From NCBI GenBank assembly GCA_022820025.1, contig JAJEGF010000053.1, positions 1 through 49,647 on the forward strand: a stretch of 49,647 bases of DNA. The letters are read 5' to 3'. The DNA comes from Chloroflexota bacterium (lineage in GTDB: Bacteria > Chloroflexota > UBA11872). Positions within the stretch are counted from its first letter, which is position 1. Each line of letters opens with the position of its first letter. Shown here piece after piece: positions 1-49,647 of this stretch. The notes under the pieces are model-generated. The model saw nothing but the letters and a program-made list of their open reading frames with translations. It made no database searches and was not told where the DNA came from. The position numbers and the translations under genes are program-made.

Positions 1-109
1 CCCCGGCAACTGTTCGGGCTCTGGGTCAGCGCTCGGGCCGGGACGACCTCGCTCACCGACGGTCTCAAGGGACCCAGGGGTCAACGGTCTGTCCCGGCCC
101 GTCCACGCT

Positions 110-131
110 GTCCTTGGCCACTTCCAAGGAC
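110..131. terminator. Perfect 8-bp hairpin near the window edge
   Basis: GTCCTTGG (110-117) and CCAAGGAC (124-131) are perfect inverted repeats with a 6-nt loop. The hairpin is about 205 nt beyond the polA stop, so it could end a read-through transcript or belong to a gene outside the window. No U tract follows on either side, so the terminator call is weak. Confidence 0.25.
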
Positions 132-258
132 CCCGAAACATCCAAGCCTCAGCACATACAAGGGGTCCTCCGGTCGAGGTGCCAACCCGCCCGCTCCGCC
201 GCCTCAGGCCACCTTCAACCCGCCCCAAACCCACCAAAAAAGCGCCCCGAATCACCTC

Positions 259-282
259 AAGAGTTTCTTGGAAGAAACTCTT
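259..282. terminator. 24-bp palindrome downstream of polA (terminator or operator)
   Basis: AAGAGTTTCTT (259-269) and AAGAAACTCTT (272-282) form a perfect 11-bp inverted repeat separated only by GG. It is unusually AT-rich for this sequence and starts about 55 nt past the polA stop codon. Reading leftwards, a U6 run occurs 18 nt after it (235-240). A 2-nt spacer is too tight for an ordinary hairpin loop, so a dimeric-regulator operator is an equally good reading. Confidence 0.4.
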
Positions 283-336
283 AATGCGCGCGAGACCCCC
301 AATTTCCACCCCTCACCAACCCGCTCCCGCCGCCCC

Positions 337-3015
337 CTAGATCTCCCGCATATCCCGCCAATTCATTCCGGCCTTCGCATCCACCGCCAGCGGCACCTGC
401 AACCGCACCGCCTTCGTCATCACCCCCCGCGCTACCGTCGCGAAGCCGTCCAACTCCTCCGCCGGCAGTTCGAACAGCAGATCGTCATGCACCTGCAGCA
501 GCATCCGCGCCGCGAACCCTTCGTCGCGGATCGCCCGGTCCAGCTTCACCATCGCCACCTTCATGATGTCCGCCGTCGTCCCCTGGATCGGCATGTTGAT
601 CGCCATCCGCTCCGCCGCCGCCCGCTCGTGAAACGCCCGCGACTGCAACTCCGGCAGATACCGCCGCCTGTTGAACAGCGTCTCCACGTACCCCCGCTCA
701 TGCGCCTGCGCGATGGTCGAGTCCATGTACCCCTTCACGCCCGGATACGTCGCGAAATACGTCTCGATAAACGCCGCCGCCTCCCGCCGCGAAAACTCCG
801 TCCGCGACGCCAGCCCCTGCGCGCTGATCCCGTACACGATCCCGAAATTGGTCGTCTTCGCCAGCCGCCGCATGTCCTCCGTCACCTCGTCCAGCCCCAC
901 CTCATGCAGGCTCGCCGCGGTGGCCGAGTGGATGTCGTGCCCGTTCGCGAACGCCTGGCACATCGCCGCGTCCTCGCTGATATGCGCCAGCACCCGCAGG
1001 TCGATCTGCGAGTAATCGATCGCCAGCAACGTCCACCCCTCGCGCCCCGCCACAAACGCCCGACGGATTTCGCGTCCGCGTTCGGTTCGGATCGGGATGT
1101 TCTGCAAATTCGGATTCGCCGACGACAACCGCCCCGTCGCCGTCCCCGCCTGGTTGAACGTCGTATGCAGCCGCCCCGTCGACGGATGCGCCAGGTCCGG
1201 CAGCGTGTCGATGTACGTCGACTTCAACTTGCTCAGCTCCCGGTACTCCAGCACCCGCCCCACGATCGGGTTGGCGTCAACCAACTCTTCCAGCACCCCG
1301 CTGGCCGTGGAGTAATTCCCACTCCTGGTCCTACGTGCCGCCGGCAGTTCCATCTCCTCGAACAGCACCGTCCCCAGCTGCTTCGGTGAGTTGACGTTGA
1401 ACTCATGCCCCGCGTCCGCGTAGATCCCCGACTGCAACTCCGCAATCTCCTCCGCCATCTCCCGCGACAGCTCGCCCAACGCCCCCGCGTCCAGCGTGAT
1501 CCCCCGCCGCTCCATCTCGCTCAACACCAGCGCCAGCGGCATCTCCACGTCATGCAGCAGTTCCGTCAGCTTCAGGTCGTCGATCTCCGCGTCCATCTCC
1601 TCCGCCAGCCCCAGCGCCAGCGCCGCCCGCAGAGCCGCCGGCGCTGCCACGTCCTCCGCCTCCGGCCGCATCAGACCGCCCGCCACCTGCGCATCCGGCA
1701 GCGGCGGCTCCACCTCGATCCCCCGCCGCCTGAACACCAGGTCGTCCAGCGTTCCGGGAATCGCGTTCGGCGTCGCCACATACGCCGCCAGCAGCAGGTC
1801 GGTCTCAACCCCTCGCAGCGCCACCTCCCGCGACGCCAGCGCGCTATTCAGCGCCTTCGAGTCAAACGCCGCCTTCCCCGCCTCAGCGTCCTCCAACCAC
1901 CCCCGCAACTCCTCCAGCGCCCCGGACTCTTCATCCAGGCTCACGTACGCCGTCTCACCACCCCACGCCAATCCCAACCCCAGCAGTTCCACGCTCCATG
2001 ACGATCCCCGCGTATACGGAAACACCGCCACCCGCTCCGCGCCTGCCAGATCCTCCGCCAGCGCCCGCGCGCGCTCCGCATCCGTCACCACCGCCGGCTC
2101 CACTTCCGGCAGTCCGGCACCGCGTTCCTCCGACACCTCCAGGAAGCTCATCCGCTCAGCCACGTTGCGGAACTGCAACTCCCGCATCAGCCCCTGCACG
2201 GCCTCCGCGTCCGCCTGCCACAGCCGCGTCCGCTCCGCGTCGAACGCCACCGGCACGTCGCACACGATCGTCGCCAGCCGCCGCGACAGGTACGCCACCT
2301 CTTCCTGCCCCTCCAGCCGCCGCCGGATCGCCGGCCGCAGGTCTTCCAGGTGCGCGTAAATCTCGTCTATGTCCTCGTAGTCCTTAAGTAGCGTTGAAGC
2401 CGTCTTCTCGCCCACCCCCTTCACGCCCGGAATGTTGTCCGAGCTATCCCCCACCAGCCCCTTGAAATCCACCACCTGCGACGGCCGGATTCCCCACCGG
2501 TCCTCGATCGCCGCCTCGTCGTAAATCAGCGGCTGCCCCGTCCGCGGATTCGTGCTCAGCACCCGCACGTAGGGCGTCACCAGCTGCAGCGCGTCCCGGT
2601 CCCCGGTGATCAGCCAGACGTCAAACCCGTCCGCCTCCGCCTGCCGCGCCAGCGTGCCCAGCACGTCATCGGCCTCGTACGGCTCCAGGTCGTAGATCGG
2701 AATCCCCAACACCTCGAGCAGCTCCCGGATCCGCCCAAACTGCGCAACCAGCATGTCGTCCGGCGCTTCCCGGTGTGCCTTGTACGGCTCGTACATCTCA
2801 TCCCGAAACGTCGGACCCGGCAGGTCAAACGCCGCGGCCGCGTGGTCCGGCGAGAGTTCCTCAACCACCCGCAGCAGGATGTTCGTAAAGCCGAAGACCG
2901 CGTTGGTGGGCTCGCCCGTCGAGGTGGCGAAGTGGCGCGGCACCGCGTGGTAGGCGCGATGAATCAACGACATCGCGTCCAGAACCACAAGGCGGGGGCG
3001 CTCGGAAGCGTCCAT
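337..3015 (-). CDS. polA: DNA polymerase I
   Basis: Repair and Okazaki-processing DNA polymerase of 892 residues. The first ~285 residues are the 5'-3' exonuclease, with metal-site motifs EADDVLGT, GDRDALQ and GDSSDNIPGVKG. The middle region resembles the 3'-5' exonuclease fold, but the usual DxE motif is absent (AVFPYTRGSS stands there), so proofreading is probably lost, as in Taq. The polymerase domain has motif A (DYSQIDLRVLAH), motif B (RRLAKTTNFGIVYG) and motif C. Motif C reads VHDD where most family members have VHDE. The frame opens further upstream, but the ATG at 3015 begins the conserved N-terminus and lies 7 nt after a TAGACT -10 element. That arrangement suggests leaderless expression. 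The divergent sensor kinase begins only 35 bp away. Confidence 0.97.
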   Translation of the reverse strand: MDASERPRLVVLDAMSLIHRAYHAVPRHFATSTGEPTNAVFGFTNILLRVVEELSPDHAAAAFDLPGPTFRDEMYEPYKAHREAPDDMLVAQFGRIRELLEVLGIPIYDLEPYEADDVLGTLARQAEADGFDVWLITGDRDALQLVTPYVRVLSTNPRTGQPLIYDEAAIEDRWGIRPSQVVDFKGLVGDSSDNIPGVKGVGEKTASTLLKDYEDIDEIYAHLEDLRPAIRRRLEGQEEVAYLSRRLATIVCDVPVAFDAERTRLWQADAEAVQGLMRELQFRNVAERMSFLEVSEERGAGLPEVEPAVVTDAERARALAEDLAGAERVAVFPYTRGSSWSVELLGLGLAWGGETAYVSLDEESGALEELRGWLEDAEAGKAAFDSKALNSALASREVALRGVETDLLLAAYVATPNAIPGTLDDLVFRRRGIEVEPPLPDAQVAGGLMRPEAEDVAAPAALRAALALGLAEEMDAEIDDLKLTELLHDVEMPLALVLSEMERRGITLDAGALGELSREMAEEIAELQSGIYADAGHEFNVNSPKQLGTVLFEEMELPAARRTRSGNYSTASGVLEELVDANPIVGRVLEYRELSKLKSTYIDTLPDLAHPSTGRLHTTFNQAGTATGRLSSANPNLQNIPIRTERGREIRRAFVAGREGWTLLAIDYSQIDLRVLAHISEDAAMCQAFANGHDIHSATAASLHEVGLDEVTEDMRRLAKTTNFGIVYGISAQGLASRTEFSRREAAAFIETYFATYPGVKGYMDSTIAQAHERGYVETLFNRRRYLPELQSRAFHERAAAERMAINMPIQGTTADIMKVAMVKLDRAIRDEGFAARMLLQVHDDLLFELPAEELDGFATVARGVMTKAVRLQVPLAVDAKAGMNWRDMREI

Positions 3016-3022
3016 ACTGATC

Positions 3023-3028
3023 AGTCTA
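3023..3028 (-). promoter_or_regulatory. Leaderless-type -10 element of polA
   Basis: On the minus strand TAGACT is followed by GATCAGT (7 nt) and then the polA ATG. No Shine-Dalgarno sequence is visible. This TANNNT-7-ATG spacing puts the expected transcription start at or next to the A of the start codon. Confidence 0.5.
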
Positions 3029-3050
3029 CGCGGCCCCTCTTCGCTGCCCC

Positions 3051-5138
3051 GTGCACCAGCCCTCCCCAACCAGGTCCGGCCGCCGCTGGACCCGCTCCCT
3101 GGCCGGCCAGATCGCGATCTTGGCCGCCGTGCCAACGGCCGCCGTCCTGCTGGCCGTCGCCGTTCTCACCCTCTTCCTCAACCAGCACTCCCGCCTCGAA
3201 ACCCTCCTCCAGGCCGAGACCGACCGCGCCCTCGCCCTCGCCACCCCCATCGAGCGCGCCCTAACCGAGACCCTCCGCGCCAACCTCCGGTCCACCTCCC
3301 CCACTCCGCCCAACCTCTTCCTCCACCGCACCACCGACGCCAGCCCCACCCAACAGCTCGACGAGGCTCTCCAAGCCCCGGCGACGGTAACCATTCAACA
3401 AGCTCGTTCAACCGACGCCCTCGCTCTCTCCAGCGTCATCCGAACCAGCACCGGCCAGTCCGCCGTCATAGCCGCCATCCCTGATGGCACCCTCATCCGC
3501 CTCGGCGTCATCCAGGTCGCCTCGGCAACCGCTGAATCCCCCTGGCGCACCTTCCTCCAGGACCTCATCCCTACCGCCCCCAACGCCACCCTGGGCCTCG
3601 TCGACGCCGCCGCCTACGTCGCCTTCCACCAGGACCTCGACCAAACCGGTCGCTCCGTCACCTCCTCCAGCCAACCTGGCGATCCGCTCTTCCGGACAGC
3701 CTCCGGCGCCCTCCTCCGCGGTCCCGTGGTCGGCACCCAGCGCATCACCGGTTTCGCCCCCCTGGGAGCCACCGGCTGGCGCCTCATCGTCGAACGTCCC
3801 TGGACCGCCGCCCTCGAAGCCTTCAGCGGACCCGGCCTCCTTGTCCTAATCCCCCTCCTCGGCGCCGCCCTGCTCCCCGCCGCCCTCATCGGCCTTACTG
3901 CCGTCCGTGCCACCCGCCGCTTGCGCGACCTCGCCCTGGCCGCCCGCCGCATCGCCGGTGGCGACTTTCGCCCGATCCCCACGCCAGTCCGAACCGGCGA
4001 CGAAATCGAGGACCTCACCACCCAGTTCGAATCCATGGCCCGCCAGCTCCAGTCCCTGTACGGCTCCCTTGAGCGGCGCGTCGCCGACCGCACCCGCGAG
4101 CTCGAAATTGTCGTCCGCGTCGCCCGCTCCATCACCCAGACCCTCGACGCCCGCGAAATCCTCCGCGTGAGTGCCGCTGAACTTCCCCGCCACCCCCGCA
4201 TCCAGGCCGCCTACGTCCGCCTCGCACCCACCCAGACTGAGCAACTCGGCCTCGCCGTACCGCCCCCACCCGACTGGGGCGAGGCGGTGCCCAGTGAGGA
4301 CTCCGAGCCCAACAGCTCACTCCTCAGCCACCCCACGCCCACCGGCGACTGGGCGCATGCCCTTCCCCTGACCGTGGCCGATGAAACAGGTGCCCTCCTG
4401 GTCCGCACCGCCGACAACGACAGCGACGAACTCTCCAACTTCCTCCTCACCGTCGCCGCCCAGATTGGCATCGCCCTCGAAAACGCCCTGCGCTACCGCC
4501 AGGGCCAGGCGCGTGCCGCCCTCGATGAGCGCATGCGCCTCGCCCGCGACATCCACGACACCGTCGCCCAGAGCCTCACCGGCGTCATCGTCCACCTCGA
4601 AGCGTTGGAGCACGCCGCCGGCGACGCCCTCGCCGCCGCCGACCACCGCACCCGCGCGCTCGACCTGGCTCGCGTCGGCCTGCGCGAAGCCCGCCTCTCC
4701 GTCCAGGGACTCCGCGCCTCCGCCCTTGATGGTCAGGATCTCAGCGACGCCCTCGCCGCCGTTGTCGCCCGCGCCGACGCCTCCGGTCAGGCCGCCGCGC
4801 GCTTCAGCCTCCAGGGCGACGCCGCCGGGGTTCCCGTGCCCATCGCCAACGAGCTCCTGCGCATCGGCGAAGAGGCCCTCGCCAACGCCCTCCGGCATGC
4901 CTCGCCCGCCCACGTCCTCACCAGCCTCCAGGTAACCGAGGATGATGTCCGCCTCGTTGTGGAAGACGACGGCGCCGGCATCGATCCCGCCGACTCCAGC
5001 GAGTCCGGCTACGGCTTGCTTGGCATGCGCGAGCGCGCAACGCGTCTGGGCGGCACACTCAGCATCGAAAGCCAACCCGGCGAAGGCACCCGCGTGCAGG
5101 CCCACATCCCGCTCCAACCAGCCTCCGACGACCGATGA
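3051..5138 (+). CDS. Membrane sensor histidine kinase, NarL/DesK-type
   Basis: A 695-residue sensor kinase. Order of parts: membrane segment at about residues 20-42, an external sensor region of about 215 residues with no family I can name, a second membrane segment at about 261-285, a HAMP linker to about 340, a GAF-like domain (about 355-490), a HisKA_3 dimerisation helix with phospho-acceptor His502 in RDIHDTVAQ, and a C-terminal ATPase (NALRHAS, DDGAGI, GYGLLGMRERA). HisKA_3 kinases pair with LuxR-type regulators, and the next gene is one, overlapping by four bases (ATGA). The chosen start is GTG at 3051. It has no ribosome binding site and lies 35 bp from the divergent polA start, so transcription probably begins near or inside the coding region. 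The signal sensed is unknown. Confidence 0.93.
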   Translation: MHQPSPTRSGRRWTRSLAGQIAILAAVPTAAVLLAVAVLTLFLNQHSRLETLLQAETDRALALATPIERALTETLRANLRSTSPTPPNLFLHRTTDASPTQQLDEALQAPATVTIQQARSTDALALSSVIRTSTGQSAVIAAIPDGTLIRLGVIQVASATAESPWRTFLQDLIPTAPNATLGLVDAAAYVAFHQDLDQTGRSVTSSSQPGDPLFRTASGALLRGPVVGTQRITGFAPLGATGWRLIVERPWTAALEAFSGPGLLVLIPLLGAALLPAALIGLTAVRATRRLRDLALAARRIAGGDFRPIPTPVRTGDEIEDLTTQFESMARQLQSLYGSLERRVADRTRELEIVVRVARSITQTLDAREILRVSAAELPRHPRIQAAYVRLAPTQTEQLGLAVPPPPDWGEAVPSEDSEPNSSLLSHPTPTGDWAHALPLTVADETGALLVRTADNDSDELSNFLLTVAAQIGIALENALRYRQGQARAALDERMRLARDIHDTVAQSLTGVIVHLEALEHAAGDALAAADHRTRALDLARVGLREARLSVQGLRASALDGQDLSDALAAVVARADASGQAAARFSLQGDAAGVPVPIANELLRIGEEALANALRHASPAHVLTSLQVTEDDVRLVVEDDGAGIDPADSSESGYGLLGMRERATRLGGTLSIESQPGEGTRVQAHIPLQPASDDR

Positions 5139-5788
5139 TCCGCATCCTCATCGCCGACGACCATCCCATCGTCCGCGAAGGCTTCGGCGCCATCGTCAAT
5201 GCTGAAGCTGACATCCAGGTCGTCGCCCAGGCCTCAAACGGCGTAGAGGCCCTTGAGCAGGCCGCCGCTGCCAACCCCGACGTCGCCCTGATGGACCTCC
5301 GCATGCCCAACATGGGCGGCGCCGAAGCCATCCGCCGCCTTCGGCAGACCAATCCCAGCCTGCGCGCCATCGTGCTCACTACCTACGACGACGATGAGGC
5401 CATTTACGAAGCCATCCGCGCCGGCGCCCGCGGCTACCTGCTCAAGGACGTGCGACCCAAAGACCTCGTCCGCGCTATCCGCCGCGTCCACGCCGGCGGC
5501 TCCCTCCTGCAGCCCGTCGTCGTCGAACGCCTCCTCGACCGCCTCGGTCCCGAGGACGCCGACGACGATGCCCAGCCCGTCGAAGCCCTCACCCCGCGCG
5601 AACTCGAGGTCCTACAGATCATGGCCCGCGGCGCCCGCAACCGCGACATTGCCAACGAACTCGTCATTTCCGAACGCACGGTCAAGATCCACGTCGCCAA
5701 CATCATCGCCAAGCTCGGCGTCACCAACCGCACCGCCGCCGTCGTCCGAGCCATCGACCTGAACCTGATCTCTCACCGCGAGACCTAG
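5135..5788 (+). CDS. Response regulator, NarL/FixJ family
   Basis: A 217-residue two-domain regulator. The receiver domain has the acidic pocket D8/D9, phospho-acceptor Asp54 (VALMDLRMP) and Lys104 (YLLKDV). The C-terminal LuxR-type helix-turn-helix begins LTPRELEVLQIMARG and includes ISERTVKIHVANIIAKLGV. It is the cognate partner of the upstream kinase, shown by the ATGA stop/start overlap. It presumably activates or represses target promoters when phosphorylated. No target is evident in the window, and the pair is not linked to a transporter or enzyme gene that would betray its stimulus. Confidence 0.95.
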   Translation: MIRILIADDHPIVREGFGAIVNAEADIQVVAQASNGVEALEQAAAANPDVALMDLRMPNMGGAEAIRRLRQTNPSLRAIVLTTYDDDEAIYEAIRAGARGYLLKDVRPKDLVRAIRRVHAGGSLLQPVVVERLLDRLGPEDADDDAQPVEALTPRELEVLQIMARGARNRDIANELVISERTVKIHVANIIAKLGVTNRTAAVVRAIDLNLISHRET

Positions 5789-5849
5789 GCCAACCGACGT
5801 CGGCGAGGGTCATCAGATAACAGGTCTGACTTCAGTGTGTGGCCTATTG

Positions 5850-6677
5850 CTACCGACTGTCTCCAGCCTCGGGCCTGAACTCCTTCAACGACAACCGCCG
5901 CCCCTTCCCCTGCCGCCTTAGATCCACGATCTCCGCCGCAATCGCAATCGCGATCTCCGCCGGCGTCCGCGCCCCGATGTCCAGCCCGATCGGCGCATAG
6001 ACCTTTTCGAACTGCTCCGGCCCATACCCCTCCGCCAGCAGCGTCCCGTAGACGATGTGAACCCGCCGCCGGCTGCCGATCATCCCGATATACGGCGCGG
6101 GCGAGCCCAGCAGCCGCCGCAGCGCCAGTTCGTCGAACCGGTGCGCCCGCGTCACCAGCACCACGTGCGTGCGCTCGTCCACCTCGAACTCGTCCAGGAA
6201 CTCCTCGAACGGCCGCGCGTGCACCTCGTCCGCCGTCGGAAACCGCTCGCGGTTCGCAAAGTCCGCCCGCTCGTCCACCACGATCGTCTCGAACTCCAGC
6301 ACCGAGGCCAGCCGCGCCAGCGGCACCGCAATGTGTCCCGCCCCCACGATCAGCAACCGCGGAGTCGCCATGATTGGATCCAGCAGGAACCGCGCATACA
6401 CCCGCGCGCGCCGCGACACCCGCTCGCCCTCCGCGTCCAGGTTCACCGCCCGCGGAAGTCCCGAAGCCAGCGTCTCCGCCGCCAGCCGTCCCAGCGCCTG
6501 GTCGATCCCCGGCGTCGCCACGGCCTGCGACAGCCCCTCGCCGGACTCGTAAATTGCCCGCAGGCCAATGTCCCCGGATTCCACGCCCCGCGCGCCCACC
6601 AGGTGCACGAAGACAATGGCCGCCCGCCGCGCCAGCGCCTCCTGGGCCGCCGCCACCGCGGCGGCGCGGTCGATCAC
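5850..6677 (-). CDS. XdhC/CoxF-family maturation protein, Rossmann (C-terminal) part
   Basis: A 275-residue protein carrying the XdhC C-terminal Rossmann domain (LLIVGAGHIAVPLARLA, then VDERADFANRERFP, and MIGSRRRV). XdhC proteins insert and sulfurate the molybdenum cofactor of xanthine dehydrogenase/CO dehydrogenase-type enzymes. In the usual form one polypeptide holds both an N-terminal XdhC_CoxI domain and this domain; here they are two genes. The frame is open upstream, with an ATG at 6704. I prefer GTG at 6677 because it overlaps the preceding gene's stop as GTGA, the arrangement used repeatedly in this window. No molybdenum hydroxylase subunit lies next to it. Confidence 0.88.
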   Translation of the reverse strand: MIDRAAAVAAAQEALARRAAIVFVHLVGARGVESGDIGLRAIYESGEGLSQAVATPGIDQALGRLAAETLASGLPRAVNLDAEGERVSRRARVYARFLLDPIMATPRLLIVGAGHIAVPLARLASVLEFETIVVDERADFANRERFPTADEVHARPFEEFLDEFEVDERTHVVLVTRAHRFDELALRRLLGSPAPYIGMIGSRRRVHIVYGTLLAEGYGPEQFEKVYAPIGLDIGARTPAEIAIAIAAEIVDLRRQGKGRRLSLKEFRPEAGDSR

Positions 6678-7003
6678 GGGCGGACCGGGGGAGCGTCGCT
6701 CCATGACTCCAGCAGCACCTCCAGCGTGCCGCCGCACACGTCGCCCTCGCCCTTGATGTCGTCGATCAGGTCGATCTCCAGCGCCCGCGACCGCCCGTCC
6801 GCCAGCACCCGGATCGCTTCGGCCCGCACGTCCGCTTCCACGCAGCCGCCCCCCACCGTCCCCCAGGTCGACCCGTCCCTGAAGAACAGCATGCGCGCGC
6901 CGATATCCTGCGGCGTCGACCCGCGGCTCGACACCACCACCGCCGAGGCTACCCGCTCACCCTCACCGGTCCGCGCGGCGATCTGCCGGAAATACTCCTC
7001 CAT
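6674..7003 (-). CDS. XdhC/CoxI-family N-terminal domain protein
   Basis: A 109-residue stand-alone XdhC_CoxI domain. Recognisable motifs are VVSSRGSTPQDIGARML, the GTVGGGCVEADV segment and DVCGGTLEVLLE, including the two cysteines typical of the family. It is the first gene of a two-gene unit with the Rossmann-domain partner, joined by a GTGA overlap, so the two halves are probably made in equal amounts and act together in molybdenum-enzyme maturation. A TAGAAT hexamer lies 9 nt before the ATG and there is no clear ribosome binding site. The split could be mistaken for a frameshift, but the clean four-base overlap argues for two real genes. Confidence 0.88.
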   Translation of the reverse strand: MEEYFRQIAARTGEGERVASAVVVSSRGSTPQDIGARMLFFRDGSTWGTVGGGCVEADVRAEAIRVLADGRSRALEIDLIDDIKGEGDVCGGTLEVLLESWSDAPPVRP

Positions 7004-7012
7004 CTCGCCGCG

Positions 7013-7018
7013 ATTCTA
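7013..7018 (-). promoter_or_regulatory. -10 element of the xdhC pair
   Basis: On the minus strand TAGAAT is followed by nine bases and then the ATG of the XdhC N-domain gene. The spacing implies a leaderless or almost leaderless transcript. No convincing -35 hexamer is seen. Confidence 0.4.
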
Positions 7019-7082
7019 TCGCCGTATCACAGGAGAGCAGGCACGCGAGTATCGTCGAAGTCTTCTGACATCGCGCACACCA

Positions 7083-7844
7083 ATGAACGACCAGGCTGTC
7101 GACGATTCATACGCCCGCGGATCGTGGGAAGAACCCGACCACGTCCGCAAATACGTCGGCGCCGTAACCACTCTCGGACTCTGGCAATCCGAGCGGCTGC
7201 TGATCGGCAGGTACATGCCGCAGGGGGGCGCGATCCTTGACATCGGCTGCGGCGCCGGACGGACCACATTCGGCTTATACAAGGCCGGCTACCGCCGCGT
7301 TACCGGCTGCGACCTTTCCGCCGCCATGATCGCCGAGGCCCGGCGCATCGCCGCGGAGCGCGGTCATCCCATCCGTTTCGACGTCGGCGATGCCGTCGCC
7401 ATGCCATACGACGACGCGAGCTTTCACGGAGCCCTGTTCTCCGCCCAGGGGTTCATGTGCATCCCCGGCCGCGAGCGCCGGCTGCAGGCGCTGCGCGAGG
7501 TGCGTCGCGTGCTGCGACCCGGCGGGCACTTCGTTTTCACCACCCACGACCGCGCGTCACCCCGCTTCGTCGAGTTCTGGCGCGAGGAAAGGGCTCGCTG
7601 GGAACGCGGCGAACAGGATTCGCGCCTACTCGACTTCGGCGACCGCCTAATCCCCGACGCCGGCATCCTGACCTACATCCACATCCCGGCGCGTCACGAA
7701 GTCACCAAGCTCATCGCGGACGCCGGCTTGATCCGCGTCGAGGACAAGCTGCGCTCCGAGCTGGCGCTGGAGTCCGAAGCAATCCGCAACTTCAGCGCCG
7801 AATGCCGCATGTGGGTCGTCAGGCGGCCCGAAGAGCGCGCGTAA
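7083..7844 (+). CDS. Class I SAM-dependent methyltransferase
   Basis: A 253-residue methyltransferase with the glycine-rich SAM motif ILDIGCGAGRTTFGL, the acidic motif II end (VTGCDLSAAMI) and post-motif segments DVGDAVAMPYDD and VLRPGGHFVF of the Methyltransf_11/25 type. The substrate cannot be read from the sequence. The frame is open far upstream because of high GC, but ATG 7083 begins the first sensible N-terminus and clears the divergent xdhC gene. The next gene is convergent, so it is transcribed alone. Confidence 0.88.
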   Translation: MNDQAVDDSYARGSWEEPDHVRKYVGAVTTLGLWQSERLLIGRYMPQGGAILDIGCGAGRTTFGLYKAGYRRVTGCDLSAAMIAEARRIAAERGHPIRFDVGDAVAMPYDDASFHGALFSAQGFMCIPGRERRLQALREVRRVLRPGGHFVFTTHDRASPRFVEFWREERARWERGEQDSRLLDFGDRLIPDAGILTYIHIPARHEVTKLIADAGLIRVEDKLRSELALESEAIRNFSAECRMWVVRRPEERA

Positions 7845-7925
7845 AGAAACCCGCTCGCTTATCCCGGCCTTGAGTCAGATCGTTAGTGAGCCCGCCCTGG
7901 GCGACACGCAGCGGCGTCGAGGCCC

Positions 7926-8549
7926 CTAGAAAAACTGCCGTATAAAGTCCGCGCCCTGTACCCCAACCGCCGCAAACCCGATGTTCTTGATCAGCCTGCC
8001 CGCCCACGAGGCCACGAAGAACCTCCACCACCCCAGCCGGGCCGCGCCCGCAATCGTCCCCGCCAGGTCGAAGAACGGATTCGGCAGCGCTGCAATCGCA
8101 AAGATCACCAGCAGGCCCCAGCGCTTGATCCAGGCCTCCACCCGCTGATACGACTTCCGCCGCTGGATCCAGCGCGAACCGGTGACCCCCAGCAGGTACG
8201 ACACCATCTCGCCCGCCACCTGGCCCGTAGTCCCCACCAGCACCGGCCCCCACACGTTGTCGAACGCCACCGCAAACACGGCAATCGATGCCCACCCGAA
8301 CCCAGGCAGCATGAACAGCGCGCCCGACTGCACCGACACCAGGAACAGCGCCAGGTAGGCCGGCCCAGCGTTTTGCCGAATCTCCTCCGCGTACGGGATG
8401 GCCGCCAGGCTGACGCCGGTGACGACGACCAGCGACGCCACCTGCAACCAGAAGACGCGCTTGTCTACAACCGAGGGTCCCCGCCCGCCGGATTCGGCGG
8501 GCGGGAGGCTATCGGCCGGGGCGCTTGACGGGTCGGTTTCGATCTGCAT
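7926..8549 (-). CDS. VTT/DedA-like membrane protein
   Basis: A 207-residue integral membrane protein of the VTT (SNARE-associated/DedA-like) type, with several hydrophobic segments and a glycine/proline-rich core (PNPFFDLAGTIAGAARLGWWRFF) typical of the YqaA/VTT branch. Family members are implicated in lipid scrambling and membrane homeostasis. The first ~28 residues are hydrophilic, rich in Pro, Ala and Gly, and are encoded partly by an 11-bp GC hairpin (8480-8505), so this N-terminal extension is odd. The gene is divergent from mutM, with 44 bp between starts. Confidence 0.8.
   Translation of the reverse strand: MQIETDPSSAPADSLPPAESGGRGPSVVDKRVFWLQVASLVVVTGVSLAAIPYAEEIRQNAGPAYLALFLVSVQSGALFMLPGFGWASIAVFAVAFDNVWGPVLVGTTGQVAGEMVSYLLGVTGSRWIQRRKSYQRVEAWIKRWGLLVIFAIAALPNPFFDLAGTIAGAARLGWWRFFVASWAGRLIKNIGFAAVGVQGADFIRQFF
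8480..8505. repeat. 11-bp GC-only inverted repeat inside the VTT gene
   Basis: CCCGCCCGCCG (8480-8490) and CGGCGGGCGGG (8495-8505) are perfect inverted repeats with the loop GATT. They lie in the first ~25 codons of the VTT membrane protein, where they encode a Pro-Pro-Ala-Glu-Ser-Gly-Gly segment. The hairpin could form in the mRNA close to the start codon, or it could be a mobile palindromic unit. Confidence 0.5.
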
Positions 8550-8580
8550 GCTGTGGGGCGCGACGCACGCGCCAGTCCCA

Positions 8581-8586
8581 TAGTCT
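8581..8586 (+). promoter_or_regulatory. Leaderless-type -10 element of mutM
   Basis: TAGTCT is followed by CGCGGTT (7 nt) and then the mutM ATG. There is no Shine-Dalgarno sequence. Spacing and sequence match those before polA. Confidence 0.5.
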
Positions 8587-8593
8587 CGCGGTT

Positions 8594-9421
8594 ATGCCTG
8601 AGTTGCCAGAAGTTGAAACAATCCGCCGCGAGTTGGTCTCCTACATCGTAGGACGTACCGTGCGCCGCGCGACAGTCCTGGACCCCAAACTCACCCTCGG
8701 CCTGCCCGTCCAGGAGTTCGAGTTCCGCCTCATCGGCCAGCGCGTGGAGGGCATCGACCGTCGCGGCAAGTACCTCCTGCTGCGACTCACCGACCGAATC
8801 CTGATCCTGCACCTCATGATGAGCGGCCGCATCCACCTGCGCCCGGCCGACGCCATTCAGCCGCACACCCGGCTCGTGCTGGCCCTGGATCGAGACCCCG
8901 CCCTCCACTTCGTCGACGTCCGACGCTTCGGCCGGGCCTGGGCGCTCGACGAAGCCGACCTGCCCACCGTCATCGGCAATCTCGGACCCGAACCCCTGGG
9001 CGACGCCTTCGACTGGCGCACCCTCCGCGACGCCTTCAGCGACCGCCAGGTGGCCGTCAAATCCGCCCTGCTGGATCAGCGCACCGTCGCGGGCGTGGGC
9101 AACATCTACGCCGACGAGGCCCTCTTCAGCGCCCGCATTCACCCGGAGGCGCCCGTCGACCGCATCTCGACGTACAAACTCAAGGCGCTTGCCAGAGGCG
9201 TCGTGGAGGCCCTGGAATCTGGCATCGCCAACCACGGCACCTCATTCAGCACCTTCGAAACCAGCCGAGGCACCCCCGGCGGCCACCAGGACCACCTCCA
9301 GGTCTTCCGCCGCACCGGCCAGCCCTGCCCCCGCTGCGCCCGTCCCATCCGCCGAATCGTCGTTGGCCAGCGCAGCACCCACTACTGTTCGTTCTGCCAG
9401 CGCCGCCCGCGCGGCGCCTAG
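8594..9421 (+). CDS. mutM: Formamidopyrimidine-DNA glycosylase
   Basis: Base-excision repair enzyme (Fpg) of 275 residues that removes 8-oxoguanine and formamidopyrimidines and nicks the abasic site. The N-terminus MPELPEVETIRREL supplies the catalytic Pro2 and Glu3. Lys59 lies in RRGKYLLL, and HLMMSGR follows. The helix-two-turn-helix segment contains DQRTVAGVGNIYADEALF. The C-terminal zinc finger has CPRC and CSFCQ cysteine pairs. The frame is open upstream, but ATG 8594 is fixed by the invariant N-terminal Pro-Glu. Expression appears leaderless. Confidence 0.97.
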   Translation: MPELPEVETIRRELVSYIVGRTVRRATVLDPKLTLGLPVQEFEFRLIGQRVEGIDRRGKYLLLRLTDRILILHLMMSGRIHLRPADAIQPHTRLVLALDRDPALHFVDVRRFGRAWALDEADLPTVIGNLGPEPLGDAFDWRTLRDAFSDRQVAVKSALLDQRTVAGVGNIYADEALFSARIHPEAPVDRISTYKLKALARGVVEALESGIANHGTSFSTFETSRGTPGGHQDHLQVFRRTGQPCPRCARPIRRIVVGQRSTHYCSFCQRRPRGA

Positions 9422-9430
9422 GCGCTTCAA

Positions 9431-9716
9431 TCAGTTCGCCGCAACCGCGGCCTGTCCGTATTCGTTGGTCGGATTCCGATAAACCGAGTGGTAGTGCGAC
9501 CCTCCGCCGCCCAGCCGTCCCTCGGTAGAAAACTCGATGATCAGCGAGGGCCCCTGGATTCGGAAATAGCTCGACCCGCCGTCCACCTCGCCACGCCAGG
9601 CAAAGTGCAGGTCGTCCAGTTCACTCTGAATCTCATCCATCCGCGCCTGGGCGCTCGCCGCATCCAGCAGACCCAACTTGCACAACGGCCGCCGCTGCAA
9701 ACCGTCGTCCCATCCG
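9431..9716 (-). pseudogene. C-terminal remnant of a DUF3500 protein
   Basis: The frame downstream of rqcH encodes about 95 residues that match the C-terminal end of DUF3500 proteins from memory of the family: SELDDLHFAWRGE, SYFRIQGPSLIIEF and HYHSVYRNPTNEYG. DUF3500 proteins are normally over 300 residues, and the N-terminal part is missing because the frame runs straight into the end of rqcH. No good start codon or ribosome binding site is present, although an in-frame ATG exists at 9640. I read it as a decayed gene truncated by a rearrangement that placed rqcH next to it. A short functional gene is possible but less likely. Confidence 0.6.
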
Positions 9717-11426
9717 TCAGGCGTACCGCTCCGCACCCACGTCCTCGGGCTTCCTCGGCGCAACCCGCAGCGTCCGCTCCCCGCGATACGTCACCTGGCC
9801 GGGCCCCGCGCCCCGGATCGGCCGCACCTGCCGCCGTTGCGTCACATCCACCTCCACCGTCGCATCGTTCCGCGCGGCGCTCAGGTGCGCGGCAATCGAC
9901 GCCGCCTGTTCGATCACATCCTCCGGCGCGTTCGCGGCAGCGCACCGAAGCAGCACGTGCGCCCCGGGCACGCCCCGCGCGTGCAGCCAGAGATCGTCCG
10001 GCGCAGACTCGTGAAACGTCAGCCGGTGATTCTCCGCCGCCGTCCGGCCCGCCCGCACCTGGTACTTCCCCAGCATCCAGCGTGCCGCTGCCGGCGCCGT
10101 CCGCCGCCTGGCCTTCGACGTGCCGTACCCCGCTTCAGCCAGTGTGGCCTCAAGCGCCTGCCGCACCCCGGGCGAGTCCGCCCGCGCCAGGTCGTCCGCC
10201 GCCTGGCGCAGAAACCCGAGCTCGAGCTCCGTACGCCTAAGCCGCCGTGGCGTCTCCCGCGCCGCCGTCCGTCGGTCCTTGGCCTGCGCGAAATATCGCT
10301 GCGCGTTCTCCACCACCGACCGCCGTGGATCCAGCTCGATCGTCCGCCCCTCGTGCTGGAACTCCCGCGTCCCCGCCGGCAACCCATGCCCAAACGCCAG
10401 CAACGCCTCCCCCGCGGCCTGCAACTCGTCAGCCGCCGCGCTTTCCTCAAGCTCCTTCCGCAAGGCCGCCAACCGCCGCGTCGCCCGTTCCGTGGCCGAG
10501 GCGATCAATTGCTCCAGCCGTTCCTCCCGCGCGTCCTTTGCCGGCTCCGGTGCTGCCGTCGCCGCGTCAAAGGACTCCAGCGCCTCGCTCATCGACGCCA
10601 TCGCCACGTATGGCTCTTCGAAATGCGTCAGCGCATACGGCGCAAACGCCAACCAGCCGCCCTCACCGGGAACCAGTGACGGTCGCCACTTGCCCCGCGC
10701 CGCATCCGCCAGGATCGTCCCGAGGCCTTGCAACACCGCGGCCCAGTCGCTCACCTCGCCAGCGGAAACACTCGCCGCATACCCGGCCCTCGCCAGCGCC
10801 TCGCGCGCCAGCGTCGGACTCACCGCCCGCACGCCCCGCACCAGGACCCGCCAGGCCGGCCCGTCCTGCGCACCTCTCCGACGCAAATCCTCCGGATTCA
10901 CCGCCGCCAGCGCCGGCAGATCCAGCGCCGCGGGCGGTTCGTACTGCGCCCCCGGCTGAATCCGCCGCCGTCCATCCTCGCCCCGCACCCGCCGCAGCGC
11001 GTCTCGAATCCGTCCGCGCTCGTCCACCAGCAGCAGATTCGTTTGCCGCCCGATGAATTCCACGATCAGCCGCGTCCGTGCCGCCTCCGCCATCTCCGGC
11101 CCCTGCACGTCGAACGTCAGGTCCAGGATCCGCTCCGCCGGCGGCTGCGCGATCTCCACCAGCCGCGCTCCCCGCACCCACTTGCGGGCCAGCAGCAGCA
11201 ACGGGCTTGCCGCCTGCGTCCCCGCCCGCGGCCACCGGCTGGCAAACCGCACCCGCGGCTTATCCGGATCCACGTCCACCAGCAGGGAGTGCCGTTCCTG
11301 GCGCCCGTAAATCTCCAGCGCCAGCGCCCCCGGCTTCGGCGAGGCCACCCGTTGCACGCGCCCGCCCAGCGCCCGGTCCTCGATCTCCGACCGGACCGCC
11401 GCCAGTGTCAGCGCGTCAAAGTTCAC
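9717..11426 (-). CDS. rqcH: RqcH/NFACT-family ribosome quality control protein
   Basis: A 569-residue NFACT protein. Family members (RqcH, Rqc2/NEMF) bind stalled 50S-peptidyl-tRNA complexes and direct C-terminal alanine tailing of incomplete chains. The N-terminal NFACT-N part starts MNFDALTLAAVRSEI; a helix-hairpin-helix region and a long charged coiled coil follow. The C-terminal NFACT-R domain has LGKYQVRAGRTAAENHRLTF and DDLWLHARGVPGAHVLLR. At positions 98-99 it has Glu-Arg where B. subtilis RqcH has the functional Asp-Arg pair, which may be conservative. The frame extends upstream, but GTG 11426 starts the conserved N-terminus, is preceded by GGAGG with 6-nt spacing, and overlaps the kinase gene by 11 bases. 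Confidence 0.9.
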   Translation of the reverse strand: MNFDALTLAAVRSEIEDRALGGRVQRVASPKPGALALEIYGRQERHSLLVDVDPDKPRVRFASRWPRAGTQAASPLLLLARKWVRGARLVEIAQPPAERILDLTFDVQGPEMAEAARTRLIVEFIGRQTNLLLVDERGRIRDALRRVRGEDGRRRIQPGAQYEPPAALDLPALAAVNPEDLRRRGAQDGPAWRVLVRGVRAVSPTLAREALARAGYAASVSAGEVSDWAAVLQGLGTILADAARGKWRPSLVPGEGGWLAFAPYALTHFEEPYVAMASMSEALESFDAATAAPEPAKDAREERLEQLIASATERATRRLAALRKELEESAAADELQAAGEALLAFGHGLPAGTREFQHEGRTIELDPRRSVVENAQRYFAQAKDRRTAARETPRRLRRTELELGFLRQAADDLARADSPGVRQALEATLAEAGYGTSKARRRTAPAAARWMLGKYQVRAGRTAAENHRLTFHESAPDDLWLHARGVPGAHVLLRCAAANAPEDVIEQAASIAAHLSAARNDATVEVDVTQRRQVRPIRGAGPGQVTYRGERTLRVAPRKPEDVGAERYA

Positions 11427-12264
11427 CCGCGCCTCCGGGATCCGGCAACAGGTGAAATGGCTCCGGCTTGGGCTCGCTGATCCACCGAGCCGCCGCCTCC
11501 GTCGCGACCCCCAGCGCCTCTCGCAGGTCGCTCGTCGCCCGGTAGGTGCTGACCAGCACCACCGCAAACACGTCTCCCGTCCCCGTCGGATTCCGCATCG
11601 GTCGCTCGACAACCGGATACCGCAGCCAGCGCCCGTCCTCATGCGCCTCAATCGCCCCGGCGCCGTCCGTCAGCACCCCTACCCGCGACCGCGCCAGCAG
11701 TGCCCGCGCGCTGTCCAGGTCCCCTGCCAAGTCTTCGGTGCTGAGAACACTCACGTCGGCCGCGGCAAACGCCCGCGCCGCCGATCGCGGCAGATCCACC
11801 CGCACGTGCCCATGCTCGTCCACCCGGCGCAGCAGCCCCTGCCCGGTCAGCGCCACAAAGTCCCGCCCGGCCACAGCATTGACGACGGTTGGCCCGGTCT
11901 CCCGCAGGATTGGCCCCAGGTGCACAATCACCGCCTCCGGCGCTAGGTCCCCAACCTCCGCCGCCCGCAGCCGCGGCGCGCGCGCATGCACCAGTTGAAT
12001 CCGCCCCTCGGGGCCGTAAATGTTCGAAAACGTGGCGGGCGCTCGCGCCGGTCCCACGCGCCACGTGATCCCGGGCACCTCGTCGGCCAGCCGCCTCGCA
12101 TCTCCGCGCGGCAACCGCGACGCCACCACCACCCGATACCCCAGCGCCGCCGCCGCCCGCCCGCTGTAGTACGCCGTCCCACCAAACGTCGAACCGTCCG
12201 GCGTCAAATCCATGGTCACGTTGCCGAGCAGCAGGTACGCCGGCCGCTCGGCCTCGCGGGTCAT
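11416..12264 (-). CDS. PfkB-family carbohydrate/nucleoside kinase
   Basis: A 282-residue ribokinase-like protein. It has an N-terminal glycine-rich region (GNVTMDLTPDGSTFGGTAYYSGRAAAALG) and the PfkB C-terminal signature NPTGTGDVFAVVLV, in which the Asp of GTGD is the catalytic base. The substrate (sugar, nucleoside or other) cannot be assigned. The chosen start is ATG 12264, preceded by AGGGAC, 13 bp after the jag stop. The 11-base overlap with rqcH and same-strand placement behind jag put it in the rpmH-yidC gene run, an unusual place for this kinase family. Confidence 0.88.
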   Translation of the reverse strand: MTREAERPAYLLLGNVTMDLTPDGSTFGGTAYYSGRAAAALGYRVVVASRLPRGDARRLADEVPGITWRVGPARAPATFSNIYGPEGRIQLVHARAPRLRAAEVGDLAPEAVIVHLGPILRETGPTVVNAVAGRDFVALTGQGLLRRVDEHGHVRVDLPRSAARAFAAADVSVLSTEDLAGDLDSARALLARSRVGVLTDGAGAIEAHEDGRWLRYPVVERPMRNPTGTGDVFAVVLVSTYRATSDLREALGVATEAAARWISEPKPEPFHLLPDPGGAGEL

Positions 12265-12277
12265 GTGTCCCTGGCGG

Positions 12278-13147
12278 TCAGGCCCTGGGGCTGATGACGA
12301 CGCGGCGCTCGTCGCCCTCGCCGATGCTGTACGTCCGCACATCCTCGTCGTCCGCCAGCGCCACGTGCACCAGCCGCCGCTCGTTGGCCGGCATCGCCTC
12401 CAGCGTAATCGGCTCCTGCGTGGCTCTCACCTCGTCCGCCAGCGTTTCCGCCAGTTCAGCCAGTTGATCCGCCCGCCGCTGCCGGTACCCGTTCACGTCC
12501 ACGATCACCCGGCATGGCCGGCCCAGCCGCCGGCCCAGCATCAGGTTCACCAGGTACCCAAACGCCCGCAGCGTCTCACCCTGCCGCCCGATCAGCCGCC
12601 CAAAGTCCTCGTCGCCCACGATGTTGTACGCCAGCGGCTCGTCCGACACGAGGTCGAAGTCGGCCACGAACCCCATCCGGTCCAGCAGGCTCTCCAGCAA
12701 CTCCTCCGCCTCGTTCTCCAGGTCCTCGCCCGACTCCAGCAACTCCCCGCGCGGACGCCGCCCGGTCGCTGCCGGGGCCGGTGTTGCGGGCGGTTCACTG
12801 GCGGCCGCGGCCGGAGGCTCGGTCTCCGCCACTGGCGCCTCCACCGCCGGCTCTTGCTCTTCGACCGCTTCGGCCTCAGGCTCGTCCGCCACGGCTTCCG
12901 TCGCTTCGTCCGGATCCTCGACCTCGTCCGCGGAGTCTTCTTCCGAGTAGGGCCGGCTGCGCATCCGCACCCGTACCCGCGCGTCTTCCCGTCCCATGCC
13001 CAGCACGCCGCGCGACCCTGAATTGATCACGTCCACGTCGATCTCATCCAGCGTCACGTTCAATTGCAGCAGCGCGCGTTTCACCGCGTCTTCCACCGAA
13101 CTGCCGGTTACGATCACGCCGTCGCCGGCGCCAGAATCGTTAGCCAC
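12278..13147 (-). CDS. jag: RNA-binding protein EloR/Jag (KhpB)
   Basis: A 289-residue SpoIIIJ-associated protein. The Jag-N domain occupies residues 1-60. A strongly acidic, Pro/Ala-rich linker covers about 68-128. A KH domain has its GxxG at 187-190 (IGRQG), and the C-terminal R3H domain has the Arg-x3-His signature around 257-261 (ERRLVH). Homologues bind RNA with KhpA and affect cell elongation and YidC-linked processes. It follows yidC with an 8-base overlap and starts with GTG, the conserved yidC-jag pairing. The acidic linker is longer than in many homologues. Confidence 0.95.
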   Translation of the reverse strand: MANDSGAGDGVIVTGSSVEDAVKRALLQLNVTLDEIDVDVINSGSRGVLGMGREDARVRVRMRSRPYSEEDSADEVEDPDEATEAVADEPEAEAVEEQEPAVEAPVAETEPPAAAASEPPATPAPAATGRRPRGELLESGEDLENEAEELLESLLDRMGFVADFDLVSDEPLAYNIVGDEDFGRLIGRQGETLRAFGYLVNLMLGRRLGRPCRVIVDVNGYRQRRADQLAELAETLADEVRATQEPITLEAMPANERRLVHVALADDEDVRTYSIGEGDERRVVISPRA

Positions 13148-14759
13148 CGCGTCTCCTCCGTCGTCGCCGCCTGCGTCGTGGGCGGGTCGTTGTTTCGGGC
13201 TTCGACTCGGTCTCTGTCGCCTCGGCCTCGGCCTTGGCTGCTTCCACCTTCGCTTGATGCTCCCCCATCACGTCGCGCGCCATCGGCCAGTGGGCAGGAA
13301 ACAGCTTCCCGGTCCCCGTCGTGAAGTATTGCTGAACGATCGCAATAATGCTCGAAATCACCCAATACACGACGAGTCCCGCCTGAAATGTCCAGGCAAA
13401 GACCACCACGATGATCGGCATGAACTGCATCACCCGGTTCATCGTCGCCGCCTGCCCGGTCGCGGTACTGGACGCCATCATTCGCGCTTGTATGAGTTGG
13501 AACGCGCCTGCCAACAGCGCCAGAACCGAGATATAGAACCCGCCCGACGCAAACAGGTCAAAGTTCGCGGGCAGCCGCGTAAAGCCCGCGACCTGCGCCG
13601 CCTCCTGCCCCTGGCCGCTGTTCCACCAGTCCCGCAGGTAGGTCTTTGTCGAATCGGTGGCCGGACCCCAGTAGGCGTACACATCACGGGCCAGCGCATA
13701 GCGTCCGTCCTCCAGGACGTCCGCCAGCGCCGGATAGGCGCGGTCGGCCCCTCGCGCCTCGATGTTCAGCATCCGGATGTCATCCGTCCGCATCGGCGGC
13801 GAGACGCCCAGCGATCCTGGTTCCGCCCGGAGCGCATTGAAGTAGTCGTCCACGCTGTTGTGCTCGCGGATGGGAACTTGGATCGGATCGCCGTTCAGCA
13901 CGACCTGTTCCAGCAACGTCGGGGCGCTGAGGTCGTCCTTCAACCCGTGCAGCACGATCGGACCCACCCCCGCATCCAGATCCGCCCAGTTCACAATCCG
14001 GCCACGCAGAATCCCTTCAACCTGATCGACCGTCAGACGCGTGGCCGCCCGGTCCCGTTCCACCAGGAATGCCGCCGCCTGCACCAGGCGCGTTTCGTCA
14101 GTTCCCGCGGGCATCTGGCTCAGATCCGCCTCGTTGTCGAGAAAGATCGCCGCCGCCGTCCCATCGCTCAGCAGAGCGATCGCGGCCTCGGCGTCCACCA
14201 CGTCCGTACGGAACTGGTAATTGGCCGCGAACTGTGTGAACGACACCGCCAGCGACGACTCCAGCGGCGTCGGCAACTCCGTCGTGGCGATGACGACGTC
14301 CACGGGCTCCGTTGGTGCGGCATCCCCAACGACCTGGATCGTCGAGTCTTCCCGCGCCAGGTTGAACCACAGGAACTGCTCGTTCAGCAGCCCCCGGCTG
14401 CTGAGCGTCAGGATGCCTCCGTACAGCGCCAGCAGCACCGGCAACTGGATGAAGATCGGCAGGCACCCTGCCATTGGGTTGACGCCGCGTTCCTTGTACA
14501 ACTTCATCGTCGCTTCCGAGACCGCCTGCCGATCGCCTTTGAAGCGCTTGCGGATGTTCTCCAGTTCCGGCTGGATCAACTGCATCTTTCGCTGCGAGGT
14601 GATCTGCTTCAGCGTCAGCGGAATCATCAGCAGCCGGATCAGCACCGTGAACAGCACGATCGCGATGGCGTAGCTGCCCACCGCGTCGTGGATCAGCGTC
14701 AGCGCGTCGCTCAGCGGGTCGACGGCCCAGGTCTGCCAGGTGTTCGGGATAGCTTCCAT
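13140..14759 (-). CDS. yidC: YidC/Oxa1 membrane insertase with an inserted PstS-like solute-binding domain
   Basis: A 539-residue insertase, much longer than the usual 250-330 of Gram-positive-type YidC. The core is intact: first core helix at about 30-50 with conserved Arg42 in VLIRLLMIPLTL, cytoplasmic hairpin 51-98 (RKMQLIQPELENIR), second helix 99-118, then third to fifth helices at 404-424, 444-459 and 460-479 (AGLVVYWVISS). The tail ends in a run of Arg, plausible for ribosome contact. Residues ~137-397, in the first external loop, are extra. They read as a PstS-type binding protein: IATTELPTPLESSL, LTVDQVEGILRGRIVNW (242-258), EPGSLGV (313-319), YALARDVYAYW (354-364) and WWNSGQGQEAAQVAGF (378-393). 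The phosphate-binding Ser/Gly/Thr motif is not kept, so the ligand is unknown. Neighbours rpmH, rnpA, yidD and jag confirm the identity. Confidence 0.93.
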   Translation of the reverse strand: MEAIPNTWQTWAVDPLSDALTLIHDAVGSYAIAIVLFTVLIRLLMIPLTLKQITSQRKMQLIQPELENIRKRFKGDRQAVSEATMKLYKERGVNPMAGCLPIFIQLPVLLALYGGILTLSSRGLLNEQFLWFNLAREDSTIQVVGDAAPTEPVDVVIATTELPTPLESSLAVSFTQFAANYQFRTDVVDAEAAIALLSDGTAAAIFLDNEADLSQMPAGTDETRLVQAAAFLVERDRAATRLTVDQVEGILRGRIVNWADLDAGVGPIVLHGLKDDLSAPTLLEQVVLNGDPIQVPIREHNSVDDYFNALRAEPGSLGVSPPMRTDDIRMLNIEARGADRAYPALADVLEDGRYALARDVYAYWGPATDSTKTYLRDWWNSGQGQEAAQVAGFTRLPANFDLFASGGFYISVLALLAGAFQLIQARMMASSTATGQAATMNRVMQFMPIIVVVFAWTFQAGLVVYWVISSIIAIVQQYFTTGTGKLFPAHWPMARDVMGEHQAKVEAAKAEAEATETESKPETTTRPRRRRRRRRRRGG

Positions 14760-14774
14760 GGGACTGCCGTGGCC

Positions 14775-14984
14775 CTAGGGGACCGGGTCGTAGCCTCCGG
14801 CGTGCCAGGGGTGGCAGCGCGCCAGCCGCCGCACCGCCATCACGATTCCGCGGATCACGCCGTAGCGTTCCACCGCCTCATACGCGTACTGCGAGCACGC
14901 CGGCTCATACCTGCACACCGACCCGAACGCCGGCGACACCCGCCGCTGGTACGTCCGGATCAGTCCCAGCGCCACGGCCGTCAT
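14775..14984 (-). CDS. yidD: Membrane protein insertion efficiency factor YidD
   Basis: A 69-residue protein with the family signature: [11 protein letters not shown] near the start, then [19 protein letters not shown] and [17 protein letters not shown] with the conserved cysteines. YidD is a small amphipathic protein at the inner face of the membrane that assists YidC-dependent insertion. It overlaps rnpA by ATGA and lies 15 bp ahead of yidC. Its length is typical. Confidence 0.96.
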
Positions 14985-15322
14985 CCGGCCAGCCGCGCCT
15001 GGGATCGACGTAGCGCGTGCCGCACGGCCGCTGCCAGTTCCTCTGACGCCGCCAACGCCGCCCGCTGGCGCGGCAGCGCCACAATGTCCAGCGCGGCTGG
15101 CAGGTCCGGCAGCTGACAGCGCAAGGCTTCGCGGATTCGACGCCGCAGGCGGTTGCGCCGCACGGCCGACCCAAAGCGCCGGGAGACCGGTACCGCCACT
15201 CGCGGCGCTTCCGACTGGCCCGGCGCCACAAAGAACACGAGCGGCCGGGTTACGACCTTCGCGCCGCGCGAACGGACACGCGCGATATCAGCAGCCCGGC
15301 GCAGGCGGTTGCGGCGGTTCAT
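14981..15322 (-). CDS. rnpA: Ribonuclease P protein component
   Basis: A 113-residue basic protein with the RNR signature [16 protein letters not shown] and an N-terminal start [16 protein letters not shown] typical of the family. It binds the catalytic RNase P RNA and assists 5' maturation of tRNA. The RNA component (rnpB) is not in this window. The gene follows rpmH by 32 bp and overlaps yidD by four bases. Confidence 0.95.
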
Positions 15323-15354
15323 CGGTTGTGGACCGCGTCGTGCGGCGACGCGGG

Positions 15355-15489
15355 TCAGACGGTCAGGCGCTTGCGGCCCTTCCGCCGGCGCCTGCGGAGG
15401 ATCGCTCGACCGCTGCGCGTCGCCATGCGGGCACGAAAACCGTGCCGGCGCTTACGTCGTCGAACCTTGGGTTGGTAGGTGCGTTTCAT
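15355..15489 (-). CDS. rpmH: 50S ribosomal protein L34
   Basis: A 44-residue ribosomal protein L34. It starts [18 protein letters not shown] and continues [20 protein letters not shown], which matches the family closely over its full length. It is the first gene of the leftward rpmH-rnpA-yidD-yidC-jag run. In many bacteria dnaA and oriC lie just upstream. Here the upstream region is only ~160 bp before an unrelated plus-strand gene, with no dnaA and no visible DnaA-box cluster. Confidence 0.98.
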
Positions 15490-15525
15490 AGCTGGTCGCG
15501 GCTTCCTCGGACGCCGCAGGCTCTG

Positions 15526-15534
15526 AGTGTATCA
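15526..15534 (-). promoter_or_regulatory. Candidate extended -10 promoter of the rpmH operon
   Basis: On the minus strand TGATACACT fits an extended -10 element (TGnTANNNT), 36 nt upstream of the rpmH ATG. No strong -35 hexamer is seen. It is the best candidate for driving the rpmH-to-rqcH run. Confidence 0.35.
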
Positions 15535-15649
15535 CCGGCCAGCCCGTGCTCGGTGTGCTCCTTCTGCAACAGGCGCAGGGCTGGTCGCGTGCCTAATCCA
15601 CACGCGACGAGTGTGCTAGCGTCCCACGTTCACCGCCTTGGCAGCGGTA

Positions 15650-15994
15650 ATGGCCAACTCTCCAACGCTCGTATACCGGTGGTCCGCGGTCCCGCGCCAC
15701 AAGGCTTGGCGCACGGCCCGTGGCGCGGTCTACGAATTCCTCCGGTTCGCCGCCGCCTCCCTGGAGTGGCCCACGGGCCGTGTGATGGTGGGGCGCGGCA
15801 GTGGACATCGCTCCCTGATCGTTGAGTTCCCCTTCAGACGGGCCGCCGACTTCGAAGCCGCCTGGGACCGCATGGCTGCCGACCCGCACAGCGAGGCCCT
15901 TTGGTCCAGGCTTGCCCCGCTCCTGCACGACTCCACCATTCGCCGCGAGCTCTTCGCCGTCCAATACGCCCGCGTCGGCACGACTGACCGCTAG
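15650..15994 (+). CDS. Hypothetical protein, possibly dimeric alpha/beta-barrel
   Basis: A 114-residue protein I do not recognise by name. The stretch SLIVEFPFRRAADFEAAWDRMAADP followed by LWSRLAPLL and RRELFAVQ resembles the strand-helix pattern of NIPSNAP/Dabb dimeric alpha-beta barrels, but this is only a pattern impression. The chosen start is ATG 15650; a TTG 12 bases earlier is possible. It ends 6 bp before a Gfo/Idh/MocA oxidoreductase on the same strand, so the two are probably co-transcribed and the small protein may serve the same catabolic pathway. Confidence 0.65.
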   Translation: MANSPTLVYRWSAVPRHKAWRTARGAVYEFLRFAAASLEWPTGRVMVGRGSGHRSLIVEFPFRRAADFEAAWDRMAADPHSEALWSRLAPLLHDSTIRRELFAVQYARVGTTDR

Positions 15995-16000
15995 CTGGCA

Positions 16001-17056
16001 ATGACGCGAAACTCCCGGACCCTCGGCGTTGGGATTATCGGCGCCGGTGGCATCGCCCGCGGCGCCCACCAGCCCGGCTTCGCCGCCCAGCCGAATGTTG
16101 ACATCGTGGCCGCGGCCGACCCGATGCCGGGCCGCGCCGCCGAGTTCGCCCGCGACTTCGACATCCCCCACGCCTACACCAACTACCGCGACCTGCTGAC
16201 GCGCGACGATGTGGATGTGGTATCGGTAGGCACGCCGCCGTTTGCCCACGCGGAAGCCACTATTGCCGCCCTGGAGGCAGGCAAGCATGTCTTCTGCGAG
16301 AAGCCCATGGCCATGAACGCGGCTGAGGCCCAGTCAATGGCCGACGCGGCCGAACGGAACGGACGCATTCTTGCCATCGATTTCCAAACACGCTTCAGTC
16401 GTGACGCCCAGCGAGCCCACCAACTCGTTGCCGGCGGACACCTGGGCGCCCCCAACTTCGCCCGAGCCACCATGCTCCGCCAGGCCGGCGTGCCGACCTG
16501 GGGCACCTTCACCTCCAAGGCCGCCAACGGCGGCGGCGCGCTCATCGATATCGGCGTCCACGCGCTGGACCGCGCCCTCTACGTCCTCGGCCACCCCACG
16601 CCCCTCAGCGTCTGGGGCGCTGTTGGCCGACCCTTTGGCAGCCGCGGCGGCGTCACCAACCGCTGGGGCTCCTGGGACACCGCCAACTACGACGTGGACG
16701 ACTACGCCTTCGCCGGCATCCGCTTCGAGGGCGACCTGATCCTGCTGCTGGAGTGCTCGTGGATCCTCCGCATCGGCAAGAGCGAAGAGCGCCTCACCGT
16801 GTCGGCAGCCGACGGCGGCCTCGAAATCAGTCCCCTGCGCGTCTTCCACGACCGCGACGGCTTCCACAGCACCGAGACTTACGACACCAGCGGGGAGACC
16901 CGCAAAGAGCACGAAATCTCCGTTGCCGACTTCATCCGCGCCGTCCGCGAAGGCACCGAGCCAACCGTCACTGCCGCCCAGGGCGTCACGGTCACCCGCA
17001 TCGTCGACGCCATCTACCAATCCGCCGCCGAGCGAACCGAAGTTCCACTCGCCTAG
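16001..17056 (+). CDS. Gfo/Idh/MocA-family oxidoreductase
   Basis: A 351-residue NAD(P)-dependent dehydrogenase. The N-terminal Rossmann fold has IIGAGGIARGAHQPG, followed by the family EKP motif in GKHVFCEKPMAMN. The catalytic-region residues GGALIDIGVHALDRALYVLG supply the Asp and His typical of Gfo/Idh enzymes. Substrates of the family are sugars, inositols and related compounds, and none can be assigned here. It follows the small hypothetical gene by 6 bp and is convergent with citrate synthase, 13 bp away. Confidence 0.93.
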   Translation: MTRNSRTLGVGIIGAGGIARGAHQPGFAAQPNVDIVAAADPMPGRAAEFARDFDIPHAYTNYRDLLTRDDVDVVSVGTPPFAHAEATIAALEAGKHVFCEKPMAMNAAEAQSMADAAERNGRILAIDFQTRFSRDAQRAHQLVAGGHLGAPNFARATMLRQAGVPTWGTFTSKAANGGGALIDIGVHALDRALYVLGHPTPLSVWGAVGRPFGSRGGVTNRWGSWDTANYDVDDYAFAGIRFEGDLILLLECSWILRIGKSEERLTVSAADGGLEISPLRVFHDRDGFHSTETYDTSGETRKEHEISVADFIRAVREGTEPTVTAAQGVTVTRIVDAIYQSAAERTEVPLA

Positions 17057-17069
17057 CGCAAAGGCGTCG

Positions 17070-18194
17070 TCAGCCGCGCTCCGCCATCGGCGTCACCGGG
17101 CGATCCATGTGCCCTACGTACTCGGCACGCGGCCGGATAATCCGGTTGTTGCCCTGCTGTTCCAGCACGTGCGCGGTCCAGCCGCTCATCCGGCTGATCG
17201 CGAAGATTGGCGTGAACAGGTCCGGCGGAATTCCGAGCGAGGCGTATACGGTCGCCGCGTAGAAGTCCACGTTGGAGTTCAGGTTTTTCTCCCGCAGCAT
17301 TACGGCTTCCATCACCTGCGAAATGTCGAACCACTCGGCGTGACCTGAGGCCGGGGCCAGTTCCCGCGCGATTTCGCGCAAGATCGTGGCGCGTGGGTCC
17401 GCCGTTCGATATACCGCGTGACCGAAGCCCATTACGAGCTCGCGGTTCGCCAGCTTGTCCAGCACCCAGGCTTCGGCTTCCTCTTCCGACTTCACCTGCA
17501 GCAGCATCTCCAGCACGGCCTGGTTCGCCCCGCCGTGCAGCGGCCCTCGCAGGGCCCCCACGGCGCCGGCGATCGCCGAGTGCATGTCGGTCAGCGTGGC
17601 GGCAATCACTCGTGCGGCGAACGTGCTGGCGTTGAACTCGTGGTCCGCTTGCAGCACCAGCATCACGTCGATCGTCCGCGTGGCCTCGGGTTTCGGGGCT
17701 TCGCCGACGTAGGTGGCCAGGAATGACTCAGCAATCGAACCGTCCGGCGGATCCAGCGGGTCGCGTCCCTCCAGCAAACGGCCGGCCTGCGCCACGATGT
17801 TGGGCGTCTGCGCCAGCAGCCGAACGGCCTTGCGCTCGGCGGCCTCCAGCGAGTCGTCGCCCTGGTCGGGGTCAAAGCTGCCCAGCATGGACACGGCCGT
17901 CCGCAGGGCCACCATCGGCGTCGAGTCGCCGGGAAGCGACGCCAGCATGTCCATCACCGGCCCCGGCAAATCGCGGGACTCGTTCAGTTCATTTGACAGC
18001 GCATCGAGCTGGCTACGCGATGGCAACTCGTCATGCCACAACAGGTAGGCGACTTCCTCGAACGACGTCTCCGCCCCCACCAGGTCGGCAATGTCGATGC
18101 CGCGGTAGGTCAACCGGCCGACTTCGCCATCGACTGAACTCAGCGCCGATCGGCCGGCAACGACCCCTCGCAGGCCGCTCTCTTTCGCTGCCAT
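17070..18194 (-). CDS. Citrate synthase family protein
   Basis: A 374-residue type II-like short citrate synthase. It condenses acetyl-CoA with oxaloacetate, or propionyl-CoA if it is a 2-methylcitrate synthase; the sequence alone does not separate these. Catalytic residues are visible: His in GPLHGGANQAVLEML, His in MGFGHAVYRTADPRA, and Asp in LNSNVDFYAATVYASLGIP. Arg of RPRAEYVG near the end fits the substrate site. ATG 18194 is chosen over the TTG one codon earlier because AGGAGGG lies 6 nt upstream. The gene is transcribed alone or with the amidase upstream, 152 bp away. Confidence 0.94.
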   Translation of the reverse strand: MAAKESGLRGVVAGRSALSSVDGEVGRLTYRGIDIADLVGAETSFEEVAYLLWHDELPSRSQLDALSNELNESRDLPGPVMDMLASLPGDSTPMVALRTAVSMLGSFDPDQGDDSLEAAERKAVRLLAQTPNIVAQAGRLLEGRDPLDPPDGSIAESFLATYVGEAPKPEATRTIDVMLVLQADHEFNASTFAARVIAATLTDMHSAIAGAVGALRGPLHGGANQAVLEMLLQVKSEEEAEAWVLDKLANRELVMGFGHAVYRTADPRATILREIARELAPASGHAEWFDISQVMEAVMLREKNLNSNVDFYAATVYASLGIPPDLFTPIFAISRMSGWTAHVLEQQGNNRIIRPRAEYVGHMDRPVTPMAERG

Positions 18195-18200
18195 CAACGT

Positions 18201-18207
18201 CCCTCCT
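18201..18207 (-). promoter_or_regulatory. Strong ribosome binding site of the citrate synthase gene
   Basis: AGGAGGG on the minus strand lies 6 nt before the ATG at 18194, and it decides that start over the in-frame TTG directly upstream. Confidence 0.7.
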
Positions 18208-18308
18208 CGTGAATCGTCAACTCATCGCAATCCCGGCAGGCCAAAATCGGCGGCGCCGAGCGGCCTGCGGCGCGGAGGGCGCAATGGCGCGCAACCGCGC
18301 CGGCATCC

Positions 18309-18314
18309 ATTGTA
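18309..18314 (-). promoter_or_regulatory. Candidate -10 element upstream of citrate synthase
   Basis: TACAAT on the minus strand lies about 115 nt before the citrate synthase start, in the gap after the amidase gene. The -35 region is weak. It would give citrate synthase its own promoter with a ~105-nt leader. Confidence 0.3.
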
Positions 18315-18346
18315 GGCGATGCGCCGCGAGCCCTTCCTCGGGCTAT

Positions 18347-19753
18347 TTAGATCTTCGGCCGTGCCCCATGCCAGCCCGTCCGCTGCTCCGCCGCCGCGGC
18401 GAACCCCAGCGTCACCCGATCGGCCAGCCGCGGTCCAACCACCTGCAGGCCAATCGGCAATCCGTCCGCTGTCAGACCTGCGGGGATGCTCACCGCCGGC
18501 TGCCCCGTCATGTTGAACGGGTACATGTGCTGAAACCAGCGTTCGACCCACGAGTCGGGCGCGTCCGTCACTCCCGTGTTTGGGTCCACCGGCAGCGGCG
18601 GCTGCAGGAGCGTCGGCGTGATCACCACGTCAAAGTCCCGGTACAATCGCTCGAACGTCGCCCATACGTCGCGTCGGTCTGCCTCGGCGGCCAGGTACTC
18701 GGGCGCGCTGACCCGATGCCCGTGCTCCACCCGAGCGACCAGCGTCGTGTCCGACACACGCCGCATCTCATCCAGTCGGTCGCCCACGTTGAGTGCCAGC
18801 GACGAATCGAACAGCGTCGCCCACGACTCGATCCAGTCATCCAGGAACGGATCGACGTGGGTCACCTCGAACCCGTCGTCCGCCAAGGCCGCCACGGCTG
18901 CTCGGCACGGCTCCAGCACCTCCGGATCGGCCTCGGCGATGCCGAATTGCGGCGCCCACGCAATCCGGCCGGATGTCGGCGGATGGCTCGCCATCGCCGC
19001 GTAACTCCCGCTCTCCGTCGGCAACGACGCCGGATCCGCGTGATCCTGCGCGGCAATCACGTCCAACAGCAGGGCGGTGTCGGCCACCGAGCGCGCCATC
19101 GGCCCCAGGTGGGACATGGGGGCAAACCCATGCCGTAGCGGCGCGTGCGGCACACGCCCCAGCGTGGGCTTGTGTCCGACGACGCCGCAGCACGCGGCCG
19201 GAATTCGAATCGACCCGCCCCCGTCCGTCCCCAGCGCCAGCGCGACTTGCCCTGCGGCCAACGCCGCCGCCGAGCCGCTGCTTGAGCCACCGGGCGTGTG
19301 ACCCGACGACCACGGATTGCGCGTCGCCGGACCCAGCGGACTGTGTCCAAAGGCCAGGTGACCGAATTCCGGCATGGCCGTCATGCCCACAATCACCGCG
19401 CCCGCGGCCCGCAGCCGCGCCACCGCTGGCGCATCGCGCGGTTCCCGGTTGCCCTTCATCAAGAGTGACCCAACCTCGCGGGGCAGACCGCCCACGGCGA
19501 CCTGCTCCTTCACCGCCATCGGCACGCCGGCCAGCGGCCCCGGTGTCGCTCCGCCCGCGCGCGCCTCATCCAGCGCCGCCGCCGTCGCCAGCGCTCCGTC
19601 CGCGTCGACGTGGCGGAAGGCATGCAAGTGATCGTCGGTGGCGGCAATCCGGTCAAGCGACGCCCCGACTACCTCCCGAGCGCTGACCTCACCTCCGCGA
19701 ACGGCCGCCGCAATCTCCCCCGCCGAAGCGCGGGTCAATTCGCCGAGGTCCAC
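18347..19753 (-). CDS. Amidase signature family enzyme
   Basis: A 468-residue amidase-signature hydrolase. The Ser-cisSer-Lys triad is visible: Lys82 in [12 protein letters not shown], the cis-Ser in [15 protein letters not shown] (155-169), and nucleophile Ser181 in [16 protein letters not shown]. Such enzymes cleave amides; the Asp/Glu-tRNA amidotransferase subunit GatA is one member, but no gatB/gatC lie nearby, so this is likely a catabolic amidase. It starts with GTG, preceded by GAGGAGG. The same-strand cytochrome gene ends 23 bp upstream. Confidence 0.93.
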
Positions 19754-19776
19754 GCTCGACCTCCTCGCGTGGCCGC

Positions 19777-20340
19777 CTAACGGTCCGGCGCGATAAGTGG
19801 AATGGGTGTCAGCGTCGTGTCAGCGGGCACCGTCGGGACGGAGCCGGGGTTCAGTATCAGGTCGTCTGGATTCGTTTCGTTATAGAAGCCCGGCATGTGC
19901 GGAGAGGCCCGCACGTACCACACCAACTCCCAAATCTCTTCTTCGGTCGTCCGCGAACCGTATTCCGGCATGTCGCCGCGTCCGGCCCAGATCTTGTAGA
20001 AGATCGCGCCGTCCGTCTGGTTCTGGACGTCGGGGTGCGAGAAATTGCGCGGCCGCGGCACCAACAACTGGACTTGCGGGCCGTTACCGTCCGCCAGGTG
20101 GCCGTGACACTTTGCGCAGGTGAATCGGTATTGGTAGTGAGCCCGAACCAGCACGTCCTCGGTCAGCGGCAGTGGATTCTCCTGGACCTCGAATTGTCCA
20201 GGCACGATCCACTCTTCGATGTCTTGACGCAGTCCCAGGGATGGAAGCCACGTGAATAACCAGAACATCCCGCCGAGCAGCAGAACCAAGATGACAATGG
20301 TGGTATCGGTGACAGCCGAACCGCTTCGTTCCACACTCAC
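19777..20340 (-). CDS. Membrane-anchored monohaem cytochrome c
   Basis: A 187-residue protein with one N-terminal membrane segment (about 12-32) and an external cytochrome c domain. The haem site is CAKCH (Cys75, Cys78, His79), and Met124 in GRGDMPEYG is the likely sixth ligand, as in class I cytochromes. It probably shuttles electrons at the outer face of the membrane. The C-terminal ~45 residues are Pro/Thr-rich and unassigned. The start is GTG. It lies between an alpha/beta hydrolase and an amidase on the same strand, with no oxidase subunits near, so its partner is unknown. Confidence 0.9.
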   Translation of the reverse strand: MSVERSGSAVTDTTIVILVLLLGGMFWLFTWLPSLGLRQDIEEWIVPGQFEVQENPLPLTEDVLVRAHYQYRFTCAKCHGHLADGNGPQVQLLVPRPRNFSHPDVQNQTDGAIFYKIWAGRGDMPEYGSRTTEEEIWELVWYVRASPHMPGFYNETNPDDLILNPGSVPTVPADTTLTPIPLIAPDR

Positions 20341-20390
20341 ACCCCGGCGCGTTCCGCACCGGGCGGAAGCCGGGCGATGTTAGCACCGAC

Positions 20391-21392
20391 TCACGCCTCA
20401 GACACATCCGTCGCGCTCGGATTCGATCGACCCAGTGCCTGTCGCAAAAACGCGTTCACGCGCACCGCATACTCGCCCAGTCGTTGCGGAAAGGCACCCA
20501 CGTGGCCAACGCGGGGCGGCTGCCACAGGACGCGCGGCTCACCCGCAGCCTCGTAGAGTTGCTGTCCGACCTCGGAGGGCACGTAGCGATCAGCCTGTCC
20601 GTGAATGATGAACACCGGCCGTGGACTGATGCGGCCAATATCGTCCGCGGGATTCACCTGCCCCGGATCAACTCCGCTGAACAGCCGAGCCAATAGTTGT
20701 ACCGGGCCGGCAAAGGGAAAGGCCGGAACTCCCAGGAACGCCTGGAACGAAGCGTCGGTGGTTTCCAGCAGGCGCGCATACGATGACTCGGCCACAACTG
20801 CCGCGATCCTGGGATCGCGCGCCGCAGCCATGATCGCCGCTGCTCCGCCCATCGAATCGCCAATCACAGCCACCCGCGTGGGATCAACCCCCGGCAGGCC
20901 CAGCACCACATTAAGGGCATCGATCAGATCGTCTACTTCACGTGCGCCAAGCGTGACTACGCCTGGATCGCTCAGGCCGTGCCCCCTGAAGTCAAAGACA
21001 AATGTGTTGAATCCCAGCCGCCGCAGCATGTTGCCCTTGCCCACCATGTCGCGGTGGGTGCTGGCGATTCCGTGCGTGACGATCACTGTCCCGGCCGGGT
21101 CGATCACCGGGCCGTACCAGGCCGCCAGGCTGGCCCCATCGCGTGTCGGCACATTCAACCGCACCCAGCCAACGTCGTAGTCCAGACGCGTTGTCGCGTC
21201 GTCCGCTTGCGGCGGATGCGTGAGATACCAGGCGGTCAGGCCCGATAAGACCAGAAACGCCAGCGCGCCTAACACTACCGCGCCAATCCCGATTCGCAGC
21301 AAGAGTCGCCCAATGTTCCTGGGCCGGCGCGGCACATAGGCCAGACGCCCCGGTGGCCGGTCACGGTGCATACCCTGGTACACGGAACCCAT
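20391..21392 (-). CDS. Membrane-anchored alpha/beta hydrolase
   Basis: A 333-residue alpha/beta hydrolase with one N-terminal membrane segment (about residues 30-56). The oxyanion region is VTHGIASTHRDM, and the nucleophile elbow is GDSMGGAAAI. A likely acid is the Asp in HGQADRYVP and the base is the His in RVGHVGAF. This matches the BAAT/serine aminopeptidase-like group that also holds DUF1749/BEM46-type proteins; the substrate is unknown. An alternative start exists seven codons in. It is divergent from the M29-like peptidase. Confidence 0.88.
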   Translation of the reverse strand: MGSVYQGMHRDRPPGRLAYVPRRPRNIGRLLLRIGIGAVVLGALAFLVLSGLTAWYLTHPPQADDATTRLDYDVGWVRLNVPTRDGASLAAWYGPVIDPAGTVIVTHGIASTHRDMVGKGNMLRRLGFNTFVFDFRGHGLSDPGVVTLGAREVDDLIDALNVVLGLPGVDPTRVAVIGDSMGGAAAIMAAARDPRIAAVVAESSYARLLETTDASFQAFLGVPAFPFAGPVQLLARLFSGVDPGQVNPADDIGRISPRPVFIIHGQADRYVPSEVGQQLYEAAGEPRVLWQPPRVGHVGAFPQRLGEYAVRVNAFLRQALGRSNPSATDVSEA

Positions 21393-21491
21393 CAGTCGAT
21401 GCTGTCACGCGACACGCGGCGGGCAACCTCGGGAAGATGTGCATTACACGATGTCACACTGCATCAACCCTCAACGTGAGGAATCACTCGT

Positions 21492-22502
21492 ATGGCCGTG
21501 ATTGAGCTCGGACCCGACGCGATTGCGCCGCGCACGCTCGACGCCGACGAATCTCAGATGCTGAACGCCGTCATGCGGCATTCCCTTGGTGTGCGGTCCG
21601 GCGAGCATGTACTCGTGGTTACCGATCCCCCAAAGCGTTCGCTGGGCGAGCTCTTTGCCCGCGGCGCCTTCCGCGCCACCCCTGCCGTCCAACTGCTGAT
21701 CATGCCCGAAATGCCTGATCACGGCAGCGAACCGCCATCGCGGGTGGCCGGGGCCTGGGCCGCGGCCGACGTGTGCTTCCTCCCAACCAGCAAGTCTCTC
21801 AGCCACACGCACGCGCGCCAGAGCGCCAGTGCCGCCGGTACGCGGGTCGCCAGCATGCCCTCGATCACCTACGAAATGGCGATGCGCACGCTTCGCGTGG
21901 ACTACGGCGAGATTGCGCGGTCGTCCGAAGCGCTGGCGGTGCTATTGACCGCCGCGGACTTCGTGCACCTGACCGCGCCGGGAGGCACCGAGCTGCACCT
22001 GGATCTCACGGGACGCGCGGGCTTTGCCGACACTGGCGTCTTCACCGCCGCCGGCGCCTTTGGCAACTTGCCCGCCGGCGAGGCCTTCATCGCACCGCTG
22101 GAGGGCCGTGCTCATGGCACTCTCGTGTTTGACGCTGCGCTGCCGGTTGACGACCCGGACGACGCCGTACGCGACGCACCGATGGTCATCGAAGTGCGCG
22201 GCGGACTGGCGCAGCGCGTCACCGGCCCGGGCGCCGAGGATCTGCAGGTGGTGTTCGACCGCCTGGGCGACGACGCGCGCAATATCGCCGAACTGGGCAT
22301 TGGCACCAACCCCGCTGCCCGCATCAGCGGCAATGTGCTCGAGTGCGAGAAGGTCGTTGGCACCGCCCATGTCGCTCTCGGCAACAGCCTCCACATTGGC
22401 GGTGCGACGGACGTGCCCTTCCACAGCGACGGCGTGATCAACCGGCCCACGATCCTGGCCGGCGACACGCCCCTGCTCGAGGACGGACAACTTCCGGCGT
22501 GA
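21492..22502 (+). CDS. M29-like aminopeptidase family protein
   Basis: A 336-residue protein related to thermophilic M29 aminopeptidases, a family that also includes iron-dependent dioxygenase-like members (NicX type). The C-terminal metal-site pattern is present: IAELGIGTNP, ECEKVVGTAHVALG and PFHSDGV provide two Glu, two His and an Asp. It is shorter than typical M29 peptidases (about 410 residues), so the substrate may differ. GAGGAA lies 8 nt before the ATG. The next gene starts at GTG overlapping its stop (GTGA). Confidence 0.82.
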   Translation: MAVIELGPDAIAPRTLDADESQMLNAVMRHSLGVRSGEHVLVVTDPPKRSLGELFARGAFRATPAVQLLIMPEMPDHGSEPPSRVAGAWAAADVCFLPTSKSLSHTHARQSASAAGTRVASMPSITYEMAMRTLRVDYGEIARSSEALAVLLTAADFVHLTAPGGTELHLDLTGRAGFADTGVFTAAGAFGNLPAGEAFIAPLEGRAHGTLVFDAALPVDDPDDAVRDAPMVIEVRGGLAQRVTGPGAEDLQVVFDRLGDDARNIAELGIGTNPAARISGNVLECEKVVGTAHVALGNSLHIGGATDVPFHSDGVINRPTILAGDTPLLEDGQLPA

Positions 22503-23356
22503 CCTCGCCTGGGGCGCGTCTCGTGCGCGCGACGATCGGAGTCTTCATCGGCGTGGCGCTGGCTGCCGCCACCTGCGGCGCGCCACGGGTCGTCACGCCG
22601 GCTGCGACCCCGTCGACGTCGCCGTCACCTACCTGGACGCCCATCCCGTTCGCCACTGCCACGCCGCGGCCCACACCCACGCCGACTCACACGCCAACCG
22701 TGGAGGTGGTGCCGACGCCCCCCCCAGCCACTACGGCCGAAACGGAGGCAAGCCCTGCCGTCGTTACCCCGCCACCGCCCACGGCCTCACCCGAGGAACT
22801 CGCTCGCTATACCGCTGAAGAGCTCCAGGCGCGGCTCCCCGATCCCACGGTCCTGTCGGAGCGTCTCGGCCTGCCAGTGCTGGCTGGACCCGACGAAGAC
22901 ATCACGGCGGCCACTTACGGACTGCAGGACCAGTTTCTTGACCCGCTCCTCATTCGCCGGCTCGACCCATTCCTGTTTGCCTTGCTCTTCATCGGTCAGA
23001 CCGCCTCCAGCGCGGAGCAGTTCCTGGCCTACAATCTGCTCAACGCGCCCGGACCATTCCTGGAAACCGTGGCCAGCGGTCTCGCCGAGGGCTTTCAATC
23101 CTCGGACCGCCCTGCCGCCGTGGTTGCGCTGGTCGTCCAGGAACCTCCATATGTCGGCGAGCGCTCCGCCGCCGCCCGAACGCGCGTGGTGAGCGGAACC
23201 GACGCCTTTGAAGCTCGACTGCTCGTTGCCGAGCAAGCTGACATCCTGGTGCTGATACTGCAGATCGGACGCGTCGATCAGGGCTCAACGGCGGCCCTGC
23301 TGGACGATATCGGTCTTGCCTCCGCCGTGTTGGGCTCGGAAATCCCACGCGGCTGA
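22499..23356 (+). CDS. Exported Thr/Pro-rich protein, possible lipoprotein
   Basis: A 285-residue protein of unknown function. An N-terminal hydrophobic segment is followed by Cys26 in LAAATC. This is only a partial lipobox, so a lipoprotein or a simple signal peptide are both possible. Residues ~30-85 form a Thr/Pro-rich linker typical of cell-surface tethers. The remaining ~190 residues form a folded-looking domain I do not recognise. The frame is open upstream, but GTG 22499 overlaps the previous stop as GTGA, and nothing earlier gives a signal sequence. It is probably co-transcribed with the peptidase. Confidence 0.75.
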   Translation: MTSPGARLVRATIGVFIGVALAAATCGAPRVVTPAATPSTSPSPTWTPIPFATATPRPTPTPTHTPTVEVVPTPPPATTAETEASPAVVTPPPPTASPEELARYTAEELQARLPDPTVLSERLGLPVLAGPDEDITAATYGLQDQFLDPLLIRRLDPFLFALLFIGQTASSAEQFLAYNLLNAPGPFLETVASGLAEGFQSSDRPAAVVALVVQEPPYVGERSAAARTRVVSGTDAFEARLLVAEQADILVLILQIGRVDQGSTAALLDDIGLASAVLGSEIPRG

Positions 23357-23397
23357 GGCAGCCGGAGCTCGCCATCGACGGTATCGGCTACTCAGAT

Positions 23398-23420
23398 CCC
23401 AAGGCGAACCCCGCCTTTGG
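23398..23420 (+). terminator. Candidate terminator after the exported-protein gene
   Basis: CCAAGGCG and CGCCTTTGG pair with one bulged T around a 5-nt loop, about 42 nt after the stop codon. Only a short T run is present. Confidence 0.3.
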
Positions 23421-23473
23421 CGACGGCGAGCCTTCTGACCGCGAGGCCGTTGCATCCGCTGGCGGGAGGTGTT

Positions 23474-23496
23474 TCCGTTAGGGAATTCATAACGGA
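23474..23496 (-). terminator. Inverted repeat in the convergent gap
   Basis: TCCGTTA (23474-23480) and TAACGGA (23490-23496) form a perfect 7-bp repeat with a 9-nt loop containing GAATTC. It is downstream of the minus-strand lipoprotein gene by about 105 nt. No U tract is present. The rest of the gap (23357-23601) shows nothing else. Confidence 0.25.
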
Positions 23497-23601
23497 CGCG
23501 CGGTCTACGGTTGCCGCCGAGATCCTGCAACAGCCCGAATCCGCTTGAAACGACGGTCTGCACCGGTGGGAATAGCCGCTCTTTCCCTCTGGATCGCCGG
23601 C

Positions 23602-24114
23602 TCAGGACGACGCGGCCGGCGTTTCCTCTGGCGGCGAATCGATCCGGACTGTTGCGCCCTCGGTGTGACGGACTTCCAACCGCCCCACCTGGATCAGCCA
23701 CAACTGATACTCGCCGGGCTCAAAGTCAAACACGTCGAAGTGCACCGGAATCGGGTAGGGTCCGAGCGTTCCGTTGGGCTCCGGCAGCAGCACGGCCACC
23801 GGAGTCTCGCCAATCAGCACCCGGATCCAGCAGGTGTCCGGCGGAAACTCGGTCCCCAGCATCTCCGGGCACGGATCCCAGCCGGATGATTCGGTCACCC
23901 AGATTTGCTGCATGCCGGCGCCCGGAATCTCCGTCGTCCCGATATCGGCCACAATCGTCACGCGCGTCTTGTCGTCAAGATCCAGCACAAACGGTTCGTC
24001 GGGGTCAGCTTCGTCGGGCCCGCAGGCGCCGAGCAGCAGGGCCAGCATGACGCAAGCCGCCAGCGCAAGGGCGGGCAGGCGCGTCAGGGTTGCTGTTGTG
24101 ATTTGCGGAGACAT
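23602..24114 (-). CDS. Small lipoprotein of unknown function
   Basis: A 170-residue protein with a clear lipoprotein signal: hydrophobic segment ending LLLGAC with Cys31 as the lipidation site, then an acidic tether GPDEADPDEP. The mature domain (about 130 residues, with a Cys pair in WDPCPEMLGTEFPPDTCW) looks beta-rich, but I cannot place it in a family. ATG 24114 is chosen; a TTG two codons earlier is possible and lies 5 nt after a TAGATT hexamer. It is divergent from the OmpR-type response regulator, which may be functionally linked, but that is inference only. Confidence 0.78.
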   Translation of the reverse strand: MSPQITTATLTRLPALALAACVMLALLLGACGPDEADPDEPFVLDLDDKTRVTIVADIGTTEIPGAGMQQIWVTESSGWDPCPEMLGTEFPPDTCWIRVLIGETPVAVLLPEPNGTLGPYPIPVHFDVFDFEPGEYQLWLIQVGRLEVRHTEGATVRIDSPPEETPAASS

Positions 24115-24157
24115 CTGCAATGTTCAATCTACCGCGAAATCCCGCCACTGCCGCGTG

Positions 24158-24163
24158 TAGGCT
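24158..24163 (+). promoter_or_regulatory. Leaderless-type -10 element of the OmpR-family regulator gene
   Basis: TAGGCT is followed by CCCGAC (6 nt) and then ATG at 24170. No ribosome binding site is visible, as for polA and mutM. Confidence 0.45.
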
Positions 24164-24169
24164 CCCGAC

Positions 24170-24871
24170 ATGGCGCCCAACCAACTGGCCGCAAAGCCGC
24201 GCGTGCTTGCCGTCGACGACGATCCTGAGATTCTGGACCTCCTGGACCGAGGCCTCAAGATCGAGGGATTCGACGTGCGCGTCGCCTCCGACGGCGAGGC
24301 CGCGCTGACGGCACTCGGGAAGTATCCCACCGATGTCGTGGTACTTGACGTCATGATGCCCGGCCTCGACGGGCTGGCTGTCATTCAGCGCATTCGGCAG
24401 TCGAGCGATGTCCCCGTGCTTTTCCTCAGCGCGCGCGAACGAGTCCGCGACCGCATTGCCGGTCTTGACGCCGGCGGCGACGACTACCTTCCCAAACCGT
24501 TCGCCTTCGGCGAACTGGTCGCCCGCCTCCGTGCCCTGCTTCGTCGCCCGGGGACGCCCGAGTCCGACCGGCTTGTCTTTGCCGACCTGCAACTCGATGA
24601 AGCGGCCCGCCAGGTAACGCGGGCCGGCGCCGTCGTCCCCCTGACTGCGACCGAGTTTGACCTCCTACGCGTCTTCATGGGCGAACCCAAACGCGTGCTT
24701 TCACGCGAACGACTCCTCGAATCCGCGTGGGGGTTTGCGCCCGACACCATTTCGAACGTGGTGGACGTCTACGTCGGCTATCTGCGTCGAAAGCTCGAGG
24801 CCGACGGCCGACCTCGACTCATATGGACGGTTCGCGGTACTGGCTATGTCTTGCGGGAGGGCGCCGCGTGA
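24170..24871 (+). CDS. Response regulator, OmpR/PhoB family
   Basis: A 233-residue regulator. The receiver domain has an acidic pocket (VDDD at 16-18), phospho-acceptor Asp60 (VVVLDVMMPGLDG) and the conserved Lys in DDYLPKPF. The C-terminal winged helix has PLTATEFDLLRVFM and VDVYVGYLRRKLEADG, ending RGTGYVL, the standard OmpR/PhoB layout close to MprA/TcrA. It is followed by its kinase with a GTGA overlap, so the two form a complete system, transcribed from an apparently leaderless promoter. The stimulus is unknown. Confidence 0.96.
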   Translation: MAPNQLAAKPRVLAVDDDPEILDLLDRGLKIEGFDVRVASDGEAALTALGKYPTDVVVLDVMMPGLDGLAVIQRIRQSSDVPVLFLSARERVRDRIAGLDAGGDDYLPKPFAFGELVARLRALLRRPGTPESDRLVFADLQLDEAARQVTRAGAVVPLTATEFDLLRVFMGEPKRVLSRERLLESAWGFAPDTISNVVDVYVGYLRRKLEADGRPRLIWTVRGTGYVLREGAA

Positions 24872-26301
24872 GCATTCGACTCAAGCTTCGACTCCTCTAC
24901 CTCGCGTCCATTGCGGCCACGATCACCGTGTTTGGAATCGGGCTGCAGCTCTTGCTCATGGCCCACGTTGATACCGAAGTCGACGAGACCCTGCGAGCCA
25001 GAGCGCGGGAAGTCGTGCGCATTGCCCAACTCAGTGGCGGATTGACAGGCGTCCGCCCGGAAGTGGGCATGCTCATCGAACTGCCCGATGACGAGTTGCG
25101 CGAACGCGAGGTCTATCTTCAGGTGCTGGACCCGCAAGGCCGACCAGTCGTCGCCTCGGTCAACCTTCGCGGCCAGTCGCTGCCCGTGACCGACGGTGCA
25201 CGGGACGTGATCGAATCCCGCCAGGAATCTGTCGAGACCCTCAACGTCGCGGGGCGATTTCGTCTGCGCATGCTCAGCGTGCCCATCGAGCGCGGCGACG
25301 AGCTCGTTGGCATTCTCCAAAGCGCGCAGTCGCTCCAGCTTGCCGATAGCACCACCGAGCGCTCCCGCAACCTCCTTATCGGCGGGGCCGCCGTTGTATT
25401 TGTCGTCGCCTCCCTCAGCGCCCTCTATCTCACCCGAACCGCCGTCAATCCCGTGGCGGACATCACCCGAACCGCTGAAGCCATCTATCTCCAGGGCGAC
25501 CTGAGCCGGCGAATCAGTGTTGGCGCTGGCAAGGATGACCTGAGTGCGCTGGGCCGTACCTTCAACCGCATGCTCGACCACATCGAAGAGAGCGTGGAGG
25601 CACAACGTCGCTTCGTTGGCGACGCCTCCCACGAACTCAAGACGCCGCTCACCGTCATCCGCGGAAACGCTGAACTTCTCGGCCGCGGCCCGGACGGTTC
25701 GGACACCGCCGCCACCCATGCCATCACGCGCGAAGCCGACCGCATGCAACGCATCGTTAACGACCTCCTGGCGATTGCTGAACTGGATGCCCCGGGCGAA
25801 TTGAAGTTCCAGCCCCTCAACCTGCGCTCACTGGTCGTTCGCGTGCTCACCGATCTTGGACCTGTTGCCGGCGAGCGTTCGATCACCCTGGCCGGCAGCG
25901 ACACGGCGTGGGTCTTCGCCGACGCCGACAAGCTCGAACGCGCGCTTCGCAACCTCGTTCAGAATGCCATTACCGCCACCGCGAGCGATGGCGTGATTCA
26001 AGTCAGGCTCACCGAACGCGACCACACCGTCGGCCTTGTGGTCAGTGATAACGGGTCGGGGATTCCCGAGCAACATCTGCCACACGTATTTGAGCGCTTC
26101 TACCGGGTCGACCCTGCACGTTCGCGCGCGGGCGGCGGCACCGGTCTCGGCCTGACCATTGTCAGAAGCGTTGCTGAAACGCACGGGGGCAGCGTGGAAG
26201 CCCGTCGGGCCGACCTTGGCGGCGCGGAGATCGAGATCCGTCTGCCCGCCGGTCGACCACCCGACAGTACGGCAACCGGGCCAGGCGAGTCAGCAAGCTA
26301 G
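24868..26301 (+). CDS. Sensor histidine kinase, EnvZ/MprB-type
   Basis: A 477-residue membrane kinase. Two membrane segments (about 7-32 and 167-188) flank an external sensor region of ~135 residues. A HAMP linker follows, then a HisKA domain with His255 in GDASHELKTPLTVI, and an ATPase domain with the N box NLVQNAITA, DNGSGIPE, FERFYRVD and GGGTGLGLTIV. The frame is open upstream, but the GTG at 24868 overlaps the regulator stop as GTGA and is followed at once by the basic N-terminus and first membrane segment. It phosphorylates the preceding regulator. Confidence 0.95.
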   Translation: MSIRLKLRLLYLASIAATITVFGIGLQLLLMAHVDTEVDETLRARAREVVRIAQLSGGLTGVRPEVGMLIELPDDELREREVYLQVLDPQGRPVVASVNLRGQSLPVTDGARDVIESRQESVETLNVAGRFRLRMLSVPIERGDELVGILQSAQSLQLADSTTERSRNLLIGGAAVVFVVASLSALYLTRTAVNPVADITRTAEAIYLQGDLSRRISVGAGKDDLSALGRTFNRMLDHIEESVEAQRRFVGDASHELKTPLTVIRGNAELLGRGPDGSDTAATHAITREADRMQRIVNDLLAIAELDAPGELKFQPLNLRSLVVRVLTDLGPVAGERSITLAGSDTAWVFADADKLERALRNLVQNAITATASDGVIQVRLTERDHTVGLVVSDNGSGIPEQHLPHVFERFYRVDPARSRAGGGTGLGLTIVRSVAETHGGSVEARRADLGGAEIEIRLPAGRPPDSTATGPGESAS

Positions 26302-26360
26302 CCCATCAACGCGGCTTAGAGATTTCTCATATTGCCTCCTTAGCCTCAATGGCGATTGGA

Positions 26361-26380
26361 GAAGCGCCATGCGGCGCTTC
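26361..26380 (+). promoter_or_regulatory. Hairpin/palindrome just upstream of the Crp-family gene RBS
   Basis: GAAGCGCC (26361-26368) and GGCGCTTC (26373-26380) are perfect 8-bp inverted repeats around the loop ATGC. The hairpin ends 5 nt before the AAGGAGGG ribosome binding site (26386-26393). The loop holds an in-frame ATG (26369), an alternative start for the regulator. It could be an mRNA hairpin that controls translation or an autoregulatory operator. Confidence 0.45.
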
Positions 26381-26398
26381 CGACCAAGGAGGGCGGAC

Positions 26399-27061
26399 AT
26401 GTCGCCACCGGCACTATCCACATCGCCCCGGCTGGTCGACCGGCTCCGAGCCGAAGGCGCGCAGCCGGCCAGCTATCGAGCGAACCAAGTCGTGTTTGAC
26501 CCGATCTCGGATCTCCAGCGAGTCGGCGTGATCTGCTCAGGAAGCGTGACCGTCTGGCGCATTAGTCCCAGCGGCCGCCAACTCGCCACCGCCTCGCTGC
26601 GCGACGGCGACTGGCTGGAGAACGTCTTTCGCACCAATGGACAAGACCGAACGATCGTCGAAGCTGACGGACCCGTCACGATCGCCTGGTTTGATATCCC
26701 CACCTTTCGCCGCCTTACCCAACGGCGCCCGGACGTGGTGCGCGAGATGATTCGGCACCAGCTGACTCGTCTTGACACTGTTCAGCGACGCGTCTCGCAG
26801 ACGGCGCTCGACTCCGTGGCGGGAACGGTTGCGCTGGCCATCCTCCAGATGGCCGAACGTGAGCACGCCACCGACCTACGCGTCACGCACGAGGAGTTGG
26901 CGCAACGACTGGGCACTGTCCGCGAGAGCGTCAGCCTGGCCGTGAACCAGTTGCGGCGTGCGGGCGCCCTGGCTCCATCCCGTGGTCGCAAACGCCTGAT
27001 TTCGATTCTCAGCCTGCCCAAGCTCCAGCAGCTCGCCGGCGCTCGTCCCGAAGCTCGCTAA
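26399..27061 (+). CDS. Crp/Fnr-family transcriptional regulator
   Basis: A 220-residue regulator with an N-terminal cyclic-nucleotide-binding-type beta barrel (VVFDPISDLQRVGVICSGSVTVWRI and later) and a C-terminal Crp-type winged helix (THEELAQRLGTVRESVSLAVNQLRRAG). It lacks the cysteine cluster of Fnr and a clear cAMP-binding Arg-Ser pair, so its effector is unknown. ATG 26399 is chosen because AAGGAGGG lies 5 nt before it. ATG 26369, inside a hairpin loop, would add ten basic residues. A terminator-like hairpin lies just after the stop. It may respond to the same conditions as the two-component pair upstream. Confidence 0.92.
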   Translation: MSPPALSTSPRLVDRLRAEGAQPASYRANQVVFDPISDLQRVGVICSGSVTVWRISPSGRQLATASLRDGDWLENVFRTNGQDRTIVEADGPVTIAWFDIPTFRRLTQRRPDVVREMIRHQLTRLDTVQRRVSQTALDSVAGTVALAILQMAEREHATDLRVTHEELAQRLGTVRESVSLAVNQLRRAGALAPSRGRKRLISILSLPKLQQLAGARPEAR

Positions 27062-27073
27062 GTCGCTCCCCAA

Positions 27074-27106
27074 CCGGTGCGGAGAGAGAGATCTCCTCCG
27101 CACCGG
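27074..27106 (+). terminator. Strong hairpin after the Crp-family gene
   Basis: CCGGTGCGGAG (27074-27084) and CTCCGCACCGG (27096-27106) form a perfect 11-bp stem 12 nt after the stop codon. The intervening 11 nt overlap an inner palindrome GAGATCTC. No U run follows, which is common for high-GC terminators. Confidence 0.6.
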
Positions 27107-27228
27107 CCTCCCACGTGTGACGTCCGTTCATCGCCAGCATTCATTCCAATCGAGGTCGCGAAAACCCACGTGGAGCCCGCCGTATGCGCTAGGCTCCGCA
27201 TCCGCCCGACTTGAATCCATGGCGCGCT

Positions 27229-28449
27229 GTGTCCGACCGCTCATTCACCTCGTTTCTTAGCAACCTTCGCTGCGCCGAAACCGGCGAAGCCCACGACCCC
27301 ACCGTCCTCCAATCCGTCAGCCACGGCGCCGGTGCAACCCTTCTTCCCGAATACGACCTTGACGCCGTTCGCGCCGCCGTAACGCCTGAGGACATCCGCC
27401 AGCGCCCCCACGACCTTTGGCGATTCCGCGAACTCCTCCCCCTGGACAACCCTCAACAGGCTCCGGATCTCGGCGCCGGCGCAACGCCCCTGCTGCGCCT
27501 GAACCGCCTGGGCCGGCACTTCGGCCTCACCAACCTCTGGCTCAAGGACGAAGGCGCCAACCCCACCGGCACCTTCAAGGCCCGCGGCGCCGCCGTCGGC
27601 GTCGCCCGCGCCCACGAACTCGGCGTGCGCGACATCGCCATCCCCACCGCCGGCAACGCCGGCAGCGCCTGGGCCGCCTATTGCGCCGCCTGGGGCATCA
27701 CCCTCCGCGTCGTCATGCCCGTCAACACTCCCGACCCCATCAAGGCTGAATGCGTCGCCTACGGGGCCGACGTCACCGAGGTCCGCGGGGTCATCAGCGA
27801 CGCCGGCCGTATCGCCTCCGAACGCGCCGCCGCCGCCGGCTGGTTCGACGCTTCCACCATGAAAGAGCCCTACCGCGTCGAAGGCAAAAAAACCATGGGC
27901 CTCGAAATCGCCGAAGCCTTCGACTGGGATCCCCCCGATGTCGTCCTCTACCCCACCGGCGGCGGCGTCGGCCTCATCGGCGTCTGGAAAGCCATGCGCG
28001 AACTCGCCGACCTCGGCTGGCTGAAGGGCACCCCGCCCCGCCTCATCGCCGTCCAGGCCTCGGACTGCGCCCCCATCGTCAAGGCCCTCGATTCCGGCTT
28101 GCCGGATGCGGAACGCCCCCACGACCCCCGAACCGTCGCCAACGGCCTCCTCGTCCCCCTCCCCTTCGCCCACCGCCTCATCCTCCGCATCCTTCGTGAG
28201 ACCGGCGGCACCGCCGTCGCCGTTGATGACGACCAACTCGTCCACGCCATGCGACAGCTCGCCGATCTCGAAGGCGTCCTCGCCGCCCCTGAAGGCGCCG
28301 CCCTCGTCCCCGCCCTCACCACCCTGCTCGAGCGCGGCGACATCGCCCCCGACGAACGCATCGTCCTCCTCAACACCGGCAACGCCCTCAAGTACACCCA
28401 CCTCGTCGACCTGCCCGCCCGGCCCCCCATCGACCCCCTTCCCGCATGA
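27229..28449 (+). CDS. Threonine synthase-like PLP-dependent enzyme
   Basis: A 406-residue fold-type II PLP enzyme of the threonine synthase group. The N-terminus NLRCAETGEAHDP resembles the zinc-ribbon start of archaeal/Chloroflexi-type threonine synthases, but the second cysteine pair is missing. The PLP lysine is in NPTGTFKARGAAV, and the phosphate-binding loop is PTGGGVGLIGV. It differs strongly from the threonine synthase next to hom at 37.7-38.7 kb, so it may be a threonine dehydratase-like or specialised paralogue. The GTG start at 27229 is chosen; a TTG six codons earlier is possible. It overlaps the next gene by ATGA. Confidence 0.85.
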   Translation: MSDRSFTSFLSNLRCAETGEAHDPTVLQSVSHGAGATLLPEYDLDAVRAAVTPEDIRQRPHDLWRFRELLPLDNPQQAPDLGAGATPLLRLNRLGRHFGLTNLWLKDEGANPTGTFKARGAAVGVARAHELGVRDIAIPTAGNAGSAWAAYCAAWGITLRVVMPVNTPDPIKAECVAYGADVTEVRGVISDAGRIASERAAAAGWFDASTMKEPYRVEGKKTMGLEIAEAFDWDPPDVVLYPTGGGVGLIGVWKAMRELADLGWLKGTPPRLIAVQASDCAPIVKALDSGLPDAERPHDPRTVANGLLVPLPFAHRLILRILRETGGTAVAVDDDQLVHAMRQLADLEGVLAAPEGAALVPALTTLLERGDIAPDERIVLLNTGNALKYTHLVDLPARPPIDPLPA

Positions 28450-29402
28450 GTGCCACCCAACGCCCCGCCGTCCTCGTCACCGAACCCATCCACCAGGGCG
28501 GCATCGACGCCATTCAGGAGTTCGCCGACGTCATCCGCCCCGAGCGCCCCGATGAACCCTCCATCCGCGCCGTCGCCCCCGCCGCCAACGCCATCATCGT
28601 CCGCGTCGCCCCCATCACCGCCGCCGTCATCGACGCCGCCCCCAACCTGCGCTGCATCCAGAAACACGGCGTCGGCGTCGACAGCATCGATGTCCGGCAC
28701 GCCACCAGCCGCGGCATCCCCGTCTGCTACACCCCCGAGGCCAACGCCGCCTCCGTTGCCGAATTCACCGTCGCTGCCGCCCTCGCCCACCTCAAGCGAA
28801 TCCCGGACCGTGACGGCCTGGTTCGCGCCGGCGGCTGGCGCGACAGCGGCGACCTGCCCGCCCACGAAATCGCCGGCCGCACCGTCGGCATCATCGGCAG
28901 CGGCCGGGTCGGCCTCCGCGTCCTCCGCGCCTTCACCCTCGGCCTTGAAATGCAGGGCCTCGTCTACGACCCCTTCGTCCCCGCCCGGATCGTCCGCGAC
29001 CACGGCGGCCAACCCGTCGATTCGCTCCAGGAACTCCTTCAGCGCGCCGACATCGTCACGCTCCACACCCCGCTCACCCCCGAAACCCGCCACCTCATCA
29101 ACGCCCAACGCCTGGCTCAGATGCGCCCCAACGCCATCCTCGTCAACACCTGCCGCGGCCCCGTCGTTGACGAACACGCCCTCGCCGACGCCCTTACTAG
29201 TGGAACCATCGCCGGCGCCGCCATCGACGTCTTCGAACAGGAACCTCCCACCGGCAGCCCTCTGCTTGAAGCCCCAAACTGTCTCTTCTCTCCCCACGTC
29301 GCCGGCATTACCCTCCAAACCAACGTCCGCACCGCCGCCCACTGCGCCGACGAAATTCACCGCATCCTCCACAACCACCCACCCCGCTGGCGCATCAACT
29401 AA
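28446..29402 (+). CDS. D-2-hydroxyacid dehydrogenase family protein
   Basis: A 318-residue NAD-dependent dehydrogenase related to D-3-phosphoglycerate dehydrogenase (SerA without a C-terminal regulatory domain). The NAD-binding motif is GIIGSGRVGLRVLRAF. The catalytic Arg is in NTCRGPVVDEHAL, a Glu follows in DVFEQEPP, and the His is in LFSPHVAGIT. The ATGA overlap with the threonine synthase-like gene suggests one pathway producing and consuming a 2-oxo or 2-hydroxy acid. The exact substrate is not apparent. Confidence 0.92.
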   Translation: MSATQRPAVLVTEPIHQGGIDAIQEFADVIRPERPDEPSIRAVAPAANAIIVRVAPITAAVIDAAPNLRCIQKHGVGVDSIDVRHATSRGIPVCYTPEANAASVAEFTVAAALAHLKRIPDRDGLVRAGGWRDSGDLPAHEIAGRTVGIIGSGRVGLRVLRAFTLGLEMQGLVYDPFVPARIVRDHGGQPVDSLQELLQRADIVTLHTPLTPETRHLINAQRLAQMRPNAILVNTCRGPVVDEHALADALTSGTIAGAAIDVFEQEPPTGSPLLEAPNCLFSPHVAGITLQTNVRTAAHCADEIHRILHNHPPRWRIN

Positions 29403-29512
29403 CCCCGAAAAGCCCCCGCCGCTCGCCGCTTCTCTGAGTGCTCCCACCGCAGCCGGCACTCCGCAGCCCGCACTCGCTATCCTTACCGGGAAAACCCGCC
29501 CGGAGCCCAGGC

Positions 29513-30061
29513 ATGACCGGCGACGTCTTCTATCAGGAAATCAAATCCGTCGGCTCGCCCCGCGGTTCCATCGTCCCCGAGGGCGCTACAACCGAGGAAG
29601 TCAACGGCGAAAGCGTTCTCCGCATTCCCGCCGCCACCACTCGGGTCGACACCCCCATCATCTTCCCCGGCTTCCGCATCATCGTGGAAGGCGATGAACT
29701 CCATGTCTCCGGCGATAGCATCGTCGACGCCGCCATCTACGGCGAGACCCTCGAAGCCCAGGGCGCGGTCGTCTCCTCCGACAAGGAAATCGAAGTTGTC
29801 GGCCTCATGCAGGCCGTCAGCGTCAGCGGCAAAACCGTCCGCGCCGACCGCATCGAAGCCGGCCGTGTGGAAGCCGTCCTCAACGTCCGGGCCACCGGCG
29901 CCGTCATCGCCAAGACCATCGTGATCACCGATGGCGGACTCCGCGCCCCCCTCCTCGTTACCGAGTCCCTCGACGGCGAAGACCTCGCCGACGCCTCCAG
30001 ATCGTGGGATGACGGCATCACCGCCGGGGAAGTTCCCGACTGGCTACAGGGCAGCGACTGA
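29513..30061 (+). CDS. Bactofilin-like/polymer-forming beta-solenoid candidate
   Basis: A 182-residue protein with no name I can give securely. From about residue 45 to 145 it repeats a short valine/isoleucine strand-turn pattern (HVSGDSIVDAAIYGETLEAQ, AVVSSDKEIEVVG, AVSVSGKTVRADRIEAG), which suggests a right-handed beta-solenoid like bactofilins. The N- and C-terminal ends are acidic. No signal peptide is seen. A TATCCT hexamer lies about 29 nt before the ATG. The methyltransferase that follows starts inside its stop codon, so the two are coupled. Confidence 0.6.
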   Translation: MTGDVFYQEIKSVGSPRGSIVPEGATTEEVNGESVLRIPAATTRVDTPIIFPGFRIIVEGDELHVSGDSIVDAAIYGETLEAQGAVVSSDKEIEVVGLMQAVSVSGKTVRADRIEAGRVEAVLNVRATGAVIAKTIVITDGGLRAPLLVTESLDGEDLADASRSWDDGITAGEVPDWLQGSD

Positions 30062-30813
30062 GCACGGCACACCCCCCGGCGGACCGGCCGCCGTATAGCG
30101 CCTTCGCGGAAATCTACGACGCCTGGCAAGCCCTCTACGGCCTCCCCTACGCCATCCTCGTCGCCCCCCGCGTCAACCAGCGCCTCGCCCAACACGTCGG
30201 TCGCCCCACCCGCCTCATCGACCTCGCCTGCGGCACCGGAACCCACGCCGTCATTCAAGCCCACGGCGGCACCCGGGTCGTCGGAGTCGACCTCTCCCCA
30301 GCCATGCTCGGCAAGGCCCGGTTCCGCGCCGCCGGACGCCCCATCACCTTCCTTGAATCCGACATGCGTACCTTCGACACGGTCAAACCTGTCGACGCCG
30401 TCACCTGCCTCTACGCCAGCCTCAACCACCTACCCGAGCCCGAAGACATCACCCGCACCTTCACCCGCGTCGCCGCTCACCTCCGCCCCGGCGGCGTCTT
30501 CGTATTCGACCTGAATTCAGAACGCGCCTTCCAAACCCTTTGGCGTCACCCCGTCACCGAACATGGCCCCAACTTCACCATCCGTCGTCGCTTCGAGACC
30601 GACGGCTCCCAAACCACCATGTACCTTCAGATCGACCGCCTTGGCCACCCACCGGCCAACGACACCCTCACCGCTCGCTCATTCCGCGAATCCATCGTCC
30701 GCACGTCTCTGGCCGACGCTGGCCTCACCTTTCGCGACCTCGCCCACTTCAACCCGTTCCCGACCGTCCCCGGAACGAAACTCAAACAGCTCTGGACTGC
30801 CACCTACCGATAG
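30058..30813 (+). CDS. Class I SAM-dependent methyltransferase with apparent CTG start
   Basis: A 251-residue methyltransferase. Motif I is LIDLACGTGTHAVIQA, motif II VVGVDLSPAML, followed by ESDMRTFDTVKPVDAVTC and LRPGGVFVFDLNS. The protein-like frame extends upstream of the first ATG (30304), through motif I and an N-terminus PPYSAFAEIYDAWQ typical of this family. No ATG, GTG or TTG occurs there. The only fitting initiator is CTG at 30058, which overlaps the previous gene's TGA as CTGA, exactly parallel to the ATGA and GTGA overlaps elsewhere. An ATG 30304 start would delete the SAM-binding core. The substrate is unknown. Confidence 0.85.
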   Translation: MSTAHPPADRPPYSAFAEIYDAWQALYGLPYAILVAPRVNQRLAQHVGRPTRLIDLACGTGTHAVIQAHGGTRVVGVDLSPAMLGKARFRAAGRPITFLESDMRTFDTVKPVDAVTCLYASLNHLPEPEDITRTFTRVAAHLRPGGVFVFDLNSERAFQTLWRHPVTEHGPNFTIRRRFETDGSQTTMYLQIDRLGHPPANDTLTARSFRESIVRTSLADAGLTFRDLAHFNPFPTVPGTKLKQLWTATYR

Positions 30814-30909
30814 CCGAGCGCGATCGCGAACTTCACCTCCTATGCGTGTGAAGGTGCCGGCGATCCACGATTGTCCCCACTCGCAGGGGCAGATGAGCCA
30901 TAGGCCCCC

Positions 30910-30915
30910 TACAAT
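30910..30915 (+). promoter_or_regulatory. Candidate -10 element of the RidA-family gene
   Basis: TACAAT lies 37 nt before the GTG start, in the gap after the methyltransferase gene. Its spacing gives a leader of about 30 nt that contains the ribosome binding site. The -35 region is weak. Confidence 0.35.
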
Positions 30916-30952
30916 TCGCGGATCTGCGGATTGGCGTCGGAGAAGGTGACCT

Positions 30953-31405
30953 GTGTCGCACGAAGCCCGATTAGAGGAACTTGGAATCACGCTGCCGGAG
31001 GCACCGACGCCGATGGCCGCATACGTCCCGGCGTTACGAACCGGTGACCTGCTGTGGATTGCCGGACAGCCGCCCGGAGGCGACTGGCGCGGACGGGTCG
31101 GCGAGGACTACGACGTCGAAACGGGAGCGCGCGCCGCACGCGACTCCGGGCTTAACATCCTGGCGCAGGTTCGGAAAGCGGTCGGCAGTCTGGACGAGGT
31201 CGAGCGCGTGATCAAGGTTGTGGGTTTCGTAAACGCGGCGCCATCGGAATCGGGCGTGCACCTGGTGGTTAACGGCTGCTCGGAGTTGATGCAGGACGTG
31301 TTCGGCGAAGCCGGCCGTCACACGCGGTCGGCCGTCGGCTGCAGCACGCTGCCAATGGACATTCCTTGCGAGATTGAGGCGGTTTTCCAACTGCGGCAGT
31401 CCTAG
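30953..31405 (+). CDS. RidA/YjgF-family protein
   Basis: A 150-residue RidA-like protein. RidA enzymes deaminate reactive enamine/imine intermediates made by PLP enzymes. Motifs are LLWIAGQPPGGDW, LAQVRKAVGSLDEVERVIKVVGFV and TRSAVGCSTLPMDIPCEIEAVF, where the Arg corresponds to the substrate-carboxylate Arg of RidA. It is somewhat longer than E. coli RidA and belongs to the broader YjgF branch. The start is GTG with GAGAAGG 6-7 nt upstream. A PLP enzyme of the threonine synthase group is encoded 2.5 kb upstream on the same strand, a plausible source of its substrate. Confidence 0.93.
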   Translation: MSHEARLEELGITLPEAPTPMAAYVPALRTGDLLWIAGQPPGGDWRGRVGEDYDVETGARAARDSGLNILAQVRKAVGSLDEVERVIKVVGFVNAAPSESGVHLVVNGCSELMQDVFGEAGRHTRSAVGCSTLPMDIPCEIEAVFQLRQS

Positions 31406-31592
31406 GGATGCATCGGATCTCCGGCGAACGTGGGCCAACGCCCGCAGGGGGCGCACGAACCGTTCGAGCAATCTGGCGAGCGGGAAAACCCGGCGAATCG
31501 GCTGAGACGTGAGCGCGTCGGAGCGGTTCAGGTTGCGAGCGCTCCCGTCAGGCTGGGTGCGCTCCCGGCCGTTCGCCCGCGTTTCTGGAATG

Positions 31593-31619
31593 GCCGGTCG
31601 GTAATCGGCGCGACCCGGC
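31593..31619. terminator. Candidate hairpin in the convergent gap
   Basis: GCCGGTCG and CGACCCGGC pair with one bulge around a 10-nt loop, between the convergent RidA gene and the discoidin-like gene. The rest of the gap (31406-31643) shows no gene I can support. Confidence 0.25.
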
Positions 31620-31643
31620 TTCTCAGCGCCAGATGCTGCGCGA

Positions 31644-32513
31644 CTAAATGTTCAGTGGCGCCGGAGGTTTTGGAATCGGAGCCTGTTCGGCGTCGCGGGA
31701 TTCACTGAAGAGTCCAATTTCGGCGGCTGAGGCGTAGTCCGCGGCACCAAATGTGGAAATGATCCTCAGCACGGCGTACCGGATCGGCACGGGCGTGTCG
31801 ACGTCGAACACAAGCTTTGACTCAGGCGATGCCGCCGTGAAGCGACCAATGCTGACTAACGCGTCAGGATGTGTTCGCGGATCTTCCAGCGAGGCCAGGA
31901 CCTCAAACTCCCGGATGTAGCTGGCTTCCGGTTCGTCGGGATGGTTCCAGATGACGACTTTCCGTACCGGCGTGCGGAATCGAACCTGGTAGATGGCGGT
32001 TAGTGGGAAGTCCCGGCCGCCGGACCGCCAGGCCGTGAATTGTGGATCGAATAGGCCGTCGTGAAGGCGATTGGGACCGTGGTCGCCTTCGGCCGTGGAC
32101 GTTATCGACAGTAACTCTCCGCCGTTGACCAACTCCAGCAGGTCGAATCCCTCGCCGTCCAGGTCCGATCCTTGCTGCAATCCAACCTGGATTCGACGGA
32201 CCAATTCCGGTTCAATCCCCTCCTCCTGGGTCGTTCGCAGCGCCAGGATGGCCGGGATCACGCCGGCCGACAGAAGCAAGCCGAAAACGAGAAACGACGT
32301 GAGCATGCGGCTGGACGTCAAGCCGCGCCAGATGTTGCGGGGCGTCGGACGGCGACCCGCGGCGATCTTGGCCGCCCGGGATTCGCGGTGGGCTAGAACC
32401 TCGGCTTCGTGCTCGTCGTGCCAGCGCGCCCGCTGTGCGTCCACGGCCGACTGCCGACGCGCCCACGCGCCACGGCTGGCACCTCGCTCTACGGAACGCT
32501 GTGGAGTCGACAT
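31644..32513 (-). CDS. Single-pass membrane protein with discoidin-like external domain
   Basis: A 289-residue protein. A basic, Arg/Ala-rich cytoplasmic N-terminus of 70 residues precedes one membrane segment (71-92). The external part (about 110-270) has the jelly-roll pattern of F5/8 type C (discoidin) domains: LHDGLFDPQFTAW, IYQVRFRTPVRKVVIWN, IREFEVLASLED and IRYAVLRIISTFG. Such domains usually bind glycans or other ligands. It starts 16 bp after glcF on the same strand, so it is likely expressed with the glycolate oxidase genes, but a functional link is not evident. Confidence 0.72.
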   Translation of the reverse strand: MSTPQRSVERGASRGAWARRQSAVDAQRARWHDEHEAEVLAHRESRAAKIAAGRRPTPRNIWRGLTSSRMLTSFLVFGLLLSAGVIPAILALRTTQEEGIEPELVRRIQVGLQQGSDLDGEGFDLLELVNGGELLSITSTAEGDHGPNRLHDGLFDPQFTAWRSGGRDFPLTAIYQVRFRTPVRKVVIWNHPDEPEASYIREFEVLASLEDPRTHPDALVSIGRFTAASPESKLVFDVDTPVPIRYAVLRIISTFGAADYASAAEIGLFSESRDAEQAPIPKPPAPLNI

Positions 32514-32529
32514 TCAGAACCGCCAAATC

Positions 32530-33834
32530 TCACTCGGCGTACGCGCGGTCAAGGAACTCGGCCACATGCAACACGGTCAGGTGCAGCCCGCGTTTTCGTG
32601 CGCCCGACTGGATGTGCAGCAGGCAACCCGGATTGGCCGAAACCACGATGCTGGCGCCGGTCGCCTCGATCGCGTCCAGCCGTTGCTCCAGGATCGCCAG
32701 TGAAATGTCCGTGTCCGTCACGCTGTAAAGCCCGGCTGCGCCGCAGCAGACCGTCGGATTCTCCATTTCCACCAGTTCCACGCCGGGCACGGCGGCCAAA
32801 AGGTCTCGCGGCTGCTGCGAGACGCCCTGGGCGTGCACCAGGTGACAGGCGTCCTGGTAGATCACTCGCTCGTTCACCACGCCAGTTGGCGGTCTGGCGC
32901 TGATCTCCGCCAGGAACTCCGAGAAATCTCGCACCCGCGCGGCGAAGGCGTGCGCGCGACGGGCATACCGTGGGTCGTCCGCCAGCAACTCGCCGTATTC
33001 CTTGAGCGTGGATCCGCAGCCGGCCGAGTTGATGATGATGGCCTCATAGTCGGCGGAGTCGAAGGCGTCGATGTTGCGACGCGCCAGGTCGCGGGCGGTT
33101 TCGAGGTCGCCACCGTGCACGTGCAGCGCCCCGCAGCAGCTCTGGTGTTCGGGGATGTGGACGTCGCAGCCGTTGCGTGCCAGCACGCGCAGCGAGGCGC
33201 GATGAGCCTCGGCGAATGACACGCCCATGATGCAGCCGGTGATGAACGCGACCGAATGGCGACGCTCGCCAAAGGCGGGCAGGAAGCGCAGATCCGAGGC
33301 TTGCAGGAAGCGATCCGATACAGGCGGCGACAGCGCCTCCACCGCCGCCAGGGGCGGCGCGATGAACCGAAGGATTCCCAACCGTCGCACCAGCGCCTGC
33401 AGGCCGCTGCGCTGATAGAACCACAACCCACGCGCGGCCAACCGCAGCAGCCTCGGCCGCGGAAACACCACCCGCAGCACGGTCTGCGCCATGCGTCGGC
33501 GGGTCGGCAGCAGCCTGGCCTGCACCGTCTGCGCGCGCACCGACTCGATCAGGGCGCCGTACTTCACGCCGGACGGACAGGCCGTTTCGCAGCCGCGGCA
33601 GTCCAGGCACTGGAACGTGTGTCGCAAGAACGCCGGGCTATCCAGCGCCATCCGGCCGTCATGCACGGCGTCGATGAGCTGAATACGCCCACGCGGCGAG
33701 TCCATCTCCACCCGCAGCACGCGGTACGTCGGACACTCGTTCAGGCACAGCCCGCAATGCACGCAGGTGGACAGGATGGACCTGTCGGGCGCGTCCATCT
33801 CGGAGAATCCCAACCGTGCGGGTTCCACCGTCAT
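32530..33834 (-). CDS. glcF: Glycolate oxidase iron-sulfur subunit
   Basis: A 434-residue iron-sulfur protein. Two [4Fe-4S] motifs lie near the N-terminus (CVHCGLCLNECP, then CLDCRGCETACP). Two CCG domains follow, with CCGALHVHGGD and VCCGAAGLYS as characteristic pieces. GlcF passes electrons from the flavin subunits of glycolate/D-lactate oxidase to the membrane quinone pool. It starts 3 bp after glcE and is translated in the same unit. In E. coli the complex is GlcDEF; glcD is not adjacent here. Confidence 0.93.
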   Translation of the reverse strand: MTVEPARLGFSEMDAPDRSILSTCVHCGLCLNECPTYRVLRVEMDSPRGRIQLIDAVHDGRMALDSPAFLRHTFQCLDCRGCETACPSGVKYGALIESVRAQTVQARLLPTRRRMAQTVLRVVFPRPRLLRLAARGLWFYQRSGLQALVRRLGILRFIAPPLAAVEALSPPVSDRFLQASDLRFLPAFGERRHSVAFITGCIMGVSFAEAHRASLRVLARNGCDVHIPEHQSCCGALHVHGGDLETARDLARRNIDAFDSADYEAIIINSAGCGSTLKEYGELLADDPRYARRAHAFAARVRDFSEFLAEISARPPTGVVNERVIYQDACHLVHAQGVSQQPRDLLAAVPGVELVEMENPTVCCGAAGLYSVTDTDISLAILEQRLDAIEATGASIVVSANPGCLLHIQSGARKRGLHLTVLHVAEFLDRAYAE

Positions 33835-33837
33835 GCC

Positions 33838-35187
33838 TTAGCTCACCACAAAGCGTCCGCGATTGATTATCCGTCCTGGATCGAAGGCTGAGCGCAACGC
33901 ATCCATCGCCTGCACGTCCGGAGCATCGGCTGAGACGCCCCACACCCCGGCGCTGCGCTTGACCTCCTTGGGAGCGGACTCGATCACGAGCGCACCGCCC
34001 AACCGTTCCGCGGCCGCCCGCAGGCGCAGCACAAAGTCGGTCAGCACGGCCGCAGTTTCGCTCCCGCTGGCGCGAACCCGCACCACGCCATGCAGCGCCC
34101 GTGCGCTGGCCGTGGTCCGCAAGCCCAGGTCCTCGCCGATGTCGGCCGCGCGGCTCAGGAGCGACGGCGTCTGGCTGGACAGCACGCTCAGCCGGCACGT
34201 CGTCTGCCCGGCCACAGCCACGGGTGCGCGAGCCAGCGCGTCGGCATCCGTCCAAAAGCGACCCTGATCGGCGCCCTCGAGGCTCACGCCTTCTCCGACG
34301 GCGCTGGGCTCCACGGCCTGTGCCGCCAGCGCCAGTTGCGCGCCCACGCCGCCCTCGGTGCCGGCGACGCGCATGGCCAACAGCCACGCCCCGTCAGCGG
34401 AGACGTTGATGCCCGAGGTCAATTCACGCTGAATCAGGTCAAGGCCGCTGGTCGCCAGGGGACTGTCGATCACGGCGCCAATGGCCGCGCCGGCCGCCGC
34501 GGGGTCCGCCAGCGGCATCACCAGCGTCCGCTCCACTGAGGGTCGCGGCGTGATCTTCAGGTTCACGCGCGTGATGACGCCCAGCGTGCCGAACGCGCCG
34601 ATGTGGGCCTTGGACAAGTCGTAGCCGGTCACGTTCTTGACGACCATGCCGCCAGATCTCGTCACCAGGCCGTTTACGCCCGCGACTTCGAGGCCGATCA
34701 CCAGGTCCCGCGCCGTTCCCGATCCGGCGCGACGCGGACCGGACAGGTTGGCGGCCACCATGCCGCCGACCGTGGCCGTTGGTTCACTCGCTGGGTCGAG
34801 GGCCAACATCTGCCCTTCGTTGGCCAGCAGGGCCTGCACGTCCGCAAGCCGTGTGCCGGCGGCCACCGCCAGCGTGAGGTCCGCCGGCCGGTACTCGATC
34901 ACCTGGTTGAGCCCGCTGAGGTCTAGCAACAGGTCCACCCGCTCCGGCGGCCGACCGAGACCCAGGTGGGATCCGCCCCCCCGCGGCGCCACCACGGCAT
35001 TCAGGCGCTGACAGACGGCCAGCGCCGCCGCCACGCCGTCGGGCGAGTCAACACGAGCGCAAAGACGCGGACGAACGCCGTCAACCGCGTCGCGTTCCGG
35101 ATGGCCCGGAGCCACGGCGTCAGCCGTCAGTTCGTCCGTCAGCGCCTGCCGGAGCTCAGCGGAATTCGGCGCAGAGTTCGATGCCAT
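33838..35187 (-). CDS. glcE: Glycolate oxidase FAD-binding subunit
   Basis: A 449-residue FAD-binding oxidoreductase of the VAO/PCMH fold. The FAD-binding region holds VVAPRGGGSHLGLG, LTLAVAAGTRLADVQALL and TVGGMVAANLSGPRRAGSG. Signature segments such as GGMVVKNVTGYDLSKAHIGAFGTLGVIT match GlcE. Its C-terminal part is long for GlcE (about 350 residues usually), which might compensate for the absent glcD. A GATACT -10-like element lies 7 nt before the ATG. It forms an operon with glcF. Confidence 0.9.
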   Translation of the reverse strand: MASNSAPNSAELRQALTDELTADAVAPGHPERDAVDGVRPRLCARVDSPDGVAAALAVCQRLNAVVAPRGGGSHLGLGRPPERVDLLLDLSGLNQVIEYRPADLTLAVAAGTRLADVQALLANEGQMLALDPASEPTATVGGMVAANLSGPRRAGSGTARDLVIGLEVAGVNGLVTRSGGMVVKNVTGYDLSKAHIGAFGTLGVITRVNLKITPRPSVERTLVMPLADPAAAGAAIGAVIDSPLATSGLDLIQRELTSGINVSADGAWLLAMRVAGTEGGVGAQLALAAQAVEPSAVGEGVSLEGADQGRFWTDADALARAPVAVAGQTTCRLSVLSSQTPSLLSRAADIGEDLGLRTTASARALHGVVRVRASGSETAAVLTDFVLRLRAAAERLGGALVIESAPKEVKRSAGVWGVSADAPDVQAMDALRSAFDPGRIINRGRFVVS

Positions 35188-35194
35188 GATGTGC

Positions 35195-35200
35195 AGTATC
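35195..35200 (-). promoter_or_regulatory. Candidate leaderless -10 element of glcE
   Basis: On the minus strand GATACT is followed by GCACATC (7 nt) and the glcE ATG. It lies in a 53-bp divergent gap shared with panC. Confidence 0.35.
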
Positions 35201-35240
35201 AGGGGCGCGCCAGGAAGCGCTCAATGCAAGTCACTTCGCC

Positions 35241-36101
35241 ATGATCGTAGCCAGAACCCGGACCGGCCTTTGCGAAGCAAGGGCCACGCTGCCCGGACCC
35301 GTGGGGGTCGTACCGACCATGGGCGCCCTGCACGAGGGTCACTTCGCGCTCCTTCGGGCCGCCCGGCGGCGCGACCGGTCGCTCGTGGCCACGCTCTTCG
35401 TCAACCGCACGCAGTTCAACGATCCGTCGGACTATGACGCATATCCGCGGGACGAAGCGGCTGACCTGGCAGCGTTCGAGACCGCAGGCGTTGACCTGGT
35501 CTTCGCGCCCTCGGTCGAGGAGATGTACCCGGAAGGATTCGGTACCCGGATCGACCCGGGGCCAATTGGCGCCGACCTTGAAGGCGCCCGACGGCCCGGC
35601 CATTTCGCGGGCGTCGCCACCGTCGTGGCCAAGCTCTTCAATCTCACTCGGCCTACCCGCGCGTACCTCGGTCAGAAAGACTGGCAACAGACTCGCGTGA
35701 TCGACCGCATGGTGCGTGACCTCAACCTGCCGGTTGACCTCGTGATCGTGCCCACGGTCCGGGACCCCGACGGCCTGGCCCTCAGCAGCCGCAACGTGCG
35801 GCTCTCGGCCGAACATCGGCAGGCCGCCGTGTCACTGTGGCGAGGTCTGTCGCTCGCGCGCGATGCTTGGGACGACGACGAACGGTCACCCGCGGCACTG
35901 GCCGAACTCGTGAGATCGGCAGTCGAAGCCGAGCCGCTGGCCACCGTTGGCTACGCTGAAGTCCGCCACGCCCTGTCCCTGGAACCCGTAGCCGAGGCTG
36001 ACCCGCCCCTGGTCATCGCCGTCGCGGCCGAAGTCGGCGGCGTCGGCCTGATCGACAACGTGGTGTTGGGGGACGGACTGCTGTATGAGGGTGAGCCGTA
36101 G
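35241..36101 (+). CDS. panC: Pantothenate synthetase
   Basis: A 286-residue enzyme that joins pantoate and beta-alanine with ATP in coenzyme A synthesis. The nucleotide-binding motif VPTMGALHEGHFALL, LFVNRTQFNDPSDYDAYPR, YLGQKDWQQTRVIDRMV (normally GEKDYQQ) and GLALSSRNVRLS are all present at the usual places. Length is typical. panB and panD are not adjacent. It is divergent from glcE. Confidence 0.95.
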   Translation: MIVARTRTGLCEARATLPGPVGVVPTMGALHEGHFALLRAARRRDRSLVATLFVNRTQFNDPSDYDAYPRDEAADLAAFETAGVDLVFAPSVEEMYPEGFGTRIDPGPIGADLEGARRPGHFAGVATVVAKLFNLTRPTRAYLGQKDWQQTRVIDRMVRDLNLPVDLVIVPTVRDPDGLALSSRNVRLSAEHRQAAVSLWRGLSLARDAWDDDERSPAALAELVRSAVEAEPLATVGYAEVRHALSLEPVAEADPPLVIAVAAEVGGVGLIDNVVLGDGLLYEGEP

Positions 36102-36138
36102 ACCTTCTCGTCGTCAGACCGGGTTGGAGCCCATGTGG

Positions 36139-36558
36139 TTAGTGAGTCTGGATGAGAGAAAGACGGGGGATTCCGAGAAAGTCGCGGTCGTCGGAGGCAA
36201 GTGGGCACTGGCGCATTAGGGCCGTGGCCGCGATCCACGCGTCCGCGGCGTCGAGCGTTCGACCCTTCCGTTTCAGGTCGCTGCGCAATCGGGCCGCAAT
36301 CGCCACGAGCTTCGACTCAGGCTCGAGCCACACGACCTCGTACTTGTCGATGTGCTCCCTGAAGCGCAGCGTTCGGGTCTCCCCCCAGCCGCTGCCGTGC
36401 AGGCCAAACAGGAGTTCTTCGAGGGTCTGAAACGAAATCAAGCCGCGGCGGCCGGCGAGTCGTTCCTGATAGCAGGCGCAGCGCACGGCGTCCGGCTTGT
36501 TGAACAGGATCGACACGACGGACGTGTCGAGAACAACGAACTCCGAGCCAGACGTCAT
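36139..36558 (-). CDS. PIN-domain ribonuclease, VapC-type toxin
   Basis: A 139-residue PIN nuclease. The metal-binding acidic set is complete: Asp11 (VVLDTSVVS), Glu48 (TLEELL), Asp103 and Asp106 (TLDAADAWIAA) and Asp124 (SDDRDF). VapC toxins cleave tRNA or rRNA. It begins in the overlap TGATG with the upstream gene, so it is translated with it, but that partner is 307 residues long rather than a short VapB-like antitoxin. The toxin has no other candidate antitoxin nearby. Confidence 0.88.
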   Translation of the reverse strand: MTSGSEFVVLDTSVVSILFNKPDAVRCACYQERLAGRRGLISFQTLEELLFGLHGSGWGETRTLRFREHIDKYEVVWLEPESKLVAIAARLRSDLKRKGRTLDAADAWIAATALMRQCPLASDDRDFLGIPRLSLIQTH

Positions 36559-37481
36559 CAGCGACCGCGGCTCTCGCGCAGCGCGCGCTCAAAGGCTTCC
36601 CATTCTTCGGGAGTTCCGTCGAACTTCGGCATGTTCTGCGGGTCCAGCACCGGGGCTTTGCCGAACTCGCCGACGACGAAGGCCGACGGGCGGAGGAAGT
36701 CGAGTTCGGCCACGACCGCGGCAACGATAGGGGCGACTCGGTTTTCGCTCGGGGATTCGACCCAAACGCTCAGGGACCGGACGTTGAGTCGGATGGTGAG
36801 CGGCGAACAAGCGCCGCTCACAATGATTCCCGGGGGCAACACGCGCGACCGGATGATGGCGGCGCCGAAGACGAACAGGCGGTCCTCTTGCCCCGGCAAC
36901 CGGCGGCTGTCGTCAACGTTTACGGCGACCCAGTCTGGCCTAATGCCGCCCTCGTCCCATGCCTCGGACATTACGGCGCTCATGGCAAAGGCCAGCACAT
37001 TGCCGTGCTCGGACCGTTGCACACCCTCGAGATGCAGCAGCCCCCGCAGTTCGCCCGCCGTTCCGCGTCCCGCAATAACCTGCCGCCCCAGCGTCTTGCG
37101 TAGCCGCATGAGCAGGTGCAACCCGGCCTCCGCTGCGGATCCTGGCGCCCGGTCGAGGTGGACGGCGGACTCGACGGTGATCGGTTCGTGGTCGGGCCAT
37201 TCAGCTTCGTAGCGCACAGCGTCGCCGGTCGCCGCCGCCTCAGCCGTGGGCTCGGCCGTCAGTTGCTCGCGGGCGGCAACGACCGACGAATCATCCGCGG
37301 ACACGACGGGGATGGAATCGAGAATGGCCGCTTCCGAATGCGGATTCAGGCCAAACCGCGTGGCGCGCAGGAAGGTATCCGGGTCAATGTCGACCGCGGG
37401 GCCGCCGGGCCTGAGGGACGTAAGCCGCCGGATCAAGGCTGCCGCGGCGCTGGCGGTCGATCCGGCCTCGTAGGTGTTCAC
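36558..37481 (-). CDS. Unknown 307-residue protein coupled to a PIN toxin
   Basis: I do not recognise this protein. It has no signal peptide or membrane segment. The N-terminal ~100 residues are Ala/Glu-rich. The centre has a mixed alpha/beta pattern (HLLMRLRKTLGRQVIAGRG, DRLFVFGAAIIRSRVLPPG, LTIRLNVRSLSVWVES). The last ~25 residues are polar and charged (FDGTPEEWEAFERALRE), like the toxin-wrapping tail of antitoxins. The stop overlaps the PIN gene start by one base, so it is translationally coupled. It may be an atypical antitoxin or a host protein with a captured toxin. The start is GTG. Confidence 0.7.
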   Translation of the reverse strand: MNTYEAGSTASAAAALIRRLTSLRPGGPAVDIDPDTFLRATRFGLNPHSEAAILDSIPVVSADDSSVVAAREQLTAEPTAEAAATGDAVRYEAEWPDHEPITVESAVHLDRAPGSAAEAGLHLLMRLRKTLGRQVIAGRGTAGELRGLLHLEGVQRSEHGNVLAFAMSAVMSEAWDEGGIRPDWVAVNVDDSRRLPGQEDRLFVFGAAIIRSRVLPPGIIVSGACSPLTIRLNVRSLSVWVESPSENRVAPIVAAVVAELDFLRPSAFVVGEFGKAPVLDPQNMPKFDGTPEEWEAFERALRESRGR

Positions 37482-37585
37482 CCAAGCTGCTCACTTCCCG
37501 CGGCAGGCAACGCGCCCGCCTGCGTGAAGCCCTGGGACAACACGAGGTTATTGTAGTCGGTGGGGTGTGGCTGCCCGTGAGAAAC

Positions 37586-37605
37586 GCCGCCAGGCAACTG
37601 GCGGC
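37586..37605 (-). terminator. GNRA-loop hairpin downstream of thrC
   Basis: GCCGCCAG and CTGGCGGC form a perfect 8-bp stem. Read on the plus strand the loop is GCAA. It lies about 67 nt past the thrC stop and before the next minus-strand gene. No U run is present. It could end the hom-thrC transcript. Confidence 0.45.
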
Positions 37606-37671
37606 TATAGGCACATGTCGACCAGGCTGAGAGCGGCCCGCCGGATTGGATCGGGCAGGACGGGGATGTAG

Positions 37672-38739
37672 CTAGGTCGTGCTCCAGCCGAGCGCCTGAG
37701 CTACCGCCTTGGTATTGGCTTCGACTTCGGCGGGCTCCGGCGCGTAACGGACGGCCGCGCCGGGATCCTTCAGGCCGGTTCCGGTCAGCACGCAGACCAC
37801 CCGGTCGCCGATCATCTCCCCGCCACGCGCGCGGTACAGCAGCCCGGCCACCGATGCGGCCGACGCCAGTTCGACAAAGATCCCCTCTTCGGCCGCCAGC
37901 AGACGGTAGGCCTCGACGATCTCCTCGTCGCTGACGGCCTCGATCGTGCCGTCTGACTCGTCGCGAGCCTGCACCGCGCGTTCCCAGTTGGCTGGATTGC
38001 CGATTTGGATTGCCGAGGCCACGGTCTCGGGACTGGCCAGTGACTCGCCAGTCACGATCGGGGCCGCTCCCGCCGCCTGGAATCCGCGCATGACCGGCAG
38101 TTCGCTGGTCCGGCCCGCGTTCTGGTAGGCGCGAAAGCCCTGCCAGTACGCCGTGATGTTGCCGGCGTTTCCCACCGGGATGTACAGCTCATCCGGTGCG
38201 TCGCCAAGCGTGTCCACGACTTCGAAGGCCGCCGTCTGCTGCCCTTCCAGCCGGTACGGGTTGACCGAATTGACCAGGGCCACACCCGGCCGCGACGCCA
38301 GTTCGCGAACCACGGTCAGGCCGTCGTCAAACGACCCCTGGATCGGAATCACTCGCGCGCCGTAGATCAGTGCCTGTGCCACCTTGCCCAGCGCCACCCC
38401 GCGCGCCGGAATAATCACCCCGGTGGGCGTCCCGGACCGCGCGCCGAAGGCTGCCGCCGAAGCCGCCGTGTTCCCGGTGGAAGCGCAGATGAACGAGTGC
38501 GCGCCCTCTTCGATGGCTTTCGCCGCGGCCACCGCCATCCCCCGGTCCTTGAACGAGCCGGTCGGGTTGCAGCCTTCCAACTTGAGCCAGACCTCCGCCA
38601 CGCCCAGCCGGTGCTCCAGCGACGCGGCCCGCACCAGCGGCGTGTCGCCTTCGCCGATCGTCAGGTTCGGCGTCGCCTCGCCAACGGGCAGGAATTCGCG
38701 ATAGCGCTCGATCACCCCCGGACGCGGGGATCCGTTCAT
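37672..38739 (-). CDS. thrC: Threonine synthase
   Basis: A 355-residue PLP enzyme that converts O-phosphohomoserine to threonine. The PLP lysine is in CNPTGSFKDRGMAVAAA, and the phosphate loop is PVGNAGNITAYWQG. TGNTAASAAAFGARSG is a second conserved stretch. It belongs to the short, N-terminally unextended class. It overlaps the homoserine dehydrogenase gene by ATGA, so the last steps of threonine synthesis are coupled; thrB (homoserine kinase) is not adjacent. Confidence 0.95.
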   Translation of the reverse strand: MNGSPRPGVIERYREFLPVGEATPNLTIGEGDTPLVRAASLEHRLGVAEVWLKLEGCNPTGSFKDRGMAVAAAKAIEEGAHSFICASTGNTAASAAAFGARSGTPTGVIIPARGVALGKVAQALIYGARVIPIQGSFDDGLTVVRELASRPGVALVNSVNPYRLEGQQTAAFEVVDTLGDAPDELYIPVGNAGNITAYWQGFRAYQNAGRTSELPVMRGFQAAGAAPIVTGESLASPETVASAIQIGNPANWERAVQARDESDGTIEAVSDEEIVEAYRLLAAEEGIFVELASAASVAGLLYRARGGEMIGDRVVCVLTGTGLKDPGAAVRYAPEPAEVEANTKAVAQALGWSTT

Positions 38740-40037
38740 TCCGCCAGATCCTCGACTCGAATCACGCTGGCGACCGAAGCCACCACGTCCAGATCCGCGA
38801 TGGCGGCCAGCGCGCCCTGCACGGCCGATTCCTGGGCCTCGTGTGTCAGGAACACTAGTTCCGCGCGGCCCGCGTTTTCGTCCACTTCCTTCTGGATAAC
38901 CGAGGCGATGCTGATAGCGTGCTCACCGCAGACCATGCCGATCCGCGCCAGGACCCCCGGCTGGTCCTTCACCCAGAGCCTGAAGTAGTAGCGCGAGCGA
39001 ACCTCCGCCATGGGCAGCACGCACAGGTCGCCGTCCAGAGACATGGGAATCCGGTCGTGCACGGCGCGCCTGATGTTGTGCCCCAGGTCGATCAGGTCGG
39101 CAACAATGGCGCTTGAGGTCGGTTCGGGGCCAGCCCCGCGCCCGATGAAGAGCGCGCGGCCCAGCAGGTCGCCGTCTAGTAGCACGGCGTTGAACACCCC
39201 GTCGACCTGGGCCAGCAGCACGTCCCGCTGGATCAACGCCGGATGCACGCGGGCCTCGAAACCGTTGGGCGCCCGCTTGGCGATGGCCAGCAGCTTGATC
39301 CCGTAGCCCAACTCGGCCGCATAACGAAAGTCCGCCGCGCTGATTCGCGTGATGCCCTCGCGATAGACCTCCGCCGGTCGAACCGCGCAATTGAACGCCA
39401 GCGAGGCCAGGATCACCAGCTTGTAGGCCGCGTCAATGCCTTCAATGTCGTTGGTCGGGTCCGGCTCGGCGTATCCCAGCCGCTGCGCATCTGCCAGGGC
39501 GGCCTCGAAATCCAGGCCGCCCGACGCCATCTCCGTCAGGATGTAGTTGGTCGTCCCGTTGATGATGGCGTGAACCTCGCGGATCTGGTTCGCCGCCAGG
39601 TCCTGGCGAAACGGCCCGATCACCGGGATGCCGCCGCCCACGCTGGCCTCGAAGTACAGATCGCGACCATGCGTCGTGGCCAGTTCCAGTAATTCGATCC
39701 CGTGCGTGGCCATTACTTCCTTATTGGCGGTGACGACGTGTTTTCCGGACTCGAGCGCACGGCGGATATAGGTATTGGCGGGCTCGACGCCCCCCATTAG
39801 TTCCACGACGACGTCGATGGTCGCGTCATCGAGTACGTCGTCCACGTTGACCGTGAGCTGGGCGGCGTCAAGCGGGACATCGCGTCGACGGTTGGGATCG
39901 CGGATCAACGCGCGCCGCACCCGAAAGGAACGGCCAATCTGTCGCTCCAGGTAGCCGGACCGCTCGGTGACCGCGCGCACCACCGCCGAACCGACGGTGC
40001 CCAACCCAAGGAACCCAAGTCCGATCTCTGCGGACAT
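38736..40037 (-). CDS. hom: Homoserine dehydrogenase
   Basis: A 433-residue enzyme reducing aspartate semialdehyde to homoserine. The NAD(P)-binding motif is GFLGLGTVGSAVVRAV. The catalytic domain has IINGTTNYILTEM, EPDPTNDIEGIDAAYKLVILA and GRGAGPEPTSSAIVADL. The last ~80 residues form an ACT domain (VLARIGMVCGEHAISIASVIQKE), so feedback control by threonine is likely. GAGGGG lies before the ATG. It forms a two-gene unit with thrC. Confidence 0.96.
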   Translation of the reverse strand: MSAEIGLGFLGLGTVGSAVVRAVTERSGYLERQIGRSFRVRRALIRDPNRRRDVPLDAAQLTVNVDDVLDDATIDVVVELMGGVEPANTYIRRALESGKHVVTANKEVMATHGIELLELATTHGRDLYFEASVGGGIPVIGPFRQDLAANQIREVHAIINGTTNYILTEMASGGLDFEAALADAQRLGYAEPDPTNDIEGIDAAYKLVILASLAFNCAVRPAEVYREGITRISAADFRYAAELGYGIKLLAIAKRAPNGFEARVHPALIQRDVLLAQVDGVFNAVLLDGDLLGRALFIGRGAGPEPTSSAIVADLIDLGHNIRRAVHDRIPMSLDGDLCVLPMAEVRSRYYFRLWVKDQPGVLARIGMVCGEHAISIASVIQKEVDENAGRAELVFLTHEAQESAVQGALAAIADLDVVASVASVIRVEDLAE

Positions 40038-40124
40038 CCGCCCCTCAATACTCTCGCGGAAGTGGCCGCGTGAAGAATAACGCCGATTGACCGGAATCAG
40101 ACCGGATGGCGCATTCGCCGGTCA

Positions 40125-41300
40125 TCACGGCTTCCGCGGCGACGTGACGGTGCGGCGGTAGGCGTAGCCCAACAGCACGCGCGCCACGCCCGCTACGGGC
40201 AGGGCGATCACCATGCCGGTAATCCCCCAGATCTGCAGGCCCGCAAAGATGGCGAAAAGGGCAATCAGGGGATGTACGCGCACCACCCGGCCCACTACGT
40301 TTGGAATCACGAAGTAATCCTCGAGCTGCCGCAGCACCGTGTACATCACGGCGACCACCACACCCGCTACCCAACCCGGCCAACCGAAGTTGTTGGCCGT
40401 GACCAGCGCCAATCCAATGGGTGGAATGGCGGCCATGATCGGGCCGAATACCGGAATCAATTCCAGGAATCCCGTGGCAATGGCCAGGATCACCGCAAAC
40501 GGGATGCCGATGATCGACAGCCCGATGAACGTGGTCACGCTCATGATGACCACCAGGATGATCTCGCCCCGTATGAAGGCGCCGAGGACGCTGTTGATGC
40601 GCCCGACCAGATCCTCGGTCTCGGCCCGCGGACCGGGTGGAATCCGCTCCAGCAGTCCACGAAAGAGTTCGGGACCGGCCAGCAGCAAGTAGCCGGCCGC
40701 AACCACGGCCAGCACACCATGAATCAGCAGGTTGAAGGCGCTGCGGAATGCGCTGACTGCCTGTGAGGCATCGGTCAGCATGCTCGTCGCGCCCGCCGTC
40801 AGCCCGTTGATTACGTCCTGCACAACCAGCGGCTGCCCCAGGAACTCTGACGGCAAGGCAGCTTCAAGTTCCGCCACGATCTCCGGAAGCTCAGCCGTCA
40901 GACGATTCAGTTCGTCCACGAAACGTGGCACGACGAGGAAGCCCAGCAGCGTCAGCAATCCCAGTCCAATGGCGTAGAACAGCGCCACCGCCGCGGGGCG
41001 GGGAACCCGCGTAATCCGAACCAGCGCGTTGACGGCCGGGTTGAAGACATACGCAAAAATCCCAGCCCACACAAACGGGCCCACGATCTCCCGCGCGCCC
41101 CACAACACCAGGGCCGCCAGGATCCCAATGAGCATCGCCACGGTGCGGCGCGTGCGCGGCGACCAGCGGTAAATCGGCTGCTCCCCGGGAACGGCGCCGC
41201 CCGTCCCGGCCGCGTCAGGTTCGACGGATGGCGCGGCGGGAGCGTCTGGTTGCGTGCCTTGCGGCGTCTTCGGCGGGTCGGGCGCCGACACCGTGCTCAA
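40125..41300 (-). CDS. AI-2E-family transporter/permease
   Basis: A 391-residue membrane protein of the AI-2E family (TqsA/YhhT-like), with a cytoplasmic Pro/Ala-rich N-terminus of ~50 residues and several membrane helices. Conserved pieces include GIPFAVILAIATGFLELIPVFGPI, MAAIPP and LEDYFVIPNVVGRVVRVHPLI. Substrates vary in the family, including sodium/proton exchange, so autoinducer export is not implied. The start is uncertain: TTG 41300 or GTG 41291, with no ribosome binding site. The gap to hom (40038-40124) has a weak 7-bp inverted repeat. Confidence 0.9.
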   Translation of the reverse strand: MSTVSAPDPPKTPQGTQPDAPAAPSVEPDAAGTGGAVPGEQPIYRWSPRTRRTVAMLIGILAALVLWGAREIVGPFVWAGIFAYVFNPAVNALVRITRVPRPAAVALFYAIGLGLLTLLGFLVVPRFVDELNRLTAELPEIVAELEAALPSEFLGQPLVVQDVINGLTAGATSMLTDASQAVSAFRSAFNLLIHGVLAVVAAGYLLLAGPELFRGLLERIPPGPRAETEDLVGRINSVLGAFIRGEIILVVIMSVTTFIGLSIIGIPFAVILAIATGFLELIPVFGPIMAAIPPIGLALVTANNFGWPGWVAGVVVAVMYTVLRQLEDYFVIPNVVGRVVRVHPLIALFAIFAGLQIWGITGMVIALPVAGVARVLLGYAYRRTVTSPRKP

Positions 41301-41361
41301 TCTGGAATGGGGGACGTGCGTTCATGGTAGACGGCTGCGCGGTCTGCCGGGGCCGTTTAAT

Positions 41362-42519
41362 TCAGGGGCCGGCTGCCCGTTTCGCGCGCAACTCGGTGGA
41401 CGAGACGTCTACACGAACCTCATCCGCTGGTATCGCCTCGAAGAGTCCCTCGGCTTCAGGAGGCAGAGCCAGGTCGCGTAGCTGCAAGAAACAACCATCC
41501 TCCAGGCGCCCCGCCACCACGAACCGCGCACTCAGCGAGCGAAGCTCCTGCAACGCCGGCCGCATCGCCTCCACCCCGCCGTAATACATCGGTTCGACGA
41601 CCCGCCGGGCCGTGTCGGCCCCCACCGCAAACGCTGCGCCCGGAAGCAAGCGAGCCTTCTCCACAAAGGTTGGCGCCGCGCTCAATACCAGGCTGGCCCT
41701 GCCGCGAAACTGCTCCGCCCGCCGGAAGACCTCGCTCGTGGGCAGCGGCGGCTTGTCCACGTTGGTAATCGACAACTCGTAGGCCACCGGATCGCCAAAC
41801 CGCCGCCGCGCGGCCTCCCACAGCGCCTGGTGCGCTTCATGCCATGGATTGAACGACCCGGGCACCAGCGCCGTCGGGATCTGCCCACCCGACCGCCGCC
41901 GGCCGTCCGGATAAGCGGTCACCCACGGCTGCAAGCCTTCGCGCACGCACGACAATTCGTCGTCTTCGACCTCAATCGTTCGCCCGACGCAGGCAAGGTC
42001 GGACCCCGCCAGTTCGCGCCAGGGCGCCACACCCACCGCGTCCGCCAACAACGCCACGATCGCCTGCTCTGCGGCGGTCTCCTGTGCCTGCCGATTGGTG
42101 TGCGGTGCCTCGAACCGCCACTCCAGCGCAAGGCTTCGGGCGCCGTCAAACGCTGCCGCGTGCAGCCGGTCCTCCCCCCGCCGCACCCGATCCGTGGCCA
42201 GCGCCGCCGTAGCCCCCAACCCCACCGCCGGAATCGAGGCATCGGGTCGTAGCTCCACGGCCCGCCTGAACGCACGCCGCGCCAGCAGTTGGGCCGTTGC
42301 GGCCGAACACGCCTGCGCCGGCGGCTCGCCCAGGTACGCCGCCACCGCCTTCGGCCCATACGGCACCGCCACATCCAGCACCGTCCGAGACCCACCCGGC
42401 CGCCGCAGCAACAGGGGAATCGCCCCGGTCCCGCCCCCCGTCAGCGCCAGCGCCGCCGCCGTCCGCGAGGCGTGAATGCAGTGAACCAGCCCGTCCGGAC
42501 CGCCGCCCCCGGCGGACAC
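41362..42519 (-). CDS. CinA-like/NMN-adenylyltransferase-like fusion protein
   Basis: A 385-residue two-domain protein. The N-terminal ~200 residues resemble the CinA C-terminal (NMN deamidase, PncC) fold: TGGGTGAIPLLL, VPYGPKAVAAYLG, SAATAQLLARRAF and PAVGLGATAALATDRVRRGEDRL. The C-terminal ~170 residues form a HIGH-type nucleotidyltransferase with GSFNPWHEAH (221-230) and VSSTELR near the end, as in NMN/NaMN adenylyltransferases. Similar fused proteins are known to me from plants. A role in pyridine-nucleotide salvage or repair is inferred. The start is GTG, 7 bp after the Rieske gene, so it is the last of a three-gene unit. Confidence 0.8.
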   Translation of the reverse strand: MSAGGGGPDGLVHCIHASRTAAALALTGGGTGAIPLLLRRPGGSRTVLDVAVPYGPKAVAAYLGEPPAQACSAATAQLLARRAFRRAVELRPDASIPAVGLGATAALATDRVRRGEDRLHAAAFDGARSLALEWRFEAPHTNRQAQETAAEQAIVALLADAVGVAPWRELAGSDLACVGRTIEVEDDELSCVREGLQPWVTAYPDGRRRSGGQIPTALVPGSFNPWHEAHQALWEAARRRFGDPVAYELSITNVDKPPLPTSEVFRRAEQFRGRASLVLSAAPTFVEKARLLPGAAFAVGADTARRVVEPMYYGGVEAMRPALQELRSLSARFVVAGRLEDGCFLQLRDLALPPEAEGLFEAIPADEVRVDVSSTELRAKRAAGP

Positions 42520-42526
42520 GATCGAC

Positions 42527-42883
42527 CTACCCCAGGTCCAGGAGCACGCGGCCGTCCGTCACCTGCACCGGATACACCCGCACCCTCGCCCGGTCCGGGT
42601 CGGTCAGCGCCCGACCGGTGGACATATCGAAGATCCAGCCGTGCCACGGACATTGCAGCAACGTCCGTCCCCCGGTCTGGTACTCGATATGCCCGCCCAC
42701 GGACTCCGCGTGAACGTTGCCCTTGCATCGGCCGGACGACAGCCGTGCCCCCTGGTGCGCGCAAACGTCGCGGGCGGCATAGAACTGCGTGCCCCCGTTC
42801 ACGACCACAAAGCCGCGGCCCTCGATCTCGACGCGCGTGGGCTGGCCGACCTCGAAGTCGGCCTGCGCCCCTACGTCATGCAC
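42527..42883 (-). CDS. Rieske [2Fe-2S] domain protein
   Basis: A 118-residue stand-alone Rieske protein. The cluster ligands are Cys41 and His43 (CAHQGA) and Cys78 and His81 (CPWHGW), in typical spacing for Rieske ferredoxins of ring-hydroxylating oxygenases or NirD-type subunits. It is likely a soluble electron-transfer partner. It overlaps the amidohydrolase gene upstream by 8 bases and precedes the CinA/adenylyltransferase fusion by 7 bp. No oxygenase alpha subunit is nearby, so its redox partner is unknown. Confidence 0.93.
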   Translation of the reverse strand: MHDVGAQADFEVGQPTRVEIEGRGFVVVNGGTQFYAARDVCAHQGARLSSGRCKGNVHAESVGGHIEYQTGGRTLLQCPWHGWIFDMSTGRALTDPDRARVRVYPVQVTDGRVLLDLG

Positions 42884-43988
42884 GCTCGAAGTCGTAAAAC
42901 GCCGTGGCGTTGTCCGCCATGATCTTCTGCCGCAGCTCGCCCCGCACCACCGACGGCAGCGCGCGGTCCGGCGCGTCGAAGTCCCAGTGCGGATAGTCCG
43001 TGGCGAACATCAGGAAGTCCTCCCGGCCGATCATGTCGAAGATCTGCAGCAGGTGCTGCGGGTTGGGTGGCTCATCCATCGGCTGCGTCGTCATCCGGAA
43101 GTGCTCCAGGATGTACTCGCTCGGCAGCTTGCGCAGCCACGGCACTTCCTCTTTCAGCCCCTTGTAGTTCTTATCGAACCGCCACATCAGCGGCGGCATC
43201 CACGAGAACCCGCCCTCGATTAGCGCGATCCGCAGGTTGGGCAGCCGTTCGAAGATGCCCTCCGACACCAGGCTCAGCACCTGCGCCTCGAACGCCTGCG
43301 TCATCCCCGTGTGGTCTTCCAGGTAGTACGAGGGCCAGCCGGTGGCCGTGATCGGGTGGTTGCCCCACCCGCCAAAGTGAATCCCAACCGGCAGGTCCAT
43401 ATCGGCCGCCGCCTCGAACAGCGGGTAGTAGTGGCGCTTGCCGTACGGCGCGTTGCCGCGAACCGTCAGGATCACCTGCACGAACCGCCCGTCCTTGCCG
43501 CAGCGCCGAATCTCCTCCGCCGCCGCCTCCGGAATCTGCGGCGTCACCGTGATCGAGCTCCGCCAGCGCTCGTCGCTGTCCAGCCACACGTGCCGCTGCC
43601 ACTCGTTCACGGCACGGGCCAGCGCGATCGAGAAGTCGTCGTTGTGCACGTGACCCGCCGCATACAGCGGCGTCAGGATCCCGTACTTCATGTCCCACTC
43701 GTCCAGCAACTGCTCGCGCACAAAGTCGGGATCGGCGCCTGGCTTCAGACCGTTGGGCGGCCAGGCGTCCCGCCGCGCGGCATTCTCATAACCCTTCGGG
43801 TACTGCGTGCCCGGCGGCGCCGCAAAGCCGGACTGCTTGACGTACTGCACCCACCGATCCGACATGAACGGCGTCAGGTCGTGAATCGTGTTCGGATACG
43901 GATGAACGTCGCAATCGATAACGGTTAGCGAGGTACGGCCGTTCGCGGCCTCCGCAGCCGCCGGCGCGTCAAGGACAGCCTGTGCCAT
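42876..43988 (-). CDS. Amidohydrolase family 2 (ACMSD-like) enzyme
   Basis: A 370-residue metal-dependent TIM-barrel hydrolase or decarboxylase. The metal-site motif DCDVHPYP is near the N-terminus, with GIHFGGWG in mid-barrel and FATDYPHWDF near the end. This is the amidohydrolase_2 set that includes ACMSD and 5-carboxyvanillate-type decarboxylases. These act on aromatic or carboxylated substrates, which fits a catabolic role with the coupled Rieske protein. A very strong AAGGAGGGGG precedes the ATG. It is the first gene of the minus-strand unit. Confidence 0.92.
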   Translation of the reverse strand: MAQAVLDAPAAAEAANGRTSLTVIDCDVHPYPNTIHDLTPFMSDRWVQYVKQSGFAAPPGTQYPKGYENAARRDAWPPNGLKPGADPDFVREQLLDEWDMKYGILTPLYAAGHVHNDDFSIALARAVNEWQRHVWLDSDERWRSSITVTPQIPEAAAEEIRRCGKDGRFVQVILTVRGNAPYGKRHYYPLFEAAADMDLPVGIHFGGWGNHPITATGWPSYYLEDHTGMTQAFEAQVLSLVSEGIFERLPNLRIALIEGGFSWMPPLMWRFDKNYKGLKEEVPWLRKLPSEYILEHFRMTTQPMDEPPNPQHLLQIFDMIGREDFLMFATDYPHWDFDAPDRALPSVVRGELRQKIMADNATAFYDFERA

Positions 43989-44172
43989 GGAACCCCCTCC
44001 TTATCGCCCGATACTCGCCACCAGCGCCGTAGGCGTCAACTCCTGCCGGGTTTCGAATTGCTTCTTCTCGTGAAATTGACCGCCCGGTGACGGCGAAAGC
44101 GGGTCCCCTTGGGTAGTCGGCCCCTCCCCAACCGGCTATCGTCGGGTCTCGCCCCTCGCGAGAACTCGCCGT

Positions 44173-44364
44173 ATGTCCGCAGATGACGACGGGCGAAACG
44201 CCCGAACCAGAGGCACATTGGTCGGCGTCTGCATAGCCATCGGTGCTGGTGCCGGCGCGGGCATCGGCGCAATCGCCGGGAATCAGGGCGTCATGATCGC
44301 GCTGGGCGTCGCCATCGGGGTCGTGATAGGCACTGCCCTGAGCCGACGCCAGTCAGGAAACTGA
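44173..44364 (+). CDS. Small glycine-zipper membrane protein
   Basis: A 63-residue protein with a charged N-terminus (MSADDDGRNARTRG) and two hydrophobic Gly-rich segments (GVCIAIGAGAGAGIGAIAG and MIALGVAIGVVIGTAL) with GxxxG spacing, so a helical hairpin in the membrane is likely. The function is unknown, though similar small proteins are common in bacteria. A TATCGT hexamer lies about 30 nt before the ATG. It is divergent from the amidohydrolase gene. Confidence 0.7.
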   Translation: MSADDDGRNARTRGTLVGVCIAIGAGAGAGIGAIAGNQGVMIALGVAIGVVIGTALSRRQSGN

Positions 44365-44401
44365 GGATCGAGCCGCGGCCAGCTCCGCACCCCGCGAGTC
44401 G

Positions 44402-44674
44402 CTACGACGCCGGCTGATCGCTCCCCCGGTCGAAACCGACGGGCGCCGCGCGGTCTGAGCGCATTCGCAGCGTATGCACGTCCTGCTCCACGCGATGGAG
44501 TCGGGCGTCAAACGTGCTCATGCGCTGATCGATGGACGAAATCGGCGTGTCTATGTTCAGAGAGCGCTGATCAATGGTCTGCAGAAACGCCACGATCTGA
44601 GAGAGTTGCGCCTCAATGGATGAAATCGAGTCTTCAAGTTGAGCCAGGCGGTCGTCGGGCGGTGGAGCGGCCAA
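44402..44674 (-). CDS. Small coiled-coil protein
   Basis: A 90-residue protein with a heptad-like central region (LAQLEDSISSIEAQLSQIVAF and onward to RLHRVEQDVHTLRMR), probably a coiled coil. No membrane segment, metal site or known domain is seen. The start would be TTG at 44674, with AGGAG 10 nt upstream; no ATG is in frame near the front, so the call is moderate. It follows the vapBC pair on the same strand by ~50 bp. Confidence 0.55.
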   Translation of the reverse strand: MAAPPPDDRLAQLEDSISSIEAQLSQIVAFLQTIDQRSLNIDTPISSIDQRMSTFDARLHRVEQDVHTLRMRSDRAAPVGFDRGSDQPAS

Positions 44675-44725
44675 GGTTCACGTTCTCCTCGCGGAAGTTG
44701 CTGTACTCCCACTACCGCCCAATCA

Positions 44726-45136
44726 CTAGTCCCCACAGTGCCTGCTGACCTCAGCCCCCTCAATGGCAGTCAGCGCAAAGTCCCGGCCCTTGAACAACAG
44801 CGGCTCTCCCGTTGACTCAGCCAGGGCATAGGCAAAGCAGTCGCCAAAGTTCAGGCCCGCCGGATGGTTCCCCTTACCGAATCGTCGCCATGCACGGCGC
44901 GCGACCTGCACTTGTTCGACGGTTACCGGTACGAGTTCAATTGGCGTTCGATCCACAACCAGATCGAGCTCAAAGCCGGCCTCACTGGTTCTGCGACTTT
45001 CGAGGACCATCGCCGCCTCCAGGTAGTTGGCGGTCGACATTCGACAGATCGGCGCACCCGCGAGCGCCTGCGCATACCGCCTAGCGTCCGATTCATAGAG
45101 AAGGATCGCCAGCACTGCCGACGTGTCCACGATCAC
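44726..45136 (-). CDS. vapC: VapC-family PIN ribonuclease toxin
   Basis: A 136-residue PIN toxin. Acidic active-site residues are Asp4 (MIVDTSAVLAIL), Glu40 (YLEAAM), Asp99 (LNFGDCFAYALA) and Asp119 (FKGRDF), a full set. This matches the VapC subgroup usually paired with Rv0623-like VapB antitoxins, as here. It starts at GTG overlapping the antitoxin stop as GTGA. Confidence 0.94.
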   Translation of the reverse strand: MIVDTSAVLAILLYESDARRYAQALAGAPICRMSTANYLEAAMVLESRRTSEAGFELDLVVDRTPIELVPVTVEQVQVARRAWRRFGKGNHPAGLNFGDCFAYALAESTGEPLLFKGRDFALTAIEGAEVSRHCGD

Positions 45137-45390
45137 TTCGGCAAGCCGCGCTCGTCATACAGGAAGTTGCCGTGATCCTCGGCCGACGGTCCGTCCCTCA
45201 GCGTGGCCGCGCAACGCTCCCCAATGGCAAGCAACTCCTCGGTTAGCGCCTCCACGCTGCGCTCGCGCTGCTCCCGCTCCAGCCGCTCCCGCAGCGCCAC
45301 CGTTATCGCCCCGGTCTTGGTCTCGCCGGTCAGTTCCGCAAGCTCACTGGCCAGCCGACACGTCTCGTCGTTCTTGATGTTGAGGCTCAC
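45133..45390 (-). CDS. vapB: VapB-family antitoxin
   Basis: An 85-residue antitoxin of the Rv0623/PSK-type family: the N-terminal MSLNIKNDETCRLASELAELTG motif forms a ribbon-helix-helix-like DNA-binding part, and the charged C-terminus (GPSAEDHGNFLYDERGLPK) wraps the toxin. GTG 45390 is chosen over an upstream ATG because GAGGGACC lies just before it and the family starts at this MSLNIK motif. Such pairs repress their own promoter. The two genes are coupled by GTGA. Confidence 0.93.
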   Translation of the reverse strand: MSLNIKNDETCRLASELAELTGETKTGAITVALRERLEREQRERSVEALTEELLAIGERCAATLRDGPSAEDHGNFLYDERGLPK

Positions 45391-45481
45391 CGGTCCCTCG
45401 CATGGGTAGAACACATCTAGACGATTCTACCCTGCGATCCCTCGTGCCGGCCCGCACCCCGGGCTCTCCACCTATGTGACC

Positions 45482-46273
45482 ATGCGCCCCATGCACCTCC
45501 ACGCCCTCCTCTTCGACCTCGACGACACCCTCATCCCCGACGAAAGCGCCTCCGAAGCCGCCTTCCTCGCCGCCTGCGCCCCCGTCGCCGAGCGCTTCGG
45601 CCTTGACCCCGACGCCGTCGCCCGTTCCGCCGGCGCCTGCGCCCGCCAGCTCTGGCGCGCCTCCGACCACCTCGCCTACTGCCAGTCCATCGGCATCAGT
45701 TCCTGGGAAGGCTTGTGGGCCGAGTTCACCGGCGACGCCCCCGAGCTTCAACGCCTCCACGCCTGGGCCCCCACCTATCGCTGCGAAGCCTGGACCGGTG
45801 CACTCGCCCGGCACGGCGTCGACGACTCCGCCTACGCCGAACACCTCGCCAACCGCTTCCGCCGCGAACGCCGCCAACGCAAAGCCATGTTCCCCGACGC
45901 CGCCGAACTGCTACCCGAATTCGCCCGCCGCCTTCCGCTCGCCCTCGTCACCAACGGCGCGCCCGACCTTCAGCACTTCAAGATCGACGCCTCCGGCGTC
46001 CGCCCCTACTTCCAGTCCATCGTCGTCTCCGGCGAAGTCGGCATCGGCAAACCCCACCCGGCTCCCATGCAACGCGCCCTCGAACAACTCGACTGCGACC
46101 CCGCCAACGCCGCCATGGTCGGCGACAACCTCACCACCGACATTGCCGGCGCCCGAAACACCGGCGTGTACTCAGCCTGGCTGAATCGCGACAACGCTTC
46201 ACCCACCGGCGACATTCGTCCAAACCAAACCGTCTCCGGCCTGCGCGAACTCTCCAACCTGTTGGACTTATAG
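45482..46273 (+). CDS. HAD-superfamily hydrolase
   Basis: A 263-residue HAD phosphatase of the subfamily with an inserted helical cap. Motif I is LFDLDDTLIPD with the nucleophile Asp, motif II is VTNGAP, motif III includes the Lys of GKPHPAPM, and motif IV is VGDNLTTDIAGA. The substrate is unknown; members include phosphoglycolate and pyrimidine nucleotide phosphatases. ATG 45482 is chosen; a GTG two codons earlier and an ATG three codons later are possible, and none has a ribosome binding site. Codons end almost always in C, as in the 27-31 kb genes. Confidence 0.93.
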   Translation: MRPMHLHALLFDLDDTLIPDESASEAAFLAACAPVAERFGLDPDAVARSAGACARQLWRASDHLAYCQSIGISSWEGLWAEFTGDAPELQRLHAWAPTYRCEAWTGALARHGVDDSAYAEHLANRFRRERRQRKAMFPDAAELLPEFARRLPLALVTNGAPDLQHFKIDASGVRPYFQSIVVSGEVGIGKPHPAPMQRALEQLDCDPANAAMVGDNLTTDIAGARNTGVYSAWLNRDNASPTGDIRPNQTVSGLRELSNLLDL

Positions 46274-46328
46274 ACCCTACGGCGCCGTCGAAGTCGCCGT
46301 TCTGGCCACTAGTCTCGAGTCACCGCTT

Positions 46329-46353
46329 CGGGTTGCGCTGTCACAGCGACCCG
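46329..46353. terminator. Bidirectional hairpin between convergent genes
   Basis: CGGGT-TG-CGCTG and CAGCG-ACCCG pair as a 10-bp stem with a 2-nt bulge and the loop TCA. It lies 56 nt after the HAD gene stop and 45 nt after the glycosyltransferase-like gene stop. It is well placed to end both transcripts. No U tract is present. Confidence 0.5.
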
Positions 46354-46398
46354 GCAGCTTCGGTTGGGCATCGAGGTTCACGCCGTCGGCAGCGGCAG

Positions 46399-47583
46399 CT
46401 AGGGCTCAACCGGCTCGCTGCCAGCATCCGCACGATCCAAGGTCGTACGTGATCTCCCGGACACAAGCCCAATCGCTTGCCACATCGCCAGCACCAACGT
46501 CCCGGCCGTGCGTACGACCCAGAGAGTCGGGCGCGAAAGCGGCAGCACGAACTCCACGAGGTAAATGGGAATCAGCCAGCCGACGACTCGCGGCCGGGCG
46601 GCGAGCACCAGTCCGGTGGTTAGCGGGAGCACGTAGTAGCGACCGTGACCGAGCATGAGCGCGAAGCCATACGCCAGCGCGACCCTGAACATGCCCCAGC
46701 GAAAATCGCGACTCAGCCAGCCGACCAGCGGCGCCGATGCGAGGACCGCAAGCATGGGCCAGTCCTGCGGGCCTCGAAGTCCGTCAGGCATCTCGACGCC
46801 AAACGTGCGGGTGAATCCCCAGAAGACCGGCAGTCCATCGCCGCGATCCTGCAAATGGCCGACGACAGCCCAATGCACGGCGGCGGCATCACGGATAAGG
46901 AACGGTCCGACGATCAGCGCAGCAATTGCTGCCGCGCCAAACACGTAGAACGCCAGCATCTCTCGCTCTTGACGGGCGTAGAACCCTGCAAGCACCAGAC
47001 CTGGAATCACGAACTCTGATCGTGTAACGACGCTCAAGCCGATAAGCGCGCCGGCCTGCCAGGGAACCCGGATCCGCAGCACCGCGGCCACCAGGAAGAA
47101 CGCGGCCACAGCGGAAGCGTGTCCGTTGAGCGCTCCGGCCTCAAACACCCAGGGCGTGAACAACCACAGGATCCCAATTGCGAGAGACAAGGGCCGCGAC
47201 AGCCCCTGCCTGCGGGAAAGAACGATAAACAGCCACGCCGCCGCGACCTCGAAGATGTGCACGATGACCTTAACGGCCAGGATCCGGTCCCAGCCCTGCA
47301 TGTCGAAGACGCGCTGCAGCGGGGCGAGCAACATCGGGAATAGCGGCAGATGGGCGTAGGTGAACGACTGGTCCGAGTTGTTGGCGTAATAGTCGAAGTG
47401 CTCTGAGGTGTAGAGGACCTCGGCAAAGGCGAAGAAGTGCTGCAGATCGCCGTAGAGAAATGTCTTTCCCTCCAGCGAACGCAGCGTCAGCGCCACGGCC
47501 AGGACCGTTATGCCGAGCACAACAAGAACGGGCAGCCGATCCAGGCGTCCGGCGATGCCTGAATTCCGAATCGCGAAGCTCAC
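46399..47583 (-). CDS. Multi-pass membrane glycosyltransferase-like protein
   Basis: A 394-residue protein with about ten hydrophobic segments. An acidic loop after the first membrane segment (FLYGDLQHFFAFAEVL) and a later Leu/Pro loop (YAHLPLFPMLLAPL) resemble GT-C-fold mannosyl- or arabinosyltransferases using polyprenyl-phosphate sugars (GT39/GT87-like). No catalytic pair can be stated with certainty. The start is GTG. It is divergent from the FtsH-like gene, with a 132-bp gap, and convergent with the HAD gene. Confidence 0.75.
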   Translation of the reverse strand: MSFAIRNSGIAGRLDRLPVLVVLGITVLAVALTLRSLEGKTFLYGDLQHFFAFAEVLYTSEHFDYYANNSDQSFTYAHLPLFPMLLAPLQRVFDMQGWDRILAVKVIVHIFEVAAAWLFIVLSRRQGLSRPLSLAIGILWLFTPWVFEAGALNGHASAVAAFFLVAAVLRIRVPWQAGALIGLSVVTRSEFVIPGLVLAGFYARQEREMLAFYVFGAAAIAALIVGPFLIRDAAAVHWAVVGHLQDRGDGLPVFWGFTRTFGVEMPDGLRGPQDWPMLAVLASAPLVGWLSRDFRWGMFRVALAYGFALMLGHGRYYVLPLTTGLVLAARPRVVGWLIPIYLVEFVLPLSRPTLWVVRTAGTLVLAMWQAIGLVSGRSRTTLDRADAGSEPVEP

Positions 47584-47634
47584 GTAACTCGTCCGGGAGT
47601 GATGTTCGATACCTTAAGGCCCCTCGGTCGTGGC

Positions 47635-47640
47635 TATACT
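47635..47640 (+). promoter_or_regulatory. -10 element of the FtsH-like gene
   Basis: TATACT lies 75 nt before the ATG, in the 132-bp gap shared with the divergent membrane protein. A weak CTTAAG stands near -35. A leader of about 70 nt is implied, which also contains the GAGGTG ribosome binding site. Confidence 0.45.
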
Positions 47641-47715
47641 CCAATACTCCCCGTGGGCGGCTGCCGGGCGACCGGTGTCCGCCGGGACGGACCGGCCCGG
47701 AACTGAGGTGTGGCG

Positions 47716-49596
47716 ATGGCCTCCATGGACTCCGATTTGCGACGACAGGCGCATATGCGCCGCAGCCCACTGACATTCTTGCGCGAGCACTGGCGCGCGA
47801 TTCTTCTGTATCTGTCCCTTACCAGCGTGCTGATCTACGGGCTGACAAATGCGACCGAGGTCACGCTCGGCATCCTGGCCTTCGTCGCGCAGTTGCTGTT
47901 CGCCATGCTGTTTATGATCGTTCAGTTTGGCGCGCTCTTCTATCTGCTGGGTCGAGGGCGAGTCTATTGGGTCCAGCCGGGTGAGACGGGGGTCTACTTC
48001 ACCGACTACCGCGGCAACGATCAGGTCCTCGAAGTGGCGCGGCGAGTGGTTCGCCTGCTGCAGGGTGCCAAGGCCTTTAAGCGCATGGGCGGCGAAATCA
48101 CGCGCGGTGTGCTTTTGGAAGGCCCGCCGGGCACCGGCAAGAGCTACCTGGCGCAAGTGATCGCCAACGAAGCGAACATTCCGTTCGCCTACGCCTCGGC
48201 GCCCGGCTTCCAGAACATGTTCCTGGGCATCGGCAACCTGCGTGTGCGGATGCTCTACGGCAAGGCACGCAAGATGGCGCGCAAGTATGGCGCCGCCATC
48301 ATCTTCATCGACGAAATCGACGCTATCGGCATGGCCCGCTCCGGACAGACAGGCGGCGGCATGTTCGCTGGCGGCATGTTCGGCGGCGGGGCAGGATTCG
48401 GGCTACTCAACGAACTGCTGCTGCAGATGGATCCTCCGAATTTCGACAACGGTTGGATCTCGCGGTTGCTTCGCACCCTTGGTCTGCGCAAGACGAGAGC
48501 CATGCCACCGATCGTGCTGACAATGGGCGCCACCAACCTCGCGTCGGCGCTGGACCACGCGCTCCTCCGGCCGGGCCGGTTCGACCGCAAGATCCACGTT
48601 GACCTGCCGGACCTGGACGGGCGCAAAGACATCATCGAGTACTACTTGGCCAAGGTCCGGCACGAGGACATGCCGGTGGATCGCATGGCCAATGACACCA
48701 TTCAGTACACGCCGGTGGCCATTAAGTTCGTGATCAACGAGGCCGTGATTCACGCGCACTTCGACGGTCGCGACGCCATCAGCTACGACGACTTCACGCG
48801 AGCGCGCGAAAACCATGAGTGGGGGCTGCGCGAGCCGATTCGCGGGCTCACCGACGAGGACCGCCGCCGGCTGGCCTACCACGAGGCCGGGCACGCCATC
48901 GCCCAGGTGAAGCTCAAGGAATGGGAACGGCTTACCAAGGTGACCATCATCCGCCACGGCGACGCGCTGGGCCTGGCGGCCTGGAAGCCGGTGGAGGAAA
49001 AGCGAGTTCTCATCCGTGAGGAGCTATTGGCAAGCATTCAGGTCAGCCTGGCCAGCCGTGCCGCCGAGGAGCTTTTCCTTGGGTCGCAGACGCTGGGCGT
49101 CACCTCCGACTTTGCTGGCGCGACGCATCTGGCGTTCCAGATGCTCAGCTTCTGGGGTATGGACGGCAGTTTCTACTCGTCGCTTCCATTCGGTCCGATG
49201 GTGGACGCCAATGATCCGCGCATGAAGCGCAAGATCGACCAGGTGCTGGAGCAGGAATACCGCAAGGTCAAGGGCCTGCTCTCAGAGTACTCGGGCGCCG
49301 TGCATGAACTGGCCCAGGAGTTGATTGCGAACGATGAGGTCGACGGCCAGGACGTCGAGGACATGGTCAAGCGATGGGACGAGAAGATTGCGGAGGGCAA
49401 GGAGCTGAAGTCGCTGCCAGATGGTGGAGTGCTTGTCGGTGTCGATGCGGAACCGCAGCCATACAGCTATGGCGGCAATGGAAACGGCAACGGCACAAAC
49501 GGTCGCAACGGGCACTCGGAAAAGCCGCCCGGCCCTGCTCGTCGCCGCACGAGGCTCCGCGACCGATACCAATCGCGCGGGGCAGAGGATTCCTAG
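47716..49596 (+). CDS. FtsH-like AAA+ zinc metalloprotease
   Basis: A 626-residue membrane-bound AAA protease. Two N-terminal membrane segments (about 28-43 and 52-78) have almost no external loop, unlike FtsH, which has a periplasmic domain of about 70 residues. Walker A is GPPGTGKS (136-143) and Walker B FIDEID (197-202). The pore loop is MFLGIG. A Gly/Met-rich insert (209-228) sits after Walker B, where FtsH is short. The second region of homology includes ATNLASALDHALLRPGRFDRKI. The zinc motif is HEAGH (389-393) with Asp465 as third ligand (VTSDFAGAT). The C-terminus is Asn/Gly-rich. ATG 47716 is chosen because GAGGTG lies 5 nt upstream; GTG 47710 is possible. It likely degrades membrane or cytosolic proteins. 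Confidence 0.9.
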   Translation: MASMDSDLRRQAHMRRSPLTFLREHWRAILLYLSLTSVLIYGLTNATEVTLGILAFVAQLLFAMLFMIVQFGALFYLLGRGRVYWVQPGETGVYFTDYRGNDQVLEVARRVVRLLQGAKAFKRMGGEITRGVLLEGPPGTGKSYLAQVIANEANIPFAYASAPGFQNMFLGIGNLRVRMLYGKARKMARKYGAAIIFIDEIDAIGMARSGQTGGGMFAGGMFGGGAGFGLLNELLLQMDPPNFDNGWISRLLRTLGLRKTRAMPPIVLTMGATNLASALDHALLRPGRFDRKIHVDLPDLDGRKDIIEYYLAKVRHEDMPVDRMANDTIQYTPVAIKFVINEAVIHAHFDGRDAISYDDFTRARENHEWGLREPIRGLTDEDRRRLAYHEAGHAIAQVKLKEWERLTKVTIIRHGDALGLAAWKPVEEKRVLIREELLASIQVSLASRAAEELFLGSQTLGVTSDFAGATHLAFQMLSFWGMDGSFYSSLPFGPMVDANDPRMKRKIDQVLEQEYRKVKGLLSEYSGAVHELAQELIANDEVDGQDVEDMVKRWDEKIAEGKELKSLPDGGVLVGVDAEPQPYSYGGNGNGNGTNGRNGHSEKPPGPARRRTRLRDRYQSRGAEDS

Positions 49597-49647
49597 CTAG
49601 CCGACTCACCAGGCGCGGGGGGGGCCCGGGCCGGCGGGGGGCGGGGC
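49597..49647. other. G/C-run contig end
   Basis: After the protease stop the last ~35 bases are runs of G and C with no gene or structure I can defend. They look like an assembly end or low-quality edge rather than a biological feature. Confidence 0.5.

Follow-up and report, generated by a model that had tools for sequence, protein, structure and literature searches.

A PstS-type domain in the first external loop of the YidC insertase in one family of Chloroflexota

The DNA analysed, called the window below, was a stretch of 49,647 nucleotides from a Chloroflexota bacterium (assembly GCA_022820025.1, contig JAJEGF010000053.1). It encodes a YidC/Oxa1-type insertase in a single 539-aa open reading frame with no internal stop, and the insertase is interrupted by a domain of the kind found in PstS proteins (Table 1). 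A first-pass annotation, made from the sequence of the window, had proposed such a YidC with a PstS-type domain in its first external (E1) loop, and the profile searches bore this out. The Pfam family 60KD_IMP (PF02096) matched in two pieces flanking PBP_like_2 (E 9.9e-50, 169.1 bits, cut-off 35), with both lobes of the domain present, and TIGR03592 assigned the protein to YidC (E 1.1e-55, 188.7 bits versus a cut-off of 84.3). The four motifs listed for the domain in that annotation (LTVDQVEGILRGRIVNW, EPGSLGV, YALARDVYAYW and WWNSGQGQEAAQVAGF) were all present in the translation. So were the core elements it had named, the conserved Arg42, the C1 hairpin and the AGLVVYW helix: R42, the positively charged residue of the first core helix, was invariant in 17/17 aligned family members, as were A460-V463, Y465, W466 and many residues of C1.

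Table 1. Coordinates of the insert-bearing yidC, its parts and its neighbours in the window, and of YidC frames from related genomes.
Feature	Sequence	Coordinates	Strand	Basis
yidC, 539-aa YidC/Oxa1-type insertase	window	13140..14759	(-)	translated frame, Pfam and TIGR profiles
N-terminal core: residues 1-136 with R42, C1 hairpin region, FLWFNLA motif	window	14352..14759	(-)	Pfam, alignment, hydropathy
PstS-type (PBP_like_2) domain, residues 137-397, in external E1 loop	window	13569..14351	(-)	profiles, predicted model, Foldseek
Remaining core, residues 398-539 and stop, with arginine-rich C-terminal tail	window	13140..13568	(-)	Pfam, hydropathy
jag-like ORF, downstream of yidC	window	12278..13147	(-)	motif GRQGETLRAFGYLVN
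yidD-like ORF, directly upstream of yidC	window	14775..14984	(-)	motif
rnpA-like ORF	window	14981..15322	(-)	motif
YidC of genus g106	L095	1384-2826	(+)	
YidC of genus g106	L096	1345-2850	(+)	
YidC of genus g106	L097	451-1899	(-)	
Sister-family YidC	L023	1495-2469	(+)	by eye
Sister-family YidC	L024	3-587	(-)	by eye
Sister-family YidC	L025	919-1893	(-)	by eye

Hydrophobic stretches were found at residues 18-54, 92-121, 398-430 and 437-480 and none within the insert. The stretch 437-480 could hold two helices, and together with 398-430 three. Judged by hydropathy, this pattern would fit a five-helix plan with the insert outside, and the arginine-rich tail would fit an inside location. The last residues of the tail are ten arginines and two glycines (window 13143-13178, minus strand), with 7 arginine columns invariant in 17/17 aligned members, and two sister-family YidC proteins have a similar arginine/glycine ending. 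The insert-bearing YidC was the single 60KD_IMP protein found in its own genome (3.63 Mb, completeness 93.6%), and there was one YidC match per genome in 19/19 genomes of its family. On these counts we rejected the idea that a second, ordinary YidC frees the insert-bearing copy from its usual duties. Since it was the only YidC found, with one match in each family genome, we infer that the insert-bearing protein is active as an insertase and most likely carries out housekeeping insertion.

The gene lies in an rnpA-yidD-yidC setting without phosphate genes; the names of the three neighbouring ORFs were assigned from motifs, and we take them to be jag-, yidD- and rnpA-like. Strict patterns applied to 16 named loci that encode relatives of the insert (see below) recovered rnpA in 14/16, yidD in 12/16 and jag in 7/16, some of these contigs ending early. 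At one of them (L047) rnpA- and yidD-like frames were recognised by eye, the yidD-like one having been missed by the pattern. Read from its first GTG start, the jag-like ORF shares 8 bases with the end of yidC (window 13140-13147), which suggests translational coupling.

Elsewhere in the genome, the other PBP_like_2 protein (115.9 bits, contig C22) is encoded after a two-component pair and before ORFs that are presumably pstC-, pstA-, pstB- and phoU-like. We therefore rejected the possibility that the YidC insert moonlights as the PstS of the cell. Compensation for a loss of SecDF was rejected as well: SecD/SecF-family matches were obtained in 41/41 genomes of the class, in 19/19 of the family and equally in class relatives without the insert, so that these proteins do not explain why the family has the insert.

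The relationship of the insert to PstS appeared weak from one sequence and firm with a family profile. PBP_like_2 (PF12849) matched the insert alone at 44.0 bits (cut-off 27), aligning residues 147-374 with profile positions 2-259 of 267. A single-sequence phmmer search of the PDB gave weak matches (best E 0.006), and the score for the PstS model TIGR02136 of NCBIfam was below its cut-off (15.7 bits versus 206.6, E 0.0067). With a profile of the 19 inserts, PDB chains of PstS were matched at E 2.8e-8 and 4.1e-8, the latter spanning profile positions 21-251 of 252. When the insert family was compared profile to profile with six PstS proteins, the result was 99.0% across 236 columns, with an identity of 21%.

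Residues 135-403 were modelled with a pLDDT of 85.6 and a pTM of 0.80, from an alignment that combined 17 inserts with 10 PstS proteins and in which the PstS rows may have steered the prediction. Scans with PstS queries were used to widen the alignment, one of which found none. When the model was searched against the PDB with Foldseek, PstS-type phosphate-binding proteins were the best 37 of the 50 matches listed (E 1.8e-16 to 1.7e-9), in agreement with a two-lobed binding-protein fold. The query TM-scores of these 37 matches were 0.42-0.64, the highest to 4jwo, with an rmsd of 5-9 Å, which suggests that the modelled lobes are placed differently from those of PstS or with uncertainty. The full-length AlphaFold model of YidC was of low confidence (pLDDT 47.7, pTM 0.28), and the position of the domain above the groove is therefore predicted from topology alone. 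The insert was strongly acidic, with a net charge of -22 (K, R, D and E counted over residues 135-403).

The architecture recurred when related genomes were searched. Insert-bearing YidC was found in 19/19 family genomes (13 from one genus, 6 from another), one of which was a single contig of 3.0 Mb. Among the 41 genomes of the class, the insert was present in 0/22 outside the family, and YidC itself was seen in 21 of these 22 (none in G040). The two genera share 46-48% of insert residues, and no copy was broken. The distance from FLWFNL to YIS was 271-272 residues in the insert family versus 18-22 in three frames measured in the sister family (f2). By eye, the sister-family YidC proteins carry about 35 additional residues, a pair of cysteines among them, after the second core helix and ahead of FLWFNL.

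A pattern scan of GTDB, which reaches close relatives of the insert only, matched 60 stretches, and 16 encode a relative, all titled Chloroflexi or Chloroflexota. In 16/16 of these named loci, whose species probably overlap with those of the 19 family genomes, the insert lay within one YidC frame of 540-551 aa. A scan of viral contigs with the insert profile gave no relative. Together, the family genomes and the named loci refuted the idea that yidC and a pst gene were joined by misassembly or a frameshift, an explanation of negligible probability when the insert is in frame across two genera, including a single-contig genome, with the core on both sides in one frame. The simplest account is a single insertion, in the ancestor of the Chloroflexota family.

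We further compared YidC and the insert across the phylum. In 400 genomes, 60KD_IMP matched in 387 and the insert profile, at 1e-6, in 87, of which 19 represent the YidC of the insert family. The other 68 profile-matching genomes were evaluated by opening 14 of them and by judging 54 from frame sizes alone. Best frames were found at eleven opened loci (L071-L081), four of which were read as sequence, and a pstC-like neighbour was seen only for G105; G050, G144 and G200 yielded one PstS, one kinase-like fusion and one membrane-anchored protein. At L083, a 698-aa frame from base 970 (plus strand) joins a region that by eye resembles a Ser/Thr kinase to a membrane helix, followed by a PstS-type domain. 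There, a membrane protein thus seems to use the PstS-type fold as its external module, possibly a sensor.

Two or more 60KD_IMP matches were found in 13 genomes outside the insert family. Five had two full YidC genes, one (G228) a full gene and a split frame, three (G256, G307 and G356) YidC pieces on different contigs, and one (G080) a scaffold gap of N. The remaining three had a real in-frame YidC insert; all belong to genus g106 (family f56) and make up 3/3 of the g106 genomes sampled. Their frames are 481-502 aa long, with 165-166 residues separating the second core helix from the FLWLPSLGQPD motif, and this insert matched neither Pfam nor, at 1e-6, the profile of the PstS-type insert. The measurement covered the genomes with two or more 60KD_IMP matches. 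Large inserts, with no relationship to one another in these searches, have entered the E1 loop at least twice.

Selection on the insert was estimated from dN/dS by Nei-Gojobori counts, using 17 of the 19 sequences (the outlying genus members L014 and L015 were left out) and pairs with 0.1 < pS < 0.65. The within-genus median was 0.071 for the insert (69 pairs, largest value 0.175), 0.053 for the N-terminal core (67 pairs), 0.013 for the C-terminal core (65 pairs) and 0.152 for the C-tail (56 pairs). Between genera, one pair, with synonymous sites near saturation, gave 0.44 for the insert versus 0.29 and 0.11 for the core. The insert is under purifying selection and is kept for function, under a looser constraint than the core. 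The insert might alternatively be a nearly neutral decoration, tolerated in the loop and retained only because it has to fold, and the different insert of about 165 aa in g106 indicates that E1 accepts domains. We hold this to be improbable given a dN/dS of about 0.07 within genera, no loss in 19/19 genomes and many invariant residues specific to the insert, including R224, R235, R237, R252, R329, R340, W364 and W379. The G+C content of the insert (0.665; flanks 0.623 and 0.611) gave no sign of recent transfer. In a tree built from 5 inserts together with 19 binding proteins, which leaves out 4 of the 23 loci tried, among them the PstS of the same genome, for want of a profile hit, the insert stem was very long (2.0 substitutions per site), and the donor of the insert cannot be named for that reason.

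The phosphate site was examined at 23 pocket positions, defined by the three loops aligned to the PstS motifs GS(D/S)T, GGGSG and SGT, which we take to be the phosphate contacts of PstS. In 15 standalone relatives (the 19 binding proteins of the tree minus L082, L083, L084 and L204), at least 90% conservation was seen at 13/23 pocket positions versus 46/223 elsewhere (p 0.0004). Six representative inserts, picked by us from the 17, were invariant at 3/23 pocket positions versus 79/223 elsewhere (Fisher p 0.036), and all 17 at 3/23 versus 70/223. The GSDT, GGGSG and SGT motifs are replaced in the insert, with variable residues in place of the glycine loop, and the earlier remark that the phosphate-binding residues are not conserved holds. 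By this alignment, constraint has left the pocket of the insert. That the loops of the pocket are conserved less strongly than the remaining domain speaks against a small, conserved ligand in the PstS site, and we lean towards a contact role. The first-pass annotation had suggested that the domain would couple ligand sensing or chaperone activity to membrane protein insertion, which is a conjecture.

Certain residues in or close to the cleft were invariant in 17/17 inserts (T160, which is Ser in the aligned PstS, D276, S320 and R358), so a different ligand is possible. The insertase might then be ligand-sensing, its cleft binding a new small molecule or peptide and its lobe closure altering the core. 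The completeness of both lobes and the invariance of these four residues would suit such a sensor, as would the PstS-type domain that follows a kinase-like region (by eye) and a membrane helix at L083 in the same phylum, but loops less conserved than the remainder of the domain (3/23 versus 79/223) and a variable glycine loop argue against it, and we regard it as a tentative and rather unlikely alternative.

For the role of the insert, we give about an even chance to an external contact domain that handles clients or serves in docking. A complete PstS-type domain entered the short E1 loop between the second and third core helices; it would lie on the outer side, over the opening of the groove, and would have lost nutrient binding. 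It may hold hydrophilic segments as they leave YidC or SecYEG, or dock a Sec partner such as SecDF. Its mode of working would resemble that of the Gram-negative P1 domain, as a convergent analogue of independent origin, in another loop and with another fold. In favour of this reading we count the single YidC with its invariant core residues, the presence of the insert throughout one family only, purifying selection, the shift of constraint out of the pocket, the separate PstS, the SecD/SecF-family proteins and a gene setting without phosphate genes; against it, the invariant residues around the cleft, the faster change of the insert than of the core between genera, and the insertion that persists in E. 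coli after a large P1 deletion. An acidic domain (net -22) that is predicted to be external could also contact the surface, the cell wall or a host, tying YidC to polymers of the envelope or to a partner outside and taking little part in client handling; it would be unusual for a housekeeping insertase to carry a surface ligand, and we assign this a low probability. More speculatively, and in our view unlikely, the insert-bearing YidC would be a regulated insertase, in which the two lobes clamp a peptide or an outside cue and open or tilt the core helices, gating insertion from outside. On this view E1 would act as a general socket, fitted with different external domains by Chloroflexota on at least two occasions.

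YidC is near-universal, and the only copy found in this Chloroflexota family has a folded external domain that differs in origin and in the loop that carries it. The family is thus a natural setting in which to learn how an external domain contributes to an insertase and whether movement of E1 is coupled to insertion. It also presents a fold for binding nutrients that has shed its ligand motifs, yet was retained for something else. The first-pass annotation knew of no description of this architecture, and the titles and abstracts of open-licence PMC papers found by literature searches likewise held no description of a YidC with a PstS-type E1 insert.

Compared to YidC/Oxa1/Alb3 insertases, the protein has the same two core parts, groove arginine (R42), C1 region and rnpA-yidD-yidC setting, and differs by 261 extra residues in the E1 loop. 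With PstS/PBP_like_2 proteins (PF12849; 4gd5, 4q8r and 1twy), the insert appears to share the fold, the order of elements and sequence landmarks across the domain. It differs in being embedded in a membrane protein, in having no transporter-gene neighbours and in the loss of the phosphate loops; PstS is encoded beside pstCAB, whereas the insert sits in yidC. The g106 YidC, from the same phylum, also has a large insert in the same external loop, but its 165-166 residues precede the FLW motif and the PstS-type insert follows it. The kinase-like protein of L083 likewise carries a PstS-type domain on a Chloroflexota membrane protein, but as a terminal fusion and not as a loop insertion.

Chloroflexota are generally described as monoderm. 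In E. coli YidC, P1 is placed between TM1 and TM2 and has a different fold. P1 precedes the conserved core, whereas by Pfam and hydropathy the insert comes after the second hydrophobic stretch of the core and before its third helix; its place differs from that of P1, as had been pointed out. A passage of a preprint describes the large external domain of YidC as diderm-only (PMC13174344). P1 (3BLC and 3BS6, named in PMC7618853) is also a large folded external domain of YidC and may be an analogue in its manner of working. According to parts of the same source, P1 of E. coli has a cleft and contacts both SecF and inserting chains, and Sec-dependent clients are still inserted after a large P1 deletion (PMC7618853). 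By analogy, the cleft and the SecF contact would provide a precedent for an external chaperone or docking domain on YidC (PMC7618853).
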